The position numbers were made by a program, and so were the translations under genes. This document shows, piece by piece, positions 1 through 64,000 of a stretch of DNA of 64,000 nt. Positions within the stretch are counted from its first letter, which is position 1, and each line of letters begins with the position of its first letter. The notes beneath the pieces are model-generated. The model was not told where the DNA came from and ran no database searches. It saw only the letters and a program-made list of their open reading frames with translations. Source of the DNA: Blastococcus sp. CT_GayMR19 (lineage in GTDB: Bacteria > Actinomycetota > Actinomycetes > Mycobacteriales > Geodermatophilaceae); the NCBI RefSeq assembly GCF_004570385.1, contig NZ_SPQL01000010.1, positions 62,001 to 126,000 of the forward strand, in the 5' to 3' direction.

Positions 1-602
1 ACGGCATCGAAGGATCGCTCATCGACCCCTCCGGGCGGGCGAAGACCATCGAGGAGATCGCCGCCGAGAACGTGGCGGAGCTGTCCTCCTTCCAGCCGAC
101 CGGCCCGGTCCGGCTCGCCGGGTTCAGCTTCGGCGGCCTGGTGGCGTTCGAGATGGCCCGGCAGCTGGCGGAGGCGGGCCGGACCCCGGAGCACCTCGCC
201 CTGCTCGACGTCCGGCCGCCCAAGGGCTCCCTGACGCGGTTCGAGAATCTCCTCCGCAAGGCGTCGACCCTCATCGCGCTGTTCATCCCGGCCTTCCACG
301 ACCGCACCCTCGGGCAGGCCATCCGGGACCGCTTCCGGAAGTCGGCCACGCCGTCCGACCGCCAGGCCCTGCGCGGCGGCGTCGTCGTCTACGACGAGTA
401 CCGGTGGCAGCGCTACGAGGGGCCGGTCACGTACTTCCGCGCCCGCGTCCGTCTCCCCGTCATCATGTGCATGCTGTTCGCGTGGCGCCGTGCGGCGCCG
501 AACCTCCGCGTGGTCGGCGTCCCCGGGGAGCACGACGATCTGCTGGACGCCCACCACGCCCAGCGCCTCGCCGAGCGGATGTCGGAGGCCCTGCGCGCCT
601 GA
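1..602 (+). CDS. Thioesterase domain, 3' part (truncated by window edge)
   Basis: The frame is open from the first bases, so only the C-terminal 200 or so residues are present. It is an alpha/beta-hydrolase thioesterase of the type-I NRPS/PKS kind. The nucleophile elbow GFSFGG is clear at about 115-145, and a late GEHDDLLD segment near 530 supplies the catalytic His. Such domains release or edit acyl chains from carrier-protein thiols. Whether this is the terminal domain of a synthetase or a free-standing enzyme depends on sequence to the left. The internal GTG at 72 is not the start, because homology to thioesterases continues upstream of it (an EEIA-ENV-EL helix). It ends 24 bp before the convergent ispF gene. 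Confidence 0.75.
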   Translation, partial: GIEGSLIDPSGRAKTIEEIAAENVAELSSFQPTGPVRLAGFSFGGLVAFEMARQLAEAGRTPEHLALLDVRPPKGSLTRFENLLRKASTLIALFIPAFHDRTLGQAIRDRFRKSATPSDRQALRGGVVVYDEYRWQRYEGPVTYFRARVRLPVIMCMLFAWRRAAPNLRVVGVPGEHDDLLDAHHAQRLAERMSEALRA

Positions 603-625
603 GGGGCGCACGGTCGTCCGGCGAC

Positions 626-1108
626 TCAGTCGCCGCGGACCACCAGTGCGGTCGCCAGCGCCGCCCGTCCCTCGCCGCGCCCGGTGAGCCCCAGGCCGTC
701 GGTCGTGGTGGCGGCCACGCTGACCGGCGCCCCCAGCGCGGCCGAGAGGGCCGCCTCGGCCTCCGCCCGGCGGGGGCCGAGCTTCGGCGTGGTCGCCACC
801 AGCTGCACGGAGGCGTTGCCCACCCGCCAGCCGGCCGCCGCCAGCACCTCGCGGACGTGCTCGAGGACGGCGAGCCCGGAGGCGCCGGCCCACCGCGGGT
901 CGTCGGTGCCGAGCAGGCCCCCGATGTCGCCGAGCCCGGCCGCGGAGAGGACGGCGTCGGTGAGGGCGTGGGCGACGACGTCGCCGTCGGAGTGCCCGGC
1001 GCAGCCGTCGGCGCCCGGCCAGTCCAGGCCCGCCAGGCGGCACGTCCGGCCGGGTTCGATCGGGTGGACGTCGGTGCCGACGCCGACCCTCGGCAGGGGA
1101 TGACTCAC
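626..1108 (-). CDS. ispF: 2-C-methyl-D-erythritol 2,4-cyclodiphosphate synthase
   Basis: IspF cyclises CDP-methylerythritol 2-phosphate to MEcPP with loss of CMP in the non-mevalonate isoprenoid pathway. The 160-residue product has the usual family length. It shows the N-terminal DVH metal-binding motif (about residues 13-15), GHSDGDV with the second metal ligand, and the C-terminal [14 protein letters not shown] segment that forms the active site between trimer subunits. Its start overlaps the ispD stop by 4 bp (1105-1108), so the two enzymes, which act two steps apart, are translationally coupled. Both lie downstream of carD. Confidence 0.96.
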
Positions 1109-1791
1109 GAGCGGACCTGCAGCTCGGCGACCGCGAGGTCGTGGGCCACGGTGATCTTGCCCGCCCGTTCGTGGCCCTCGACGGTGGTGACCGGGATGCC
1201 CGCGGCCCGGATGACGGCGGCGTCGTCGGTGAACGGCGTGGCGTCCACGGTGGGGTCGTCGAGGGCGTCGTAGGCGGCGACGAGGCAGGCGCGGTCGAAG
1301 CCCTGCGGGGTCTGCACGCGTCGCAGCGGCCCCCGCGGAACGGCGTCCGTGATCATGCCGTCGTCGTCCACCACGACGGTCGTGTCGACCACGGGGAGGA
1401 CCGGGACGACGGCGCGGGCACCGGCGGTGAGCGCGGCCAGCACCCGGGCCACCACCGCGGGCGGTGTCAGCGGGCGGGCGGCGTCGTGCACCAGGACGAC
1501 GTCGGCGGCGGGGCGGCCGGGTTCGGTCGTGGCCCGGAGCGCCGCACGCACCGAGGCGGTCCGCGTCTCTCCCCCCGCGACCAGCCGTACGTCCAGCGGC
1601 AGGACCGTGGCGAACGCGGCGTGCTCGTCGGCGGGAACGGCGACGACGATGTCGCTCACCCCGCCGGCGCGCAGGGCGTCGACGGCCCAGCAGACGAGCG
1701 CCCGGCCACCGAGGGAGACCAGCGCCTTGGGCCGGTCCGCCCCCAGACGCAGACCACTCCCGGCCGCTGCGACGATGCCGACAGCGTGCAC
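1105..1791 (-). CDS. ispD: 2-C-methyl-D-erythritol 4-phosphate cytidylyltransferase
   Basis: IspD joins CTP and MEP to give CDP-methylerythritol. The N-terminal nucleotidyltransferase signature [17 protein letters not shown] starts five residues into the protein; VHDAARPL and the basic DVRLVAGG-type segment follow. I take the GTG at 1791 as start (228 residues, standard length). The open frame extends upstream to 1956, but that stretch overlaps carD and is Arg/Ser-rich shadow sequence. No strong ribosome site precedes 1791, and the 34-bp gap from carD suggests co-transcription with it. Ends overlapping ispF by 4 bp. Confidence 0.94.
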
Positions 1792-1825
1792 GGGAGTGGT
1801 CGTGGACGAACGGTGGAGCGCGGGA

Positions 1826-2308
1826 TCAGCTGGCGAGAACCTCGTCGAGCAGGATCTCCGCCTTGTCCTCGTTGGTGCCCTCGGCCAGCGCCAGCTCGCT
1901 GACGAGGATCTGCCGCGCCTTCGAGAGCATCCGCTTCTCGCCGGCGGACAGGCCACGGTCCTTGTCGCGGCGCCACAGGTCGCGGACGACCTCGGCCACC
2001 TTGTTCACGTCACCGGAGGCCAGCTTCTCGAGGTTGGCCTTGTACCGGCGCGACCAGTTGGTCGGCTCCTCGGTGTGCGGCGCGCGCAGGACCTCGAAGA
2101 CCTTGTCCAGGCCCTCCTGTCCTACGACGTCACGGACGCCGACGATCTCTGCGTTGTCGGCCGGCACACGCACGGTCAGATCGCCCTGGGCGACCTTCAG
2201 CACGAGGTAGGCCCTCTCGACGCCCTTGATGGTGCGCTGCTCGATCGCCTCGATGAGCGCGGCACCGTGATGCGGGTAAACGACGGTCTCGCCGACAGTG
2301 AAGCCCAT
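1826..2308 (-). CDS. carD: CarD-family RNA polymerase-binding regulator
   Basis: CarD binds the RNA polymerase beta lobe and stabilises open promoter complexes; in mycobacteria it is essential and controls rRNA output. The 160-residue protein has the N-terminal Tudor-like RNAP-interaction domain ([15 protein letters not shown], residues 3-17) and a C-terminal helical DNA-binding domain. The wedge Trp region lies near [14 protein letters not shown] purine-rich Shine-Dalgarno AAAGGGG lies about 10 nt before the ATG. It heads a carD-ispD-ispF unit, the same arrangement I recall from M. tuberculosis (Rv3583c-Rv3581c). Confidence 0.96.
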
Positions 2309-2335
2309 GTGGATGTGACCCCTTTCGCTGACCCA

Positions 2336-2344
2336 ATGTTACCA
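2336..2344 (-). promoter_or_regulatory. Candidate extended -10 promoter of carD
   Basis: Read on the minus strand the bases are TGGTAACAT, an extended -10 (TGn plus TAACAT) about 28 nt upstream of the carD ATG. No convincing -35 hexamer stands 16-18 nt further up, as is common for actinobacterial extended -10 promoters. Inferred from sequence only. Confidence 0.4.
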
Positions 2345-2644
2345 CGGCAGACTGACGAACGGATCGGCGTGGGGCCGTAAATCTGCAGGTCAGCGGCCTG
2401 GTCAGGCAGGCACGAGGGGTTGACAGAGAGTGGCCGATGTGCGTGCCGGGCTCGACCACCCGGTCGCCGCGGGACCGCCGGGGCACCGCGCATCCACCCC
2501 GGACCGACCATCGGAGTGGCGGAACGGCCGCCGGCGGGAGGCGGTCCGGTCAGCCGTCCTCGCAGGTCAGAGGTCCATCGGGCGGAGCGGCGACCGGATC
2601 CGGCGCCCACCGGGTCATCGATCCCGGCCGGCGAGCCCGACAGA

Positions 2645-2677
2645 GCCACCGGACCCGCGCGGTGCGGATCCGGTGGC
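2645..2677 (-). terminator. Hairpin downstream of the DUF4394 gene
   Basis: Arms GCCACCGGA and TCCGGTGGC pair perfectly over 9 bp and extend by a further CCGC/GCGG after one mismatch. It lies 36 bp past the stop of the minus-strand DUF4394 gene. There is no T-tract, so termination is inferred from position and stem strength. Confidence 0.4.
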
Positions 2678-2712
2678 CCGGTTCGTTCCCCGGGATCAGG
2701 GGGGAGGAACGG

Positions 2713-3615
2713 TCAGTGCTGGTCGAGCCCGATCGCGAGGTCGGTGACCGGCATGCGGAACGTGCCCCGGTCGGAGGCCTGGCCGGTGGTCAGGTTGACC
2801 GAGTAGATGCGGCTCTTGCCGCCCACCGTCAGGGTCGCCCATCCCTGTGCCGCCACGGAACGCCCGTCCCGGACGGTGCTGTAGATGTCGAAGCCGGCGT
2901 CCGGGCCGGCGTCCGCGCCGAGCTTGCCCACCGGTGCGAGCGTCCCGGCGTTCGCCGGCGACTGGATGGCGAGCTGGTCCACGGCCGTGTCGAGGTCGTG
3001 CAGGACCGTTGCCGTGTCGGCGTCGAGGTCGTTGTTCGTGTACGCCGCCGCGGTGACCCCGCCCGCCGGCACGAGGGCTGTCGCAGGGGGCGTCGCGGGG
3101 TTGGTCAGCCGCCCGTCGGCCACGGTCGCCTCGTCGGGGACGTCGGGGGTCGTGGTGCCGAAGGGCTGACGCAGGTTCTGCCCGGTGTCGCCGGTGATCC
3201 GGAGGGCGTTCGCGGCCGGGTTGAAGTCGACGCCGAAGTGCGCGCCTTCCAGGGCCACGGTCAGCCTGCCCACCCTCGTCGCTCCGGCTTTCTTCGCGTC
3301 GAGGACGTAGATGCCGCCTTCGTCCCCGACGCCGTAGAGCTTGCCGTCCTGGGCGCGGTAGTCGATGCCCACCAGGGAGGTGTCGACGTCGAGCGTGACG
3401 TCGCCGACCTTGCGGGCGTCGCGTGCGTCGGTGGTCCGGAACGCGACCAGCGTCTTGCCCGCGTTGCTCAAACCGACGGCGTCGAGCCGGTCGCCGCTGG
3501 AGCTGCCACCTCCGCGGTCGTCGTCCCCGCCGGACGCGACCGCGGGAGCCGCGACCCCCGCGGCGATCAGTGCGGCTGCCACGATGACGGTCGTGCTGCG
3601 ACGGGTGAGACGCAT
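2713..3615 (-). CDS. Secreted DUF4394 domain protein
   Basis: A 300-residue exported protein of unknown function. Residues 1-27 form a Sec signal peptide (MRLTRR, hydrophobic core, AxA-like cleavage near APAVASG). A Gly/Asp/Ser-rich linker follows, then a repeat-rich beta domain matching DUF4394: VGIDYRAQDGKLYGVGD, a DFNPAAN-LRITGDTGQNLR block, and a similar second half. These proteins look propeller-like and often carry a C-terminal anchor elsewhere; none is present here. A good ribosome site (GGAGGA) precedes the ATG. It is divergent from the ECF sigma gene, and both upstream regions carry the same GAAC-N17-CGTA promoter motif, so it is a likely direct target of that sigma factor. Confidence 0.85.
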   Translation of the reverse strand: MRLTRRSTTVIVAAALIAAGVAAPAVASGGDDDRGGGSSSGDRLDAVGLSNAGKTLVAFRTTDARDARKVGDVTLDVDTSLVGIDYRAQDGKLYGVGDEGGIYVLDAKKAGATRVGRLTVALEGAHFGVDFNPAANALRITGDTGQNLRQPFGTTTPDVPDEATVADGRLTNPATPPATALVPAGGVTAAAYTNNDLDADTATVLHDLDTAVDQLAIQSPANAGTLAPVGKLGADAGPDAGFDIYSTVRDGRSVAAQGWATLTVGGKSRIYSVNLTTGQASDRGTFRMPVTDLAIGLDQH

Positions 3616-3681
3616 GGTTCCTCCATGGGATGGCTGGCCGACCCTCGGGGCCGGGGCTCCGCGACGGTGCGGCAGAGGGGT

Positions 3682-3707
3682 GTACGCCGGCAGGTCCGTC
3701 CACGTTC
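3682..3707 (-). promoter_or_regulatory. ECF-type promoter for the DUF4394 gene
   Basis: On the minus strand GAAC (3707-3704) is followed after exactly 17 nt by CGTAC (3686-3682), about 67 nt before the ATG at 3615. ECF promoters typically carry an AAC-containing -35 and a CGT-containing -10 at this spacing. The same motif with the same spacing drives the divergent sigma gene. Confidence 0.5.
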
Positions 3708-3743
3708 ACCGCTTCGGGTGATCCCTCTGCTGGGTGCCCCGTT

Positions 3744-3771
3744 GAACGAACGCCGCGGGCGCGGCGTATCT
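3744..3771 (+). promoter_or_regulatory. ECF-type autoregulatory promoter of the sigma gene
   Basis: GAAC (3744-3747), 17 nt, then CGTATCT (3765-3771). The ribosome site GGAGGAG at 3791-3797 and the GTG start at 3807 follow at normal distances. The match in motif and spacing to the divergent promoter at 3682-3707 suggests that both are read by the sigma factor encoded here. Confidence 0.5.
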
Positions 3772-3806
3772 CCCGTGATGCCGACGTCCGGGAGGAGATG
3801 TGAGAT

Positions 3807-4412
3807 GTGTCCGGACGTCGCCCGGAGCCGGTCGAGTCATCCCGGAAAGGACTCCCGGTGACCCCGGAGGCCCGGGCGAGCGGGGCGTCGCACGTCGTGC
3901 CCTTCAGCGTCGACGAGGCGTACGCCGACCATGCCGGAGTGCTCTACGGCTTCGTGGTCAACGCCGTCGGCGACCGGGCCGACGCCGAGGATCTCGTGCA
4001 GGAGGTGTTCACCCGGGCCTGGCGGGCGTCCTCCCACTACGACCCGGATCGCGCGTCCGTCCGGACCTGGCTGTTCGCGATCGCCCGCAACCTCGTCCTG
4101 GACGCGCACCGGGCCCGGAGCCGGCGCCCGCGCGTGATCGGCGAGGTGGCCGTGGACGCTGGTCCGGTCACCGCCGGCCCGGAGGACGACGTCGTCGACC
4201 GTGTCCGCGTCGTCGAGGCACTGGCCCGCCTCTCGCCCGAGCACCGCGAGGTGGTCGCGGCCCTGCACCTGGACGGCCGCACGTACGCGGAGCTGGCCGC
4301 GTCCACCGGCGTGGCGGTGCCGACATTGCGCACCCGGATGTTCTACGGGCTGCGCGCGATGCGCTCGATACTGGAGGAGCTCGACGAGGAGGGGCGGAAT
4401 AACAGTGCCTGA
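3807..4412 (+). CDS. ECF RNA polymerase sigma factor
   Basis: A 201-residue sigma-70 family ECF factor. Sigma region 2 is residues about 35-100, with DAEDLVQEVFTRAWR and the RTWLFAIARNLVLDAHR helix. Region 4 is about 140-195, with LSPEHREVVAALHLDGRTYAELA and a helix-turn-helix ending MFYGLRAMRS. Start: the GTG at 3807 has GGAGGAG 9 nt upstream; a second GTG at 3858 also has a fair site (GGAAAGGA) and would remove 17 non-conserved residues. The stop overlaps the next gene by 8 bp, coupling it to its anti-sigma factor. Probably autoregulated through the promoter at 3744-3771. Confidence 0.92.
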   Translation: MSGRRPEPVESSRKGLPVTPEARASGASHVVPFSVDEAYADHAGVLYGFVVNAVGDRADAEDLVQEVFTRAWRASSHYDPDRASVRTWLFAIARNLVLDAHRARSRRPRVIGEVAVDAGPVTAGPEDDVVDRVRVVEALARLSPEHREVVAALHLDGRTYAELAASTGVAVPTLRTRMFYGLRAMRSILEELDEEGRNNSA

Positions 4413-5187
4413 CAACCGGCGCGACGAGCTGCTGGGCGCCGCACTCGCCGACGACCTCACGCCGCAGGAGCGGACCGAGTTCGCCGCGCTGCTGCGCGAC
4501 GACCCGACGGCCCGCGAGGAGTGGGAGGGCGCGGCGGCAGTGCTCCGCCGCCTCGGCACGGCAGGGCTCGAGCCGGGCAAGGACGACGCGCGCGGTCAGT
4601 CCTGGACGGACGCCGAGCCGCCCGCTTCGCTGCGCGAGCGGGTTCTCGCAGCCACCTCCGAGCTTCCTGAGTCCGTGGACGCCCGAGCATCGTCCGCACC
4701 CGGTGCGGCGGTGCCGCTGCCGCGTCGCCCCGGGTCGTCGACCCGACCCTGGCTCGCCCGGCCGCTGCTCGTGGCGGCGAGTGCGGCACTCCTCCTCGCC
4801 GGCGTCGGCGGGGGGCTCGGTCTCGCCGAATGGCTGGACCGCCCACAGCAAGGAGCCGCGGGAACCCTCGGCGCACACGAACCGGTGACCTTCAGCGACG
4901 TGCCGGACGGCGTGGTCGTGAGTGCCTCGGTCGTCGCGCACACCTGGGGGACCGAGACGGTCTTCGAGGAGATCACCGGCCTGACCCCGGGCGAGACGTA
5001 CCAGGTCGTACTCGTCGCCGAGGACGGCTCGGAGGTGGGCGCCGGGTCGTTCGAGGCCGTCGCGGGCGCCGTCGACTGCCGGATGACGAGCGCCGCGATG
5101 CGCGAGGAGGTCCGCCTCATCTCGGTGCGCACCGCCGACGGGGCGGAGGTGATGAACTCACCGCTGCCGGAGGTGGCCGGTGCCTAG
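4405..5187 (+). CDS. Membrane anti-sigma factor, RskA-like
   Basis: The GTG at 4405 lies inside the end of the sigma gene, giving 260 residues. Residues 1-55 resemble an N-terminal anti-sigma domain (ALADDLTPQERTEFAALL) but lack the HxxxCxxC zinc motif. One transmembrane helix spans about 118-140. The outer domain (about 155-260) has the RskA pattern, GLTPGETYQVVLVAEDGSEVGAGSF. The inferred role is to hold the ECF factor at the membrane until regulated proteolysis. The order sigma/anti-sigma, the overlap and the topology support this; the family call for the C-terminal domain is from pattern only. Confidence 0.8.
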   Translation: MPDNRRDELLGAALADDLTPQERTEFAALLRDDPTAREEWEGAAAVLRRLGTAGLEPGKDDARGQSWTDAEPPASLRERVLAATSELPESVDARASSAPGAAVPLPRRPGSSTRPWLARPLLVAASAALLLAGVGGGLGLAEWLDRPQQGAAGTLGAHEPVTFSDVPDGVVVSASVVAHTWGTETVFEEITGLTPGETYQVVLVAEDGSEVGAGSFEAVAGAVDCRMTSAAMREEVRLISVRTADGAEVMNSPLPEVAGA

Positions 5188-5247
5188 CGGGCGCGAGCGC
5201 AACTGATGCAGTCGCGGGAGGACGAGCGCACAGGAGGGGACGGCGTC

Positions 5248-6105
5248 ATGGTCGAGGTGTCGCCGGTGGGTGCGCGGCGCTTCCCGTACCTCCGGGCCCT
5301 CGTCGCGGCCACCCATGCCGGCCCCACAGGCGCCGTCACCACGGTGGCCACGCTCCTGGCGATCACGGCGGGGGTCTCCCCTTCCCGCACCGCCCTGCTC
5401 ACGTTGGCCGTCCTCGCGGGTCAGGCGTCCATCGGATGGAGCAACGACTGGCTCGACGCCGACCGTGACCGAGCGGTGGCGCGCACCGACAAGCCGGTCG
5501 TGCAGGGCGCCGTGGGACCCGCGCAGCTGCGCGGCGCGGCACTCGTCGCGGCAGCCACGGCCGTCGTCCTGTCGCTGCTGCTCGGGCTGGTCCCCGGACT
5601 GCTGCTGCTGGCGCTGGTCGCCAGCGGGTGGGCCTACAACGCGGGTCTCAAGCGCACACCGGCGTCCGTGCTCGGGTATGTCGTGGGCTTCGGCGCCCTG
5701 CCGGCCGGCGTGGTCGCCGCGGCGCCGGGCACCCCGCTCGCCCCGTGGTGGCTGATCACCGCGGGCGCGGCGCTCGGGGCAGCGGCCCATCTGGCGAACG
5801 TGGCACCCGACCTGGAGGACGACGCGGCGACCGGGGTGCGGGGTCTGCCGCACCGGCTGGGAGCCCAGGTGTCCGCGGTGACCGGGGCCCTGCTGCTGGG
5901 GAGCGCCTCGGTCGTCCTGGTGCTCGGCCCGGAGGGGTCACCGACGCCGGCCGGCTGGGCGGGCCTGGCGCTGGCCCTGCCCGCCGTGGGAATCGCTGCC
6001 CTCGCGGCGACCGCCCGCTTCCGCCGTGCGGCGTTCCCGGCGGTGATGCTGCTGACGGTCCTCGACGTGGTGCTGCTGCTCGCCGGCGGGGCCGCCCTCG
6101 CCTGA
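5248..6105 (+). CDS. UbiA-family prenyltransferase
   Basis: A 285-residue polytopic membrane protein with about eight hydrophobic helices. The first Asp-rich motif is NDWLDADRD (residues 66-74), which binds prenyl diphosphate through Mg2+. The second is DLEDDAATG (about 190-200), close to the family DxxxD. UbiA enzymes attach a prenyl chain to an aromatic or other acceptor; the acceptor here cannot be told. I place the start at ATG 5248 because AGGAGGG sits 9 nt upstream; an in-frame ATG at 5206 has no such site. It follows the anti-sigma gene by 60 bp and so may belong to the same stress regulon. Confidence 0.88.
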   Translation: MVEVSPVGARRFPYLRALVAATHAGPTGAVTTVATLLAITAGVSPSRTALLTLAVLAGQASIGWSNDWLDADRDRAVARTDKPVVQGAVGPAQLRGAALVAAATAVVLSLLLGLVPGLLLLALVASGWAYNAGLKRTPASVLGYVVGFGALPAGVVAAAPGTPLAPWWLITAGAALGAAAHLANVAPDLEDDAATGVRGLPHRLGAQVSAVTGALLLGSASVVLVLGPEGSPTPAGWAGLALALPAVGIAALAATARFRRAAFPAVMLLTVLDVVLLLAGGAALA

Positions 6106-6110
6106 ACCGG

Positions 6111-6137
6111 GGGCGGCCGGCAGGGTGCCGGCCGCCC
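6111..6137. terminator. Bidirectional terminator hairpin
   Basis: A perfect 12-bp stem (GGGCGGCCGGCA with TGCCGGCCGCCC, loop GGG) between the convergent UbiA and anti-sigma-like genes, 5 bp past one stop and 7 bp past the other. Confidence 0.75.
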
Positions 6138-6144
6138 GGTCGAC

Positions 6145-7107
6145 TCAGTTCTTGCCGTTGCCGTTTCCGTTGCCGTTGCCGTTGCCGCGCTTGCTGCCGT
6201 TGCCGTTGTTGCCGTTGCTCTTGTCCTTGCGCGGGCCGGAGTCCTGGGTCGCCGCGACCTCGGGCTGCGGTGCCACGGCCTCGTCCACGACGGGCTCCGG
6301 CTCGGCCGGAGCGGCGGCCGGGTCGTCGATCTCCACGCCGAGGGCCGCGAGGACCTCCTTGTCGATGCCCTTGCCGTTCCTCAGCCCGCTGACCACGTCA
6401 CCGAGGCCCATGCCCTTGGCCTGCAGCACGGCCTTCAACTCCTCCTTGTGCGTGCCCTCGGTGAGCCACGCGCCGAAGGAGTCGTAACCCTCCGGTCCTG
6501 CCACGGCCCATGCCGCGACGTCGAACTCGGCTTCCTCCGCGGCCCCGGTGCCCTCCGTGGTCCCGGTCTCGGCGTCCTCGGGCGCCGCGACGGGAATGGC
6601 CTCGGGGAGGGGCTCCTCCGGGACGACGTCCCCGGTCGTCTCTCCGGACGTCGGGGGCTCGATCGGGGTGATGTCGGCGACGACGGTGGCGAACGTGTCC
6701 TGGACCGGGTCCGGGAGGGCGCCGACGGCACCCACACCCGTGAAGGCGACCACGGCGACGGTCGCGCCGGTGGCGGCCTGCGCCACGGCGCCCGCGGACA
6801 GGAACTTGACGAAGAGGGCAGAGATGATCATGGCGGGACGTCTCCTTGTCCGGACGCGGGAGCTGCGCCGCGCGGGCACGCTCCCGGCCGATGTAGCCGT
6901 CCGGACGGACGGGCTCGACTGGTCGGTGAGAAGACCAGTGGCCAGCAGCTCCGCCAGGGCGGCATGGGGCCGTCCCGGCGTCGTCGCGCTCGCCCGGACC
7001 GCCCCGGTGAAGGCGGCCAGTCCGGCCGCCCTCTCGGGGACGGGCCGGCCCGCGAGGATCGCCTCGAAGGCGTCCTCGACGGCGGAGTCGTCGGCTGCTG
7101 TGGTCAT
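6145..7107 (-). CDS. Single-pass membrane protein, candidate anti-sigma factor
   Basis: 320 residues; the ATG at 7107 overlaps the upstream ECF sigma stop by 4 bp (ATGA). Residues 1-60 are acidic and helical (DDSAVEDAFEAILAGRPVP) and would be cytoplasmic. An Arg-rich stretch precedes one transmembrane helix at about residues 93-120 (MIISALFVKFL onward). The outer part is Pro/Glu/Ala-rich, then a conserved-looking block (YDSFGAWLTEGTHKEELKAVLQAKG), and ends in a Gly-Asn repeat with scattered Lys. The architecture and coupling are those of a sigma/anti-sigma pair, like BldN-RsbN of Streptomyces, but I see no named domain. The tail is encoded by a hexanucleotide repeat. Confidence 0.75.
   Translation of the reverse strand: MTTAADDSAVEDAFEAILAGRPVPERAAGLAAFTGAVRASATTPGRPHAALAELLATGLLTDQSSPSVRTATSAGSVPARRSSRVRTRRRPAMIISALFVKFLSAGAVAQAATGATVAVVAFTGVGAVGALPDPVQDTFATVVADITPIEPPTSGETTGDVVPEEPLPEAIPVAAPEDAETGTTEGTGAAEEAEFDVAAWAVAGPEGYDSFGAWLTEGTHKEELKAVLQAKGMGLGDVVSGLRNGKGIDKEVLAALGVEIDDPAAAPAEPEPVVDEAVAPQPEVAATQDSGPRKDKSNGNNGNGSKRGNGNGNGNGNGKN
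6151..6216. repeat. Hexanucleotide (TTGCCG) coding repeat, Gly-Asn tail
   Basis: Imperfect tandem TTGCCG units (minus strand GGCAAC-type, Gly-Asn codon pairs) run through the last 20 or so codons of the anti-sigma-like gene, interrupted by an Lys-Arg codon pair. Unit gain or loss would keep frame and change tail length. Confidence 0.8.
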
Positions 7108-7709
7108 CTCACCCCTGTCATCGCCGGCCGGATCCCCAGGGGTACGCGGACGCCGGAAGTTTTTTCGGACGGCTTCTCGAGCCGGTCGCGCAGGGTCCGG
7201 AGGCCACGCCGCTGGAGCGCCTTGACCGAGCCGACCGACTTCCCCATGACGCCTGCGACCTGCTCGACCGTCAGGTCGGCGAGGACGCGGAGGAGCAGGA
7301 CCGAGCGCTGGTCGTCGGGCAGCCCGGCGCACATCCGGTGGACGTCCTCGGTGCCGACACGGATCAGGGCGTCGTCCTCGGCGTCGCCGCCGGGGAGCAG
7401 GGTGAGGTCGCCGGCGTCGTCGGTGACCTGGGGACGGCGACTGCGCCGTCGCCAGTCGTCGATCAGCCTGCGGTGGGCGATGGTGAACACCCAGCTGCGC
7501 AGGGCGTCCTCGTCCCCGGAGAACCCGGCCAGGCCGGTGAAGACACCGAGGAAGGTCTCGCTGGCGAGGTCGTCGGGCTCGGCCGCACCGTGCAGCCGCA
7601 GGTATCCGGTGACCACCGGCGACAGGTCGCGGTACAGCACCTCGAAGGCCCAGGCGGCACCGGCCTGCGCCGCGGTGAGGACGTCGTCGAAAGCGACACC
7701 TGTCCGCAT
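7104..7709 (-). CDS. ECF RNA polymerase sigma factor
   Basis: A second ECF factor of 201 residues. Region 2 spans about 20-90 (DDLASETFLGVFTGL, then RSWVFTIAHRRLIDDWRRR) and region 4 about 120-180 (LPDDQRSVLLLRVLADLTVEQVAGVMGKSVGSVKALQRRGL). The style resembles the BldN/SigL-like ECF groups of actinomycetes, inferred by eye. The start is firm: GGAGGAGGG lies 6 nt before the ATG at 7709. The stop overlaps the following membrane protein gene by 4 bp. A GGAAC-N15-CGTC motif stands upstream at 7793-7816. The Lys/Arg-rich C-terminal extension is not conserved sequence that I recognise. Confidence 0.92.
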   Translation of the reverse strand: MRTGVAFDDVLTAAQAGAAWAFEVLYRDLSPVVTGYLRLHGAAEPDDLASETFLGVFTGLAGFSGDEDALRSWVFTIAHRRLIDDWRRRSRRPQVTDDAGDLTLLPGGDAEDDALIRVGTEDVHRMCAGLPDDQRSVLLLRVLADLTVEQVAGVMGKSVGSVKALQRRGLRTLRDRLEKPSEKTSGVRVPLGIRPAMTGVR

Positions 7710-7792
7710 GCACCCTCCTCCGCCCGATCGATCGCTCCTGTACTCATCGGCGGATGCGCACCGGACCGTGAACCGGAGCCCCTCCGAGGGGG

Positions 7793-7816
7793 GACGCGCG
7801 AGCGCTCCGGTGTTCC
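7793..7816 (-). promoter_or_regulatory. Possible ECF promoter upstream of the second sigma gene
   Basis: Minus-strand GGAAC (7816-7812), 15 nt, CGTC (7796-7793), leaving a leader of about 75 nt before the ATG. Spacing and motif fit ECF promoters, but in such GC-rich DNA a chance match is likely enough to keep this tentative. Confidence 0.3.
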
Positions 7817-7915
7817 CTCGGGCGGATCCCCCGGGCGGCCCGATACGCTCGCCCGGAACCCCGTGTCGCCGATCCCGCGGTGACCGGTCCGTAACGTGTG
7901 TGGAGGTCGACGGCT

Positions 7916-8530
7916 GTGAACCGCGCGCTGCGCGCCGCCACGATGGGCGTGCTGCTCCTCTCCCCCGTCGCGCTCTCCGCGTGCAGCGCGGGGCAGGTCA
8001 CCCAGACCGCCACGCAGGAGCGGGACAAGACCGGCGCGATGGGGCAGGTCGGCGACCTCACCATCCGCCAGGCCCAGTTCCTCTCGCCGACCGAGGGCTT
8101 CTACGAGCGGGGGGACGACGCCGAGCTGCAGGTGGCCGTCGTCAACACCGGCACCGAGGCCGACACCCTCGTCGACATCAGCGGTGAGGGCTTCGGCGAC
8201 GTCGAGTTCGACGACGGCTCGACGGCCACCGGCGTCGGCAGCTCGACCGGGAGCAGCTCCTCCGCCGACGGCATCGAGATCCCGGGGGACTCCGCCGTCT
8301 TCATCGGCGACGAGCTCACCGTCACCCTCACCGATCTCGACGAGGCGCTCACGACGGGGCAGTACCTCGAGCTGACGCTGACCTTCGAGAACGCCGGCGA
8401 GATCACCCTCCCCGTCACCGTCGACACACCGTCGGAGAGCGTGGAGCGCGGCGAGGCCTTCGACTTCCACCACGAAGAGGGCACCGAGGAGAGCGCGGAG
8501 GGCGAGCAGCGCGAGGGCGGCGAGGGCTGA
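7916..8530 (+). CDS. LpqE-like lipoprotein
   Basis: A 204-residue lipoprotein. The signal sequence ends in LSAC (residues 18-21 or so), a lipobox with the Cys to be acylated. The mature part has two beta-rich stretches (LTIRQAQFLSP, LQVAVVNTGTEADTLVDI) like the copper-chaperone-like fold proposed for LpqE-type proteins, and an acidic His/Glu-rich tail. I chose GTG 7916 because GGAGGT lies 8 nt upstream; a GTG at 7898 would place that site inside the gene. It is directly upstream of radA, as lpqE (Rv3584) is in M. tuberculosis. Function is not established. Confidence 0.75.
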   Translation: MNRALRAATMGVLLLSPVALSACSAGQVTQTATQERDKTGAMGQVGDLTIRQAQFLSPTEGFYERGDDAELQVAVVNTGTEADTLVDISGEGFGDVEFDDGSTATGVGSSTGSSSSADGIEIPGDSAVFIGDELTVTLTDLDEALTTGQYLELTLTFENAGEITLPVTVDTPSESVERGEAFDFHHEEGTEESAEGEQREGGEG

Positions 8531-8585
8531 CCCGGCCCTGCCCGTCCTCCCCCGACTTGTCGTACCCGGCGGTTAGCGTCGCCGC

Positions 8586-9953
8586 GTGCCGTCCGCTGGA
8601 GTGAAGTCCGCCCGCCCGTCCCACCGCTGCTCCGAGTGCGGCTACGCCTCGTCGAAGTGGGTCGGCCGGTGCCCCGAGTGCCAGGCCTGGGGCACGCTCG
8701 CGGAATCCGGCGCGGTGGCTGCACCCCTGCGCGCGGTGTCCGCCGGTCCGGTCACGGCCCCCGCCCGGCCCATCGCCGAGGTCGAGCTCGCCGGCGCGCG
8801 AGCGGTGCCGACCGGGATCGACGAGTTCGACCGGGTTCTCGGCGGTGGTCTGGTCCCCGGAGCGGTGCTGCTGGTGGCCGGCGAGCCCGGTGTCGGGAAG
8901 TCCACGCTCCTGCTCGAGGTCGCCCACCGGGTCGCGGCCACCAACGGTCCGGCCCTGGTCGTGTCCGGCGAGGAGTCCGCCGCTCAGGTGCGGCTGCGCG
9001 CCGAACGGATCGGGGCCCTGCACCCCGCCCTGTACCTGGCGGCGGAGACGGAGCTGTCCGCGGTCCTCGCGCACGTCGAGGCGGTCAACCCCTCGTTGTT
9101 GATCCTGGACAGCGTGCAGACCGTCCGCTCCCCCGCCGTCGACGGCACCGACGGCGGCGCCACCCAGGTGCGAGCCGTGGCGAGCGCGCTCAGCGCCGTG
9201 GCGAAGAGCCGGGGCATGACCACGATCCTGGTCGGGCACGTCACCAAGGACGGCGCGATCGCGGGGCCGCGGACGCTGGAGCACCTCGTCGACGTGGTGA
9301 TCTCCTTCGACGGCGAGCGGCACTCCACCCTGCGCCTGGTGCGGGCGACCAAGAACCGCTTCGGCCCGGCCGACGAGATCGGCTGCTTCGAGATCGGTGA
9401 CGCCGGCGTCGTCGGGGTGCCCGACCCCTCGCACCTGTTCGTCTCCCGTCGCACGGCCCCGGTCGCGGGCAGCTGCGTCACCGTGACCATGGAGGGCAGC
9501 CGGCCACTCCTCGCGGAGGTGCAGGCGCTGGTCGCGACCTCGGGCGGGGGTGGCTCACCGCGGCGGGCGGTGAGCGGCCTGGACGCGCAGCGGGTGGCGA
9601 TGGTGAACGCCGTGGTCGAGCGCCGCGGCGGGGTCAAGCTCGGTGACGCCGACGTCTTCGCCGCCTCGGTGGGCGGGGTCCGGATCGCGGAGCCCGCCGC
9701 CGACCTGGCCCTGGCCTTGGCCATCGCGTCGGCGGCCAAGGATCGGGCGTTGCCGTCCGGCACCATCGCGCTCGGCGAGGTGGGCCTCTCCGGGGAGATC
9801 CGGCGGGTCGGCGGAACCGGGCGACGGCTGGCCGAGGCCGCACGCCAGGGATACAAGGTGGCACTCGTTCCCGAGGACGCCGGTTCGGCACCCCCGGGGA
9901 TGCGCCTGGTGGAGGTCCCCGACCTGGGCTCCGCCTTCGCGCGGTTGTTCTAG
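8586..9953 (+). CDS. radA: DNA repair protein RadA
   Basis: RadA is a RecA-like, DnaB-type branch-migration ATPase acting in homologous recombination. The 455-residue protein has the N-terminal C4 zinc finger (Cys15, 18, 29, 32), Walker A GEPGVGKST (99-107), Walker B LLILD (about 171-175), the RadA-specific KNRFG motif (256-260) and a C-terminal Lon-protease-like domain. No ribosome site precedes the GTG; instead TAGCGT (8574-8579) stands 6 nt upstream, suggesting a leaderless transcript. It is followed by a terminator hairpin and disA. Confidence 0.96.
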   Translation: MPSAGVKSARPSHRCSECGYASSKWVGRCPECQAWGTLAESGAVAAPLRAVSAGPVTAPARPIAEVELAGARAVPTGIDEFDRVLGGGLVPGAVLLVAGEPGVGKSTLLLEVAHRVAATNGPALVVSGEESAAQVRLRAERIGALHPALYLAAETELSAVLAHVEAVNPSLLILDSVQTVRSPAVDGTDGGATQVRAVASALSAVAKSRGMTTILVGHVTKDGAIAGPRTLEHLVDVVISFDGERHSTLRLVRATKNRFGPADEIGCFEIGDAGVVGVPDPSHLFVSRRTAPVAGSCVTVTMEGSRPLLAEVQALVATSGGGGSPRRAVSGLDAQRVAMVNAVVERRGGVKLGDADVFAASVGGVRIAEPAADLALALAIASAAKDRALPSGTIALGEVGLSGEIRRVGGTGRRLAEAARQGYKVALVPEDAGSAPPGMRLVEVPDLGSAFARLF

Positions 9954-9988
9954 CCCTCTACAGTCTCGGTACGCCGGGCACGGTGCCG

Positions 9989-10009
9989 CCCCGGGCCAGG
10001 GGCCCGGGG
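9989..10009 (+). terminator. Terminator-like hairpin after radA
   Basis: A perfect 9-bp stem, CCCCGGGCC with GGCCCGGGG around an AGG loop, 36 bp past the radA stop and before disA. No T-tract follows, so partial read-through into disA is possible. Confidence 0.5.
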
Positions 10010-10082
10010 ACCCGAGCCCGGTGCCCGGGGGGTTAGGCCACGTAGACTCGGCCCCCGCACCTCTCGACCGTCAGGAGCGCTC

Positions 10083-11168
10083 GTGCCCGCCGTTGTGGAC
10101 CCCGAGGTCGCACTACGCGAACTTCTCGGCCGCATCGCCCCCGGCACCGCTCTGCGGGACGGACTGGAGCGGATCCTGGCCGGCCGCACCGGCGCGCTCA
10201 TCGTGCTCGGGTACGACCGGGTGGTCGAGTCGCTGTGCACCGGCGGGTTCGCCCTCGACGTCGCCCTGTCGGCCACCCGCCTCCGGGAGCTGGCCAAGAT
10301 GGACGGCGCGGTGATCGTCTCCTACGACGGCACGCGGATCGTGCGGGCCGGCGTCCACCTGATGCCCGATCCGACGATCCCCACCGAGGAGTCGGGAACC
10401 CGCCACCGCACCGCGGAGCGGGTGGCCATCCAGACCGACTTCCCCGTCCTCTCGGTCAGCCAGTCGATGCACATCATCAGCGTGTACGTGGCCGGCCGCC
10501 GGTACACCCTCGAGCACCCGACGACGATCCTGGCCCGCGCCAACCAGGCCCTCGCCGCCCTGGAGCGCTACAAGCTGCGACTGGACGAGGTGGCGAGCAC
10601 CCTCTCCGCGCTGGAGATCGAGGACCTCGTCACGGTCCGCGACGCGATGAGCGTCAGCCAGCGGCTGGAGATGGTCCGCCGGATCGCCGACGAGATCGAG
10701 GGCTTCGTCGTCGAGCTGGGCACCGACGGCCGGCTGCTCGCCCTCCAGCTGGACGAGATGCTGGCCGGGGTCGAGGAGGACCGCGGCCTGCTGGTGCGCG
10801 ACTACCTGCCGGGCGGCGTGCGTCGGCCACGCACCATCGAGCAGGTCCTCGTCGACCTGCGGGCTCTGACGGCCACGGAGCTGCTTGACCTGTCCGCCGT
10901 GGCCCGCTGCTACGGCCTGCCGACGTCGCCGGATGCTCTCGACTCTCCCGTCAGCCCCCGCGGCTACCGGTTGCTCAACCGCGTACCGCGACTGCCGGGC
11001 GGGATCATCGACCGGCTGGTCGACCACTTCGGCGGCCTGCAGAAGCTCCTCGCGGCCACCATCGAGGACCTGCTCACCGTCGAGGGCGTCGGCGAGGCGC
11101 GGGCCCGCGGGATCCGCGAGGGTCTCTCCCGGCTGGCCGAGACCTCGATCCTCGACCGCTACAGCTGA
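10083..11168 (+). CDS. disA: DNA integrity scanning diadenylate cyclase
   Basis: DisA makes the second messenger c-di-AMP from two ATP and stalls on branched DNA. The 361-residue protein has the DAC domain with the catalytic DGA (74-76) and RHR (107-109) motifs and the [13 protein letters not shown] strand. A helical linker follows, then a C-terminal helix-hairpin-helix DNA-binding domain ([19 protein letters not shown], near the end). A ribosome site AGGAG precedes the GTG at 10083. It sits right after radA, whose product acts on the same recombination intermediates; RadA is known to restrain DisA activity in other bacteria. Confidence 0.97.
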
Positions 11169-11173
11169 GCGCA

Positions 11174-11226
11174 CCTGGGGTGAGTCATCAGCGCCTGCGG
11201 CGCTGCTGAGTCCGCGTCACCCCAGG
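11174..11226. terminator. Bidirectional nested terminator hairpin
   Basis: Outer arms CCTGGGGTGA (11174-11183) and TCACCCCAGG (11217-11226) pair perfectly and enclose an inner CAGCGCC-TGC-GGCGCTG hairpin. It separates convergent disA and the membrane protein gene; the right arm includes the latter's stop codon. Confidence 0.75.
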
Positions 11227-11909
11227 GTGATCGCGACGTCCGCCGAGATCTTGGTGTCGAGACGGCCTCGCAGCAGGTAGGCCCCGGCGGGCGGCGCCGC
11301 ACGGGCGGCGGTGCAGGTCGGTTCGCTGGTCAGCCCACCCCAGAGCACGGGGAACGCGACGGTCTCCCCCGGAGCCAGCGTGCGGCTGTCCGTGCTCGCC
11401 TCGGGAAAGCAGTCGTTGCTGCCCCAGATGCGGGCGCCTGCCGCATCGAGCAGGAGGAGTTCCTGGAGGCCCTTGTCGAGAGTCCGGACGCACGGCACGG
11501 CGGACACGTTCGCCACCAGCAGCTCGAACGTCGGCTTGCTCCCGATCGCGACCACCGGCGGTGTGCGGACCTCCAGCGTGATCATGTCGTCGCTGCAGGG
11601 ATCGCCTGCTGCCGGTGCGGCCGGTGCGGCCGGTGCGGCCACGCTCTCGGCCGCGAGCACCGCCGGCGGGGTGGGCGTCGAGAGGGACTCGAAGGACGGG
11701 ACCACCCGTTCCAGCGCGGGCGGGCGGGCCGGGGACGTGGCCGCCCCCGTCGCAGCCGCAGCGGCGGGGGTGGCGTCGTCGTCCCGGCTGCTCAGCAGGA
11801 CGAAGCCGAGGTATCCCAGCCCACCCAGGACGGCGAGCAGCAGCGCCAGCACCGTCAGGCGTCGCCGCCAGTAGACGGCAGCGGGCAGCTTGCCGACCGG
11901 GTGCAGCAC
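11217..11909 (-). CDS. Conserved membrane-anchored protein (Rv3587c-like position)
   Basis: About 230 residues with one N-terminal transmembrane helix (LTVLALLLAVLGGLGYLGFVLLS), an Ala/Pro/Thr-rich linker, then an extracytoplasmic domain with paired Cys (PCSDD, VPCVRTL, NDCFPEA, PTCTAARA) and a beta-sandwich look (FELLVANVSAVPCVR). I favour GTG 11909 (VLHPVGKLPAAVYWRRR), which fits the conserved start of these proteins; a GTG further up at 11954 is also open. No clear ribosome site is visible for either. It is divergent from mutY, matching Rv3587c in the mycobacterial order. Function unknown. Confidence 0.7.
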   Translation of the reverse strand: MLHPVGKLPAAVYWRRRLTVLALLLAVLGGLGYLGFVLLSSRDDDATPAAAAATGAATSPARPPALERVVPSFESLSTPTPPAVLAAESVAAPAAPAAPAAGDPCSDDMITLEVRTPPVVAIGSKPTFELLVANVSAVPCVRTLDKGLQELLLLDAAGARIWGSNDCFPEASTDSRTLAPGETVAFPVLWGGLTSEPTCTAARAAPPAGAYLLRGRLDTKISADVAITLG

Positions 11910-11989
11910 GCCGCGAACGGTAGTAGCCCGCGACGAGCCGGGTGCGTCCGGCACGCCGCTGCCGGGCGCCGGGGCACACTGGAGCCGCC

Positions 11990-12901
11990 GTGAACCGATC
12001 CGATGCTGTGCCCGCCGACCCCGTGCCCGGACCGAGGAGCACCGGCGACGTGATCGTGGACTGGTACGCCGGCGCCGCGCGGGACCTCCCGTGGCGCCGT
12101 CCGGGCATCGACGCGTGGGCCGTCCTGGTCAGCGAGGTCATGCTCCAGCAGACGCCGGTCGCCCGGGTGGAGCCGGTGTGGCGGGACTGGCTCACCCGCT
12201 GGCCCTCGCCGGCCGCCCTCGCCGCGGCCACGCCGGCCGAGGTCATCCGCGCCTGGGGAAAGCTCGGCTACCCACGCCGGGCGCTGCGGCTGCGGGAGGC
12301 CGCCGTCGCCGTCGTGGAGCGGCACGGCGGAGTGGTCCCGAGCGAGGTCGCCGTGCTCGAGGCGCTGCCCGCGGTGGGCACCTACACCGCGCGCGCCGTC
12401 GCGTGCTTCGGCTACGGCAGCCCGCAGGCGGTCGTGGACACCAACGTGCGGCGCGTGGTGGCCCGGCTGGTGCACGGACGGGCAGAGGCGGGGAACGCGC
12501 GTGCCACCGACCTGGCCGACATCGACGCGCTGGCGCCACCCCAGCGGGAGCGCGCCGTGCGCTTCTCGGTCGCCGTCATGGAGCTCGGAGCCCTCGTCTG
12601 CGTGGCCGGCACCCCGCGGTGCGGCGTCTGCCCCGTCCGGGAGCGCTGCGCCTGGCAGCTGGCCGGCCGGCCGCCGCACGCCGGACCGCCGCGCCGGGTG
12701 CAGAAGTTCGCCGGCACGGACCGGCAGGTGCGCGGGCGGCTGCTCGACGTGCTGCGGGCCGCGCACGCGCCGGTCGCGCCACCCGAGCTCGACGCCGCCT
12801 GGGACGACGCCGTCCAGCGGTCCCGCTGCCTGGACTCCCTGCTCACCGACGGCCTGGTCGAGCAGACCGACGACGGCAGGTTCACCCTCCCCCAGAGTTG
12901 A
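11990..12901 (+). CDS. mutY: A/G-specific adenine glycosylase MutY
   Basis: MutY removes adenine mispaired with 8-oxoguanine. The 303-residue protein has the catalytic Glu in SEVMLQQTPV (about 49), the helix-hairpin-helix LPAVGTYTARAV with catalytic Asp at about 150 (VVDTNVRRV), and a [4Fe-4S] cluster set C-x6-C-x2-C-x5-C (204-220). The C-terminal region is short, so a full NUDIX-like 8-oxoG recognition domain is absent, as in other actinobacterial MutY. GGAG lies 5 nt before the GTG at 11990. The stop codon lies within a 13-bp inverted-repeat arm. Confidence 0.95.
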   Translation: MNRSDAVPADPVPGPRSTGDVIVDWYAGAARDLPWRRPGIDAWAVLVSEVMLQQTPVARVEPVWRDWLTRWPSPAALAAATPAEVIRAWGKLGYPRRALRLREAAVAVVERHGGVVPSEVAVLEALPAVGTYTARAVACFGYGSPQAVVDTNVRRVVARLVHGRAEAGNARATDLADIDALAPPQRERAVRFSVAVMELGALVCVAGTPRCGVCPVRERCAWQLAGRPPHAGPPRRVQKFAGTDRQVRGRLLDVLRAAHAPVAPPELDAAWDDAVQRSRCLDSLLTDGLVEQTDDGRFTLPQS

Positions 12902-12970
12902 TCATCGGGTCGTTGCCGCCGACCCGCGGGGACTCGCCGCAGCGAGCGAATACAACTCGATGATCAACTC
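12895..12970. repeat. Inverted repeat spanning the mutY stop
   Basis: Arms GAGTTGATCATCG (12895-12907) and CGATGATCAACTC (12958-12970) are perfect 13-bp complements 50 bp apart. The interval holds a smaller GGGTCG/CGACCC hairpin. The AT-rich TGATCA core is unlike the surroundings. Confidence 0.7.
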
Positions 12971-12981
12971 CACCACAAACG

Positions 12982-13019
12982 CGGAGGCCGCTCCCACCTC
13001 GCGGTGGGAGCGGCCTCCG
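12982..13019. terminator. Strong hairpin terminator of clpC
   Basis: A perfect 17-bp stem with a TCGC loop just past the clpC stop. On the minus strand it is followed by GTTTGTGG, a weak T-tract, and it also blocks read-through from mutY. Confidence 0.85.
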
Positions 13020-13032
13020 GTGTCGTGCGGGC

Positions 13033-15576
<2,544 letters not shown>

Positions 15577-16017
15577 CTGCTGCTTCTCCTTCGACCGGCT
15601 GGTCCGGCACTGCCCTTCCCGGCGGGGGAAGGGGCACCCGACATCCGTCGGCGCTGGGGGCACCGGTCATTCCACTGTAGTCGCGGACCACGACGTCCCG
15701 TCGCCGTCCGGCGGGGGCTGTGCGCGGCTGTCCTGTCCAACCTCGGCAGTGCCGACCGGAATTCCGGTGCGGTTACGCCGTCAGCGGACGGGACGCCGCC
15801 GGGCGGGGCCGGCGTCGGCACCCCGCCCATCGGCCCAGGTGGTGCCGGGGAGGACTGATTTCCTCACCCACGGCCCTCCCGTCGTCCGCGCGGCCCGTCA
15901 GCCCGGAACGACGACGGCCCGGCTCCCCGTGACGGGGAACCGGGCCGGACGGCGCGCGAAACGCGCGGACGTCACACGGACATCAGCAGTACGGCTGCGT
16001 CGCGCGACGTCGTGGAG
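15577..16017. other. 441-bp intergenic region between lsr2 and clpC
   Basis: It must contain the clpC promoter; the minus strand shows a possible -10 TACAGT near 15675 but no firm -35. The left end of the lsr2 side holds a 15-bp terminator hairpin. Short open frames here have no domain content. Nothing else is recognised. Confidence 0.45.
15915..15947 (-). terminator. Terminator hairpin of lsr2
   Basis: Stem CGGCCCGG-C-TCCCCG against CGGGGA-A-CCGGGCCG, 14 pairs with one mismatch and a 3-nt loop, about 70 bp past the lsr2 stop on the minus strand. Confidence 0.65.
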
Positions 16018-16362
16018 TCAGTGCGCGGCCTCGTAGGCCTCGACGACGCTGGCCGGGATGCGACCCCGGTCGCTGACCGCGTGGCCGTTCTTGCGGGCCC
16101 AGTCGCGGATGGCGCCGGCCTGCTCGCGGTCCATGCGCCCGCCGGTGGCCCGCGAACGGCCGCCGCCCGAGGCGCGATTTCCGCGGCCGACCTTGCGGGC
16201 CGCGGAGACGTAGCGCGAGAACACCTCACGCAGTTCCTTGGCGTTCTTCTCCGCCAGGTCGATCTCGTACGAGGTGCCGTCGAGAGAGAAGCTCACGGTC
16301 TCGTCGGCCGACAGGTTCTCGTCGAGGTCATCGCTCAGGATGACCTGAACCTTGCGCGCCAT
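16018..16362 (-). CDS. lsr2: Lsr2 nucleoid-associated silencer
   Basis: Lsr2 is the actinobacterial H-NS-like protein that bridges AT-rich DNA and silences acquired genes. The 114-residue product has the N-terminal oligomerisation domain ([14 protein letters not shown], residues 1-60), a Gly/Arg-rich linker and the C-terminal DNA-binding domain with the AT-hook-like RGR (99-101) after KNGHAVSD. The 165 bp upstream are AT-richer than the neighbourhood, which would allow self-binding. It lies between clpC and lysS as in M. tuberculosis. Confidence 0.96.
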
Positions 16363-16494
16363 TTATGGTTCCTCACTTCGCAGCGGCCCGGGAGCCGAAC
16401 TGAATAGACGCCCGGTGGGGACGACGGAGCCATTACATCACAACGCGGCGCCATTTCGCCAATAGTTCGCGCGAGTCATCCTTGCGAATGAAAC

Positions 16495-16509
16495 GAACCG
16501 GACCGGTTC
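16495..16509 (-). terminator. Terminator of the pan/lysS operon
   Basis: A perfect GAACCGG-T-CCGGTTC palindrome on the minus strand followed by GTTTCATT, 19 bp past the lysS stop. One of the few sites here with a real T-rich tail. Confidence 0.6.
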
Positions 16510-16527
16510 TGTCTCACAGGAAAACGC

Positions 16528-18132
16528 TCAGGTGATTGGCCTGACCAGCGGGAACAGGATGGTTTCGCGAATTCCGAGACCCGTGAGCGTCATCATGAGC
16601 CGGTCCATACCCATACCCATACCGCCGGTCGGTGGCATTCCGTACTCGAGCGCCTCGAGGAAGTCCTCGTCCAGCGCCATCGCCTCCGGATCACCCGCGG
16701 CAGCGAGGGCGGCCTGGGCGGTGAAACGTTCCCGCTGGGCGACCGGGTCCACGAGTTCGGAGTACGCGGTGGCCCGCTCGATCCCGCCGATGTAGAGATC
16801 CCACTTCTCGGCGAGCCCCGGCTGCGACCGGTGCGCCCGGGTCAGCGGGGAGGTGTCCACCGGATAGTCGACGACGAATGTCGGCGCCTGCAGGGTGTGC
16901 TGCACGAGCGCCTCGAAGAGCTCCTCCACGACCTTGCCCGGCCCCCACGCCGGGTCGATGCCGACCTCGTGGCGCGCGGCGATCGTGCGGAGCTCCTCGA
17001 CGGGCGTCTCGGGAGTGACCTTCTCCCCGACCGCGTCGGAGACGATCCCGTAGAGCGGCACCTGCGGCCACTCCCCCGACAGGTCGACCTCGGTGCCGTC
17101 GTGGTGCCGCGCCACGTGCTCGCCGAAGAGCGCGGCACAGCACTCCTGGATCAATTCCCGGGTGAGCGTGGCCATCACCTGGTAGTCGGCATAGGACTGG
17201 TAGCACTCGAGCATCGCGAACTCCGGGGAGTGCGAGCTGTCGGCGCCCTCGTTGCGGAAGTTCCGGTTGATCTCGAAGACCCGGTCCAGCCCGCCGACGA
17301 TGCAGCGCTTGAGAAACAGCTCGGGGGCGATCCGGAGATACAGGTCGAGATCGAACGCGTTCATGTGCGTCCGGAACGGGCGGGCCGTCGCGCCGCCGTG
17401 CACGGTCTGCAGCATCGGCGTCTCGACCTCGAGGAAGTCGCGTGCCGCCATTCCCGCCCGCAATGTCGCCATCACGAGCGCCCGCTGGCGCACCGTTCGC
17501 CGGGCCTCGTCGCGCACGATGAGGTCGACGTAGCGACGGCGGACCCGCAGCTCCTCGCTCATCGGCTTGTGCGCCACCGGCAGCGGGCGCAGCGCCTTGG
17601 CGGTCAGCTGCCACGAGTCCGCGAAGACCGAGAGCTCCCCGCGGCGCGACGTCCCCACCTCGCCGGTGACCAGCACGTGGTCGCCGAGGTCGATGTCGGC
17701 CTTCCAGGCGGCCAGGGACTCCTCGCCGACCCGGTCGCGGGAGAGCATCACCTGGAGCTCGGCGTCGCCCTCGCGGAGCGTGGCGAAGCAGAGCTTCCCG
17801 GTGTTGCGGAAGAAGATGACCCGGCCCGTGACCCCCGCCTGCCGGCCGGTCATGGTGTCCGGCTCCAGGTCGGGGTGCCCGGCCCGGACGGCGGCCAGGC
17901 TCGTGGTCCGCTCGACGGTCACCGGGTACGGGTCGACGCCGGCGGCCCGGAGGCGGTCCAGCTTGGCCCGGCGGACCCGAAGCTGCTCGGGCAGTTCGTC
18001 GTCGGGGGACTGTGTCGACGGGGCCGACGGGTCGGACTCCGCGCCCCGGTCCGCTCCTCGCTCCACTCCCAACGGCCTCGCTGCGATGCTCCCGGCGCTG
18101 TCGTCGGACGGGCGGGGCGGTTCCTCAGTCAT
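16528..18132 (-). CDS. lysS: Lysyl-tRNA synthetase, class II
   Basis: A 534-residue class II synthetase charging tRNA-Lys. An unusual Pro/Ser/Asp-rich leader of about 45 residues precedes the family start ([23 protein letters not shown]). The OB-fold anticodon domain follows ([20 protein letters not shown]). The catalytic core shows motif 1 ([18 protein letters not shown]), motif 2 ([20 protein letters not shown]) and motif 3 ([11 protein letters not shown]). It is the last gene of the DUF2520-panC-panD-coaX-lysS run, 12 bp after coaX. Confidence 0.95.
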
Positions 18133-18144
18133 CGGGGCGACAGC

Positions 18145-18963
18145 CTACGGTGCGACCGGGCGCCGTCCGGCCGGGTGGGGACCGGACTGGTGCCGCTCGA
18201 AGGCGAGCCGGAGCCCCTGCGACGTGAGGTCCGGCTCCCGCTCGCCGACCGAGCGGCAGCTGTCGACCACCAGCGGGGCCAGGCCCCCGGTGGCGACCAC
18301 GACGGGTGCCGCGCCGAACGAGGCGACGATTTCCGCCGCGATCCGGTCGACGAGACCGTCGACCAGGCCGGCGAAACCGAGCACGAGTCCCGACTGCAGC
18401 GCGGCGACGGTGTTCTTGCCGATCGCGTGTGCGGGCACGGTGAGCTCGACGGAGCGCAGCTGGGCCGCCCGGGTCGCCAGCGCGTCCAGGCTGACCTCCA
18501 CCCCCGGTGCCAGCGCACCGCCCAGGAACTGACCGTCGGGCCCGATCGCGTCGACGTTGGTGGAGGTGCCGAAGTCGACGACGACCACCGGCCGTCCCCG
18601 GCCGTCGGGCCACCGTCCGAAGAGCTCGTGCGCCGCCAGTGCGGTCACGACCCGGTCGGCGCCGACCTCACGGGGGTTGTCGACGTGCAACGGCACGCCG
18701 GTCCGCACACCCGGCCCGATGAGCACCACGGGCACGTCGAGGGAGTCCAGCAGCTCGCGCAGCGCGGGCAGGAGCTTCGGCACCGTCGAGCACGCCGCGA
18801 CGCCGGTGATCTCGGTGTCGCGGAGCAGCCCACGCCACAGCATCCGCAGCTCGTCGGCGGTGGCCCGCGGCGAGGTGGTGACCCGCCAGCACCCCACCCG
18901 CTGATCGCCGTCGAAGGTCGCGAGGACGGTCTGGCTGTTGCCGACGTCGACCGTGAGCAGCAC
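18145..18963 (-). CDS. coaX: Type III pantothenate kinase
   Basis: CoaX phosphorylates pantothenate, the first committed step to CoA, using ATP without feedback inhibition by CoA. The 272-residue protein has the ASKHA phosphate motif DVGNS (6-10), GADRVV (about 105-110), DFGTSTNVD and the C-terminal ATGGLAPLV adenosine motif. It follows panD and panC, so pantothenate synthesis and its phosphorylation are co-encoded. Confidence 0.94.
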   Translation of the reverse strand: MLLTVDVGNSQTVLATFDGDQRVGCWRVTTSPRATADELRMLWRGLLRDTEITGVAACSTVPKLLPALRELLDSLDVPVVLIGPGVRTGVPLHVDNPREVGADRVVTALAAHELFGRWPDGRGRPVVVVDFGTSTNVDAIGPDGQFLGGALAPGVEVSLDALATRAAQLRSVELTVPAHAIGKNTVAALQSGLVLGFAGLVDGLVDRIAAEIVASFGAAPVVVATGGLAPLVVDSCRSVGEREPDLTSQGLRLAFERHQSGPHPAGRRPVAP

Positions 18964-18995
18964 GGCTCAGCCGGCCCGCGGCGGAAGGACCGCCG

Positions 18996-19415
18996 TCATC
19001 GGGCGAGGGTGTCGCCGCGGACCTGCCCCAGCACGCCCGGGGACGGCGCCGCGGGGTCGCTCCCCAGTTCGACGACGCGGTTGGCGCCGTCGACGTGGAC
19101 CACCTTCGGGATCCAGCTCTTGACTTCGGACTCGTCCATCAGGCCGTAGCTGATCAGGATGACCAGATCGCCGGGGTGCACCAGGTGCGCGGCGGCCCCG
19201 TTGATGCCGATGACGCCGCTCCCCCGCTCCCCGGGGATCACGTAGGTCTCCAGGCGGGCGCCGTTGGTGACGTCGACGATCGCCACCTGCTCGCCGGGCA
19301 GCAGGTCGGCGGCGTCGAGCAGGTCCTCGTCGACCGTCACGGACCCCACGTAGTGCAGGTCTGCCTGCGTGACCGTGGCGCGGTGGATCTTGGACTTGAG
19401 CATGGTGCGCATCAT
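18996..19415 (-). CDS. panD: Aspartate 1-decarboxylase precursor
   Basis: PanD makes beta-alanine from aspartate. It is a pyruvoyl enzyme formed by self-cleavage; the Gly24-Ser25 bond in HYVGSVTVD is the processing site. The 139-residue length matches M. tuberculosis PanD. ATG 19415 overlaps the panC stop by 4 bp; a second ATG at 19412 is adjacent. Conserved [26 protein letters not shown] forms the active-site region. The upstream open frame to 19583 is a shadow of panC. Confidence 0.96.
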
Positions 19416-20254
19416 CGGAGGTCCCCCAGCTGTACCGCGACGTTGTCGAGAAGACGGGTCGTACCGGCGCGGGCGGCGACCAGCAGGCGGGCCGGGCCGG
19501 CGGACGGGGCCGGACCGAGATCGGGATCGGTGAGCTCGAGGTAGTCCGGCACCAGCTCCGGTTGGGCGGCCAGGACCGCCCACGCCGCCGCGAGGACGGC
19601 CTCGGCCCCCCTCGGCCCGGCCTCGGCGCCGGCGCGCAGCGCCCGCGACATAGCCACGGCGGTCGCCCGCTGGTCCGGGGACAGGTAGCGGTTGCGGCTG
19701 GACAGGGCCAGGCCGTCGTGCTCGCGGACGGTCGGCACGCCGACCACCTCCACGCCGAGCGCCAGCTCCCGCACCATGGCGCGGAGGAGCGTCAGCTGCT
19801 GGTAGTCCTTCTCGCCGAACAGCGCGACGTCCGGGCGCACCAGGCCGAACAGCTTCGCGACGACGGTCAGCACGCCGGCGAAGTGGCCGGGGCGGACGGC
19901 CCCCTCGAGCACGTCCCCGAGCGGTCCCGGCTGCACCGTGACGCCGAGAGCGCCCGGGGGGTAGACGTCGTCCACACCGGGGTGGAACACGACGTCGGTG
20001 CCCTCCTCGGCCAGGGCGGCGAGGTCGGCGTCCCAGGTACGGGGATAACGGTCGAAGTCCTCACCCGGCCCGAACTGGGTCGGGTTGACGAAGACGGAGA
20101 CGACCACGGTCGCCGCCCGCTGCTTCGCGGCGCGGACCAGCGTCCGGTGCCCCTCGTGCAGCGCGCCCATCGTCGGCACCAGCGCCACCGGGCCGGAAAG
20201 CTGCGGACGCAGCCGCTGGAGGTCGACCGCGGTCTCCGCGACGACCGGTGCCAT
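19412..20254 (-). CDS. panC: Pantothenate synthetase
   Basis: PanC condenses pantoate and beta-alanine with ATP. The 280-residue protein has the HIGH-like ATP motif TMGALHEGH (28-36), [21 protein letters not shown] and SSRNRYL (KMSKS counterpart). The ATG at 20254 has GAGGTGA 8 nt upstream. A GTG at 20266, overlapping the DUF2520 stop by 4 bp, is the alternative and would add four residues. Coupled downstream to panD. Confidence 0.95.
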
Positions 20255-20262
20255 CACGGCGG

Positions 20263-21213
20263 TCACCTCGACCCCGCCGGGTCCTGATCCCGGGCAGCGG
20301 CGAGGAGGTCGAGGAGCGGTGCGCCCTCGTGCCTCTTCAGCCGGCCGGCGGCAAGGGCACGTTCCGTGGTCCGCTCCGCCATCGCCACGTAGGCGGCGAC
20401 CGCCTGGGGCGCGCGGTCGGTGAGGGTCTCCAGGTGCTGGCGCACCGTCCCGACGTCCCCCCGGCTGACCGGGCCGGTCAGTCCCCGGTCGCCGCGGCGC
20501 AGGCCGTTGTCGAGGGCCGCGGTCAGGAGCGGCGCGAGCACGCGGCCGGGGTCGCCGATCCCCGCCGCCCGCAGCAGGTCGGCGGCCTCGGCGACCAGGG
20601 TGACCAGGTGGTTCGCGCCGGTGACCAGGGCGGCGTGGTAGAGCCGCCGGTCGTCCTCGGCCACGAAGAAGGGCTCGCCGCCCATCTCGAGGACCAGCGT
20701 CTCGGCGACCGGCCGGTGCTCGTCCCGGCTGGTCACCCCGAACGGTGCGCCGAACAGGCGATCGGCGTCCTCGGGGGCGCCGGAGAAGGTCATCGCCGGA
20801 TGCAGTGCGAGCGGCAGGACGCCGGCCCGCTCGGCGGGCGCGAGGACGGCGAGGCCGTGCGCGCCGGAGGTGTGGAAGGTGAGCTGCCCCGCCCGCCAGA
20901 CGCCGGTCTCGGCGAGGCCGGCGACCAGTCCGGACAGGGTGTCGTCGGGAACGGCGAGCACGACCAGGTCGGCGGCGGCGACCACCTCGTCGGCGGGAAG
21001 CAGCGGAACGCCGGGCAGCAGGCGCGCGGCGCGCTCGGCGGAGGCGGCGGAGAGGCCCGACGCGGCGACCACGTCGTGACCCGCGGCGGCGAGGGCGGCG
21101 CCCAGGACGGCGCCGACACGGCCGGCGCCGATGATGCCCACGCGGAGGCGGGCGGGCGCGGCGGAAGCAGGGGCCAGTCCGGCAGCGCGGACGGGCCTGC
21201 GGGGAGCAGGCAT
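20263..21213 (-). CDS. Rossmann-like / DUF2520 domain oxidoreductase
   Basis: 316 residues with an N-terminal NAD(P)-type Rossmann fold ([14 protein letters not shown], about 25-38) and a C-terminal helical DUF2520 domain ([22 protein letters not shown]). It is the first gene of the pan operon here and in mycobacteria (Rv3603c), where such proteins have been suspected of ketopantoate-reductase-like or related roles; no activity can be assigned from sequence. Start: ATG 21213 with GAGAGGTG 5-7 nt upstream. The longer open frame to 21402 has no family resemblance. Confidence 0.85.
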
Positions 21214-21511
21214 CGATGCACCTCTCGTTCCAGTCCCGATCGGGTACCGGACGTCGGTCGCGGTCCACATCGTCGTGGGCCGCAGGGATGGCGCTGTGTC
21301 GCGGTGGTGCGGGTCCTGCCTGGCGTCGTCCCGCTGCAACCGGCTGTGTCGCGCGCGTTGATCGCCGATGGCGAGTGTGGAACCCCGATTCGCCCTCCGC
21401 AACGTCTGCCGGGTGTGGGGTGGCTCACCCGGGGCGGGCGGAGCCCTGACCAGGGCACGTGCGGGGCCGCTCTACCGTGACCGTCGACGACCGGGACGGC
21501 GAGGAGGCAGC

Positions 21512-22261
21512 GTGGGGACGATGGAGGGACGCACCGCCCTGGTGACCGGCGGCAGCCGGGGCATCGGGCTCGGGATCGCGCGGAGCCTGGTGGACCGCGG
21601 CGCCCGTGTGGTCCTCACCGCGCGCAAGGCCGATGCCCTCGCCGAGGCAGTCGACGGACTGGGCGGACCCGACGTGGCGGTCGCCGTTCCCGGGCATGCC
21701 GGCGACGCCGGCCACCGGGCGACCGCCGTCCGGACGGCGATCGACACCTTCGGCAGCCTGGACATGCTCGTCGGCAACGTCGGCGTCAACCCCGTCTACG
21801 GGCCGCTGACCGAGCTGGATCTGGACGCCTTCCGCAAGATCCTCGACACCAACGTCGTGTCCTCGCTGGGCCTGGTCCAGGAGGCGTGGCGGGCCTGGAT
21901 GGCCGAGCACGGCGGCTCGGTGCTCTTCGTCGCGTCGGTCGCGGGGCTGCGATCGTCGGAGAACATCGGCGCGTACGGCGTCAGCAAGGCTGCGGTCATC
22001 AACCTGACCACGCAGCTGGCCGTGGAGCTGGGCCCCGCGGTGCGGGTCAACGCGGTCGCTCCGGCGGTCGTCAAGACCCGCTTCGCCGGGGCGCTCTACG
22101 AGGGCCGCGAGGCGGAGGTCGCCGCGGGCTACCCGGCCGGCCGGCTCGGGGAGCCCCGGGACGTCGGGGAGGCGGCGGCGTACCTGCTCGGCGACGGCGC
22201 CGGCTGGGTCACCGGGCAGACGCTGGTGCTCGACGGCGGCCGGCTCTCGGTCGGGCGCTAG
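21512..22261 (+). CDS. Short-chain dehydrogenase/reductase (SDR)
   Basis: A classical SDR of 249 residues. TGGSRGIG (12-19) binds the cofactor, NVGVN is the NNAG counterpart, and the Ser-Tyr-Lys set is in VASVAGLRSS then YGVSK. The C-terminal LLGDGAGWVTGQTLVLDGG is typical of 3-oxoacyl-ACP reductase-like members. GAGGAGG lies 4 nt before GTG 21512; an ATG three codons later is possible. Divergent from DUF2520 across 298 bp in which I see no other feature. The substrate is unknown. Confidence 0.88.
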   Translation: MGTMEGRTALVTGGSRGIGLGIARSLVDRGARVVLTARKADALAEAVDGLGGPDVAVAVPGHAGDAGHRATAVRTAIDTFGSLDMLVGNVGVNPVYGPLTELDLDAFRKILDTNVVSSLGLVQEAWRAWMAEHGGSVLFVASVAGLRSSENIGAYGVSKAAVINLTTQLAVELGPAVRVNAVAPAVVKTRFAGALYEGREAEVAAGYPAGRLGEPRDVGEAAAYLLGDGAGWVTGQTLVLDGGRLSVGR

Positions 22262-22264
22262 CGC

Positions 22265-23884
22265 TCAGCTCTGGCCGAGCACCCGGGCGAGCACGTCGTC
22301 GGGCTCGTCCTCGTCGCGGTAGCGGCGCCGACGACGACCGCCGGAGCTCGGCGTGACGCCGTTCTCCGCCAGGATCTCGGCCAGCCGGTTGCCCTCCCCC
22401 GACCCCGGGGCGGTGGCGGGTTCCTGGTCGCGCACCGCGACGCGGTAGCCACCGCGGTCGTCGATCCGGACGGACGGCGGCCCCGGCGCGACGGCCGGAC
22501 GGTACGCCGTCCGCGGCTCGGCGGGGACTTCGGCCACCGGGAGCACGTCGTCGGCCCGCCGCCGCAGCGGGGGCACCTCCGGGCGGGACGGCGTCGGCGC
22601 CGGACCGTCGAGGAGCGACCGGGCGGCCAGCCAGTCGAGCGGGGACGGCGGGGCCACCGGTGGCGGAACCGGTGGGAGCTCGGCGCGGGAGCGCCGTCCC
22701 TCCTGGACCGCGGGAACGGGCGGCGACGCCGGGCCGGGGGCTTGCCACATCGGCGGCGACGGCGACGCGGGCGGGGGTGGAGTCGCGGGAGGTGCCGCCA
22801 CGGGAGCCGGCGGACGGGCGATCGACGCCGGCGCGATCGCCGACATCGTCGTCGGCGGCGGGCCGGTGGGCTCGTCCGCGACGTGCGCCTCCGGGAGGAA
22901 TCCGGCCTCGGTCGACGGTGCGGCCGGCCAGACGCTGGTCCCGGCGGCGGGCGACCACTCGCCGGTGGCCGGGGTGTGCCGCGTCGGGAGCGGAGCGTCC
23001 CAGGGCCGGGGCTCGACGGCGGACACCTGCCAGGACGTGCGGCCGTCCGCGGAACCAGGGACCGGCGGCCGGCTACCGGACCGCTCGACCCGGACCTGCT
23101 CGAAGTGCTGCGTCTCGCGTGGCTCGTCCAACCGGATCGCCGGCCAGCCGCCGGTGAGCTCCCGCGGGGGGACGTCGTCGGCCCAGCCGCTGCCGTCGAG
23201 GGCGCGACCCTGTCCGCTGTCCGTCCGCCCCGGCTCCGCGGGCAGCCGGCTGGCCTGGGTGCGCATGACGATCCGTTCGACGAGCATCTCGCTCGACAAC
23301 TGCTCGGTGAGCTCCGCGCGGAGCCTGCCCATGTCCGCGCGCAGGTCGCCCAGCTGGCCGAGCTCCTGCCGCAGGGACATCAGCGCGGCGACGTCGTCCC
23401 GGAGAGCCGCGACGCGGGCCACGTCGTCACGCAGGCCGGAGAGCGCGGCGAGATCACCGCGCAGCTCGGACACCCGTGCCACCTCGTCGCGCAGGCTCGA
23501 CAGCTCGGCGATGTCACCGCGCAGCGCGTCGAGCTCGTACCGCATCGATTCCTCGGCCTCGCGGCGCAGTTCGTGCTCGAGCTCGAGCTCGTACTCGCGC
23601 CGGGCGGCCACCTCCCGGTCCAGCTCGGCCTCGTACGCCCGGCGCAGCTCCGCCTCGCGGGCCGAGGCGGCCACCCGGTCGGTGTCGCGCCGGCCGGCGG
23701 CGAAGGTCGCCAGGACGAACGCCCAGGCCACGGCCACGACGGCCACCCGCAGGTACTGGGGGTTGTCGGTGAGGAAGACGGCGAGGGTCGCCACGGCCGC
23801 GAGGGCGAAGCCCCCGGCGACGATCAGGGTGCGCGAGCGAGGGGCGCCGACGCGAGGGGCGATGTCGTCCTCGCGCGGGGGCAT
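22265..23884 (-). CDS. DUF6779-type membrane and coiled-coil protein (Rv3604c-like)
   Basis: A 539-residue protein. Two transmembrane helices lie near the N-terminus (about 19-39 and 45-65). A long charged coiled coil follows (about 70-195) with heptad-like repeats SLRDEVARV/ALRDDVA/DLRADMG. A low-complexity Pro/Ala-rich region spans about 230-460, and a basic-acidic tail ends RRRRYRDEDEPDDVLARVLGQ. The tail and the overall plan match the conserved Rv3604c-type protein found next to the pan/fol genes. It may be a cell-envelope scaffold, but no function is known. It ends 3 bp from the convergent SDR stop. Confidence 0.75.
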   Translation of the reverse strand: MPPREDDIAPRVGAPRSRTLIVAGGFALAAVATLAVFLTDNPQYLRVAVVAVAWAFVLATFAAGRRDTDRVAASAREAELRRAYEAELDREVAARREYELELEHELRREAEESMRYELDALRGDIAELSSLRDEVARVSELRGDLAALSGLRDDVARVAALRDDVAALMSLRQELGQLGDLRADMGRLRAELTEQLSSEMLVERIVMRTQASRLPAEPGRTDSGQGRALDGSGWADDVPPRELTGGWPAIRLDEPRETQHFEQVRVERSGSRPPVPGSADGRTSWQVSAVEPRPWDAPLPTRHTPATGEWSPAAGTSVWPAAPSTEAGFLPEAHVADEPTGPPPTTMSAIAPASIARPPAPVAAPPATPPPPASPSPPMWQAPGPASPPVPAVQEGRRSRAELPPVPPPVAPPSPLDWLAARSLLDGPAPTPSRPEVPPLRRRADDVLPVAEVPAEPRTAYRPAVAPGPPSVRIDDRGGYRVAVRDQEPATAPGSGEGNRLAEILAENGVTPSSGGRRRRRYRDEDEPDDVLARVLGQS

Positions 23885-23974
23885 GACACCCAGCGTAGCG
23901 GCGTCAGGGGCTCACGCACGGTCAGGAAGGGCGTTGCGGCACGGCCGTCGTGCGCCGGCTGCCACAGTGGTGCC

Positions 23975-24580
23975 ATGTCGCTCACCCTGCTCGACTGGCG
24001 CCGGCGGACGAGTGCCCTCTTCGCCGCGGCTCGGGCCGCCGCCGACCCCGAGGCGGGCTGGCGGACCTGGCGGGACGGCCGGGACGAGCTCTTCGCGACC
24101 CATCCCGACTCACCGCTGGACGACGCGGCCCGCGCGGCGTTCGCGGGGCTCCCGTTCGCGGACTACGACCCGGCCCTCCGCTTCGAGCCGGCGCTCGGAC
24201 CAGCCGCCCCGCAGCGGCTGGAACTGCCGACGGCGGCCGACGGCGTCGTCCCGCTGGACCGGATCGGGACCGTCTCCCTCGGAGAGCTGGGCGACATCGA
24301 CGTCTGGTGGCTGGGCGGCTACGGGGGCGGGGTCTTCCTGCCGCTGCGCGACGGCACCGCCGGTGCGACGACGTACGGGGGCGGGCGATACCTGCTGGAC
24401 ACGGTCAAGGGCGCCGACCTCGGCGGGGACGGCGAGCGGCTGGTGGTCGACCTCAACTTCGCCTACCACCCGTCGTGCACCTACGACCCGCGCTGGTCGT
24501 GCCCGCTGGCCCCGGAGGGCAACCGGCTCACCGCCCCGGTCCCCGCCGGCGAGCAGCTCCCGGCCGGCGGCTGGTACTGA
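23975..24580 (+). CDS. DUF1684 family protein
   Basis: 201 residues, no signal or membrane segment. The N-terminal WRRRTSALFAAARA and GWRTWRDGRDELFATHPDSPL block and the C-terminal NFAYHPSCTYDPRWSCPLAPEGNRL block are the hallmarks of DUF1684; the latter contains the conserved Tyr-Pro-Cys and Cys-Pro-Leu-Pro/Ala-Asn pattern. Biochemical role unknown. It converges with the osmoprotectant-binding protein gene, with a hairpin between them. Confidence 0.85.
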   Translation: MSLTLLDWRRRTSALFAAARAAADPEAGWRTWRDGRDELFATHPDSPLDDAARAAFAGLPFADYDPALRFEPALGPAAPQRLELPTAADGVVPLDRIGTVSLGELGDIDVWWLGGYGGGVFLPLRDGTAGATTYGGGRYLLDTVKGADLGGDGERLVVDLNFAYHPSCTYDPRWSCPLAPEGNRLTAPVPAGEQLPAGGWY

Positions 24581-24584
24581 GCGG

Positions 24585-24615
24585 GGGCCACCCCTCCCAG
24601 GGGGAAGGGCGGCCC
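24585..24615. terminator. Bidirectional hairpin between DUF1684 and binding-protein genes
   Basis: GGGCC-a-CCC-c-TCCC pairs with GGGA-a-GGG-c-GGCCC around an AGG loop, two mismatches, between convergent stops. Confidence 0.55.
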
Positions 24616-24622
24616 TGCCGAC

Positions 24623-25621
24623 TCAGTTCTGGGCGAGCGCGGCGTCGGAGCTGAAGACCAGCCCGATCGAGACCTCGCCCTGCTGGATCGCCGCCTTGGT
24701 CAGCGGACCGCCGGCATCCAGCTCACGGAAGCTCTCGAACTCCATGCCGTAGGCCTCCTCGAGACCGAGCTGGCAGAACGGCCGCGTCGGGCACTCCGGC
24801 GGTCCGCCCAGGACCAGCGAACCGTCGCCGCAGGCCTCGGCCAGCTCCGACAGCGTGGCCACGCCCAGCTCGTCGGCGAACGCCTGGGTGACGGCGAACG
24901 CGTTCTGGTCCGCCGCTTCCGACGGCTCGCCGAACGCCAGGCCCGCCGCCGTGGCCAGTGGCTCGAGGGCCGCGAGGGTCTCGTCGACGTCCCCGCTGGC
25001 GACCGGGTTCGCGTCGTCGGCCTCGATGAACTCGGTGACCGTGGCGAGGTACTCGGGGACGACCTGGATCTGCTGGCCGGCCTTCAGCGCCTCCAGGTAC
25101 AGGTTCCGGCTGCCGGCCTCGGTGACGGTGGCGGTGAATCCGGCGGCGTTGAGCACGCCGGCGTAGATGTTGGCCAGGATCACGTTCTCGCTGAAGTCGG
25201 CCGCGCCCACGACGATCGGGCCGCTGCCCTGCTCGAGGCCCTCGGTGACCCCGTTCTCCTCGACCCACGCCGCGGCGACGTCCTCGGCGCTCTGCCGCTC
25301 CAGGTCGACGGCGGCGTTGAGTCCGATCAGCTCCTCGGTGGTGAGTGCTGCCGAGACGGCGTTCAGCGCGGGCAGGAGGGCCGGCTGGGCCTCCGCGGTG
25401 GCGGCGTGGACGGCCGGGATGATGTTGTCGGCGTTCTGCAGGCCCTGGTCGTCCTCGAGGACGACGAGCTGCTCACCCTCGACCGGTGCGCACGCCGCAC
25501 CCGACGCGGCGGCGTCGGTCTCCTCGCCGCCGCCGGTGCCCGAGGAGCCGGACTCCCCGCAGGCCGTGGTCACGGCGAGCGCCAGGACGAGTGGTGCGAT
25601 GAACCGGATGCGTGCGCGCAT
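24623..25621 (-). CDS. Osmoprotectant ABC transporter binding lipoprotein, apparently circularly permuted
   Basis: A 332-residue lipoprotein (lipobox near LAVTTAC, Cys21). The OpuAC/QAT fold is recognisable but in unusual order. Residues about 52-125 (LVVLEDDQGLQNADNIIPAV, then LTTEELIGLNAAVD and AEDVAAAWVEE) are what normally closes such proteins. Residues about 136-332 begin with the normal N-terminal strand (IVVGAADFSENVILANIYAGVL), continue VVPEYLATVTEF and LGGPPECPTRP, and stop at VSIGLVFSSDAALAQN, exactly before the displaced segment. Binding of a quaternary amine such as glycine betaine is inferred from family and neighbours. Start ATG 25621 after an AAGG-type site; a 151-bp gap separates it from the permease genes. 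Confidence 0.85.
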   Translation of the reverse strand: MRARIRFIAPLVLALAVTTACGESGSSGTGGGEETDAAASGAACAPVEGEQLVVLEDDQGLQNADNIIPAVHAATAEAQPALLPALNAVSAALTTEELIGLNAAVDLERQSAEDVAAAWVEENGVTEGLEQGSGPIVVGAADFSENVILANIYAGVLNAAGFTATVTEAGSRNLYLEALKAGQQIQVVPEYLATVTEFIEADDANPVASGDVDETLAALEPLATAAGLAFGEPSEAADQNAFAVTQAFADELGVATLSELAEACGDGSLVLGGPPECPTRPFCQLGLEEAYGMEFESFRELDAGGPLTKAAIQQGEVSIGLVFSSDAALAQN

Positions 25622-25772
25622 GTCTGGACGCCCCGCCTTCTGTGTCCCGTGGTGGCCCCGGGCCACCACGCGTGTCTGGCGGGAGGATTCCCGCGTCGGT
25701 CATGGAACCCCCTCCGTTGCACGCAATGCAATGCGGGGGGCGTCCGTTACCGATTCGTAAGCACCGCGCCGG

Positions 25773-26507
25773 TCACAGCGGCACCCCGCTGGCCGTGGGC
25801 TCGGCGCTCGCGGCGAGGACGGGCCGTTTCGCCGACGTCCACGGGAAGCGCTTCGGACCCGGGGTCGCCACCCACGACAGCAGCACCAGCAGCAGTTCCG
25901 TGAGCACCGCGAGGACGGCGATCAGGAGTGCCCCGGCGATGATCAGCCCGTAGTCCTGCTGGCCGAAGCCGAGCCGGACCAGCCGGCCGAGGCCTCCCCC
26001 ACCGACCAGCGCCGCGAGACTGGCCGTGGCCACGACCTGGACCGTCGCCGTGCGCAGCCCGGTCATGATCAGCGGGAGGGCCAGCGGCAGATCGACCCGG
26101 CGGGTGACCTCGCCGCTGCTCATCCCCATCCCCCGGGCGGCCTCGCGCACGTCGGCGTCGACGCCACGAACCCCGACATAGGTGTTGGCGAGGATCGGCG
26201 GGATCGCGAAGACCGCCAGGGCGATCGTGGTGGCCCGGTTGCCGAAGCCGATCGGGCTGACGGCGAACAGCGTGAGCAGCGCCAGGGTGGGCACGGCCCG
26301 GCTGACGTTGGAGACCACCACGACCGCCCCGCCGCCGCGACCGGACGTGCCGAGCGCGACGGCGATGGGGAACGCGATGACGAAGGCGGCCAGGACGGCG
26401 ACGGCGGAGATCGTCAGGTGCTCGCCGAGCAGCTCGAGGATCCCGTCGCGGCGGGTCCAGTTGAACGGGTCGTTGAGGTAGACCATCGCCTCGCCGAAGG
26501 CGCTCAC
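25773..26507 (-). CDS. Osmoprotectant ABC transporter permease (OpuB/ProW type)
   Basis: 244 residues, about five or six transmembrane helices. The binding-protein-dependent permease EAA loop is EAARGMGMSSGEVTRRVDLPLALPLIMTGLRTA, followed by the family GGGGLGRLVRLGF. The GTG start at 26507 overlaps the upstream permease stop by 4 bp, so the two form a heteromeric channel pair. The C-terminal 30 residues are a hydrophilic tail not typical of the family. Confidence 0.9.
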   Translation of the reverse strand: MSAFGEAMVYLNDPFNWTRRDGILELLGEHLTISAVAVLAAFVIAFPIAVALGTSGRGGGAVVVVSNVSRAVPTLALLTLFAVSPIGFGNRATTIALAVFAIPPILANTYVGVRGVDADVREAARGMGMSSGEVTRRVDLPLALPLIMTGLRTATVQVVATASLAALVGGGGLGRLVRLGFGQQDYGLIIAGALLIAVLAVLTELLLVLLSWVATPGPKRFPWTSAKRPVLAASAEPTASGVPL

Positions 26508-27220
26508 GGTCGGACCGCCCGCGCCCAGGGCGTGACCAGCCGCTCGGCGCCGGCAAGCAGCACGTCGGCGAGGAGGGCCAGCAGCACGCAGCCGACCGAG
26601 CCGGTGACGATCTCCGCCCGGTAGAAGTTCGCGTTGAACCCGCCGTAGATCAGCTGCCCCAGGCCGCCGTGCCCGACGAGCACGCCCACCGTGACCAGGG
26701 CGACGGTCGAGACGGTGGCGATCCGCAGGCCGGTCATGAAGGCGGGGAGGGCCAGCGGCAGGTCGATCTGCCAGAACAGCCGGACCGGGCCGTAGCCCAT
26801 GCCGCGGGCGGCCTCGCGGACGTCGGCCGGAACCCCCTGCAGCCCGGTGAGGAAGTTGCGCACCAGGATGACCAGCGAGTACGCGACCAGGCCGATGAGC
26901 ACCGTGGTCGCCGACAGCCCGGTGAACGGGAAGATGAAGGCGAACATGGCCAGCGACGGGATCGTGTAGACGATCGTGGACACCGCCAGCACGGGCCCCG
27001 CGACGACGCGGTTGCGCCGGGCCAGCAACGCCAGGGGCAGCGCGATCAGCGCGCCGAGGACCACCGCGCCCAGGGTGAGCCGGATGTGCTCGCCCAGGTA
27101 CCGCAGAATGGTGTCCCAGTTCTCGGTCACGTAGGAAGGATCGATCCAGGGGTTCGGCGCCTCGTCCACCGCGAGCACCGCGCCACCGGCCTCCGCCGCA
27201 GCGCTCACCACCGGGCGCAT
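26504..27220 (-). CDS. Osmoprotectant ABC transporter permease (OpuB/ProW type)
   Basis: 238 residues with the permease core (LTLGAVVLGALIALPLALLA, IPSLAMFAFIFPFTG) and the EAA loop EAARGMGYGPVRLFWQIDLPLALPAFMTGLR, then VGHGGLGQLIYGGF. The first 25 residues are hydrophilic. It is first in a minus-strand permease-permease-binding protein set and is divergent, with only 17 bp between start codons, from the cognate ATPase gene. Confidence 0.9.
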   Translation of the reverse strand: MRPVVSAAAEAGGAVLAVDEAPNPWIDPSYVTENWDTILRYLGEHIRLTLGAVVLGALIALPLALLARRNRVVAGPVLAVSTIVYTIPSLAMFAFIFPFTGLSATTVLIGLVAYSLVILVRNFLTGLQGVPADVREAARGMGYGPVRLFWQIDLPLALPAFMTGLRIATVSTVALVTVGVLVGHGGLGQLIYGGFNANFYRAEIVTGSVGCVLLALLADVLLAGAERLVTPWARAVRP

Positions 27221-27237
27221 CCCAGAAGGGTCACCCC

Positions 27238-28440
27238 GTGGACGCTACTGCGCAGCCTCCCCATCGGCCGGACACGGACGACGGGACCGGTGGTGCGGCC
27301 GCCGAGATCCGGCTGGAGGGGGTCAGCAAGGTCTACGCCGACGGCACCGTGGGCGTCGCCGAACTGGACCTGACCTTCGCCGCCGGCGAACTCACCGTGC
27401 TGGTCGGCCCCTCGGGGTGCGGCAAGACGACCACGATGAAGATGATCAACCGCATCATCGAGCCGACGACCGGGCGCATCCTGCTCGACGGCGTGGACGT
27501 CACCCGCGCCGATCCCGACAAGCTCCGGCGCCGGATCGGCTACGTCATTCAGAGCGTCGGGCTCTTTCCGCACCAGAGCGTGCGGACCAACGTGGGCACC
27601 GTCCCGCGGCTCCTCGGCTGGGACAGGACGAGGATCCGCGACCGCGTCGACGAGCTGCTCGGCATCGTCGGCCTCGACCCCGCCGTCCACGGCGACCGGT
27701 ACCCCGCCCAGCTCTCCGGCGGTCAGCGCCAGCGTGCCGGGGTGGCGCGGGCGCTGGCCGCCGATCCTCCGGTCCTGCTGATGGACGAGCCGTTCTCCGC
27801 CGTCGACCCGGTCGTGCGCGAGCGGCTCCAGTCGGAGTTCCTGCGGCTGCAGGCGACCGTGCGCAAGACGATCGTCTTCGTCACCCACGACATCGAGGAA
27901 GCGGTGCGCATCGGCGACCGGATCGCCGTCATGAGCAGCGGCGGGAAGGTCGAGCAGTTCGCCACCCCGGCCGAGCTGCTGGGGAAGCCGGCCAACGCCT
28001 TCGTCGCCGACTTCGTGGGCGCCGACCGGGGGCTCAAGCGGCTCGCGGTGACCGGCATCGATCCCGCCGATCTCGAGCGGCCACCGTTCGTCCACGTGGC
28101 CGACGGCCTGGCCGACGCGCGCGCGGCGATGGAACGGGTCGGCGCACGCTGGGCCGTCGTCCTCGACGACTCCGGGAACCTGCACGGCTGGCTCTCCGCC
28201 GAGCGCGCCACCGGCGCGGGCACGGTCGGGTCGGCCGGGCACCGCATGGAGGCCTGGGTGCCGGCCGACGCCACGCTCAAGACGGCGTTCGCGACGATGC
28301 TGCAGCACGAGGCGGGCTGGGTGGCGGTGCTGGACGGCGACCGCTTCCTCGGCGTCCTCACCCCGGAATCCCTGCACGCTGCGCTGCGCCGCTCCGTGGA
28401 GGGGTCGGTCCCGGAGGTCGCGGGCGCAGCCCACGGCTGA
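27238..28440 (+). CDS. Osmoprotectant ABC transporter ATP-binding protein with CBS-like domain
   Basis: 400 residues. The ATPase domain (about 25-265) has Walker A GPSGCGKT (57-64), the Q-loop in YVIQSVGLFPHQ, signature LSGGQRQR, Walker B VLLMDEPFSAVDP and H-loop VTHD. The C-terminal third (about 275-390) looks like a degenerate tandem CBS pair (VHVADGLADARAAMERV, WVPADATLKTAFATMLQHEAGWVAVLDGDRFLGVLT), the ionic-strength sensor of OpuA-type transporters. AGAAGGG lies 7 nt before GTG 27238. Confidence 0.93.
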   Translation: MDATAQPPHRPDTDDGTGGAAAEIRLEGVSKVYADGTVGVAELDLTFAAGELTVLVGPSGCGKTTTMKMINRIIEPTTGRILLDGVDVTRADPDKLRRRIGYVIQSVGLFPHQSVRTNVGTVPRLLGWDRTRIRDRVDELLGIVGLDPAVHGDRYPAQLSGGQRQRAGVARALAADPPVLLMDEPFSAVDPVVRERLQSEFLRLQATVRKTIVFVTHDIEEAVRIGDRIAVMSSGGKVEQFATPAELLGKPANAFVADFVGADRGLKRLAVTGIDPADLERPPFVHVADGLADARAAMERVGARWAVVLDDSGNLHGWLSAERATGAGTVGSAGHRMEAWVPADATLKTAFATMLQHEAGWVAVLDGDRFLGVLTPESLHAALRRSVEGSVPEVAGAAHG

Positions 28441-28462
28441 TACGACCACGTCGTCGTGGACT

Positions 28463-28589
28463 CGGCGCGGGGGCCGGAGGCCTCCCGCCGAGGACATGGG
28501 CAGCGGCTCAGCGGCGCAGGAGACGGCTCGTGGCCGCGGTGCGGTCCGGAGGAACGCAGTGTCACAGCGGTGTCGTCCGGAGGACGACA
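28463..28589. repeat. Dispersed element with GGA-triloop hairpins, copy 1
   Basis: The spacer between two convergent stops holds three hairpins, each closing on a GGA loop. The first is 28463-28490 (CGGCG then GGCC-GGA-GGCC, with a bulge and a G-U pair). The second is an imperfect GCGgTCC-GGA-GGAaCGC near 28550. The third is a perfect TGTCGTCC-GGA-GGACGACA at 28571-28589. Sequence around the first and third is shared with the spacer at 33633-33864. It may also terminate the ATPase gene. Confidence 0.65.
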
Positions 28590-28602
28590 GGATGCAGAGC
28601 CG

Positions 28603-29115
28603 CTACGCGCTGACGCCCTCGGTGGGGTCGCGGTCCTCCGGCGGGACCCGGCAGGCGGACTCCAGCGCGAGCGCCGCGGCCACCAGGCCCAGGGCGCAGG
28701 CGATCCCGATCACCGCGGTTCCCGTGTCGCCGCCGGCCTCCTGCAGCCGGCCGACCGCGGGACCCACGTACGCGAGCACGCCCGCCCAGACCCCCGCGAA
28801 TCCGGCACCGACCCAGGCGCTGGCCTGGGCCAGCACCGCCAGGCGGGCCACGAGCATGGGTTCGAGGGGCCGCACGGACCCGGTCGTCGCCCTGGCCGCG
28901 GTGCCGCGCGACGCCCGGAGCGCCCGGATCGCCGCGAGCCGCGTGCGGACGGTGCGCGCCGACAGGGCTTCGCCGACGGCGAGCACCGCCAAGGGTGCGG
29001 GCAGCCACCAGTCCAGCGGCGGCAGCTCGCCGTAGAAGGCCCGGACGAGGAGCCACGAGGCCACGGCCAGACCGACGGCGAGGACGGCGAGATCACGCCG
29101 GCCGACCGGGTTCAA
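28603..29115 (-). CDS. DUF3180 membrane protein
   Basis: 170 residues, four hydrophobic helices (DLAVLAVGLAVASWLLVRAF, WLPAPLAVLAVGEAL, LAVLAQASAWVGAGFAGVWAG, AVIGIACALGLVAAALALES). Length and pattern match DUF3180, the usual partner after folK in actinobacteria. No ATG or GTG fits; I read a TTG start at 29115, which overlaps the folK stop by 4 bp and has GGGAG 8 nt upstream. Last gene of the ftsH-fol operon. Function unknown. Confidence 0.82.
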   Translation of the reverse strand: MNPVGRRDLAVLAVGLAVASWLLVRAFYGELPPLDWWLPAPLAVLAVGEALSARTVRTRLAAIRALRASRGTAARATTGSVRPLEPMLVARLAVLAQASAWVGAGFAGVWAGVLAYVGPAVGRLQEAGGDTGTAVIGIACALGLVAAALALESACRVPPEDRDPTEGVSA

Positions 29116-29615
29116 TGGAGATGCTCCCAGCGCGTGACGGCGGCGACGTCCTCGGGTGGCAGGGCGGCGACCAGGTCGGCGACCCTGCCGTGGCCGGGGA
29201 GAGCCGCGCCGGGGTCCAGGGTCAGCCAGGGGACCAGCACGAAGGCCCGCTCGTGCGCGCGCGGGTGCGGCAGGGTCAGCTCCGGGTCGTCGGACAGCAC
29301 CGGCGCGCCGTCGTCCCCGATGACCGTGACGACGTCGACGTCGAGGGTGCGCGGGCCGAAGCGGACGTCCCGGGTGCGTCCGGCGGCCTGCTCGAGCTCG
29401 TGCGCGCGGGCCCGCCAGCCGACGGCATCGCGCGGGCCGCGGACGATCGCGACCGCGTTGAGGTACGGCGGCTGCTCCACCGGCCCCCACGGTGGGGTCT
29501 CGTAGAGGGTGGAGCGGGCGACGAGGCCGTCGCCCGCGAGGGCGGCCAGTGCGGTGCGCAGTGCACCCGCGCGGTCACCCAGGTTGGCGCCCAGCGAGAG
29601 GACCGCACGCGTCAC
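29112..29615 (-). CDS. folK: 6-hydroxymethyl-7,8-dihydropterin pyrophosphokinase
   Basis: FolK transfers pyrophosphate from ATP to 6-hydroxymethyldihydropterin. The 167-residue protein has SLGANLGDR, the pterin-binding ETPPWGP and PYLNAV, and the HPPK signature RFGPRTLDVDVV, followed by LPHPRAHERAFVLVPW. Start overlaps the folB stop by 4 bp (GTGA). FolB and FolK are separate here, not fused. Confidence 0.95.
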   Translation of the reverse strand: MTRAVLSLGANLGDRAGALRTALAALAGDGLVARSTLYETPPWGPVEQPPYLNAVAIVRGPRDAVGWRARAHELEQAAGRTRDVRFGPRTLDVDVVTVIGDDGAPVLSDDPELTLPHPRAHERAFVLVPWLTLDPGAALPGHGRVADLVAALPPEDVAAVTRWEHLH

Positions 29616-30001
29616 CGGCGACGCTCCCGCCGGATGGTCACCGTGACGTCGTCGAACGGGACACCGAGGTCGGCCTCGGGCTTGTGCACGGTGATCTCGA
29701 CCGCGTCGACGAGCTCGTAGGCCAGGCAGACGTCGGCGAGCCGCTGGGCGAGCGTCTCGAGCAGGTCCACCGGCTCCCCGGCGAGAACCGAGTACAGCCG
29801 CTGGGACAGCTCGGCGTAGTTGACCGTCCGCTGCAGGTCGTCGGTGTCGGCCGCCGGCCGGGTGTCGACCTCCAGGACCGCGTCGCAGGAGAAGGACTGC
29901 CCCTGCCGGCGCTCGGAGGCGTAGACCCCGTGGTGGCCGTAGGCACGGAGCCCCCGGACGGCGATGCGGTCCCGGGCGGGGTGGGCGGATGGCTCAGCCA
30001 C
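29612..30001 (-). CDS. folB: Dihydroneopterin aldolase
   Basis: FolB converts dihydroneopterin to 6-hydroxymethyldihydropterin and glycolaldehyde. 129 residues; the family YGHHGVYASERRQGQSF, the NYAEL substrate loop (TVNYAELSQRLYS), the ETLAQRLAD helix and the catalytic Lys in VHKPEA are present. GTG 30001 lies 8 bp inside the folP end, after GAGGGGC. Upstream open frame to 30208 is a folP shadow. Confidence 0.95.
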   Translation of the reverse strand: MAEPSAHPARDRIAVRGLRAYGHHGVYASERRQGQSFSCDAVLEVDTRPAADTDDLQRTVNYAELSQRLYSVLAGEPVDLLETLAQRLADVCLAYELVDAVEITVHKPEADLGVPFDDVTVTIRRERRR

Positions 30002-30842
30002 GGCGCGCCCCTCGGGCGGCCCGCACGGCCTCGACCGTGCGGACGGCGTCCACGGAGGCGGCGGCGTCGTGCACCCGGACGCCCCACACCCCGGCCTCGG
30101 CCGCCAGGACCGTGGTGGCCAGCGACGCGGCGTCGCGCCCCTCGGCCGGGCGCACCTTGCCGTCGGCGTCGGCGAGCAGCCGGCCGAGGAAGGTCTTCCG
30201 CGAGGCACCCAGCAGGATCGGCAGGCCGAGCCCCACCAGCCGGTCCAGGCCGCCGAGCAGCGCCCAGTTGTGGTCGGCGTTCTTGGCGAACCCGAGCCCC
30301 GGGTCGAGGACCAGCTGCTCCGGGGGAACCCCGGCAGCGACGACGTCCTCCACCCGGGCGGTGAGCTCGGCGCAGACCTCGGTGACGACGTCGCCGTACC
30401 GGGCAGCCGCGTACATCTCGCGACTGTGCCCGCGCCAGTGCATCAGCACCCAGGGGACGCCGGCGTCGGCCACCAGCGTCGCCATCCCGGCGTCGGCCAG
30501 GCCCCCGCTGACGTCGTTGACCAGGCTCGCGCCGGCCGCGATCGCCGTCTCGGCGACCTCGGCGCGGGTCGTGTCCACACTCGTGCGCACCCCAGCCGAG
30601 GACAGCTCCCGGATGACCGGGAGGATCCGGCGGCACTCCTCGGCGGCGTCGACGCGGTCGGCACCGGGCCGGGTCGACTCGCCGCCCACGTCGACGTAGT
30701 CGGCACCGGCGGCGTGCATCTCCAGCCCGTGCGCGATCGCCGACTCAGCGTCCGCGAAGCAGCCGCCGTCGGAGAACGAGTCCGGCGTGACGTTCAGGAC
30801 CCCCATCACCACGCACCGCCCCGGGCGCGGCACGGTGATCAT
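29994..30842 (-). CDS. folP: Dihydropteroate synthase
   Basis: FolP joins pterin pyrophosphate and p-aminobenzoate and is the sulfonamide target. 282 residues with [16 protein letters not shown] (pterin-binding start), [33 protein letters not shown] and [12 protein letters not shown] 30842 overlaps the folE stop by 4 bp. Confidence 0.96.
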
Positions 30843-31449
30843 CGGCCCAGGATGAGGCTCATCGCCTCGGCGCGCGTCGGCGCGTTGTCCCGGAAGATCC
30901 CGCGGACCGCCGACGTCACCGTCGTCGCCCCGGGCTTGCGGATCCCCCGCATGGCCATGCACAGGTGCTCGGCCTCGATGACGACGAGCACGCCCCGCGG
31001 CTTGAGGACGTCGGCCAGCGCGTCGGCGATCTGGCTGGTCATGCGCTCCTGCACCTGGGGACGCCGGGCGTAGACCTCCACCAGCCGGGCCAGCTTGGAC
31101 AGCCCGGTGACCCGGCCGTCCTCGCCCGGGATGTAGCCGATGTGCGCGACCCCGTGGAAGGGCACGAGGTGGTGCTCGCAGGTCGAGTACATCGGGATGT
31201 CCTTGACCAGGACCAGCTCGTCGTGGTCCTCGTCGAACGTCGTCGCGAGGATCTCGTACGGGTCCTGCCCGAGCCCGGCGAAGGTCTCCGCGTACGCCCG
31301 CGCCACGCGGGCCGGGGTGTCCTGCAGGCCGGGCCGGTCGGGGTCCTCCCCCACCGCGAGGAGCAGCTCCCGCACCGCGGCGGCCGCCCGGTCGAGGTCG
31401 ACCGTGCCGGGCTCGACGCCGCGCCCCAGCGGCTCTGCCGGGACGTTCC

Positions 31450-31453
<4 letters not shown>
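30839..31453 (-). CDS. folE: GTP cyclohydrolase I
   Basis: FolE opens and recyclises GTP to dihydroneopterin triphosphate, first step to tetrahydrofolate. 204 residues, type IA: zinc ligands in [12 protein letters not shown] (Cys and His) and the second Cys in [11 protein letters not shown], plus [23 protein letters not shown] 31453 overlaps the ftsH stop by 4 bp. The longer open frame to 31726 is ftsH shadow. Confidence 0.96.
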
Positions 31454-33444
<1,991 letters not shown>

Positions 33445-33865
33445 ACACCGATGCCGGGCGCCGGGAGACCGGCCTGCCCGTCGACCCTCCTGATCGTTCG
33501 GGGACACCGCCTGCACCCGGGCAGGAACCCCGGCGCTGGGGGCAGCGTCGTCGTGATCGACGGTACACCGGGCAGCCTGTGAAACCCCTGAGCGCAAGCT
33601 GCAGGTGACCCCCTGGGGTGTGGCCCGGTCGCGGGGGGCCGGAGGCCCTCCCGGCCGGGACACGGGAAGCCGCGCTACGCGAGTGGAGAGGTAACCCGGT
33701 CACGGCGCGGGAAGCGAGCCGCCCCGCGAGGGTCGTGGCGAGTGGGGCCCGAAGGGTCCCGCGCAGCCGCGACGAAACGGCTCGACGCAGCAGGGGGACG
33801 GCACTTGGTCGCCGTGTCGTCCGGAGGACGACAGATCGCAGAGCGGTGTCGCCCGGAGGGCGACG
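33445..33865. other. 421-bp intergenic region between hpt and ftsH
   Basis: It must hold the ftsH promoter, which I could not pin down, and most of the right half is a repeat-rich, hairpin-dense element (33633-33864). No coding frame has a plausible start and domain content. Confidence 0.5.
33633..33864. repeat. Dispersed element with GGA-triloop hairpins, copy 2
   Basis: Three hairpins with GGA loops: GGGGGGCC/GGCCCTCC at 33633-33651 (one G-U), perfect TGTCGTCC/GGACGACA at 33815-33833, and GTCGCCC/GGGCGAC at 33848-33864, the last ending one base before the hpt stop. The second hairpin with its flank is nearly identical, about 30 bp, to 28570-28600, and the first resembles 28468-28490. Confidence 0.7.
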
Positions 33866-34450
33866 TCAGGCATAGACCTCTGGCTTCAAGGTGGCGATGT
33901 AGGGCAGGTCCCGGTAGCGCTCGGCGTAGTCCAGGCCGTAGCCGATGACGAACTCGTTGGGGATCTCGAACCCGACGTACTTGACCGGGACCTCGACCTT
34001 GACGGCGTCGGGCTTGCGCAGCAGGGCGCAGACCTCCAGGGACGCCGGCGACCGGCCGCCGAGGTTCTTCAGCAGCCAGGACAGCGTGAGCCCGGAGTCG
34101 ATGATGTCCTCGAGGACCAGGACGTGCTTGCCGGTGATGTCGCGGTCGAGGTCCTTGAGGATGCGGACCACGCCGGAGGAGCTGGTGGCCGAGCCGTAGC
34201 TGGAGACCGCCATGAACTCCATCTGCGTCGGCAGCTGGAGCGCCCGGGCGAAGTCGCTCATGAAGAGGACCGCGCCCTTCAGGACGCCGACGAGCAGGAC
34301 CTCCTTGCCCGCGTAGTCGCGGGCGACCTGCTCGGCGAGCTCGCGGATCTTGGCCTGGATCTGCTCCTCGCTGAGCAGGACGTGGTCGATGTCCGGCCCG
34401 TAGCCGTGATCGGGACCCAGCCCCGCGGGGGTGCTCGCAGGCTCAGTCAC
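33866..34450 (-). CDS. hpt: Hypoxanthine phosphoribosyltransferase
   Basis: Hpt salvages hypoxanthine and guanine to IMP and GMP. 194 residues, with the PRPP-binding [18 protein letters not shown], the SSYGS loop ([13 protein letters not shown]), and [22 protein letters not shown] 34450 has GAGGAG 7 nt upstream and overlaps the tilS stop by 8 bp; the upstream ATG 34480 has no ribosome site. The tilS-hpt pair is widely conserved. Confidence 0.94.
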
Positions 34451-35456
34451 GCGTGGGCTCCTCGAGATCGTCGGGTGCATCCGGTCGGCCGCCCCGGTCC
34501 GGGGCCGACAGCAGGAGCAGCCTGCCAGACGCCCGGACGACGCCTGCGCCGCCCGGTAGGTCGACCGCTCCCTGCCCCCGCCAGCCTGTGACGAGGGCCT
34601 CGACCGAGTGCAGGTGCACCGCCTGGACGTCCGGCACCGCGGCCGCGCGCAGCCAGCCGCGGAGCACCCGCCGCCGCAGAGCCGCGGGGAGGGACCCGAG
34701 CGGCTCGACAGGCAGGCTGCCGTCGGGGGACCCCGCGGTCAGCGCGGCGAACTCCGCCTCGGCCAGCGCGTCCAGCGCGTCCAGGTCCTCGCGCAGCATC
34801 CCGGCGGTGCGCGCCAGCGCCGGCGCCACGCCGCCGCCGAGCACGTCCTCGAGCAGCGGCAGCACCTCGGCGCGCAGCCGCGCGCGGGTGTAGGCCGGGT
34901 CGTCGTTCCACGGGTCGTCCCACACCGTCAGCCCCTGGTCGGCGCAGGCCTGTCGGGTGGTCGCCCGCCGGACGCCGAGCAGCGGGCGCCAGTAGGGCGG
35001 CCGGTCCTCGACCATCCCCGCCACGGACCGCGGCCCGGAGCCGCGGCCCAGTCCGAGCAGCACGGTCTCGGCCTGGTCGTCCAGTGTGTGGCCGAGCGCG
35101 ATCCGGGCGCCGTGCTCCTCCGCCGCGGCGTCCAGCGCGTCGTAGCGCGCGGAGCGGGCCGCACCCTCCGGTCCCCCGTCGCCGCCGACCGACACCCGCA
35201 GGACGACGACGGGATCGAGGCCCAGGTCGCGCAGCAGTGCGGCGGTCCGGTCGGCGCGCTCCGCGGAGCCGTGCTGGAGGCCGTGGTCGACGGTCACCCC
35301 GCCCACCCGGCCCCGCGCCTCGAAGGCGAGCGCGGCCGCCAGCGCCACCGAGTCGGCTCCCCCGCTGCACGCGACGAGCACCGGCTGCGGGAACGCGCGC
35401 AGCCCGTTCCGGACGGCGGTCCTCAGCTCCGCGACCGCCCGGGGCGGACCGACCAC
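34443..35456 (-). CDS. tilS: tRNA(Ile)-lysidine synthase
   Basis: TilS converts C34 of tRNA-Ile(CAU) to lysidine so that it reads AUA. 337 residues with the PP-loop SGGADS (about 31-36), [34 protein letters not shown] and [10 protein letters not shown]. The start is taken as GTG 35456, 5 nt past the metalloprotease stop; no ribosome site is seen, so coupling is likely. The frame continues open to 36050 but that part is antisense to the metalloprotease frame. Confidence 0.92.
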
Positions 35457-35461
35457 GAGGG

Positions 35462-36544
35462 TCAGGCAGGGATGGCCGGGCGGCCGAGCACCCGCTCCAC
35501 CCACAGTGCCGGAGCGGTCAGCTCCTCGATCCGGGGCAGGTTCGCGGGGCCGTCCCAGACGCGGTTGAACCCCTCCATGCCGACGAGGTCGATGACCCCG
35601 CCGACGAACACCCGCCCCTGCGCGTACTGCTTCATCTTCTGCTCCAGCCCGAGCAGCCGGCGCAGCACGCGGTCGAACGGGCCACGGCCCTTGCGGCGCT
35701 GGGCGAACCGCTTGCGCAGGGTGCGCACCGAGGGGACGACGTCCGGGCCGACGCCGTCCATGACGTACTCGGCGTGCCCCTCGACCAGGCTCATCACCGC
35801 GGTCACCCGGTCGAGGACGGCGCGCTGCGCCGGGTCCTGGATGAGCGCCATGAGGCCCTCCGACTGGCCCTCGCCTCCTCGGACGGCGTCGGCCAGGCTG
35901 CGCAGCACGTCCTGGAGGCGCTCGCGCAGGACGTCGGCGTCGAGATCGGTGGCCTCGACGAACTGCGCGATCTCGGCCTCGAGGTGGTCCTTGAGCCACG
36001 GGAACGCGGTGAACTGGAGCTGGTGGGTGACCTCGTGCAGGCACACCCACAGCCGGAAGTCGGTGGGGTCGACGCCGAGCTTCTGCTCGGTGGCCACGAT
36101 GTTGGGGGCGACGAGCAGCAGGCGGCCACCGCTGCCGAACACCTCGTACTGACCGAGGACGCGGGAGGAGAGGAAGGCCAGCAGCCCGCCGGCCTGGACG
36201 CCGGTGACGCGGGAACCGACCGCCATGGCCAGCGCCCCGGGGCGGCTGCCCTGCTTCTCGGCCAGCGCGTCGACCAGGGGGTCCAGCAGCGCGGCCATGC
36301 CGGCGGTGTTGGCGTCGACCCAGCCGGGCCGGTCGACGACGACGACCTCCGGCACGGGGCCGCCCGGCACGGGGCTCAGCCCGGTCAGCGCCTGGACGTG
36401 TGCCACGGCGGTGGCGGCCGCCTCGTGCAGTTCGCGGACGACGTCGGCGGCGTCCTCCCGCGTCGTCTGCGGACCCGGGCTCATCAGGCGGCGGGCGGTG
36501 CGTCCGGCCAGGGCCCAGTCGACCATCGAGGAGGCGCTGCTCAT
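35462..36544 (-). CDS. Zinc-dependent metalloprotease, DUF2342 / F420-biosynthesis-associated family
   Basis: 360 residues with one HEVTHQ zinc motif (170-175) and a downstream EGHAEYVMDGVG that supplies the third ligand. The family (Rv3626c-like) is often labelled coenzyme F420 biosynthesis-associated, but its role is unproven. ATG 36544 is favoured: GGAGGTG stands 5-6 nt upstream, while the GTG at 36550 would directly abut that site. The ribosome site is the end of a 55-bp tandem repeat. Upstream of tilS and hpt. Confidence 0.85.
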   Translation of the reverse strand: MSSASSMVDWALAGRTARRLMSPGPQTTREDAADVVRELHEAAATAVAHVQALTGLSPVPGGPVPEVVVVDRPGWVDANTAGMAALLDPLVDALAEKQGSRPGALAMAVGSRVTGVQAGGLLAFLSSRVLGQYEVFGSGGRLLLVAPNIVATEQKLGVDPTDFRLWVCLHEVTHQLQFTAFPWLKDHLEAEIAQFVEATDLDADVLRERLQDVLRSLADAVRGGEGQSEGLMALIQDPAQRAVLDRVTAVMSLVEGHAEYVMDGVGPDVVPSVRTLRKRFAQRRKGRGPFDRVLRRLLGLEQKMKQYAQGRVFVGGVIDLVGMEGFNRVWDGPANLPRIEELTAPALWVERVLGRPAIPA

Positions 36545-36549
36545 CGTCA

Positions 36550-36657
36550 CACCTCCGGTGCAGGAGCGGAGTGGCTACGCCACTCTGGAAGGCACATCCC
36601 GTCCCACCTCCGGTGCAGGAGCGGAGTGGCTACGCCACGCTGGAAGGCACATCCCGC
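36550..36657. repeat. Two-copy 55-bp direct repeat upstream of the metalloprotease gene
   Basis: Unit 1 (36550-36604) and unit 2 (from 36605) agree at all but one of about 52 positions (T to G at the second arm). Each holds GAGTGGC-TAC-GCCACTC-type dyad symmetry, perfect in unit 1. Its left end CACCTCC is, on the minus strand, the gene's GGAGGTG ribosome site. Confidence 0.9.
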
Positions 36658-36705
36658 CTCACGGTACGCGGAGCGGCGTCCCGGCCTGCCGGTCGGCGGC
36701 CCGGA

Positions 36706-38136
36706 TCAGCGGCAGCCGCAGCCGGCGAGCGTGGCGGCGATGTCGTCGAGGACCGCCTCCGTCGCGGCCTCGCTGCCCGTCGCGCCGTCGGCCACCACGG
36801 CGAAGGCCAGCAGCCGCCCTTCCGCGGTGACAGCGGTCCCGGCCAGTGCGTGCACGCCGAGCAGCGTGCCCGTCTTGGCGCGGACGGTGCCCGGCGCCGT
36901 CGCAGGGTCGTCGTCCCCCCGGTCGAAGAGCGTCCCGTCGTAGCCGGCGACCGGCAGGCCCGAGAGCAGCCCCGAAGCGCCTTCGATGCTGCCGTCGGCG
37001 GCCCCCTGCACCACGCCGGCGAGCACGGACGCGGGCACCAGGTCCAGACGGGACAGGCCGCTGGCGTCGGAGAGCTTGACCCCCGCGGCGTCGACCCCCG
37101 CATCGGTCAGCGCCTCGGTGACCGCCTGCGCGCCACCCTCGAAGCTGGCCGGGAGGTCGCGGGCGAGCGCGACGTGGCGGGCCAGCGACTCCGCGAGCAC
37201 GTTGTCCGACTGCGACAGCATCTGCTCGACGAGACGTGCGATCGACGCGGACCGCACCGTGCCCAGCGTCTCCGCACCATCCGGCGCCTGACCCAGCACG
37301 ATCGTCGCGCCGGGGGCGCCGAGGGCGTCGGCCAGGGCCGAGCCGGCGTCCAGCCCCGGCTGCCCGCTGCGGGCCTGCGAGCCGGGGCTGACCCGGGCAC
37401 CGTCGACGGCCGAGGCCGTCACCGGGGCGGCGTAGCTGGAGGGCGCGTCGGCCGGCCCCCACCCGGTGGCGGTCAGCGGCCCGCTGAACAGGGAGCTGTC
37501 GACGACGACGCGCGTGACCGGGGTCCCGGCCGGCAGGGCCGCCACGACCTGGGTGGCGAGCTCGGCGACCGTCGGGGCGCCCGGGTAGGTCTGGGAGGGA
37601 GCGGTGCGGGACAGCGTGGGGTCACCGCCGCCGACGAGGACGACCTCCCCCGGCGTGGCACCGGCGACGACCGTCGTCTCGAGGGTGTCGGAGGGGTCGA
37701 GGGTGGTGAGCGCGGCGACGGCGGTCAGCAGCTTGGCGGTGGACGCGGGGGTCGCGGGGTCGCTGGCGTCGCGGTCCAGCAGGACGTCCCCCGAGGCGAC
37801 GTCCGTGACCACCGCCGAGACACCCGCGCCCAGCGCGGGCGCGGCGAGCAGCGGGGTGAGTACGCCGGTCAGGACGTCGGGGTCCGGCGCCGGGGCGTCC
37901 TCGGACAGGGAGGCGAGGACCGGTGTGGCGTCGCCGAGCTCGGGCAGCCGCGGCTCGTCCGCCGCGACCGCGCCGGAGCCGGTGCCACCCCCGCCGTCGA
38001 AGACGCCGGCGAGGGCCATGCCGCCGCCGGCGAGCAGCAGGACGACGGCCAGGACGAGCATCGTCATACGGCGCCGGAACCGTCCGGTCTTCGCTGTGAC
38101 GACGATCGTCGAGCCACTCGACGCGATGGTGCCCAC
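36706..38136 (-). CDS. dacB: D-alanyl-D-alanine carboxypeptidase/endopeptidase, PBP4 (S13) family
   Basis: An exported peptidoglycan DD-peptidase of 476 residues. An N-terminal membrane anchor (about 24-45) is followed by an Asp/Gly-rich linker. The penicillin-binding set is SxxK in STAK (132-135), SxN in SQSDN, and KTG in RAKTGTLLG. Strand FTAVVADG near the end and a Cys-rich terminus (AGCGCR) follow. Start GTG 38136 is uncertain; ATG 38067 would still keep the anchor. Divergent from ppa; the 56-bp spacer contains a hairpin. Confidence 0.92.
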
Positions 38137-38147
38137 CCCCCAGAAAA

Positions 38148-38173
38148 GCGGCCCGTCGATCGCGACGGGCCGC
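38148..38173 (-). terminator. Terminator-like hairpin in the dacB/ppa spacer
   Basis: A perfect 11-bp stem (GCGGCCCGTCG/CGACGGGCCGC, ATCG loop). On the minus strand it is followed directly by TTTTCT and then the dacB start. It has the form of an intrinsic terminator pointing into dacB, or an insulator between divergent genes. Confidence 0.55.
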
Positions 38174-38192
38174 CATGGGTCAGACTACGACC

Positions 38193-38687
38193 GTGCAGTA
38201 CGACGTGACGGTAGAAATCCCGAAGGGCCAGCGAAACAAGTACGAGCTGGACCACGCCACCGGACGCATCCGCCTGGACCGGATGTTGTTCACCTCGACC
38301 CGCTACCCGGCGGACTACGGGTACATCGAGCACACCCTGGGCCAGGACGGCGACCCGCTCGACGCCCTGGTGCTGCTCGAGGAGCCGACGTTCCCCGGGT
38401 GCCTGATCACCTGCCGGGCGCTGGGCATGTTCCGGATGACCGACGAGGCGGGTGGGGACGACAAGGTGCTCTGCGTGCCGGCGACGGACCCGCGGATGGC
38501 CCACCTGACCGACATCAACGACGTGTCCGAGTTCGACCGCCTGGAGATCCAGCACTTCTTCGAGACCTACAAGGACCTCGAGCCGGGCAAGTCGGTCGAG
38601 GGCGCCGAGTGGGTGGGCCGCGAGGCGGCCGAGGCCGAGATCACGGCGTCGATCCAGCGCGCCAAGGACGGGAACTACCACACCTGA
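38193..38687 (+). CDS. ppa: Inorganic pyrophosphatase
   Basis: A soluble family I pyrophosphatase that pulls biosynthetic reactions by hydrolysing PPi. About 164 residues: [14 protein letters not shown], the [21 protein letters not shown] signature with catalytic Asp residues, and DDKVLCVP. Homologues begin at [13 protein letters not shown], which points to GTG 38193. An ATG at 38175, two bases after the hairpin, would add six residues. Neither has a clear ribosome site. Confidence 0.95.
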
Positions 38688-38717
38688 CCCGTCGGCTCCG
38701 ACAGTCGCCGGGAACGA

Positions 38718-38750
38718 ACGGCGGCGCGCCTTCCTGAGGCGTGCCGCCGT
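38718..38750 (+). terminator. Terminator hairpin of ppa
   Basis: ACGGCGGCGCGCC pairs with GGCGTGCCGCCGT (13 positions, one G-U) 30 bp past the ppa stop. Confidence 0.65.
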
Positions 38751-38850
38751 CCCGGGCTCGGTCGATCGCCGAGATCCGGCCCAGACCGGTGACCGACGGC
38801 GCCGATACCCGCGTACGCCGGATCTCGCCGCCGGCCCGCGACGCCACGAC

Positions 38851-38881
38851 GGCCCCCACCTCGACGTGAGGTGGGGGCCGC
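38851..38881 (-). terminator. Terminator hairpin of the oppA-like gene
   Basis: A perfect 13-bp stem with a 5-nt loop, 20 bp past the minus-strand stop at 38901. Confidence 0.75.
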
Positions 38882-38900
38882 CGTGCGCTGGTGGAGGAGG

Positions 38901-40526
38901 TCAGCCGACCGCGGTCAGCGACGTGGTGTCCACCCGGCCGAACGCGTCGACCACCACGCCCTCGACGTCGGCGGAGTGGACCGACTGGGTGACGTCGAAG
39001 AACAGCGGGATGATCGGCATGTCCTCGAGCAGCACGTCCTCCGCCTGGTTGTAGAAGCCGATGGCCTCGTCACTGGTGGCGGCCGCGTTGCCCTTCGCGA
39101 CGAGCTCGTCGAAGGCCGGGTTGCTGTAGAACGAGAAGTTCGCACCGGCGTCGGTGGCGTACAGCGGCTCCAGGAAGTTCTGCGGGCTCGGGTAGTCCAT
39201 GGCCCAGCCCATGCGGAACGGACCGAACATGCCCTGGGCACCCAGCAGCGGGCCGTACTCCGGCGGGGCGAGCTCGCCCTTCAGGACGAACTCCACGCCG
39301 AGGTTGCTGCGCAGCTGGTTGCCGATCGCCTCCATCCAGTCCTCGTTCCCCGTACCGGCGTTGAACCACAGCTCGATCGGCTGCGTGCGGTCGAAGCCGG
39401 CCTCGTCGAGCAGCTCGTTGGCCCGGTCCACATCCAGGACGCAGGCGTCACAGGCGTCCGCACGGTGCCCCTCGACCACCGGCGGCACGACCGAGGCGGC
39501 GGCCAGACGGGTGCCGGAGAAGATCTTGTCGGCGATCGTCTCCCGGTCGATGGCCAGCGACAGGGCCTGGCGCACGCGCGGGTCGGCGTACCGCTCCCGG
39601 TACAGGGGCAGGCCGAGGAACGTGAAGCCCGAGGCCGCCGACTCGACGTACCGGCCCTCGAACTCGTCCGGGGCCGTGCCGGCGACGTCGGCCGGGATCC
39701 TCGGCAGCACGTCGAGGTCACCGGACTGGGCCTCCAGGTACGCGGTGTCGGTGTCGCCGTAGACCCGGAACTCGACCGCCTCGACCGAGGCCGGCTGCTC
39801 GCCCGCGAAGTCCTCGTAGGCCAGCACCGTGATCCCCTCACCGGAGACGAAATCGCCGGCTGCCCGGAACGGACCGTTGCCGATGGGCCGGACGCCGAAC
39901 GCCTCCGGGTCCTCGTAGAACGCCTCGGGCAGGGGGAAGAAGGGGTTGTAGCCGAGCGTGACCGGGAACTGCGCGAACGGCGCGCTCAGCGTGACGGTGA
40001 AGGTCTCGTCGTCGACGACCCGGAGGCCACTGAGCTCGGTGGCGGCGGGGTCGCCGGTGGGTTCGCCCTCCTCGTCCGTCGGGGCCTGCAGATCGCCGAA
40101 GCCCTCGATGTTGGCGAAGAAGTAGGACCCTTCCTGCGCGTTGGGGCTGTAGGCCGCGTAGTTCCAGGCGTCGACGAACGACTCGGCCGTGACGGGCGTC
40201 CCGTCGTGGAAGGACCAGCCTTCGCGCAGCCGGACGGTCCACGTGACGCTGTCCTCGGACTCGATGTCTTCCGCCACGCCGGTGTAGCGAACCGCACCGT
40301 CCGTGTCGTACTCGACCAGTCCGGTGAACAGCGATTCGAGGACCTGGGTGCCGTTCTCTTCCACCGTGTTGGCGGTGAGGAGCGGGCTGACCGGTTCTCC
40401 GATCGCGATGCTGATGGGCTCCGGTGCGCCCGTCTCCCCGGTGGCTGCTGTGCCGCAGCCGCTCAGCAGCACGATGCCGGTGAGGACTGCCGCGTTCGAG
40501 CGGACGGATCGCTTGAGGGGTGTCAT
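38901..40526 (-). CDS. Peptide/solute ABC transporter binding lipoprotein (SBP family 5, OppA-like)
   Basis: 541 residues, lipobox LLSGC at about residue 24. Family 5 landmarks: VTWTVRLREGWSFHDGTPVTAESFVDAWNYA, NPFFPLPEAF, PIGNGPFR, RQALSLAIDRETIADKIF, and the C-terminal MGWAMDYPSPQNFLEPLY. It should bind an oligopeptide or similar solute outside the membrane, but no permease or ATPase gene lies nearby, so it serves a distant transporter or is an orphan. AAAGG precedes the ATG. Confidence 0.92.
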   Translation of the reverse strand: MTPLKRSVRSNAAVLTGIVLLSGCGTAATGETGAPEPISIAIGEPVSPLLTANTVEENGTQVLESLFTGLVEYDTDGAVRYTGVAEDIESEDSVTWTVRLREGWSFHDGTPVTAESFVDAWNYAAYSPNAQEGSYFFANIEGFGDLQAPTDEEGEPTGDPAATELSGLRVVDDETFTVTLSAPFAQFPVTLGYNPFFPLPEAFYEDPEAFGVRPIGNGPFRAAGDFVSGEGITVLAYEDFAGEQPASVEAVEFRVYGDTDTAYLEAQSGDLDVLPRIPADVAGTAPDEFEGRYVESAASGFTFLGLPLYRERYADPRVRQALSLAIDRETIADKIFSGTRLAAASVVPPVVEGHRADACDACVLDVDRANELLDEAGFDRTQPIELWFNAGTGNEDWMEAIGNQLRSNLGVEFVLKGELAPPEYGPLLGAQGMFGPFRMGWAMDYPSPQNFLEPLYATDAGANFSFYSNPAFDELVAKGNAAATSDEAIGFYNQAEDVLLEDMPIIPLFFDVTQSVHSADVEGVVVDAFGRVDTTSLTAVG

Positions 40527-40875
40527 CTGGTGCCTTTCCCGCGCCGACGGTGCCAGGGCACCGGACGTCCGATCGGCCGGCCGCGGTCGCAGCCGTGCTC
40601 ACCGATATCTGTCAGCACTTTCGGCATCGGCATCCCGGACTTGAGCCAGATCCCGTTTCACACGGAGCGAGATGGGCGTCCGGATACCGGGAAGCCGGGC
40701 GGACCGGAGGCAGCGCGCCGCTGAGCAGCGGCGATTCCCGCAGCACCGCAGAGCGCGTCGCCTCCCGACAGCCGTCCACCGCGGGATCGCACTGCGAGAA
40801 CACCGGCTCCAGAGACCGGCGTGCGTCGACCGACCGGGGTGCAGCGCCCCTACGCTGCGCCCGGAGGTGATCACT
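40527..40875. other. 349-bp intergenic region between divergent lipoprotein genes
   Basis: It should contain the promoters of both genes. TACGCT at 40853-40858 could be a -10 for the plus-strand gene, with a GGAGGTGA ribosome site after it. Near 40550 there is a short GGTGCC/GGCACC dyad. No gene is recognised. Confidence 0.45.
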
Positions 40876-41289
40876 GTGACGGCACAGGGCCTGCGCAACC
40901 ACGGCCGCCTCCCGCGTGCAGCGAGCGGGACGGTGCTCGCCGTGCTCCTGCTCTGCCTGTCCGCCCTGGCCGGATGCGGATCGCCGGAGGAGCCACGCAT
41001 GCACCGGGTGGCGTACTGCCAGGGGCATTCGAGCGACACCCCCGACGACGGTTTCATCGACGTGGAGTTCCGCCAGGGGTCCACGGTGGTTGCCCGGGGA
41101 TCGGTGTCCACCGGAACGGCCCTCACCGTCGAGGTGCCTCTGGGCGGCACCCAGATCCATGCCGACGGCGTCAAGGTGGGCGCCGTCGATGAGGGCGTGG
41201 CCACGGACGGGCCCGCCCCCTCCCCAGGGCCGGATTCGGTCACGTACCTGAGGAGTGGCGAGGGTTGCCCGGACAACGCGCCGCTGTGA
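40876..41289 (+). CDS. Small lipoprotein, function unknown
   Basis: 137 residues. The signal peptide ends in LSALAGC (lipobox); the mature part of about 95 residues is beta-rich (FIDVEFRQGSTVVARGSVSTGTALTVEVPLGGTQIHADG) with two further Cys (AYCQGH, GEGCPDN) that could form a disulfide. GGAGGTGA sits 5 nt before GTG 40876; another GTG at 40867 overlaps that site. I do not recognise a family. Confidence 0.7.
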   Translation: MTAQGLRNHGRLPRAASGTVLAVLLLCLSALAGCGSPEEPRMHRVAYCQGHSSDTPDDGFIDVEFRQGSTVVARGSVSTGTALTVEVPLGGTQIHADGVKVGAVDEGVATDGPAPSPGPDSVTYLRSGEGCPDNAPL

Positions 41290-41364
41290 CCCGCCGAGCG
41301 GCCGCCGATCCGCTCACGGGCACTCGCCGGACCGGGTGAGGATCACGGACCGCGGAGACGACAC

Positions 41365-41394
41365 AGGGGTCTCGTCCCGAAGGACGGAACCCCT
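41365..41394. terminator. Imperfect hairpin between lipoprotein gene and tRNA-Thr
   Basis: AGGGGT-ct-CGTCC against GGACG-ga-ACCCCT, 11 pairs with two mismatches, just 3' of the minus-strand tRNA and 75 bp past the lipoprotein stop. Confidence 0.45.
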
Positions 41395-41405
41395 GGTCGA
41401 ACGCG

Positions 41406-41478
41406 AGCCGCCTGTCGGAATCGAACCGACGACCTTCTCATTACGAGTGAGATGCTCTACCGACTGAGCTAAGGCGGC
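41406..41478 (-). tRNA. tRNA-Thr (anticodon CGT)
   Basis: 73 nt on the minus strand. Acceptor GCCGCCT pairs with AGGCGGC. D arm GCTC-AGTCGGTA-GAGC, anticodon stem TCTCA/TGAGA with loop CTCGTAA giving anticodon CGT (reads ACG), and T arm with GGTTCGATTCC. No CCA is encoded directly after the discriminator T. Confidence 0.96.
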
Positions 41479-41559
41479 GGACGTGCCCGAACAGCCTACG
41501 ACACCGCCGGCCCCGTCCCGCGGAGGGCCACGGATGCCCGGGAAGGCTTCCCGGCCGGG

Positions 41560-42741
41560 TCAGGCCGGCAGCCGGAGCGCCACCGTCAGCGCCTCGAACG
41601 CGATCTGCGGTTTGACGTTCTGCTCCAGCGCCGTCCGGCAGGCCAGCAGCGCGTCGATGCGCCGCAGGGCCCCCTCGGCACCGATCCGGCGGGCCAGCTC
41701 CTCGGCGTCCGCGCGACGGTCGGGATGCAGCAGCATGGGCACCTCGGCGGCGGGCTCCGACGACACGGCATCGAGCACCAGCGCATCGCGGTAGAGCCCG
41801 GCGAGGTCGACCAGCGCGCGGTCGAGGGAGTCACGCCCGAGCCGCGTGGCACGCGACTTCTGCCGCTTCTCCAGGTCCTTCAGCACGCCGGCGCCCCGGC
41901 TGGCTGCGGCCACACCCGGCCCTCGCGCCCCGAAGCCGAGGCTGGCCTTCGTCGCCTCCGTCTCGGCGCCGTCGAGGACCCCCGCGGCCTGATCGGACTC
42001 GTCCTTGGCCGCCCCGACCAGGTCGGCGGCGGCGTCCAGGCATGCCGCCAGCGACATCAGCGACAGGGGGACGTCGAGCACGGCCTTGCGGGCCATCCGC
42101 GCCTCCTCGTCGCGCGCCAGCCGCCGCGCCCGGCCCACGTGGCCACCCGCGGCCGCCGCGGACCACGCGGCCAGTGCGGGGTCGACGCCGTCGCGGCGCA
42201 CGAGCACCTCGGCGATCGCCTCGGCGGGCGGTGTGCGGAGACCGACGACGCGACAGCGGGAGCGGATGGTCACCGGGACGTCGTCGGGATGCAGGCTGGG
42301 CGCGCAGAGCAGGAAGACGGTGCGCGGCGGGGGCTCCTCGAGCATCTTCAGCACCGTGTTGGACGCCTGTTCGGTCATCCGGTCGGCGTCCTCGACGAGC
42401 ACGACCTGCCAGCGGCCGCGGGACGGCGCACGACCGGCGATGCGGACGATCTGCCGCACCTCGTCGACGCCGATCGACAGCCCCTCGGGCACGACGCTCT
42501 GCACGTCCGCGTGCGTGCCGGCCAGCACGGTCCGGCACTCGTGGCAGGTGCCGTCCCCGCCGTCGGGGCACTGCAACGCGGCGGCGAACGCACGCGCGGC
42601 CACCGACCGGCCGGAGCCGGGCGGTCCGGTGAACAGCCAGGCGTGGGTCATCGCGGCCGGGCTCGCGACGGCGGCCCGCAGTTCGGCGACGACGGCCGGC
42701 TGACCGATGACCTGGGCCCAGACGTCGTCGGCTGCCGTCAC
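41560..42741 (-). CDS. holB: DNA polymerase III subunit delta'
   Basis: Clamp-loader delta' subunit, 393 residues. AAA+ fold with the degenerate P-loop GPPGSGRS, a zinc-type Cys set (CPDGGDGTCHECRTVL), VVLVEDADRMTEQASNTVLKMLEEPPP and the sensor SRC (IRSRCRVVGL). GTG 42741 with GAGGAGG 4 nt upstream; 13 bp after the MFS-tmk stop, so the two are co-transcribed, as tmk-holB often are. Confidence 0.94.
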   Translation of the reverse strand: MTAADDVWAQVIGQPAVVAELRAAVASPAAMTHAWLFTGPPGSGRSVAARAFAAALQCPDGGDGTCHECRTVLAGTHADVQSVVPEGLSIGVDEVRQIVRIAGRAPSRGRWQVVLVEDADRMTEQASNTVLKMLEEPPPRTVFLLCAPSLHPDDVPVTIRSRCRVVGLRTPPAEAIAEVLVRRDGVDPALAAWSAAAAGGHVGRARRLARDEEARMARKAVLDVPLSLMSLAACLDAAADLVGAAKDESDQAAGVLDGAETEATKASLGFGARGPGVAAASRGAGVLKDLEKRQKSRATRLGRDSLDRALVDLAGLYRDALVLDAVSSEPAAEVPMLLHPDRRADAEELARRIGAEGALRRIDALLACRTALEQNVKPQIAFEALTVALRLPA

Positions 42742-42754
42742 GCCGCCTCCTCGC

Positions 42755-45079
42755 TCACGGGTGCAACTGGGGGGTCGGGCCGGTCTGGGCGTGCGGGTGG
42801 TGCGGTGCCGATCCCGCCAGCGCACCGTCCACGCGGGAATCGGCGGCGTCGTCCGGCGGGAGGATCTGCTGGAGCGGCAGACCCGACAGCAGGTCGGCCA
42901 CGCGGACCCGGATCGCGGCAGCGAGCTCGTCGGGGCTCCGCCGCGCGTCGAGGACGAGGTAGCGGTCGGGCTGGCTCTCGGCCAGCGCCAGGAACGTGCC
43001 ACGCACCCGCTGGTGGAAGTCGAGCGACTCGGACTCCAGCCGGTCGGCGACCGCCCGCCCCCGGGCCCGGGCGAGGCCCACCTCCGGTGGCAGGTCGAGC
43101 AGGACGGTGAGGTCGGGCTGGAGCCCCTCGGTGGCCCAGCGGGACAGCATCCGGACGTCGTCCAGCGGGATCGTCCGGCCGGCGCCCTGATAGGCCAGCG
43201 AGCTGTCGACGAACCGGTCGGTGATCACGACCTCCCCGGCATCGAGCGCGGGCCGGAGGACGTCGTGCACGTGCTGGGCCCGGTCGGCGGCGTAGAGCAG
43301 CGCCTCGGAGCGCGAGGCGATGCCGGCGTGCGCCCGGTCCAGGACGATCGCGCGGATGCCCGCGCCGGACGGGGTGGCGCCGGGCTCGAACGTCGCCCGC
43401 GACACCAGGCCCTCGTTGGTCAGCCACTCCTGCAGGCGGCGGACCTGGGTCGACTTCCCGGCGCCCTCGCCGCCCTCGAACGCGATCAGCACCCCACCAC
43501 CGGCGAGCCGACGGCGGGCCGTGGTGTCCCGGCGCAGGGCGGTGACGACGTCGGCCAGCAGCGGGACCGGCCGGCCGTCGTCCATCTGCCGGTAGGCCAG
43601 GACGCCCACGCCGACGGCCAGCAGACCGGCGACGAAGAGCATGATGCGCTCGCCGGTGAGCGGGACCGTGATGGGACCGAGGTCCACCTGGTGCCGGCCG
43701 ATGAGCCCCACGCCGAACGGCACGACGGCCAGCGACAGGATCAGCGCGGCCCGGATCAGGGACTGGACGATGGCGAAGGTGCGGCCGCGGATCTCGTCCG
43801 CGACCTCCGTCCCCAGCAGCGTGAAGCCGGCGAGGTAGGCGATGCCGGCGAAGAAGCCCATGAGGACCACGAGCAGCAACGCGATCCAGAGCGTGAACGT
43901 CCAGGACATGACCAGGACCATCACGCCGGCGCCCACGAGGGCGACGCCGAAGATGCGCTCGCGGGCGAGGTCGCGGGCGATGCTGGGACCGAAGGCGATG
44001 CCGACACCCAGGCCGACGAACACCGCGCCGAAGAGGAGGCCGTAGGCCGCCTCTCCACCGCCGAGCGCGTTGGCGAAGGCCTGCCCCGTCGCGATGATCA
44101 CGCCCGCTGCCGCCATGGCGCCGGTGATGCCGACGACGAGCCCCCGGACCATCGGCGTGTGCCCGGCGAAGGAGAACCCGTGCTTGAGCGAGCTGAAGAA
44201 GGTCTCCTGCGGGGCTGCCGCGCCGGCGGCCCGTCGGCCGCTGATCGAGGGCAGGTTCCAGATGACCACCGCCGCGACCAGGAAGGTCAGCGCGTTCAGG
44301 AACAGCGCCAGGTCCACCTCGTCGACCGAGGGCAGCAGGTCCGACAACGGACCGCCCAGGCTGGTCAGCACGGCGAAGACGATGGCGGCGAGCACCGGGG
44401 TCAGCCCGTAGGTGGTGACGAGGGACAGCTGGTTGGCCGGTTCCAGCTGGTCCTTGCGCAGCATGTTCGGGACGGCGGCGTCCTTGGCCGGGATCCAGAA
44501 CAGGCTGAACGCCTCGATGAGGAACTGTGCGACGAACAGCCAGACGAGGTTGTCGACCAGCGGGATCGACGCGAAGAGCGAGAAGCGGATGACGTCGGTG
44601 ATGACCATCGTCTTGCGCCGGTCGAACCGGTCGGCGATGGCCCCGGCCAGCGGGCCGAGCACGATCGCCGGGAGCAGCCGGAAGAGCAGCACGCCGCCGA
44701 GCGCGAAGTTCGCGGCCGCGAACCCCTCGACCAGGTGGGTCGCGGTCGCGGTGATCGCCAGCAGGCCCAGCCAGTCACCGAAGCTCGACAGCGACATCGA
44801 CAGCCAGAGCTTCCGGAAGTCCCGGACCCGGAGGACGGCCCGGAGCTTCGCGACCAGGCCCACGCCACCCATGCCCGTCTCCGACGCCGCCCCGCCCGGA
44901 TCGGACGCCGACCCGCCGTCGAGGTCCGCCAGGGGGTCCGCAGCGCCCGGCGGCACCGGTGTCCCGGCGGGCGGCAGGCCGTCCGCCGGCAGGGCGATCC
45001 GCTCGTCCGGCCGCACGCCCGCCACATCGTCAGGCGGCGGCGCCGGGGGCGTCGGGTCGGACGGAATCGGGGCTCCCAT
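42755..45079 (-). CDS. tmk: MFS transporter-thymidylate kinase fusion
   Basis: 774 residues in one frame. A Pro/Asp-rich cytoplasmic leader (1-75) is followed by an MFS domain with about 12 helices (80-500; GPLAGAIADRFDRRKTM is the MFS loop 2-3 motif). From about residue 527 there is a complete dTMP kinase: P-loop FEGGEGAGKST, the DRFVDSSLAYQGAGR motif and the LID ARGR-ADRLE. The kinase makes dTDP; the role of the transporter half is unknown. Such fusions are known from several actinobacteria. A His/Pro-rich tail ends the protein. Confidence 0.93.
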   Translation of the reverse strand: MGAPIPSDPTPPAPPPDDVAGVRPDERIALPADGLPPAGTPVPPGAADPLADLDGGSASDPGGAASETGMGGVGLVAKLRAVLRVRDFRKLWLSMSLSSFGDWLGLLAITATATHLVEGFAAANFALGGVLLFRLLPAIVLGPLAGAIADRFDRRKTMVITDVIRFSLFASIPLVDNLVWLFVAQFLIEAFSLFWIPAKDAAVPNMLRKDQLEPANQLSLVTTYGLTPVLAAIVFAVLTSLGGPLSDLLPSVDEVDLALFLNALTFLVAAVVIWNLPSISGRRAAGAAAPQETFFSSLKHGFSFAGHTPMVRGLVVGITGAMAAAGVIIATGQAFANALGGGEAAYGLLFGAVFVGLGVGIAFGPSIARDLARERIFGVALVGAGVMVLVMSWTFTLWIALLLVVLMGFFAGIAYLAGFTLLGTEVADEIRGRTFAIVQSLIRAALILSLAVVPFGVGLIGRHQVDLGPITVPLTGERIMLFVAGLLAVGVGVLAYRQMDDGRPVPLLADVVTALRRDTTARRRLAGGGVLIAFEGGEGAGKSTQVRRLQEWLTNEGLVSRATFEPGATPSGAGIRAIVLDRAHAGIASRSEALLYAADRAQHVHDVLRPALDAGEVVITDRFVDSSLAYQGAGRTIPLDDVRMLSRWATEGLQPDLTVLLDLPPEVGLARARGRAVADRLESESLDFHQRVRGTFLALAESQPDRYLVLDARRSPDELAAAIRVRVADLLSGLPLQQILPPDDAADSRVDGALAGSAPHHPHAQTGPTPQLHP

Positions 45080-45227
45080 GGTCGGAGTGCGGCGGGGCGG
45101 AGCTGTCCCGCGTCGGGGTCACGGTACCGGGCGGGAACGACGGATCCGGCAGATTTCCGCCCGCGGGGGGATGCGGGCGCGACCCGGTGCGCCGGGCCCG
45201 ACGGCCCCGGACCTAGGGTCGGCGCCA

Positions 45228-46067
45228 GTGGACGGCACCGAGCAGTCGACGACGCGCCAGGCGCCCGGGACGTCGTCCGGCCCCTCCGCGGCCTGGGACC
45301 CGGTGCGCTACCTGCGCTTCGCCGGGGAGCGCGCCCGGCCCTTCGCCGAGCTGGTGACCCGGATCGCCGCGGAGGCGCCCGCGACGGTGGTGGACCTGGG
45401 CTGCGGCGAGGGGGCGCTGACCGCGTCGCTGGCCCAGCGCTGGCCCGGTGCCCGGGTCATCGGCGTGGACTCGTCGGCCGCCATGCTGGCCGCGGCCGCC
45501 GCGCACGCCGTCCCCGGCCGGATCGAGTTCGTCGCCGGCGACGTCCGGGACTGGCAGCCGCCCGGACCGGTGGACGTCCTCGTCAGCAACGCGGTGCTGC
45601 ACTGGGTGCCGGGCCACGAGGAGCTGATGGCGCGGTGGGCCGGCCGGCTCGCCCCCGGTGGGGAGCTGGCCGTGCAGGTGCCGGACAACTTCCGCTCCCC
45701 CACCCACACGCTGCTGGCCGACCTGTGCCGCTCGCCGCGGTGGTCCCCGCAGCTGGCGGGCGTGGCGCCCGCGGCGGACGCCGTCCTCGAGCCGGCCGGG
45801 TACTACGACGTCCTCACCGCCGCCGGCCTCGCCGCCGACGTGTGGGAGACGACCTACGTGCACGTGCTCACCGGCCCCGACCCCGTGCTCGCCTGGGTGC
45901 GCAGCACCACGTTCCGGCCGGTCCTCGCCCAGCTCCGCGCCGACGACGGCGCCGAGTTCACCGCCGCCTACGCCGCGGCGCTGCGCGAGGCCTATCCCCA
46001 GCGGCCGGACGGCACGACCCTGCTGCCCTTCCGGCGGATCTTCGCCGTCGGGTCCCGCCCGTCCTGA
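45228..46067 (+). CDS. Trans-aconitate 2-methyltransferase-like SAM methyltransferase
   Basis: 279 residues, class I methyltransferase. Motif I VVDLGCGEGALT, VIGVDSSAAML, the acidic FVAGDVRDW and VLVSNAVLHWVPGH resemble Tam, which methylates trans-aconitate; the C-terminal WETTYVHVLTGPDPVLAWVRST also fits Tam. GTG 45228 has no ribosome site but TAGGGT (45214-45219) lies 8 nt upstream, so leaderless transcription is likely. Divergent from the MFS-tmk gene. Confidence 0.82.
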   Translation: MDGTEQSTTRQAPGTSSGPSAAWDPVRYLRFAGERARPFAELVTRIAAEAPATVVDLGCGEGALTASLAQRWPGARVIGVDSSAAMLAAAAAHAVPGRIEFVAGDVRDWQPPGPVDVLVSNAVLHWVPGHEELMARWAGRLAPGGELAVQVPDNFRSPTHTLLADLCRSPRWSPQLAGVAPAADAVLEPAGYYDVLTAAGLAADVWETTYVHVLTGPDPVLAWVRSTTFRPVLAQLRADDGAEFTAAYAAALREAYPQRPDGTTLLPFRRIFAVGSRPS

Positions 46068-46089
46068 CCCCTCGGAGGCCCCGAGCCGC

Positions 46090-46866
46090 TCAGCGAGGGG
46101 TGAGCCGGAAGGCGCTGACGGCGTGCGGCAGGTCGACGACCTCTCGGCCGCGGGTGTCCGGGTGGGTGGCGATCAGTTCGCGGATCTCGCCGAGGAACGC
46201 CGCCCGGCGGTCCTCCGTCATGGCGGCGGCGTAGCTGCGGGTGGCGAAGCCGGCGACGACGTCCTCCGGCGTGGCCCGCTGCACGAAGACCGACTCGGTG
46301 GACCGGACGTCGGCGCCGAGCTCCCGCGCGAACGCCTCGGCCACCGCCGCGGGGCGGAACCGGTCGACGTTCTCGGCGGCCAGGATCGCGCTGAGCGCGG
46401 CGACCCAGGGCGCCCGGTCGTCCCGGAGACTCCAGACCAGACCGACGGTGCCGCCGGGCCGCAGCACCCGCGACATCTCGGCGGCGGCGGGGGCCGGGTC
46501 GAACCAGTGGGCCGCCTGCGCCGCCGTCACCACGTCGACATCGGCGGCGGGCAGCGGGAGCGCCTCGGCGCGCGCGACGGCGGTGGTCACGTCGGGCAGC
46601 CGCAGCGCCAGCTGCTCGAGCATCGCCGCGGACGGGTCCACGGCCACCACCTCGTGGCCCGCGGCGACCAGCAGTTCGGTCAGCAGCCCGGTTCCCGCCC
46701 CGACGTCGAGCACCCGACGGCCGGAGCCGCCCGACGCGTCGGGGCCGACGAGGAAGCCGACGACGTCGGGCGGATAGGTCGGGCGGAGGACGGCGTACTC
46801 GGCTGCGACGGACCCGAAGGAGTCTGCCCGTTCGGCCCAGGCGGCCGAGCGGCCGGACTCGCCCAC
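46090..46866 (-). CDS. Class I SAM-dependent methyltransferase
   Basis: 258 residues, UbiE/Methyltransf_11-like: SVAAEYAVLRPTYPPDVV, motif I VLDVGAGTGLLTELL, VAVDPSAAMLEQL, and AAQAAHWFDPAPAAAEMSRVLRPGGTVGLVW. Substrate unknown. GTG 46866 is 7 bp after the topA stop, so it is probably co-transcribed with topA. Converges with the tam-like gene. Confidence 0.85.
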   Translation of the reverse strand: MGESGRSAAWAERADSFGSVAAEYAVLRPTYPPDVVGFLVGPDASGGSGRRVLDVGAGTGLLTELLVAAGHEVVAVDPSAAMLEQLALRLPDVTTAVARAEALPLPAADVDVVTAAQAAHWFDPAPAAAEMSRVLRPGGTVGLVWSLRDDRAPWVAALSAILAAENVDRFRPAAVAEAFARELGADVRSTESVFVQRATPEDVVAGFATRSYAAAMTEDRRAAFLGEIRELIATHPDTRGREVVDLPHAVSAFRLTPR

Positions 46867-46873
46867 AGGTTCC

Positions 46874-49741
46874 TCAGCTCCCGGCCGGTACCGGCGCGGC
46901 CGGGGACGCCTTGGCCGGGGCCTTCTTGGCCGTCGCCTTCCTGGCCGGGGCCTTCTTCGCGGTCGCCTTCTTCGCCGGGGCCTGCTTCGCGGCCTTCTTC
47001 TTCTTCGCCGGGCCCGCGGCGCGGCGGTCGGCGAGCAGCTCGGCGGCCCGCTCGATCGTGATCGTCTCGACGTCGTCGCCCTTGCGCAGGCTGGCGTTCG
47101 TCTCGCCGTCGGTGACGTAGGGGCCGAACCGGCCCTCCCGGACGGTCACCTGCCCCTGGGTCACCGGGTCGGCGCCCAGCTCCTTGAGCGGGGCCTTCGC
47201 CGCGGCGCGGCCGCGCTGCTTGGGCTGGGCGAAGATCGCCAGCGCCTCGTCGAGGGTGGTGGTGAACAGCGCCTCCTCGCCGGGCAGCGACCGCGAGTCG
47301 GTGCCCTTCTTGAGGTAGGGGCCGTACCGCCCGTTGAGCGCCTGGATCTCCTCGCCGTCCGGCGCGGCGCCGACCACCCGCGGCAGGGTCAGGAGCCGCA
47401 GGGCGTCGTCGAGGGTGAGCGTCTCCGGCGCCATCGAGGCAAAGAGGCTGGCCGTCCGCGGGGCGTCCTTGCTGCCCTCGGGGACGACGGTGGTGACGTA
47501 GGGCCCGTAGCGGCCGGCCTTCACGATCACGGGGTGACCCGACTCCGGGTCGGTGCCGAGCTCGCGGTCGCCCGAGGGCGCCTCCAGCAGCTCGGTGACC
47601 TTCTCGCTGGTGAGCTCGTCGGGTGCGAGGTCCTCCGGGATGCTGACCCGCGGACCGTCGTCCCCACCGGCCTGCAGGTAGGGGCCGTAGCGCCCGACCC
47701 GCGCCACGACCGGCTGGCCGTTCGGCCCCGTCGCGCGCAGCGGGATGGAGTTGACGCCGCGGGCGTCGATCTCCTCGAGGCGCTGACCGACGATCTGCTT
47801 GAGACCGCCGGACTCGGCGATGCCGCCGGTGCCGCGGCCCGCGCCGCCGAAGTAGAACTCGGTCAGCCAGTCGACCCGCTGCAGGGTCCCCCCGGCGATC
47901 TCGTCGAGCTCCTCCTCCAGCGAGGCGGTGAAGTCGTAGTCGACGAGCTGGGCGAAGTGCTGCTCGAGCAGGTTGACCACGGCGAACGCGATGAAGGTGG
48001 GCACCAGCGCGTTGCCCTTCTTCCAGACGTACCCGCGGTCCTGGATGGTCTGCATGATCGACGCGTAGGTGGACGGCCGGCCGATGCCGAGCTCCTCCAG
48101 CCGCGCGACGAGGCTCGGCTCGGTGTAGCGGGACGGCGGGCTGGTCGTGTGCCCCTTCGCGTCGAGCTGGCGCGTGTCGAGCTGCTGGCCCCGCTCCAGC
48201 CGGGGCAGCCGGCGCTCGGCGTCGTCGCTGCCCGGCTCGTCGTCGCCGTTCGTGCCCGCCGCGTCGTCCTGGGACTCGACGTAGGCCTTGAGGAAGCCGG
48301 GAAACGTGATCGTGCGACCGCTGGCCGTGAACTCGACGGCCTCGTCGGCGGCACTGCGGCCGGCCAGCCGGATGCTGACCGTCTGCCCGACGGCGTCGGC
48401 CATCTGCGAGGCGACCGTTCGCTGCCAGATCAGCTCGTAGAGCCGGAACTCGTCGCGGGCGAGCTGCGAGGCGAGCTGGCCCGGCGTCCGGAAGTTGTCA
48501 CCGGCCGGGCGGATCGCCTCGTGCGCCTCCTGAGCGCCCTTGGCCTTGCTCTTGTACCGGCGCGCCTCGGCCGGTACGTAGGCGTCGCCGTACAGCTCCC
48601 GGGCCTGCGAACGGGCGGCGTTGATCGCCTCCTGCGAGAGGTTCGTGGAGTCGGTGCGCATGTAGGTGATGTGGCCGTTCTCGTACAGCCGCTGCGCCAC
48701 CCGCATGGTCTGCGCCGAGGACCAGCCGAGCTTGCGCCCGGCGTCCATCTGCAGGGTGGAGGTGGTGAACGGCGCGTAGGGACGGCGCCGGTAGGGCTTC
48801 TCGTCGACCCGGCTGACGCTCACCTGGCGGCCCTCGAGCCGGGCGGCGAGCCCGCGGGCGCCGGCCTCGTCGAGGTGCACCACCTCGCCGGTGACCCGGC
48901 CGGTCGCCGGGTCGAAGTCCTTGCCGGTGGCGACCCGGCTGTCGTCGACGCTGACCAGCTTGGCCCTGACGGCGGTGGGCTCGCCCTCGTCGGTGGCGGC
49001 GCCCTTGCGCGGCACCTCGAACGTGCCCTCGAGCGACCAGTAGTCCGCCGCGTGGAACGCCATCCGCTCCCGCTCGCGCTCGACCACGATGCGGGTCGCG
49101 ACCGACTGGACCCGTCCGGCCGAGAGCTTCGGCAGCACCTTCTTCCACAGCACCGGACTGACCTCGTAGCCGTAGAGGCGGTCGAGGATGCGGCGGGTCT
49201 CCTGGGCGTCGACCAGGGCGGTGTCGAGCTCGCGGGGGTTGGCCACGGCGCGCGCGATCGCCTCGGGGGTGATCTCGTGGAAGACCATCCGGTGCACGGG
49301 GACGCGGGGCTTGAGGGTGTCGACCAGGTGCCAGGCGATCGCCTCGCCCTCGCGGTCCTCGTCTGTCGCGAGATAGACCTCGCTGGCGTTCTTCACCAGC
49401 TGCTTGAGCCGGCTCACCTGCTGCTTGCGGTCGGGGCTGACGACGTAGAGCGGTTCGAAGGAGTTGTCGACGTCGACACCGAGCCGTGCCCACGCGGCGC
49501 CCTTGTGCTCGGCCGGCACGTCGGCGGCGTTGCGGGGCAGGTCACGGATGTGCCCGACGCTGGCCTCGACGACGTAGCCCGACCCCAGGTAACCGGCGAT
49601 CTTGTTCGCCTTCGTCGGCGACTCCACGATGACCAGCGGCCTGCCACCGGACGCGGCCGTCTTCCCACGGGCGGGCACCTTGGTGCCGCCGGCGGTCGCG
49701 TCGGTGGTCTCGCTTCCGGTCGCGCTGGTCTTCGTGGGCAC
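46874..49741 (-). CDS. topA: DNA topoisomerase I
   Basis: Type IA topoisomerase relaxing negative supercoils; 955 residues. Toprim domain VIVESPTKANKIAGYLG and ATDEDREGEAIAWHL, active-site Tyr in ITYMRTDSTNLS, and three or four C-terminal topo repeats (GRYGPYLQ, GRYGPYVT, GRYGPYLK, GRFGPYVT) that replace zinc fingers, as in mycobacteria. A Lys/Ala-rich tail (KKATAKKAPARKATAKK) follows. GTG 49741 with AGGAG upstream. The longer frame to 50317 is not coding. Confidence 0.97.
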   Translation of the reverse strand: MPTKTSATGSETTDATAGGTKVPARGKTAASGGRPLVIVESPTKANKIAGYLGSGYVVEASVGHIRDLPRNAADVPAEHKGAAWARLGVDVDNSFEPLYVVSPDRKQQVSRLKQLVKNASEVYLATDEDREGEAIAWHLVDTLKPRVPVHRMVFHEITPEAIARAVANPRELDTALVDAQETRRILDRLYGYEVSPVLWKKVLPKLSAGRVQSVATRIVVERERERMAFHAADYWSLEGTFEVPRKGAATDEGEPTAVRAKLVSVDDSRVATGKDFDPATGRVTGEVVHLDEAGARGLAARLEGRQVSVSRVDEKPYRRRPYAPFTTSTLQMDAGRKLGWSSAQTMRVAQRLYENGHITYMRTDSTNLSQEAINAARSQARELYGDAYVPAEARRYKSKAKGAQEAHEAIRPAGDNFRTPGQLASQLARDEFRLYELIWQRTVASQMADAVGQTVSIRLAGRSAADEAVEFTASGRTITFPGFLKAYVESQDDAAGTNGDDEPGSDDAERRLPRLERGQQLDTRQLDAKGHTTSPPSRYTEPSLVARLEELGIGRPSTYASIMQTIQDRGYVWKKGNALVPTFIAFAVVNLLEQHFAQLVDYDFTASLEEELDEIAGGTLQRVDWLTEFYFGGAGRGTGGIAESGGLKQIVGQRLEEIDARGVNSIPLRATGPNGQPVVARVGRYGPYLQAGGDDGPRVSIPEDLAPDELTSEKVTELLEAPSGDRELGTDPESGHPVIVKAGRYGPYVTTVVPEGSKDAPRTASLFASMAPETLTLDDALRLLTLPRVVGAAPDGEEIQALNGRYGPYLKKGTDSRSLPGEEALFTTTLDEALAIFAQPKQRGRAAAKAPLKELGADPVTQGQVTVREGRFGPYVTDGETNASLRKGDDVETITIERAAELLADRRAAGPAKKKKAAKQAPAKKATAKKAPARKATAKKAPAKASPAAPVPAGS

Positions 49742-50030
49742 GGTGCTCCTGTCGGTGGTGCTGCGGTGGTGCTGTGTCGGTACGGCTCGGTGCAGCGTTG
49801 CGGCCGGCTGGATGCGGGCGGGTGCTCGATACCGGGGCGCCGGAAACCGGACCCCTGGCACCGGCCGCCCCGGACCGGTGGGCGCTGCCGCGGAAACGCC
49901 CCTCGGCGGGCCACGGTAAGCCACTGTGGCGACAAGGCGCCGGGGGCGACCCTCCGTGGGCGTGCCGTCGGGGCCCGACGGGAACGCGCGAGACCGCTCC
50001 CGGCACCGGACGGGCACCCCCGCCGGCAGG

Positions 50031-51560
50031 TCAGTCGGTGGGCCGGTCGCCCGCCACGACGCCCCCGATCGCGGCCAGCGTCGGGAACGCGGGGTCGTAG
50101 TAGTCCGAGTGCCCCATGGACCGGTCGGCCGGCAGGCCCGTCGACCCGTAGGGGGGTGCCCAGGTCGAGCTGCCGAAGTACCCGAACCAGGAGATCGGGT
50201 CGCCCGCCGAGGCGGCGTCGTAGACCTCCGGGACCTCGAGGCTGCCGGCGCCCTCCCGCTCCATCCCCGGACTGCCGAGCAGGACGACGGCGTCGGCCGC
50301 CAGCCGGCCCGGCGCATCGGCGGCCTCGTCCACGACGACGGTGCCGTAGCTGTGGGCCAGAAGGGTGGTGCGGGGCAGTGGGGTCCCGCTCGCGAGCCGG
50401 GCGGCCGCCATCCCGTCCAGCGCGGCGGCGAGATGCGGACCGCCGTCCGAGGCGGCGGCCCGCCGTCCCATGTCGATCAGCCTGTCCGGCGACGCGTAGC
50501 CGAGCCAGACGATCGTCGCGACGTCGAGACCTGGGTCGGCGCCGCGTGCCGCGGTCGCGACGTCCCGGGCGTCGCCGACCAGCCCGGGGAGGTCCGCCGG
50601 CGAGTTGTTCACACCCGGCACGAGGAGGCCGACGGCCTCGGCGGTGTCCAGGTCGCCGAGGACGAGGACCACCTGTGCCGCCTCCAGGTCCAGCAGGTGG
50701 AGCTGGACGTCCCGCCCGGCGGCCTCCTCGACCGCGATCCGCTCCGCGACGGCGCGGGCCGTCGTCGCGGCCGTCGACGTGCCGTGGCGGCCGGCCCGGT
50801 CGAGCACGAGCCGGTTGGCCCGGTCGCGCGCCCAGGCCGGGACGCCGTCCAGGGCGCCGACCGCGCCCGGCGCGGCCCGGAGGGCGGCCACCTGTGCGCC
50901 CGCCGACAGCCCGGCCCACCAGTCCGCCACCTCCCGGGGATCGTTGCCGGAGGGGCCCACCGGCGGTGCGACCGGACCCACGAGGGAGATCCGGGCGGCG
51001 AGGTCCCAGAAGTCCGCCGGCGCGAAGGCGTCCCGGACGCCGAGCCCGGCCAGGGCGGTCCCGGCCGCCGCAGCGGCGTCGGCCAAGGCGGCGGCCGAGC
51101 GGAGGGCCGCCTCGGCCGCGCCGAGCGCCGGGCCCGGGTCGGGAGCGGGCAGGCCCAGGAGCTCGGCCATGGTCTCGGCGAGCCGGCCGGGCGCTGGTGC
51201 GGCCGGGCCGCCGTCGAGGGTCCGCGCCATCGCGAGCGCCTCGGTGGCGTGCTCCTGCGCGGCATCCGCCTCGCGGGACATGCGCTCGAACTCGTCCAGA
51301 GATGCCTGCAGCGCGGCGTCCACCGCGGTGGCGACCGCGGAGAGGTCGTACACGGCGGAGGCGGCGCTCCGGGCGGCAGGGCCGGACCAGCAGTCCGCAC
51401 TCTCCAGCGCCCGCGCCACGTCGGCCAGCCGGGCGCGCCACACCGGGAGCCGCCCGGCGACGGCGTCGAGCGTGGCCACCGCGCCGCGCACGGGCGGGAC
51501 GTCCCACGCGGCGACGGCGACGAGCCTCGCCTCGGCCGGCAGGTTCACCGGCGCGGTCAC
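50031..51560 (-). CDS. DUF1023 alpha/beta hydrolase
   Basis: 509 residues. The N-terminal half is helical and Ala-rich, like the WXG100/LXG-type helical bundles (ARALESADCWSGPAARSAASAVYDL). The C-terminal half is the DUF1023 hydrolase with nucleophile elbow LLAHSYGTVVVDEA and GSPGMER. GTG 51560 overlaps the stop of the WXG100-like gene by 4 bp. Such pairs are found in actinobacteria alongside or apart from ESX loci; the combination suggests a secreted or cell-surface hydrolase, but no secretion machinery is in the window. Confidence 0.8.
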   Translation of the reverse strand: MTAPVNLPAEARLVAVAAWDVPPVRGAVATLDAVAGRLPVWRARLADVARALESADCWSGPAARSAASAVYDLSAVATAVDAALQASLDEFERMSREADAAQEHATEALAMARTLDGGPAAPAPGRLAETMAELLGLPAPDPGPALGAAEAALRSAAALADAAAAAGTALAGLGVRDAFAPADFWDLAARISLVGPVAPPVGPSGNDPREVADWWAGLSAGAQVAALRAAPGAVGALDGVPAWARDRANRLVLDRAGRHGTSTAATTARAVAERIAVEEAAGRDVQLHLLDLEAAQVVLVLGDLDTAEAVGLLVPGVNNSPADLPGLVGDARDVATAARGADPGLDVATIVWLGYASPDRLIDMGRRAAASDGGPHLAAALDGMAAARLASGTPLPRTTLLAHSYGTVVVDEAADAPGRLAADAVVLLGSPGMEREGAGSLEVPEVYDAASAGDPISWFGYFGSSTWAPPYGSTGLPADRSMGHSDYYDPAFPTLAAIGGVVAGDRPTD

Positions 51561-51880
51561 CGGGGGCCCTCCGGAACCCCGTGCTCGCGCGCGCCGATTC
51601 CCTCGGACAGGGCCGCGTCCGCCGCGCGGTAGGCGGCTGCCGCCGCGGTCAGCGTGGCGGCGACCGCTGCGGTGCGGGCCGCGACCACCGCGGTCAGCGA
51701 TCCCCAGGCAGTCGCCGTGGCACCGGCGGCCCAGCCCTCGTGCCCGTCGAGGGCTGCGGACAGGGCACCGGCCCGGTGGCGGCAGAGGTCCGCGTCGTCG
51801 TCGAGCTCGACGGCCAGCGCGGACAGCTCGGCCGCGAGCGCCTCCAATGCGTCGAGCTGCACGGAGATCGTCGAGCACAT
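51557..51880 (-). CDS. WXG100-like small helical protein
   Basis: 107 residues, almost all alpha-helical and Ala-rich, with a central GWAAGATATAWGSL that resembles the WXG turn of ESX substrates between two helices. GGAGG precedes the ATG by 5-6 nt. Coupled by 4 bp to the DUF1023 hydrolase, so likely its partner or chaperone. Family assignment is by pattern only. Confidence 0.65.
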   Translation of the reverse strand: MCSTISVQLDALEALAAELSALAVELDDDADLCRHRAGALSAALDGHEGWAAGATATAWGSLTAVVAARTAAVAATLTAAAAAYRAADAALSEGIGAREHGVPEGPR

Positions 51881-52004
51881 CCAGGCCTCCCGGCGTCGTC
51901 GCCGGCCCAGGGCGGCGGACCGGAGAAGGCGACGCTAGAGCTGGACGGCGATCGCGGGTGCGCGCCGTCCACAGCCGGGGACCTCGTCCACAGCCCGCGC
52001 CGCC

Positions 52005-52037
52005 ATCCTCCGGCCGGGCAGCTGCCGGCCGGAGGAT
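52005..52037 (-). terminator. Terminator hairpin of hppA
   Basis: A perfect 13-bp stem (ATCCTCCGGCCGG/CCGGCCGGAGGAT, 7-nt loop) 16 bp past the hppA stop. Confidence 0.8.
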
Positions 52038-52053
52038 CGCGGGCGTGCCGGGA

Positions 52054-54315
52054 TCAGGGAACGCTGGTGGTGAGCGCGTCCGACGTGTCCGTCGCCGCTC
52101 CCCCGACCACGACCGACCGCCGCTTGGAGACCACGACCGCCGCCACGATGACCAGCACCGCGCCGAGTGCGATCGCCACCCGCAGCCCGGTGCTGGCGTC
52201 GTCGCCCACGGTCATGCCGACCACGGCGGGGGCGATGATCAGCGCGACCAGGTTCATCACCTTGATCAGCGGGTTGATCGCCGGACCGGCGGTGTCCTTG
52301 AACGGGTCGCCCACGGTGTCGCCGATGACGGTCGCCGCGTGCGCCTCGCTGCCCTTCCCGCCGTAGGCGCCGTCCTCCACCATCTTCTTCGCGTTGTCCC
52401 AGGCACCGCCGGAGTTGGCGAGGAAGACCGCCATCAGCGTGCCCGCCGCGATGGCACCGACCAGGTAGGCCGCCAGCGGGCCGATGCCCAGGCCGAAGCC
52501 CACGGCGACCGGTGCCAGGACGGCGAGCAGCCCGGGTGTGGCCAGCTCGCGCAGGGAGTCCTTGGTGCAGATGTCGACGACGGCGCTGTAGTCCGGCCGC
52601 TCGGTGTAGTCCATGATCCCGGGCTTGGTGCGGAACTGCTCCCGGACCTCGAAGACCACCCGTCCGGCCGCGCGGGAGACGGCGCTGATGGCGAGGCCCG
52701 AGAAGAAGAACACGACCGCCGCGCCCAGTACCGCGCCGACGACGTTGTTCGGGTTGACCAGGCTGAACGCGTCGCCGAGCGTCTCCCCGGCCTCGTCGAG
52801 CGCCACCTGGACCTGGGCGTTGTAGGAGCCGAAGAGCGCCGTCGCCGCGAGCACCGCCGTGGCGATCGCGATGCCCTTGGTGATCGCCTTCGTGGTGTTG
52901 CCGACCGCGTCGAGGTCGGTGAGCACGCGGGCGCCCGCCTCGTCGATGTCACCGGACATCTCGGCGATGCCCTGGGCGTTGTCGCTGATCGGGCCGAAGG
53001 TGTCCATCGCGACGATGACACCGGCGGTGGTGAGCAGGCCGCAGCCGGCCAGCGCGACCGCGTAGAGCGCCGCACCGCCACCGATGAGGAACGCGCCGTA
53101 GACGCCGGCGCCGATGAGGAGGGCCGCGTAGACCGCCGACTCCAGGCCGAGGGAGATGCCGGAGAGGATCACCGTCGCCGGGCCGGTCAGCGAGCTGCGG
53201 CCGATGTCCTTGACCGGCTTGCGGCTGGTCTCGGTGAAGTAGCCGGTGAGCTGCTGGATGGTCGCCGCCAGGACCACACCGATCAGCACGGAGACGAAGC
53301 CGAGGACCTGCGGGCTGACCGACAGGTCCGGGACGTCGGCGACGCTGGGCAGGTAGATGAACGAGGCCCCCGCGACCAGCACGAGCGACACCGCGGCGGA
53401 GGTGAAGAAGCCCCGGTTGATCGGGACCATCCCGCTGGCGTCGTTCTTGCTCGGCTTGGTCGCCAGCACGCCGACGACGGAGGCGATCACGCCGATGGCC
53501 GCGACCAGCAGCGGGAACACCATGCCGACGTTGCCGAAGAAGACCTGACCGAGGATCAGCGCGGCGACCAGCGTCACGGCGTAGGACTCGAAGAGGTCGG
53601 CGGCCATGCCGGCGCAGTCGCCGACGTTGTCGCCCACGTTGTCCGCGATGGTCGCGGCGTTGCGCGGGTCGTCCTCGGGGATGCCCGCCTCGACCTTGCC
53701 GACCAGGTCGGCACCGACGTCGGCGGCCTTCGTGAAGATGCCGCCGCCGACGCGCATGAACATGGCCAGCAGCGCGCCGCCGAAGCCGAAGCCCTCGAGC
53801 ACGATGGGCGCGGTCTCGTCGAACAGGAGCAACGCCAGGGCCGACCCGAACAGGCCCAGGCCGATGGTGATCATCCCGACGACGCCGCCGCTGCGGTAGG
53901 CGATGCGGAACGAGGGGAGGTATCCCCCGCCACGTGCGGCCGCCGCGACCCGCACGTTCGCCCGGGTCGCGAGCGTCATTCCGATGAAGCCGACGGAGGC
54001 GGAGAAGAGGGCGCCGATCAGGAAGAACACGGCCCGGCCGGCGCGGGTCCCCCAGCCACCCTCGGCCACCGGGAGGACCAGCAGGAGGACGAACACGATC
54101 ACGGCGAAGACACCGAGCGTGCGGAACTGCCGTTTCAGGTAGGCCGCCGCGCCTTCCTGCACCGCCTGCGCGATCTCGCGCATCTTCACCGTGCCCTGGT
54201 CGGCGGCCAGGACGGCCTTGACCAGATAGGCGGCGAAACCGAGGGCAGCGAGGGAGACGACGAGGACGACGGCGACCAGCGCCATGTCCCCGCCGGACAG
54301 CGAACTGTCGGGCAT
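52054..54315 (-). CDS. hppA: K+-insensitive H+-translocating pyrophosphatase
   Basis: Membrane pyrophosphatase that couples PPi hydrolysis to proton export; 753 residues, about 16 helices. Substrate motifs GGIFTKAADVGADLVGKVE with DDPRNAATIADNVGDNVGD, and the late DTVGDPFKDTAGPAINPLIKVMN. The GNTTKAITKG segment has Lys and Thr where K+-dependent enzymes have Ala, the known marker of K+ independence. ATG 54315 with GGAGGA 5-6 nt upstream. Divergent from the helicase gene. Confidence 0.96.
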   Translation of the reverse strand: MPDSSLSGGDMALVAVVLVVSLAALGFAAYLVKAVLAADQGTVKMREIAQAVQEGAAAYLKRQFRTLGVFAVIVFVLLLVLPVAEGGWGTRAGRAVFFLIGALFSASVGFIGMTLATRANVRVAAAARGGGYLPSFRIAYRSGGVVGMITIGLGLFGSALALLLFDETAPIVLEGFGFGGALLAMFMRVGGGIFTKAADVGADLVGKVEAGIPEDDPRNAATIADNVGDNVGDCAGMAADLFESYAVTLVAALILGQVFFGNVGMVFPLLVAAIGVIASVVGVLATKPSKNDASGMVPINRGFFTSAAVSLVLVAGASFIYLPSVADVPDLSVSPQVLGFVSVLIGVVLAATIQQLTGYFTETSRKPVKDIGRSSLTGPATVILSGISLGLESAVYAALLIGAGVYGAFLIGGGAALYAVALAGCGLLTTAGVIVAMDTFGPISDNAQGIAEMSGDIDEAGARVLTDLDAVGNTTKAITKGIAIATAVLAATALFGSYNAQVQVALDEAGETLGDAFSLVNPNNVVGAVLGAAVVFFFSGLAISAVSRAAGRVVFEVREQFRTKPGIMDYTERPDYSAVVDICTKDSLRELATPGLLAVLAPVAVGFGLGIGPLAAYLVGAIAAGTLMAVFLANSGGAWDNAKKMVEDGAYGGKGSEAHAATVIGDTVGDPFKDTAGPAINPLIKVMNLVALIIAPAVVGMTVGDDASTGLRVAIALGAVLVIVAAVVVSKRRSVVVGGAATDTSDALTTSVP

Positions 54316-54602
54316 GTATTCCTCCAAGCGTCGGCGGCCACCGGGAGGCGTGCGTGCACCCGGATCGGCGGAAGCTCCGGCGCGGAAGTTCCCGCATACC
54401 GGAGCGCGGCGCGAGTGTAAGTGAGATCACAGCGTGTGCAGACGTATACGACGTTCTGTTGCCGGGATCACATGGTTGGGATTCTCTCCGCACGCCGGTT
54501 GCCCGGAGGTGTGACAGTGGACCCGTGACCGCGCGTGCGAGGTCACTCGGAGACACGGACCCCGTGGGGCACGGGGCAGACGAGCGCCGGCGAGGAGGTT
54601 CC

Positions 54603-57092
54603 ATGACCACGCTCCACCCGCTCCGGCCGGCGCCCCCCTCCGGCACGGACGGCGCCCCGTCGGGTGGTCCTCGTTCCGGTGGAACACCTCCCGGGGGCGT
54701 GCCACCGGGGGCCGACCTCCTGGCGTCGGTGCTGGCGCGCACCGCCGAGGAGGATCGCCCGGTCACCCACGTCCACCACGTACCGGTCCGGGAGAGCCGC
54801 ACCCTGCCGTGGCCGGCCTGGGTCAGCCCCGCCCTGCGCGACCGGCTGGAGGAACGCGGTGTCCGCGCACCCTGGCGTCACCAGGTGGATGCTGCGCAGC
54901 TCGCGCACGACGGCCGGCACGTGGTCGTGGCGACCGGGACGGCGTCGGGGAAGTCGCTGGCCTACCAGCTGCCGGCGTTGACCCGGCTCGAGGCGGACCC
55001 CCGCGCCTGCGTGCTCTACCTCGCGCCGACAAAGGCGCTGGCCCGGGACCAGCTGGCGTCGGTCGCGGCGCTCGCCGACCCGTCCGTGCGCCCGGCGGCC
55101 TACGACGGGGACACCCCCGGCGAGGAACGGGACTGGGTGCGGCGGCACTCGCGCTGGATCGTCACCAACCCGGACATGCTGCACCGCGGGATCCTGCCCG
55201 CCCACCAGAAGTGGTCCAGCACCCTGCGGCGGGTCGCCTACGTCGTGATCGACGAGTGCCATGCCTACCGCGGGGTGTTCGGCTCCCACGTCGGGCACGT
55301 GCTGCGCCGGCTCCGGCGGATCTGCCGCCGCTACGGCGCCGAGCCGGTGTTCGTGCTGGCCTCGGCCACGGTCGCGGAGCCGGCCGCCGCCGCGAGCCGG
55401 CTGGTGGGTGCACCCGTGGAGGCGGTCACCCAGGACGGCTCGCCCCGGCCCGGCGCCACGTTCGCGCTGTGGGAGCCGCCACTGACCGAGCGGACCGGCG
55501 AGCACGGGGCACCGCTGCGGCGCTCGGCCGCCGCGGACGCCGCCACGCTGCTGGCCGACCTGGTCGAGCGCGGTGCCCGGACGCTGGCGTTCGTGCGGTC
55601 GCGGCGGAGCGCGGAGTCGGTGGCCGACCAGGCACGCCGGCTGCTGCACGAACGGGGGCGCGACGACCTGGTCCGGCGGGTGGACTCCTATCGGGGCGGT
55701 TACCTGCCCGAGGAACGGCGGGAGCTGGAACGGGCCCTCTCGGCCGGCGACCTGCTGGGTGTGGCGACGACGAACGCCCTGGAGCTCGGCATCGACATCG
55801 CCGGGCTCGACGCGGTGGTGCTCGCCGGTTACCCGGGGACACTGGCGTCGCTGTGGCAGCAGGCCGGCCGGGCGGGCCGGGCGCAGAAGGAGTCGCTCGT
55901 CGTCTTCGTGGCGCGGGACGACCCGCTGGACCACTACCTCGCCCACCACCCCCGGGCGGTCTTCGGCCGGCCGATCGAGGCGACCGTCACCGATCCGGCC
56001 AACCCCTACGTGCTCGGCCCGCAACTGTGCTGCGCCGCGGCGGAGCTGCCGTTGGCTCCTGCGGACCTCGACGACTTCGGCGGGCCGGTCGCGGAGGCGC
56101 AGCTCGAGGAGCTCGTGGCCGCCGGGCAGCTCCGGCGGCGGCCGGCCGGCTGGTACTGGGCCGGTCGCGGACGACCCGACGTCGACATCCGCGGCAGCGG
56201 CGGGGAGCCGGTGTCGATCATCGAGGCCGCGACCGGCCGGCTGCTCGGCACGGTGGACGCCGACGCCGCGCACTCGACCGTCCACGACGGCGCCCTCTAC
56301 GTCCATCGGGGGGACACCTTCGTCGTCGACGAGTTCGACGTCGAGGACGCGTGCGCCGTGGTGCACGCGGACAACCCCGAGTGGACGACCGTGGCCCGGG
56401 ACGTCACCGACCTCGGCATCGTCACGATCGAGCACACCCGCCGGCTCGGTGCGGTGACCGCGCACACCGGCGTGCTGGACGTGACCAACCAGGTGGTCGC
56501 CTACCAGCGGCGTCGCCTCGGCACCGGGGAGGTGCTCGCCGAGTTCCCCCTGGACCTGCCGGCCCGGCAGCTCCGTACGCGGGGCGTGTGGCTGACGTTC
56601 GACACGCTCGCGGTGGAGCGGGCCGAGGTCGACGAGGTGGAGCTCCCCGGTGCGCTGCACGCCGCCGAGCACGCGGCGATCGGCATCCTGCCGCTGCTGG
56701 CGACCTGCGACCGCTGGGACCTCGGGGGGCTCTCGACCGCCCTGCATCCCGACACCGGGGCCGCCGCGATCTTCGTCTACGACGGGCACCCGGGCGGGGC
56801 GGGCTTCAGCGAGCGCGGCTTCGCGGTGCTCCGGCGCTGGTTGCAGGCCACCCGCGCCACCGTCGCCAGCTGCGAGTGCGAGAGCGGCTGCCCCTCGTGC
56901 GTGCAGTCGCCCAAGTGCGGCAACGGCAACGATCCCCTCGACAAGGCGGGTGCGGTGCGGGTGCTGGACGTGGTCCTCGACGAGCTCGCCGCCGCCGAAG
57001 GCCCGCTCGACGACGACGACGCCTCGAACGTCGCCGCCGCCGTCCCCGGACGCCGGGAAGCGGTGCGGGCCGGCGCGTCCGGGGCCTGGTGA
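54603..57092 (+). CDS. DEAD/DEAH-box helicase with DUF1998 domain (MrfA/YprA-like)
   Basis: 829 residues, superfamily 2 helicase. Motif I ATGTASGKS, Ia YLAPTKALARDQ, II VIDECHAYRG (DECH), III LASATVAEP, and motifs IV-VI (LAFVRSRRSAE, TNALELGIDIAGLDAVV, QQAGRAGRAQ). The C-terminal DUF1998 part has four Cys in ASCECESGCPSCVQSPKCGNGND, the zinc/metal site of MrfA, a B. subtilis mitomycin-lesion repair helicase. GAGGAGG lies before ATG 54603. Matches Rv3649 in position. Confidence 0.93.
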   Translation: MTTLHPLRPAPPSGTDGAPSGGPRSGGTPPGGVPPGADLLASVLARTAEEDRPVTHVHHVPVRESRTLPWPAWVSPALRDRLEERGVRAPWRHQVDAAQLAHDGRHVVVATGTASGKSLAYQLPALTRLEADPRACVLYLAPTKALARDQLASVAALADPSVRPAAYDGDTPGEERDWVRRHSRWIVTNPDMLHRGILPAHQKWSSTLRRVAYVVIDECHAYRGVFGSHVGHVLRRLRRICRRYGAEPVFVLASATVAEPAAAASRLVGAPVEAVTQDGSPRPGATFALWEPPLTERTGEHGAPLRRSAAADAATLLADLVERGARTLAFVRSRRSAESVADQARRLLHERGRDDLVRRVDSYRGGYLPEERRELERALSAGDLLGVATTNALELGIDIAGLDAVVLAGYPGTLASLWQQAGRAGRAQKESLVVFVARDDPLDHYLAHHPRAVFGRPIEATVTDPANPYVLGPQLCCAAAELPLAPADLDDFGGPVAEAQLEELVAAGQLRRRPAGWYWAGRGRPDVDIRGSGGEPVSIIEAATGRLLGTVDADAAHSTVHDGALYVHRGDTFVVDEFDVEDACAVVHADNPEWTTVARDVTDLGIVTIEHTRRLGAVTAHTGVLDVTNQVVAYQRRRLGTGEVLAEFPLDLPARQLRTRGVWLTFDTLAVERAEVDEVELPGALHAAEHAAIGILPLLATCDRWDLGGLSTALHPDTGAAAIFVYDGHPGGAGFSERGFAVLRRWLQATRATVASCECESGCPSCVQSPKCGNGNDPLDKAGAVRVLDVVLDELAAAEGPLDDDDASNVAAAVPGRREAVRAGASGAW

Positions 57093-57461
57093 GGCCGCGG
57101 CCCCCGGCAGGACCGGCCCGGCTCGGGCCCGCGCCGTCGCAGCGCGCAGCCCGAGTGGCCCCAGCCGCACGGGCACGCTGACGGCGACCTCCACGACCGC
57201 TCCCCCGCCCACCGTGCAGCCGGTCAGCTCGGCCGCGTTCGCGTCGGCCACGTCCGCCGCGACGGAGCAGGCGCCGGGATCGCCCACGACCACCCGCCCG
57301 GCCGCCGCGAGGGCGGCCAGGTCGGCCGCGGCGCCGGCACGATGGCGGGCGACCACCGCGGCGCCGAACAGCACGACCGCCATCCCCACGACAGCGAGGA
57401 CGCCGGCGAGCGCCACGACCCAGACGGTGGCGGACCCCCGCTCCCCGGACAGCCGCTTCAC
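57093..57461 (-). CDS. TadG-like Flp pilus/secretion protein, no stop codon found at expected end
   Basis: GTG 57461 overlaps the tadE stop by 4 bp. The first 110 or so residues are a clear Rv3654c-type protein: one TM helix (GSATVWVVALAGVLAVVGMAVVLFGAAVVA) then RHRAGAAADLAALAAAGRVVVGDPGACS, VADANAAELTGC, and a final PVRLGPLGLRAATARARAGPV. Family members end about here, but this frame has no stop until 54543, more than 2.5 kb into the antisense of the helicase. The end given (57093, the last codon before the helicase stop) is nominal. A lost stop or a frameshift is possible. Confidence 0.6.
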
Positions 57462-57898
57462 CCGCCCGAGCCCCTGCCTCCGGCCGTGACGCCAGCCCCG
57501 GCCCCAGCCGCAGCCCCAGACCCAGCCCCGGCCACGGCTCCGGCTCCCCCTCCGGCGCCGGCGCCGGCGCCGGTGACGGCCGGCTCCAGCCGCGCCACCG
57601 CCTCGGCCGACACGTCGACGCCCAGCGGCACGGGGCCGAGCGGCGTGATCCGACCCGAGACGCCGACCCGCACGTCCTCGCCGTCGAGCGCCACCGAGAC
57701 GGTCGTGCCCGCCGGAGCCGCCCGGAGCACGAGCGCCCGCACCGTCGCGACGTCCTCGCCGCGCGCCGCCGCCCGCGCGCCTTCGCGGGCGGCGTCCACG
57801 CAGCGCAGCTGGGCGCCCACCACGGTCACGGCCGCGACGGCCCCCGCCAGGACGAGGAGCAGCACCGGCAGGACGACGGCCGTCTCCGCGGTGACCAT
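57458..57898 (-). CDS. TadE-family pilus assembly protein
   Basis: 146 residues. TadE N-terminus EAGMVTAETAVVLPVLLLVLAGAVAAVTVVGAQLRCVDAAREGARAAARGED: a prepilin-like Glu five residues into the hydrophobic helix, then the conserved DAAREGARAAARGE. The last 40 residues are a Gly/Ala low-complexity tail encoded by GGC/GCC repeats (57480-57580). ATG 57898 with GAGG upstream. Between DUF4244 and the TadG-like gene. Confidence 0.85.
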   Translation of the reverse strand: MVTAETAVVLPVLLLVLAGAVAAVTVVGAQLRCVDAAREGARAAARGEDVATVRALVLRAAPAGTTVSVALDGEDVRVGVSGRITPLGPVPLGVDVSAEAVARLEPAVTGAGAGAGGGAGAVAGAGSGAAAGAGAGVTAGGRGSGG

Positions 57899-57946
57899 CC
57901 CGGCCTCGCGGCACCGTCGCCGACCGGTGCAGGGGCGGCACACCGG

Positions 57947-58219
57947 TCAGGACAGGGTCGCGAGCGCGGACTCGACGAGGTCGGTGAGCCCCGTGACGAT
58001 CGAGCCGCCGGTGACCACCCGGTAGAGAACCGCCGCGAAGGCGCAGGCCGCCACCGTGCCGACGGCGTACTCCGCGGTGCTCATGCCGGCCTCCCCGGTC
58101 GCCCGCACCGCCCGCCACCGCCGCGTGAGCACATTCGATCTGCCCTCGTGCGATCGTGCACCGGCCGGTGCGTCCGGTTCCGCCTCGGTCTCGCCAGGTC
58201 GTGCCTGCCTGCTGGTCAT
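57947..58219 (-). CDS. DUF4244 protein, Flp pilin-like
   Basis: 90 residues. A basic/acidic leader, then GEAGMSTAEYAVGTVAACAFAAVLYRVV, the Flp-type prepilin pattern (Gly, then Glu at +5 of the mature helix, single hydrophobic helix). GGAGGAGG lies 4 nt before ATG 58219; a later GTG at 58132 is closer to homologue length. Probable major pilin of the Tad-like locus. Confidence 0.82.
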   Translation of the reverse strand: MTSRQARPGETEAEPDAPAGARSHEGRSNVLTRRWRAVRATGEAGMSTAEYAVGTVAACAFAAVLYRVVTGGSIVTGLTDLVESALATLS

Positions 58220-58343
58220 GGGTGCCTCCTCCGGTCGCGGCCCGACGTCCGGGCCTTCTGCGTCGACCCTCGCCGTCGCGGAGACGGCTTCCCAGGTGCT
58301 GCGCGGATCTGTGGAGGGCGGCCGCCGCTGTGGACGACGGCGG

Positions 58344-59090
58344 TCAGCCGAAGACGTCGCCGGCGATCCCGAGGATCAGCGGAACGACGCCCAGGCAGAC
58401 GAACGCGGGCAGGAAGCAGAGGCCGAGCGGCGCGAGGATCCACACCCCTGCGCGGCGGACATCCGCCTCGGTCGCGGCACGGGCAGCCGCTCGGCCGTCC
58501 GCGGCGAGGGCCCGCAGCGCCGGCGCCACCGTGGAGCCCGATTCGCCGGCCCGGACCAGGACCCGACCCAGACCGGCCAGCTCGGACGGGACGTCCGCCC
58601 AGGCCCGCCGGGGGTCGGCGCCCATCCGGTAGAGGGACGCGATCCCGCGCAGCTCCGGTCCCAACGGGGCCGGCATGGCCTCCCCCACCGCGGCCAGCGC
58701 ACCGGCGACCGGCACCCCCGCGCTCAGGCAGACCCCGAGCAGGTCGCACGCTGCCGGCAGCTCGCGGACGAATGCCGCTCCTGCCCGGTCGTCGGCTCCC
58801 CGTGTCCGGAGCAGCCGCTCACCACCCACGGCCACCCCGAGCGCGACCGCCGCGCCCGGTCCCCCGCCGACCAGGATCCCCAGCGCGAGGCCGGCCGCCC
58901 CTGCCAGGGCCCATCGACGGCCCCGCGGGGTGGCCAGCGGACCGACTCCCGACGACGTCCCGGCCGGCCGCGGCTCCCCCCGCAAGTGCAGCGTGCGGGC
59001 CCGCCGGGCCACGGCATCACGCGGGGAGACCCACAGCAGGAGCGCGACCGCACAGAGGAGCAGCACCGGCCAGGGCGGCTGAGAGTTCAC
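58344..59090 (-). CDS. Type II secretion F-domain protein, TadC-like
   Basis: 248 residues, inner-membrane platform protein. N-terminal helices, then the T2SSF domain (FVRELPAACDLLGVCLSAGVPVAGALAAVGE, ADVPSELAGLGRVLVRAGESGSTVAPALRALA) and two C-terminal helices (GVWILAPLGLCFLPAFVCLGVVPLILGI). 13 bp downstream of the TadB-like gene. GTG start 59090. Confidence 0.85.
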   Translation of the reverse strand: MNSQPPWPVLLLCAVALLLWVSPRDAVARRARTLHLRGEPRPAGTSSGVGPLATPRGRRWALAGAAGLALGILVGGGPGAAVALGVAVGGERLLRTRGADDRAGAAFVRELPAACDLLGVCLSAGVPVAGALAAVGEAMPAPLGPELRGIASLYRMGADPRRAWADVPSELAGLGRVLVRAGESGSTVAPALRALAADGRAAARAATEADVRRAGVWILAPLGLCFLPAFVCLGVVPLILGIAGDVFG

Positions 59091-59103
59091 CGACGTGCGC
59101 CGA

Positions 59104-59919
59104 TCACCGCAGCACGCGCTGCACGAGGCGGCGCGACCACGCCAGGCCGGCGAGCTCGAACGCGGCCCCGGCCACGAGCAGCACCTGGCCGGAGCCGGTG
59201 GTGGTGAGGACCCGCCAGGGGTCGGCGCCTATGCCACTGCCCATCGCCAGCCCGAGAAGCGGCAGGCCGGCCAGCAGCATCGCGCTGGCCCGCGGGGCCG
59301 CCGTGGCCGATCGGAGCTCCTGCCGTTGCCTCCGGCGGGCGCGCAGGTCGTCGTCGACGGCGCCGACGACGTCGGCCAGCGAGCAGCCGGTCCGGGTACT
59401 GAGCAGCACGGCCGCCGACAGCCGGTCGAGGGCGGCACCCACCGCGTCGTCCGCGCCGGAGGTGCTGGAGGGCGACCGGAACGCCGGCGCCGGTACGCGG
59501 ACGGCGCGGGCGAGGGCCCGGCCGCTCTCCGCTGGTGCGCAGGCGGCCACCGCGGCGGTCGTCGCCGCCTCGAGCGACCGACCGCCGCGCAGCTCCGCGG
59601 CCAGTGCGCCGAGCCCTTCCGCCAGACCCGTGAGCCGGCCCTCCTCCGTCCGGTCGCGGCGGGCGGCCATCCATGACCGCGCACCGACCAGGGCGGCGAT
59701 CCCCGCCACCAGGGCGACGAGCGGGGTACTCAGCACCGCCGCCATCCCGACCGTCCCGGCCGCCGCGAGCAGCGGGACCGCAGGTTCGTCCAGCCGCGGC
59801 ACGTGCGCGAGCCTCCCGACCGGTGAGAAGCCGAGCCGAGCCGCCCGCCGCGAACGCTCCGCGCGCCGATCCGGCCAGAGCAGCACGGCCAGGGCGGCCG
59901 ACAGGAGTGCGCCGGTCAC
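59104..59919 (-). CDS. Type II secretion F-domain protein, TadB-like
   Basis: 271 residues with three or four hydrophobic helices and a T2SSF domain (LAEGLGALAAELRGGRSLEAATTAAVAA, AALDRLSAAVLLSTRTGCSLADVVGAVDDDLRARRRQ). The start overlaps the tadA stop by 4 bp. With TadC it forms the membrane platform on which TadA acts. Confidence 0.84.
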   Translation of the reverse strand: MTGALLSAALAVLLWPDRRAERSRRAARLGFSPVGRLAHVPRLDEPAVPLLAAAGTVGMAAVLSTPLVALVAGIAALVGARSWMAARRDRTEEGRLTGLAEGLGALAAELRGGRSLEAATTAAVAACAPAESGRALARAVRVPAPAFRSPSSTSGADDAVGAALDRLSAAVLLSTRTGCSLADVVGAVDDDLRARRRQRQELRSATAAPRASAMLLAGLPLLGLAMGSGIGADPWRVLTTTGSGQVLLVAGAAFELAGLAWSRRLVQRVLR

Positions 59920-61067
59920 GGCGCCTCCCCGCCGGCCGGGGCCAGGAGTTCCTCCAGGCGGCCCCTGGCCGGGACGGGCCGTCCGTCGGCGCTCCAGGCC
60001 GGCTCGACCGTCACCAGGTCCCCGATCCGCTGAACCACGCCGATCTCCGCCACCCGGCGGCCTTCCGGCATCCGCCGCAGGTGGACCACGACGGCGAGGG
60101 CAGCGGCCAGCTGGCTGTGCACCGCCTCGCGGCCCAGCCCGGCGGCGACACCGAGCGCCTCCAGCCGGGCGGGGACCTCGGCCGGCCGGTTGGCGTGCAG
60201 CGTGCCGCAGCCCCCGTCGTGCCCGGTGTTCAGAGCGGCGAGCAGGTCGGTCATCTCCGCCCCGCGGACCTCGCCCACCACCAGGCGGTCCGGCCGCATC
60301 CGCAGCGCCTGGCGCACGAGGTCGCGCAGGGTCACCTCCCCCGCGCCCTCGACATTGGCCGGGCGCGCGAGCAGGCGGACGACATGGGGGTGTGCGGGCG
60401 CCAGCTCCGTCGCGTCCTCGCAGAGCACCATCCGCTCACCGGGATCGACCTCGCCCAGCAGCGCCGACAGCAGCGTGGTCTTCCCGGAGCCGGTGCCACC
60501 GGTGATCAGGAAGGCCAGCCGCCGCCGGACGAGCGCGCGCAGCAGCTCCTCGCTCGCGCCGGGCAGGGTGCCGAGCGAGGCGAGGTCGTCCAGGGTGTGC
60601 ACCGACCGGCGCAGCACCCGCAGCGACAGGCAGGTGCCCGTCGAGGACACCGGCGGCAGCACGGCGTGCAACCGGGTGCCGTCGGGGAGACCGACGTCCA
60701 CCCATGGCGACGCGTCGTCCAGCCGCCGGCCCGCAGCGGCCGCCAGCCGGACCGCCAGCCGGCGGACCGCGTCGTCGTCGGCGAACGAGACGTCCGTGCG
60801 CTCCAGGCCGGCACCCCGGTCCAGCCAGACCTGTCCGGGTCCGTTGACCAGGACGTCCGTGACGCCGGGGGCTCGCAGCAGGGGCTCCAGCGGGCCGGCT
60901 CCGGCGAGCTCGTCGACGGCGTCCCGGACGATCCGGAGCACCTCGTCGTCCCCGAGCAGGCCTCCGGTCTCCGCACGGACGAGCGCGGCCACGCCCGCCC
61001 GGGACGGCGGCCCCTGCTCCAGGGCGAGGCGGGCGCGCACCCGGTCGAGGAGGGCCGGGGCGCTCAC
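59916..61067 (-). CDS. TadA/CpaF-family secretion ATPase
   Basis: 383 residues. Walker A GGTGSGKTTLL, Asp box (MVLCEDATEL), Walker B-like MRPDRLVVGEVRGAEMTDLLAALNTGHDG and His box GCGTLHAN. N-terminal ETGGLLGDDEVLRIVRDAVDELAGAGPLEPLL is typical of CpaF. It powers Tad/Flp pilus assembly. GTG 61067 overlaps the ssd stop by 4 bp. Confidence 0.93.
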   Translation of the reverse strand: MSAPALLDRVRARLALEQGPPSRAGVAALVRAETGGLLGDDEVLRIVRDAVDELAGAGPLEPLLRAPGVTDVLVNGPGQVWLDRGAGLERTDVSFADDDAVRRLAVRLAAAAGRRLDDASPWVDVGLPDGTRLHAVLPPVSSTGTCLSLRVLRRSVHTLDDLASLGTLPGASEELLRALVRRRLAFLITGGTGSGKTTLLSALLGEVDPGERMVLCEDATELAPAHPHVVRLLARPANVEGAGEVTLRDLVRQALRMRPDRLVVGEVRGAEMTDLLAALNTGHDGGCGTLHANRPAEVPARLEALGVAAGLGREAVHSQLAAALAVVVHLRRMPEGRRVAEIGVVQRIGDLVTVEPAWSADGRPVPARGRLEELLAPAGGEAP

Positions 61068-62155
61068 CCCGTCGTCCTCGGCGCGAGGGCATCGAGCGAG
61101 ATGGCATCGAGCGCGAGGCGGGCGAGCGAGCCCAACGGGGACCGCGGCGAGACCGCGGGCGGCTCACCACGCTCCCCTCGCGGCACGACGCTGCGGTCGT
61201 GCGGCAGGCCGCCCAGGACCGGCCGCCCCACGACGTCGGCCACCTCGTCCCGGGAGAGGCCGCCGGCCACCTGCCGGACGACGAGCCGGGCCTCCGCCCA
61301 ACCCGAGCCGGGAGCCTCCACCAGCAGTCGCGCCGCCGTGGCCGCCCGCAGCCGGGCAGGGACCACCAGGACCGCGAGGTCGGCGTCCGCGAGTACGGTC
61401 TCGACGGCCGGTCCCCCGACCGTCCCCTGGCGGGGCAGGTCCACCACGACGGGCCGGCCGCCGGCCCGGGCCGCGTCGATCACGGCCGTCAGCGCCTCGA
61501 CGGGGACCGGCTCGGGAGCCGAACGGGACGCCGCGAGGACGTGGACGCCGCCGACCTCCGGCAGGGCCGCCATCAGTGCGTCCCCGTCGACGCGTCCCCG
61601 CAGGCCCGCCAGCTCCGGCCAGCGCAGCCCCTCGGCCCGCTCGGCACCCAGGAGCAGGTCGAGCCCCGCGCCCCACGGGTCGCCGTCGACGAGCACCACG
61701 CCGGGCGCCGCGGCCAGCGCCACCGCGGCGGCCAGGGTGCTCGCGCCGGCGCCTCCGCAGCTGCCACCCACGGCCACCAGCCACCCGCGCTCCGCAGGCG
61801 CCCGCGCCGCGGCGGCCGAGCGGGACAGCAGCCAGGCCTCGTCCTCCGGCAGCACCGCCACGCGCTCCGCGCCCACCTCGACCGCCGCGGCCCAACCCGC
61901 GGCCGGTAGCGGGCATCCGGAGACGACGACCACCCCGGGCCGGCGCGGCAGCGCCCGCACGGCACCGCCGCTCAGCGCGTCGGCACCGAGGAGGACCAGC
62001 GGCGCCTCCCGGTGCGCCCGGCGCAACGCCGGACCGCCCGTGGCCAGCTCGGGTTCGGTGCCCGCCGCGGCCAGCAGCCGGAAGAGATCGTCGAGCAGTT
62101 CCTCGTCGCTGCTGACGACGAGCGGACGGGCGGGCGGGGTGCGGGCGGTCGACAC
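61064..62155 (-). CDS. CpaE-like / septum site-determining protein Ssd
   Basis: 363 residues. An N-terminal receiver-like domain (PLVVSSDEELLDDLFRLLAAAGTE) is followed by a MinD/ParA-type domain with a degenerate P-loop VGGSCGGAGAST, VLVDGDPWGAGLDLLLGAE and PVVVDLPRQG. In M. tuberculosis the homologue Ssd (Rv3660c) affects septum placement; in Tad loci the protein is called CpaE/TadZ and localises the pilus. First gene of the minus-strand Tad set. Confidence 0.85.
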   Translation of the reverse strand: MSTARTPPARPLVVSSDEELLDDLFRLLAAAGTEPELATGGPALRRAHREAPLVLLGADALSGGAVRALPRRPGVVVVSGCPLPAAGWAAAVEVGAERVAVLPEDEAWLLSRSAAAARAPAERGWLVAVGGSCGGAGASTLAAAVALAAAPGVVLVDGDPWGAGLDLLLGAERAEGLRWPELAGLRGRVDGDALMAALPEVGGVHVLAASRSAPEPVPVEALTAVIDAARAGGRPVVVDLPRQGTVGGPAVETVLADADLAVLVVPARLRAATAARLLVEAPGSGWAEARLVVRQVAGGLSRDEVADVVGRPVLGGLPHDRSVVPRGERGEPPAVSPRSPLGSLARLALDAISLDALAPRTTG

Positions 62156-62282
62156 GGCCCCGAGCCCACCCGACGGTGGGCAGACAGTGCCAGGCCGGCG
62201 CCGAAACTGTGGATGACCCGAACGGGTGTGGACGGCGCGCGGGATCCGCCGCTGTCAGTCGGTCCACTTAGAGTCGTGCCTT

Positions 62283-63134
62283 GTGACCCGCGCAGCGGCG
62301 TTCTTCGACCTGGACAAGACGGTCATCGCCAAGTCCAGCACCCTGGCCTTCGGCCGGCCGTTCTTCAACGGTGGGCTGATCAACCGGCGCGCCGTCCTCA
62401 AGACCGCCTACGCGCAGCTCGTCTTCTCCCTCGCCGGCGCCGACGCGCAGCAGATGGAGCGCCTGCGGGCCCAGCTCACCGCGATGGTCACCGGCTGGGA
62501 CGCCGCCACCGTGCACGACATCGTCCGCGAGACGCTCCACGAGATCGTCGACCCGCTGATCTACGCCGAGGCGGCCGACCTGATCGAGGAGCACCGCGCC
62601 GCCGGTCGGGAGATCGTGATCGTCTCCAGCAGCGGCGAGGAGATGGTCGCCCCGATCGGCGAGATGCTCGGGGTCGACCGCGTCGTGGCCACCCGCATGG
62701 TCACCGTCGACGGCCGCTACACCGGCGAGATCGACTTCTACGCCTACGGGGAGAACAAGGCCGCGGCCATGCGCGGGCTCGCCGACGACGGCGGTTACGA
62801 CCTGGCGGACTGCTACGCCTACAGCGACTCGGTCACCGACCTTCCGATGCTGTCGGCCGTCGGGCACCCCACGGTCGTCAACCCCGACCGCGGCCTGCGC
62901 AAGGCGGCGCTCGAGCACGGCTGGCCGGTGCTCCAGTTCACGCGCCCGGTCAGCATGCGGTCCCGCTTCTCCGTGCCCGCGGCCCCGGTCGTGACCGGCG
63001 CCGCGGTCGGCGTCGGCGCGGCCGTGGTCGGCCTGGCCTGGTACGCCCGCCACCGTGCGCTCCGGGCGGCCCTCGTGGCCGCGGCCGACGCGCCCGGCCC
63101 CCTCAGCGGCCGGTGGCGGCGCCGCGGAGCCTGA
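62283..63134 (+). CDS. HAD-IB family phosphatase (SerB-like)
   Basis: 283 residues. HAD motif I FFDLDKT (Asp9, Asp11), motif II IVSSSGEEM, motif III/IV YSDSVTDLPM. A hydrophobic helix near residues 235-260 (VVTGAAVGVGAAVVGLAWYA) may anchor the C-terminus. The subfamily includes phosphoserine-phosphatase-like and lysophosphatidate-linked enzymes; substrate unknown. GTG 62283 is preceded 8 nt upstream by TAGAGT without a ribosome site. Divergent from ssd, as Rv3661 is from Rv3660c. Confidence 0.88.
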   Translation: MTRAAAFFDLDKTVIAKSSTLAFGRPFFNGGLINRRAVLKTAYAQLVFSLAGADAQQMERLRAQLTAMVTGWDAATVHDIVRETLHEIVDPLIYAEAADLIEEHRAAGREIVIVSSSGEEMVAPIGEMLGVDRVVATRMVTVDGRYTGEIDFYAYGENKAAAMRGLADDGGYDLADCYAYSDSVTDLPMLSAVGHPTVVNPDRGLRKAALEHGWPVLQFTRPVSMRSRFSVPAAPVVTGAAVGVGAAVVGLAWYARHRALRAALVAAADAPGPLSGRWRRRGA

Positions 63135-63186
63135 CGCTCCGGCGGGGCACCCCCGCGCCGGCCGCGCGGTGCTTCATCCTGCCGTC

Positions 63187-63462
63187 GTGCTCACGGTCGT
63201 CCTCGCGTGGCTGGGCCTGCTGGCCGTCCTCGCCGGCGCCGTGCTCTTCGGTCAGACCGCCCGCACCGCACCCCGGCCACGGCGCCCCCGGCCACGGTCC
63301 GCGCGGATCGGACTCGCGATCTCGTTGTCCGGCCCCTGGGTGGTCGCGCTCGTCGCCGCGGGCCTGGCCGCGTTCACCGGTGAATGGCTGACCGCCGCGG
63401 CGATCGGGGCCTGCGGAGTCGCTCTCGTGGCCGTCGTGGGCGTGACGCTGCACCCGCACTGA
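63187..63462 (+). CDS. Small two-helix membrane protein
   Basis: 91 residues with two or three hydrophobic helices (VVLAWLGLLAVLAGAVLFG; GLAISLSGPWVVALVAAGLAAF; AAIGACGVALVAVVGVTL) joined by an Arg/Pro-rich loop. GTG 63187 has no ribosome site; the longer frame to 63055 is not supported. I do not recognise a family. Confidence 0.55.
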   Translation: MLTVVLAWLGLLAVLAGAVLFGQTARTAPRPRRPRPRSARIGLAISLSGPWVVALVAAGLAAFTGEWLTAAAIGACGVALVAVVGVTLHPH

Positions 63463-63498
63463 GCATCCGGCGCCGGCAACCGCCCGGTCGCCAGGGAT

Positions 63499-63522
63499 GC
63501 CGGCGACGGCTCCGTCGCCGGC
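63499..63522 (+). terminator. Terminator-like hairpin
   Basis: GCCGGCGACGG and CCGTCGCCGGC pair perfectly with a CT loop (effectively 4 nt), 37 bp past the stop at 63462. Confidence 0.6.
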
Positions 63523-63640
63523 GACGCGGGCCCTTCCGGATCGTCCACGCGTCGTGTCGGTGACGGACGCGTCGGGGGGGTACCCGAGCCCGCCGCTCGA
63601 CAGTAGGGTCCGGCCCTTACCGGAACTTGGGGGGCCATTC

Positions 63641-64000
63641 GTGCTGGAAACCGCTGCCCGGCTGCCCGGCCACGCGAAGCAGGAGGTGCTGGCCCGGGTG
63701 GCCCCGTTGCGTCTCCTGGCCGACAGCCGCCACCAACGCCGCCTCCGGCAGTTCGAGCCGCGGTTGCCCGTCCTGCCTCCCGAGCACGAGGCGGTCCTGG
63801 CGGGGGTGCGGACCCGCGGAGCGTCGGTGACCTCGCTGGACGCCCTCGATCTCCCTGGCACCGCCGAGCTGAAAGCCGGTGCACGAGCGCTCCAGGACCA
63901 GTTCTCGCACAGTTCCCGGAGCGACGCGTCCACGGTCCGGTTTCCCCGGGACTGGGTCATCGAGAAATCCGCCGTCTGGCAGTGGGGCCTGAACGAGCAG
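63641..64000 (+). CDS. Unidentified protein, 5' part (truncated by window edge)
   Basis: GTG 63641 opens 120 codons to the edge; GGGGGG 6 nt upstream may serve as ribosome site, and TAGGGT (63604-63609) as a -10. The sequence is Leu/Arg/His-rich (ARLPGHAKQEVLARVAPLR), then ARALQDQFSH and a more ordered DWVIEKSAVWQWGLNEQ. The last segment recalls the start of 2OG-Fe(II)/phytanoyl-CoA dioxygenase-like enzymes from polysaccharide loci, but this is weak. The codon style is less GC3-skewed at its end than its neighbours. Confidence 0.5.
   Translation, partial: MLETAARLPGHAKQEVLARVAPLRLLADSRHQRRLRQFEPRLPVLPPEHEAVLAGVRTRGASVTSLDALDLPGTAELKAGARALQDQFSHSSRSDASTVRFPRDWVIEKSAVWQWGLNEQ

Follow-up and report, generated by a model that had tools for sequence, protein, structure and literature searches.

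A circularly permuted OpuAC/ProX-type substrate-binding lipoprotein of Blastococcus and further segment orders among its actinomycetotal relatives

The window analyzed here, a 64,000-nucleotide stretch of a Blastococcus sp. CT_GayMR19 contig, contains on its minus strand an open reading frame (24623..25621; ATG at 25621, stop at 24623-24625) for a 332-residue substrate-binding lipoprotein, in which the segment that normally closes proteins of the OpuAC/ProX family appears ahead of the strand that normally starts them. This raises the question of whether the chain has been rotated and, if so, how the new order came about. The gene is whole and lies in the context expected of OpuAC/ProX-type proteins. 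In the ORF list and by Pfam it adjoins ABC permease 2 (25773..26507) and ABC permease 1 (26504..27220), both BPD_transp_1 on the minus strand, followed by a divergent ABC ATPase with C-terminal CBS domains on the plus strand (27238..28440), a set that we take to be the make-up of an OpuA/ProU-type importer. The starts of permease 1 and the ATPase, as called, are divergent with 17 bases between them (window 27220-27238). Promoter and terminator scans of window 24400-28700 found nothing, including no sigma-70-like site in this short gap, so the start codons of both genes may lie further in. Within its own genome the protein was the sole OpuAC match above the Pfam cut-off; one more, at 20.5 bits, fell just under it.

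For comparison the family was split into three segments: N, the start of lobe 1 and the first part of lobe 2; D, the rest of lobe 2; and C, the segment that closes lobe 1. The ordinary OpuAC/ProX order is then written N-D-C and that of the window protein C-N-D, which places it outside the D-C-N type of Bacillus subtilis OpuAC. All parts of the gene lie on the minus strand. A signal peptide (25559..25621), assigned by eye, ends in LALAVTTAC, read as a lipobox with the lipid-anchor Cys21, and a lipobox is also present in relatives. A low-complexity linker follows (residues 22-50, 25472..25558), delimited by low model confidence and by the conservation of its permutant-specific Cys44. The C segment (residues 51-125, 25247..25471) was placed by phmmer and segment profiles, as was the N segment (residues 134-265, 24827..25222), which ends with the permutant-specific Cys264. 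Segment profiles also delimited the 8-residue linker with GSG that bridges the former C-terminal and N-terminal ends (25223..25246) and the D segment (residues 269-330, 24632..24817), just after which the protein stops.

Comparison by phmmer with ProX of Archaeoglobus fulgidus (AfProX) aligned window residues 131-327 with AfProX 3-194 and residues 51-125 with AfProX 200-273. Against the Pfam OpuAC profile (PF04069), the best stretch on the window protein was profile 2-185 at residues 135-331, and in a search of the genome profile 2-186 and 187-257 matched neighbouring places of one open frame, with the 187-257 part upstream (85.5 and 51 bits, E-values 7.6e-24 and 3.6e-13). Homology to the whole profile is present, with its pieces in rotated order. 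Because residues 51-125 align to both AfProX 200-273 and OpuAC 187-257, the displaced segment is, well beyond chance, the OpuAC C-terminal segment, and these alignments contradict an unrelated origin. The first-pass annotation had located the closing segment at residues 52-125, ahead of the starting strand, one residue from the boundary found here. It had also claimed that the protein halts at SSDAALAQN, precisely where the moved segment belongs, and normal-order relatives (L151, L152) do continue into C at this point. Segment profiles gave one match each for C (51-125), N (134-265) and D (269-330) on this frame; they detected no second copy of C, and no other ORF of at least 120 amino acids with a segment match, in the 64-kb window, in agreement with the single copy reported earlier. 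In 110 distinct C-N-D proteins, 6-10 residues connect the old ends, and 93 of these proteins have GSG there. Single copies, a rotated order and a linker joining the old ends are the marks of a natural circular permutant, and the window protein represents a genuine circular permutation of the OpuAC/ProX substrate-binding fold.

The AlphaFold model (pLDDT 92.3, pTM 0.87; pLDDT low over mature residues 1-18) superposed in parts on known folds, a comparison that the first-pass annotation had proposed. The C and N segments together fitted OpuAC (2b4l), and N and D together fitted AfProX (191 residues of 3mam at 2.2 Å, 30% identity). Among solved structures the best matches, each covering a part of the model, were chains of OpuAC and of the ProX type, and the two-lobed family fold is present. 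Foldseek whole-chain TM-scores were low (0.37 on 2b4l and 0.50 on 3mam, by query length); such scores would be expected under a swapped order, yet they are no proof of a swap. Among the OpuAC/ProX rows listed by VIA-align no solved chain had the C-N-D order, each superposing either N and D or chiefly C and N.

The same order was found in other actinobacteria, where the first-pass annotation had suggested looking for it. Counts from the match lists of the family, class and phylum scans are lower bounds for weak matches. One collinear match covering at least query residues 13-330 was present in at least 91 of the 112 genomes of the window's family; for the rest, among the matches listed, eight showed another order and 13 gave partial, weak, normal-order-like or no matches. 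A class sample contained full-length C-N-D in at least 17 of 394 genomes under six family codes (the window and family member G023 included), and in a phylum sample of 296 genomes the full-length matches listed were the window and G206, both within the class. Named carriers in the Geodermatophilaceae were Blastococcus, Geodermatophilus, Modestobacter, Klenkia and Trujillonella, and elsewhere a Sporichthyaceae MAG and Micromonosporaceae such as Actinoplanes, Virgisporangium and Dactylosporangium. The C-N-D form is conserved across soil actinobacteria. The scan of named genome contigs kept 80 of 90 relatives and chose loci by two peptide patterns, a lipobox motif and a Cys264-holding one; the frequency of the lipobox CGESGSSG in these loci is partly due to selection by the lipobox pattern, and C-N-D loci found otherwise had more varied lipoboxes (e.g. 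CGDAGSSG, CGEEGSS, CSGGGG). One record in the set, titled 'UNVERIFIED_ORG: Bacillus sp. AZ43' (L063), has a Geodermatophilaceae-type operon, and its organism label looks wrong.

The spread is patchy in places. Among the matches listed for family f11, six sampled genomes had C-N-D and two (G179, G195) had OpuAC-type matches with no full-length C-N-D, while G162, a genus-mate of G179, has C-N-D. In this genus, g62, the G179 locus (L172) is normal-order and belongs to another branch, the G162 locus (L145) is C-N-D, and both have the same operon layout. For plasmids, 20 of 225 matching records gave five matches in two pieces, fourteen over approximately residues 133-332 only, and one, from Mycobacterium ulcerans, collinear over C and N, which turned out to be a short fragment with D-C-N order. 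That gene (L255:2905-3663), annotated as a glycine betaine binding protein, encodes 252 amino acids comprising part of D, then C and N; it is without a signal peptide, and no permease is annotated beside it. A scan of viral contigs yielded a single unusable fragment, L134, which lies at the beginning of its contig and covers N and D only.

Trees were made with the segments in a common order and without inferring a root, from hand-thinned samples of 56 C-N-D, 4 D-C-N and 30 normal-order rows, of 25, 8 and 54, and of 16, 16 and 52 plus one fourth-order row. The third tree (16/16/52/1), in which bootstrap was not fully settled, left out the contig-cut L222; L158|5013, a very long branch, was in the 56/4/30 tree and was dropped from later ones. 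In the 56/4/30 tree 55 of the 56 C-N-D rows formed one starred clade, with L149 apart. L149 lay outside the main C-N-D clade in all free trees; its cysteine pair and GSG linker match C-N-D, and forcing all 16 sampled C-N-D rows, L149 included, into one clade was not rejected (p 0.323). The C-N-D proteins fell within a starred set (97/99) that also contains 23 normal-order proteins; the nearest of these, L151, was 57% identical over 261 columns after de-permutation. Twenty of these 23 have the layout of a divergent ATPase gene followed on the other strand by permease 1, permease 2 and the receptor; in L155 the ATPase gene shares the strand of the other genes, and for L152 and L169 the stretch fetched showed no neighbours. 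Among C-N-D loci with all four genes in the stretch (L001-L033 lie outside this listing), all but L149 share the divergent layout. Since this layout is common to C-N-D and its normal-order kin, the permutation is most simply placed inside an existing operon and transporter. That the normal order is ancestral rests on its wider spread, the tree being unrooted.

Taken together, we consider it very likely that the window protein is the lipid-anchored receptor of the adjoining ABC importer and a natural OpuAC/ProX circular permutant, derived from a normal-order ancestor in the same operon. In this scheme, a short linker, in most cases containing GSG, would have come to connect the original termini of an ordinary N-D-C receptor in this divergent operon, and the chain would have been opened anew at the boundary of lobe 2 and the closing lobe-1 segment, so that it now reads C-N-D. 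Both this order and its conservation are observed; the route was probably a tandem duplication followed by loss of the outer parts, as the first-pass annotation had also proposed. Duplication at the receptor place is seen in relatives: tandem C-N-D receptor genes stand behind the permeases in Klenkia-like L042, L043, L114, L115 (titled Modestobacter sp. Leaf380), L116 and L117, and L158:4056-6017 holds two adjacent normal-order receptor genes, the second very divergent and the longest end branch of the 56/4/30 tree. A fused duplicate intermediate, however, was absent among the ORFs scanned (201 distinct ORFs with segment matches). L201, first scored N-D-C-N and considered as such an intermediate, was rejected when its last match (9.9 bits) proved spurious, lying inside C.

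A C segment ahead of the N strand looks at first sight like an added domain, and the protein could be a normal-order receptor bearing an unrelated N-terminal addition, with its own C-terminal segment lost or separate. The alignments of residues 51-125 described above argue against this, as do the model, which sets C beside N as in OpuAC, and the presence of C in one copy only; such an origin is very improbable. An assembly error, frameshift or broken gene is suggested by the odd order and by nothing else, and it would have to coexist with an intact ORF and lipobox beside intact permeases and with the same order in at least 91 of 112 family genomes and several families, so that its probability is close to nil. 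Somewhat more can be said for a chimera, in which a different paralogue, and not the same gene, supplied the front segment, because the best C-segment matches of the window protein (L162, L160) differ from its best matches for N (L151) and D (L154). However, all of these belong to one clade, and in each of four C-N-D proteins the best normal-order match of all three segments falls in that same clade; three of them (L121, L138, L149) match the L151/L152/L169 group with every segment. Since all segments are nearest to the same normal-order clade, they point to one rearranged gene, and we regard a chimera as improbable.

With the permutation, the membrane tether enters before the C segment and not before the first lobe-1 strand. 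A cysteine before C and another at the end of N, Cys44 and Cys264 in the window protein, are both present in all 110 distinct C-N-D proteins, whereas neither occurs at the matching places in 66 of 66 distinct normal-order proteins; in a recount without the pattern-chosen loci the pair was present in 55 of 55 C-N-D proteins. A Cys44-Cys264 disulfide probably pins the new N-terminus to the body of the protein.

The pocket was compared at the places of four AfProX tyrosines (Tyr63, 111, 190 and 214) that presumably form its cage for trimethylammonium ligands. The window protein has Y, N, F and D there, and most of the aromatic betaine cage is missing. Sixteen sampled C-N-D proteins gave Y (16), N (16), F (13, else L or N) and D (15, one E), and the 23 normal-order members of the clade Y (23), N (22, one D), F (13, else T, A or G) and D (21, two E), the third place being a loose match between the two sets, as it is variable there. 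The D-C-N proteins of the class have Y, D, F and Q, as in their own normal-order kin. In these residues the pocket tracks ancestry and not segment order. Because the four-tyrosine cage is mostly lost, betaine is doubtful as a ligand. Most likely the ligand is a small solute, bound in the cleft of the receptor and passed on to the adjoining permeases; with the pocket positions kept, binding and delivery to the two permeases would proceed as in normal-order kin.

The D-C-N order was found in at least eight genomes of genus g9 (L034-L041), in at least four of families f34, f20 and f29 (L175-L178) and, outside the class, in at least ten genomes of the 296-genome phylum sample (L215-L224, of which L222 is cut by a contig end). 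A single origin of the 16 sampled D-C-N rows was rejected (log-likelihood 165 lower, p-AU 5.1e-42), and D-C-N has two or more origins in Actinomycetota. One clade of C-N-D and the class D-C-N proteins was likewise rejected (180 lower, p 1.7e-6). Genus g9 is probably Modestobacter, by its closest flanking genes, and among the matches listed 14 of its genomes had C-N-D, eight D-C-N, one neither and none both. The D-C-N transporter of this genus occupies the same chromosomal slot, from the folK side to the gene at window 22265, in inverted orientation (L034, L036, L040, L041; for L035 only the folK side was seen). An inverted D-C-N operon in the C-N-D slot indicates that the operon was replaced, not converted. 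The slot corresponds to window 22265-29615; for the gene at window 24008-24580, no counterpart was detected in the stretches of L034, L036, L040 and L041.

A fourth order, cut inside D (lobe 2), was found in two genomes of family f56 (L225, 2618-3487 on the minus strand, and L236), which are 67% or 72% identical to each other, depending on the stretch. Eighteen other loci fetched from this family (L237-L254) have the normal order, and the nearest, L237, shows 83% identity across N plus the beginning of D and 76% across the remainder (approximately 80%). L225 has a signal peptide like that of its normal-order kin, and each of its three readable cage places is a Tyr. In the stretches fetched around L225 and L236, a search for traces of a second copy was negative. 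By these comparisons, the fourth order is evidently a recent, separate permutation.

Known natural circular permutants often consist of two structures that are only distantly related. The present family, within a single phylum, combines several separate events and three cut sites with normal-order kin up to approximately 80% identical (L225 and L236 against L237 and its kin), with operon layouts common to both forms and with a cysteine pair specific to C-N-D. The system makes testable how natural circular permutation happens and whether it re-sites the tether of membrane-anchored binding proteins, and the recent L225/L236 case offers the best opening for work on the mechanism. As a speculative reading, which we hold to be possible but rather doubtful, circular permutation would be a recurrent, adaptive re-siting of the anchor from lobe 1 to the hinge or lobe 2 in lipid-tethered actinomycetotal OpuAC/ProX receptors, comprising four orders (N-D-C, C-N-D, D-C-N and cut inside D), at least four events, a disulfide staple in C-N-D and a swap of permutants in one slot. 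Circular permutation in the family is already known from B. subtilis OpuAC; the C-N-D order, its cysteine pair and recurrent permutation in one phylum were not found in the open PMC papers searched.

Among known systems, AfProX (1sw1, 3mam), OpuBC and EgtUC are normal-order N-D-C homologues, in contrast to the C-N-D window protein, and AfProX differs further in its four-tyrosine betaine cage. OpuAC of B. subtilis (2b4l), whose order reads D-C-N in the collinear alignment, is cut before D, whereas the window protein is cut before C. Against the NCBIfam OsmF equivalog NF049931 the window protein scored 68 bits, compared to a curated cut-off of 400; normal-order L151 also fell under it at 101.5 bits, so segment order alone is not the cause of the low score. 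Closer in taxonomy is MtProX of Mycobacterium tuberculosis, an actinobacterial ProX-like protein with normal segment order. It is likewise without the aromatic betaine residues, and its reported ligands were polyphenols, with no binding of betaine, choline or carnitine (PMC5894108). TpMglB-2 (Tp0684) of Treponema pallidum is, like the window protein, a naturally circularly permuted binding protein on a lipid tether, but it is a Type I sugar-binding protein of a different fold class, with a different cut, placed in a proposed 'Cluster Bc' (PMC4990184). Its authors allow that the front segment of their own permutant may stem from a different paralogue, and they raise the permuted topology as a possible adaptation to membrane anchoring, which gives the tether hypothesis a precedent (PMC4990184).
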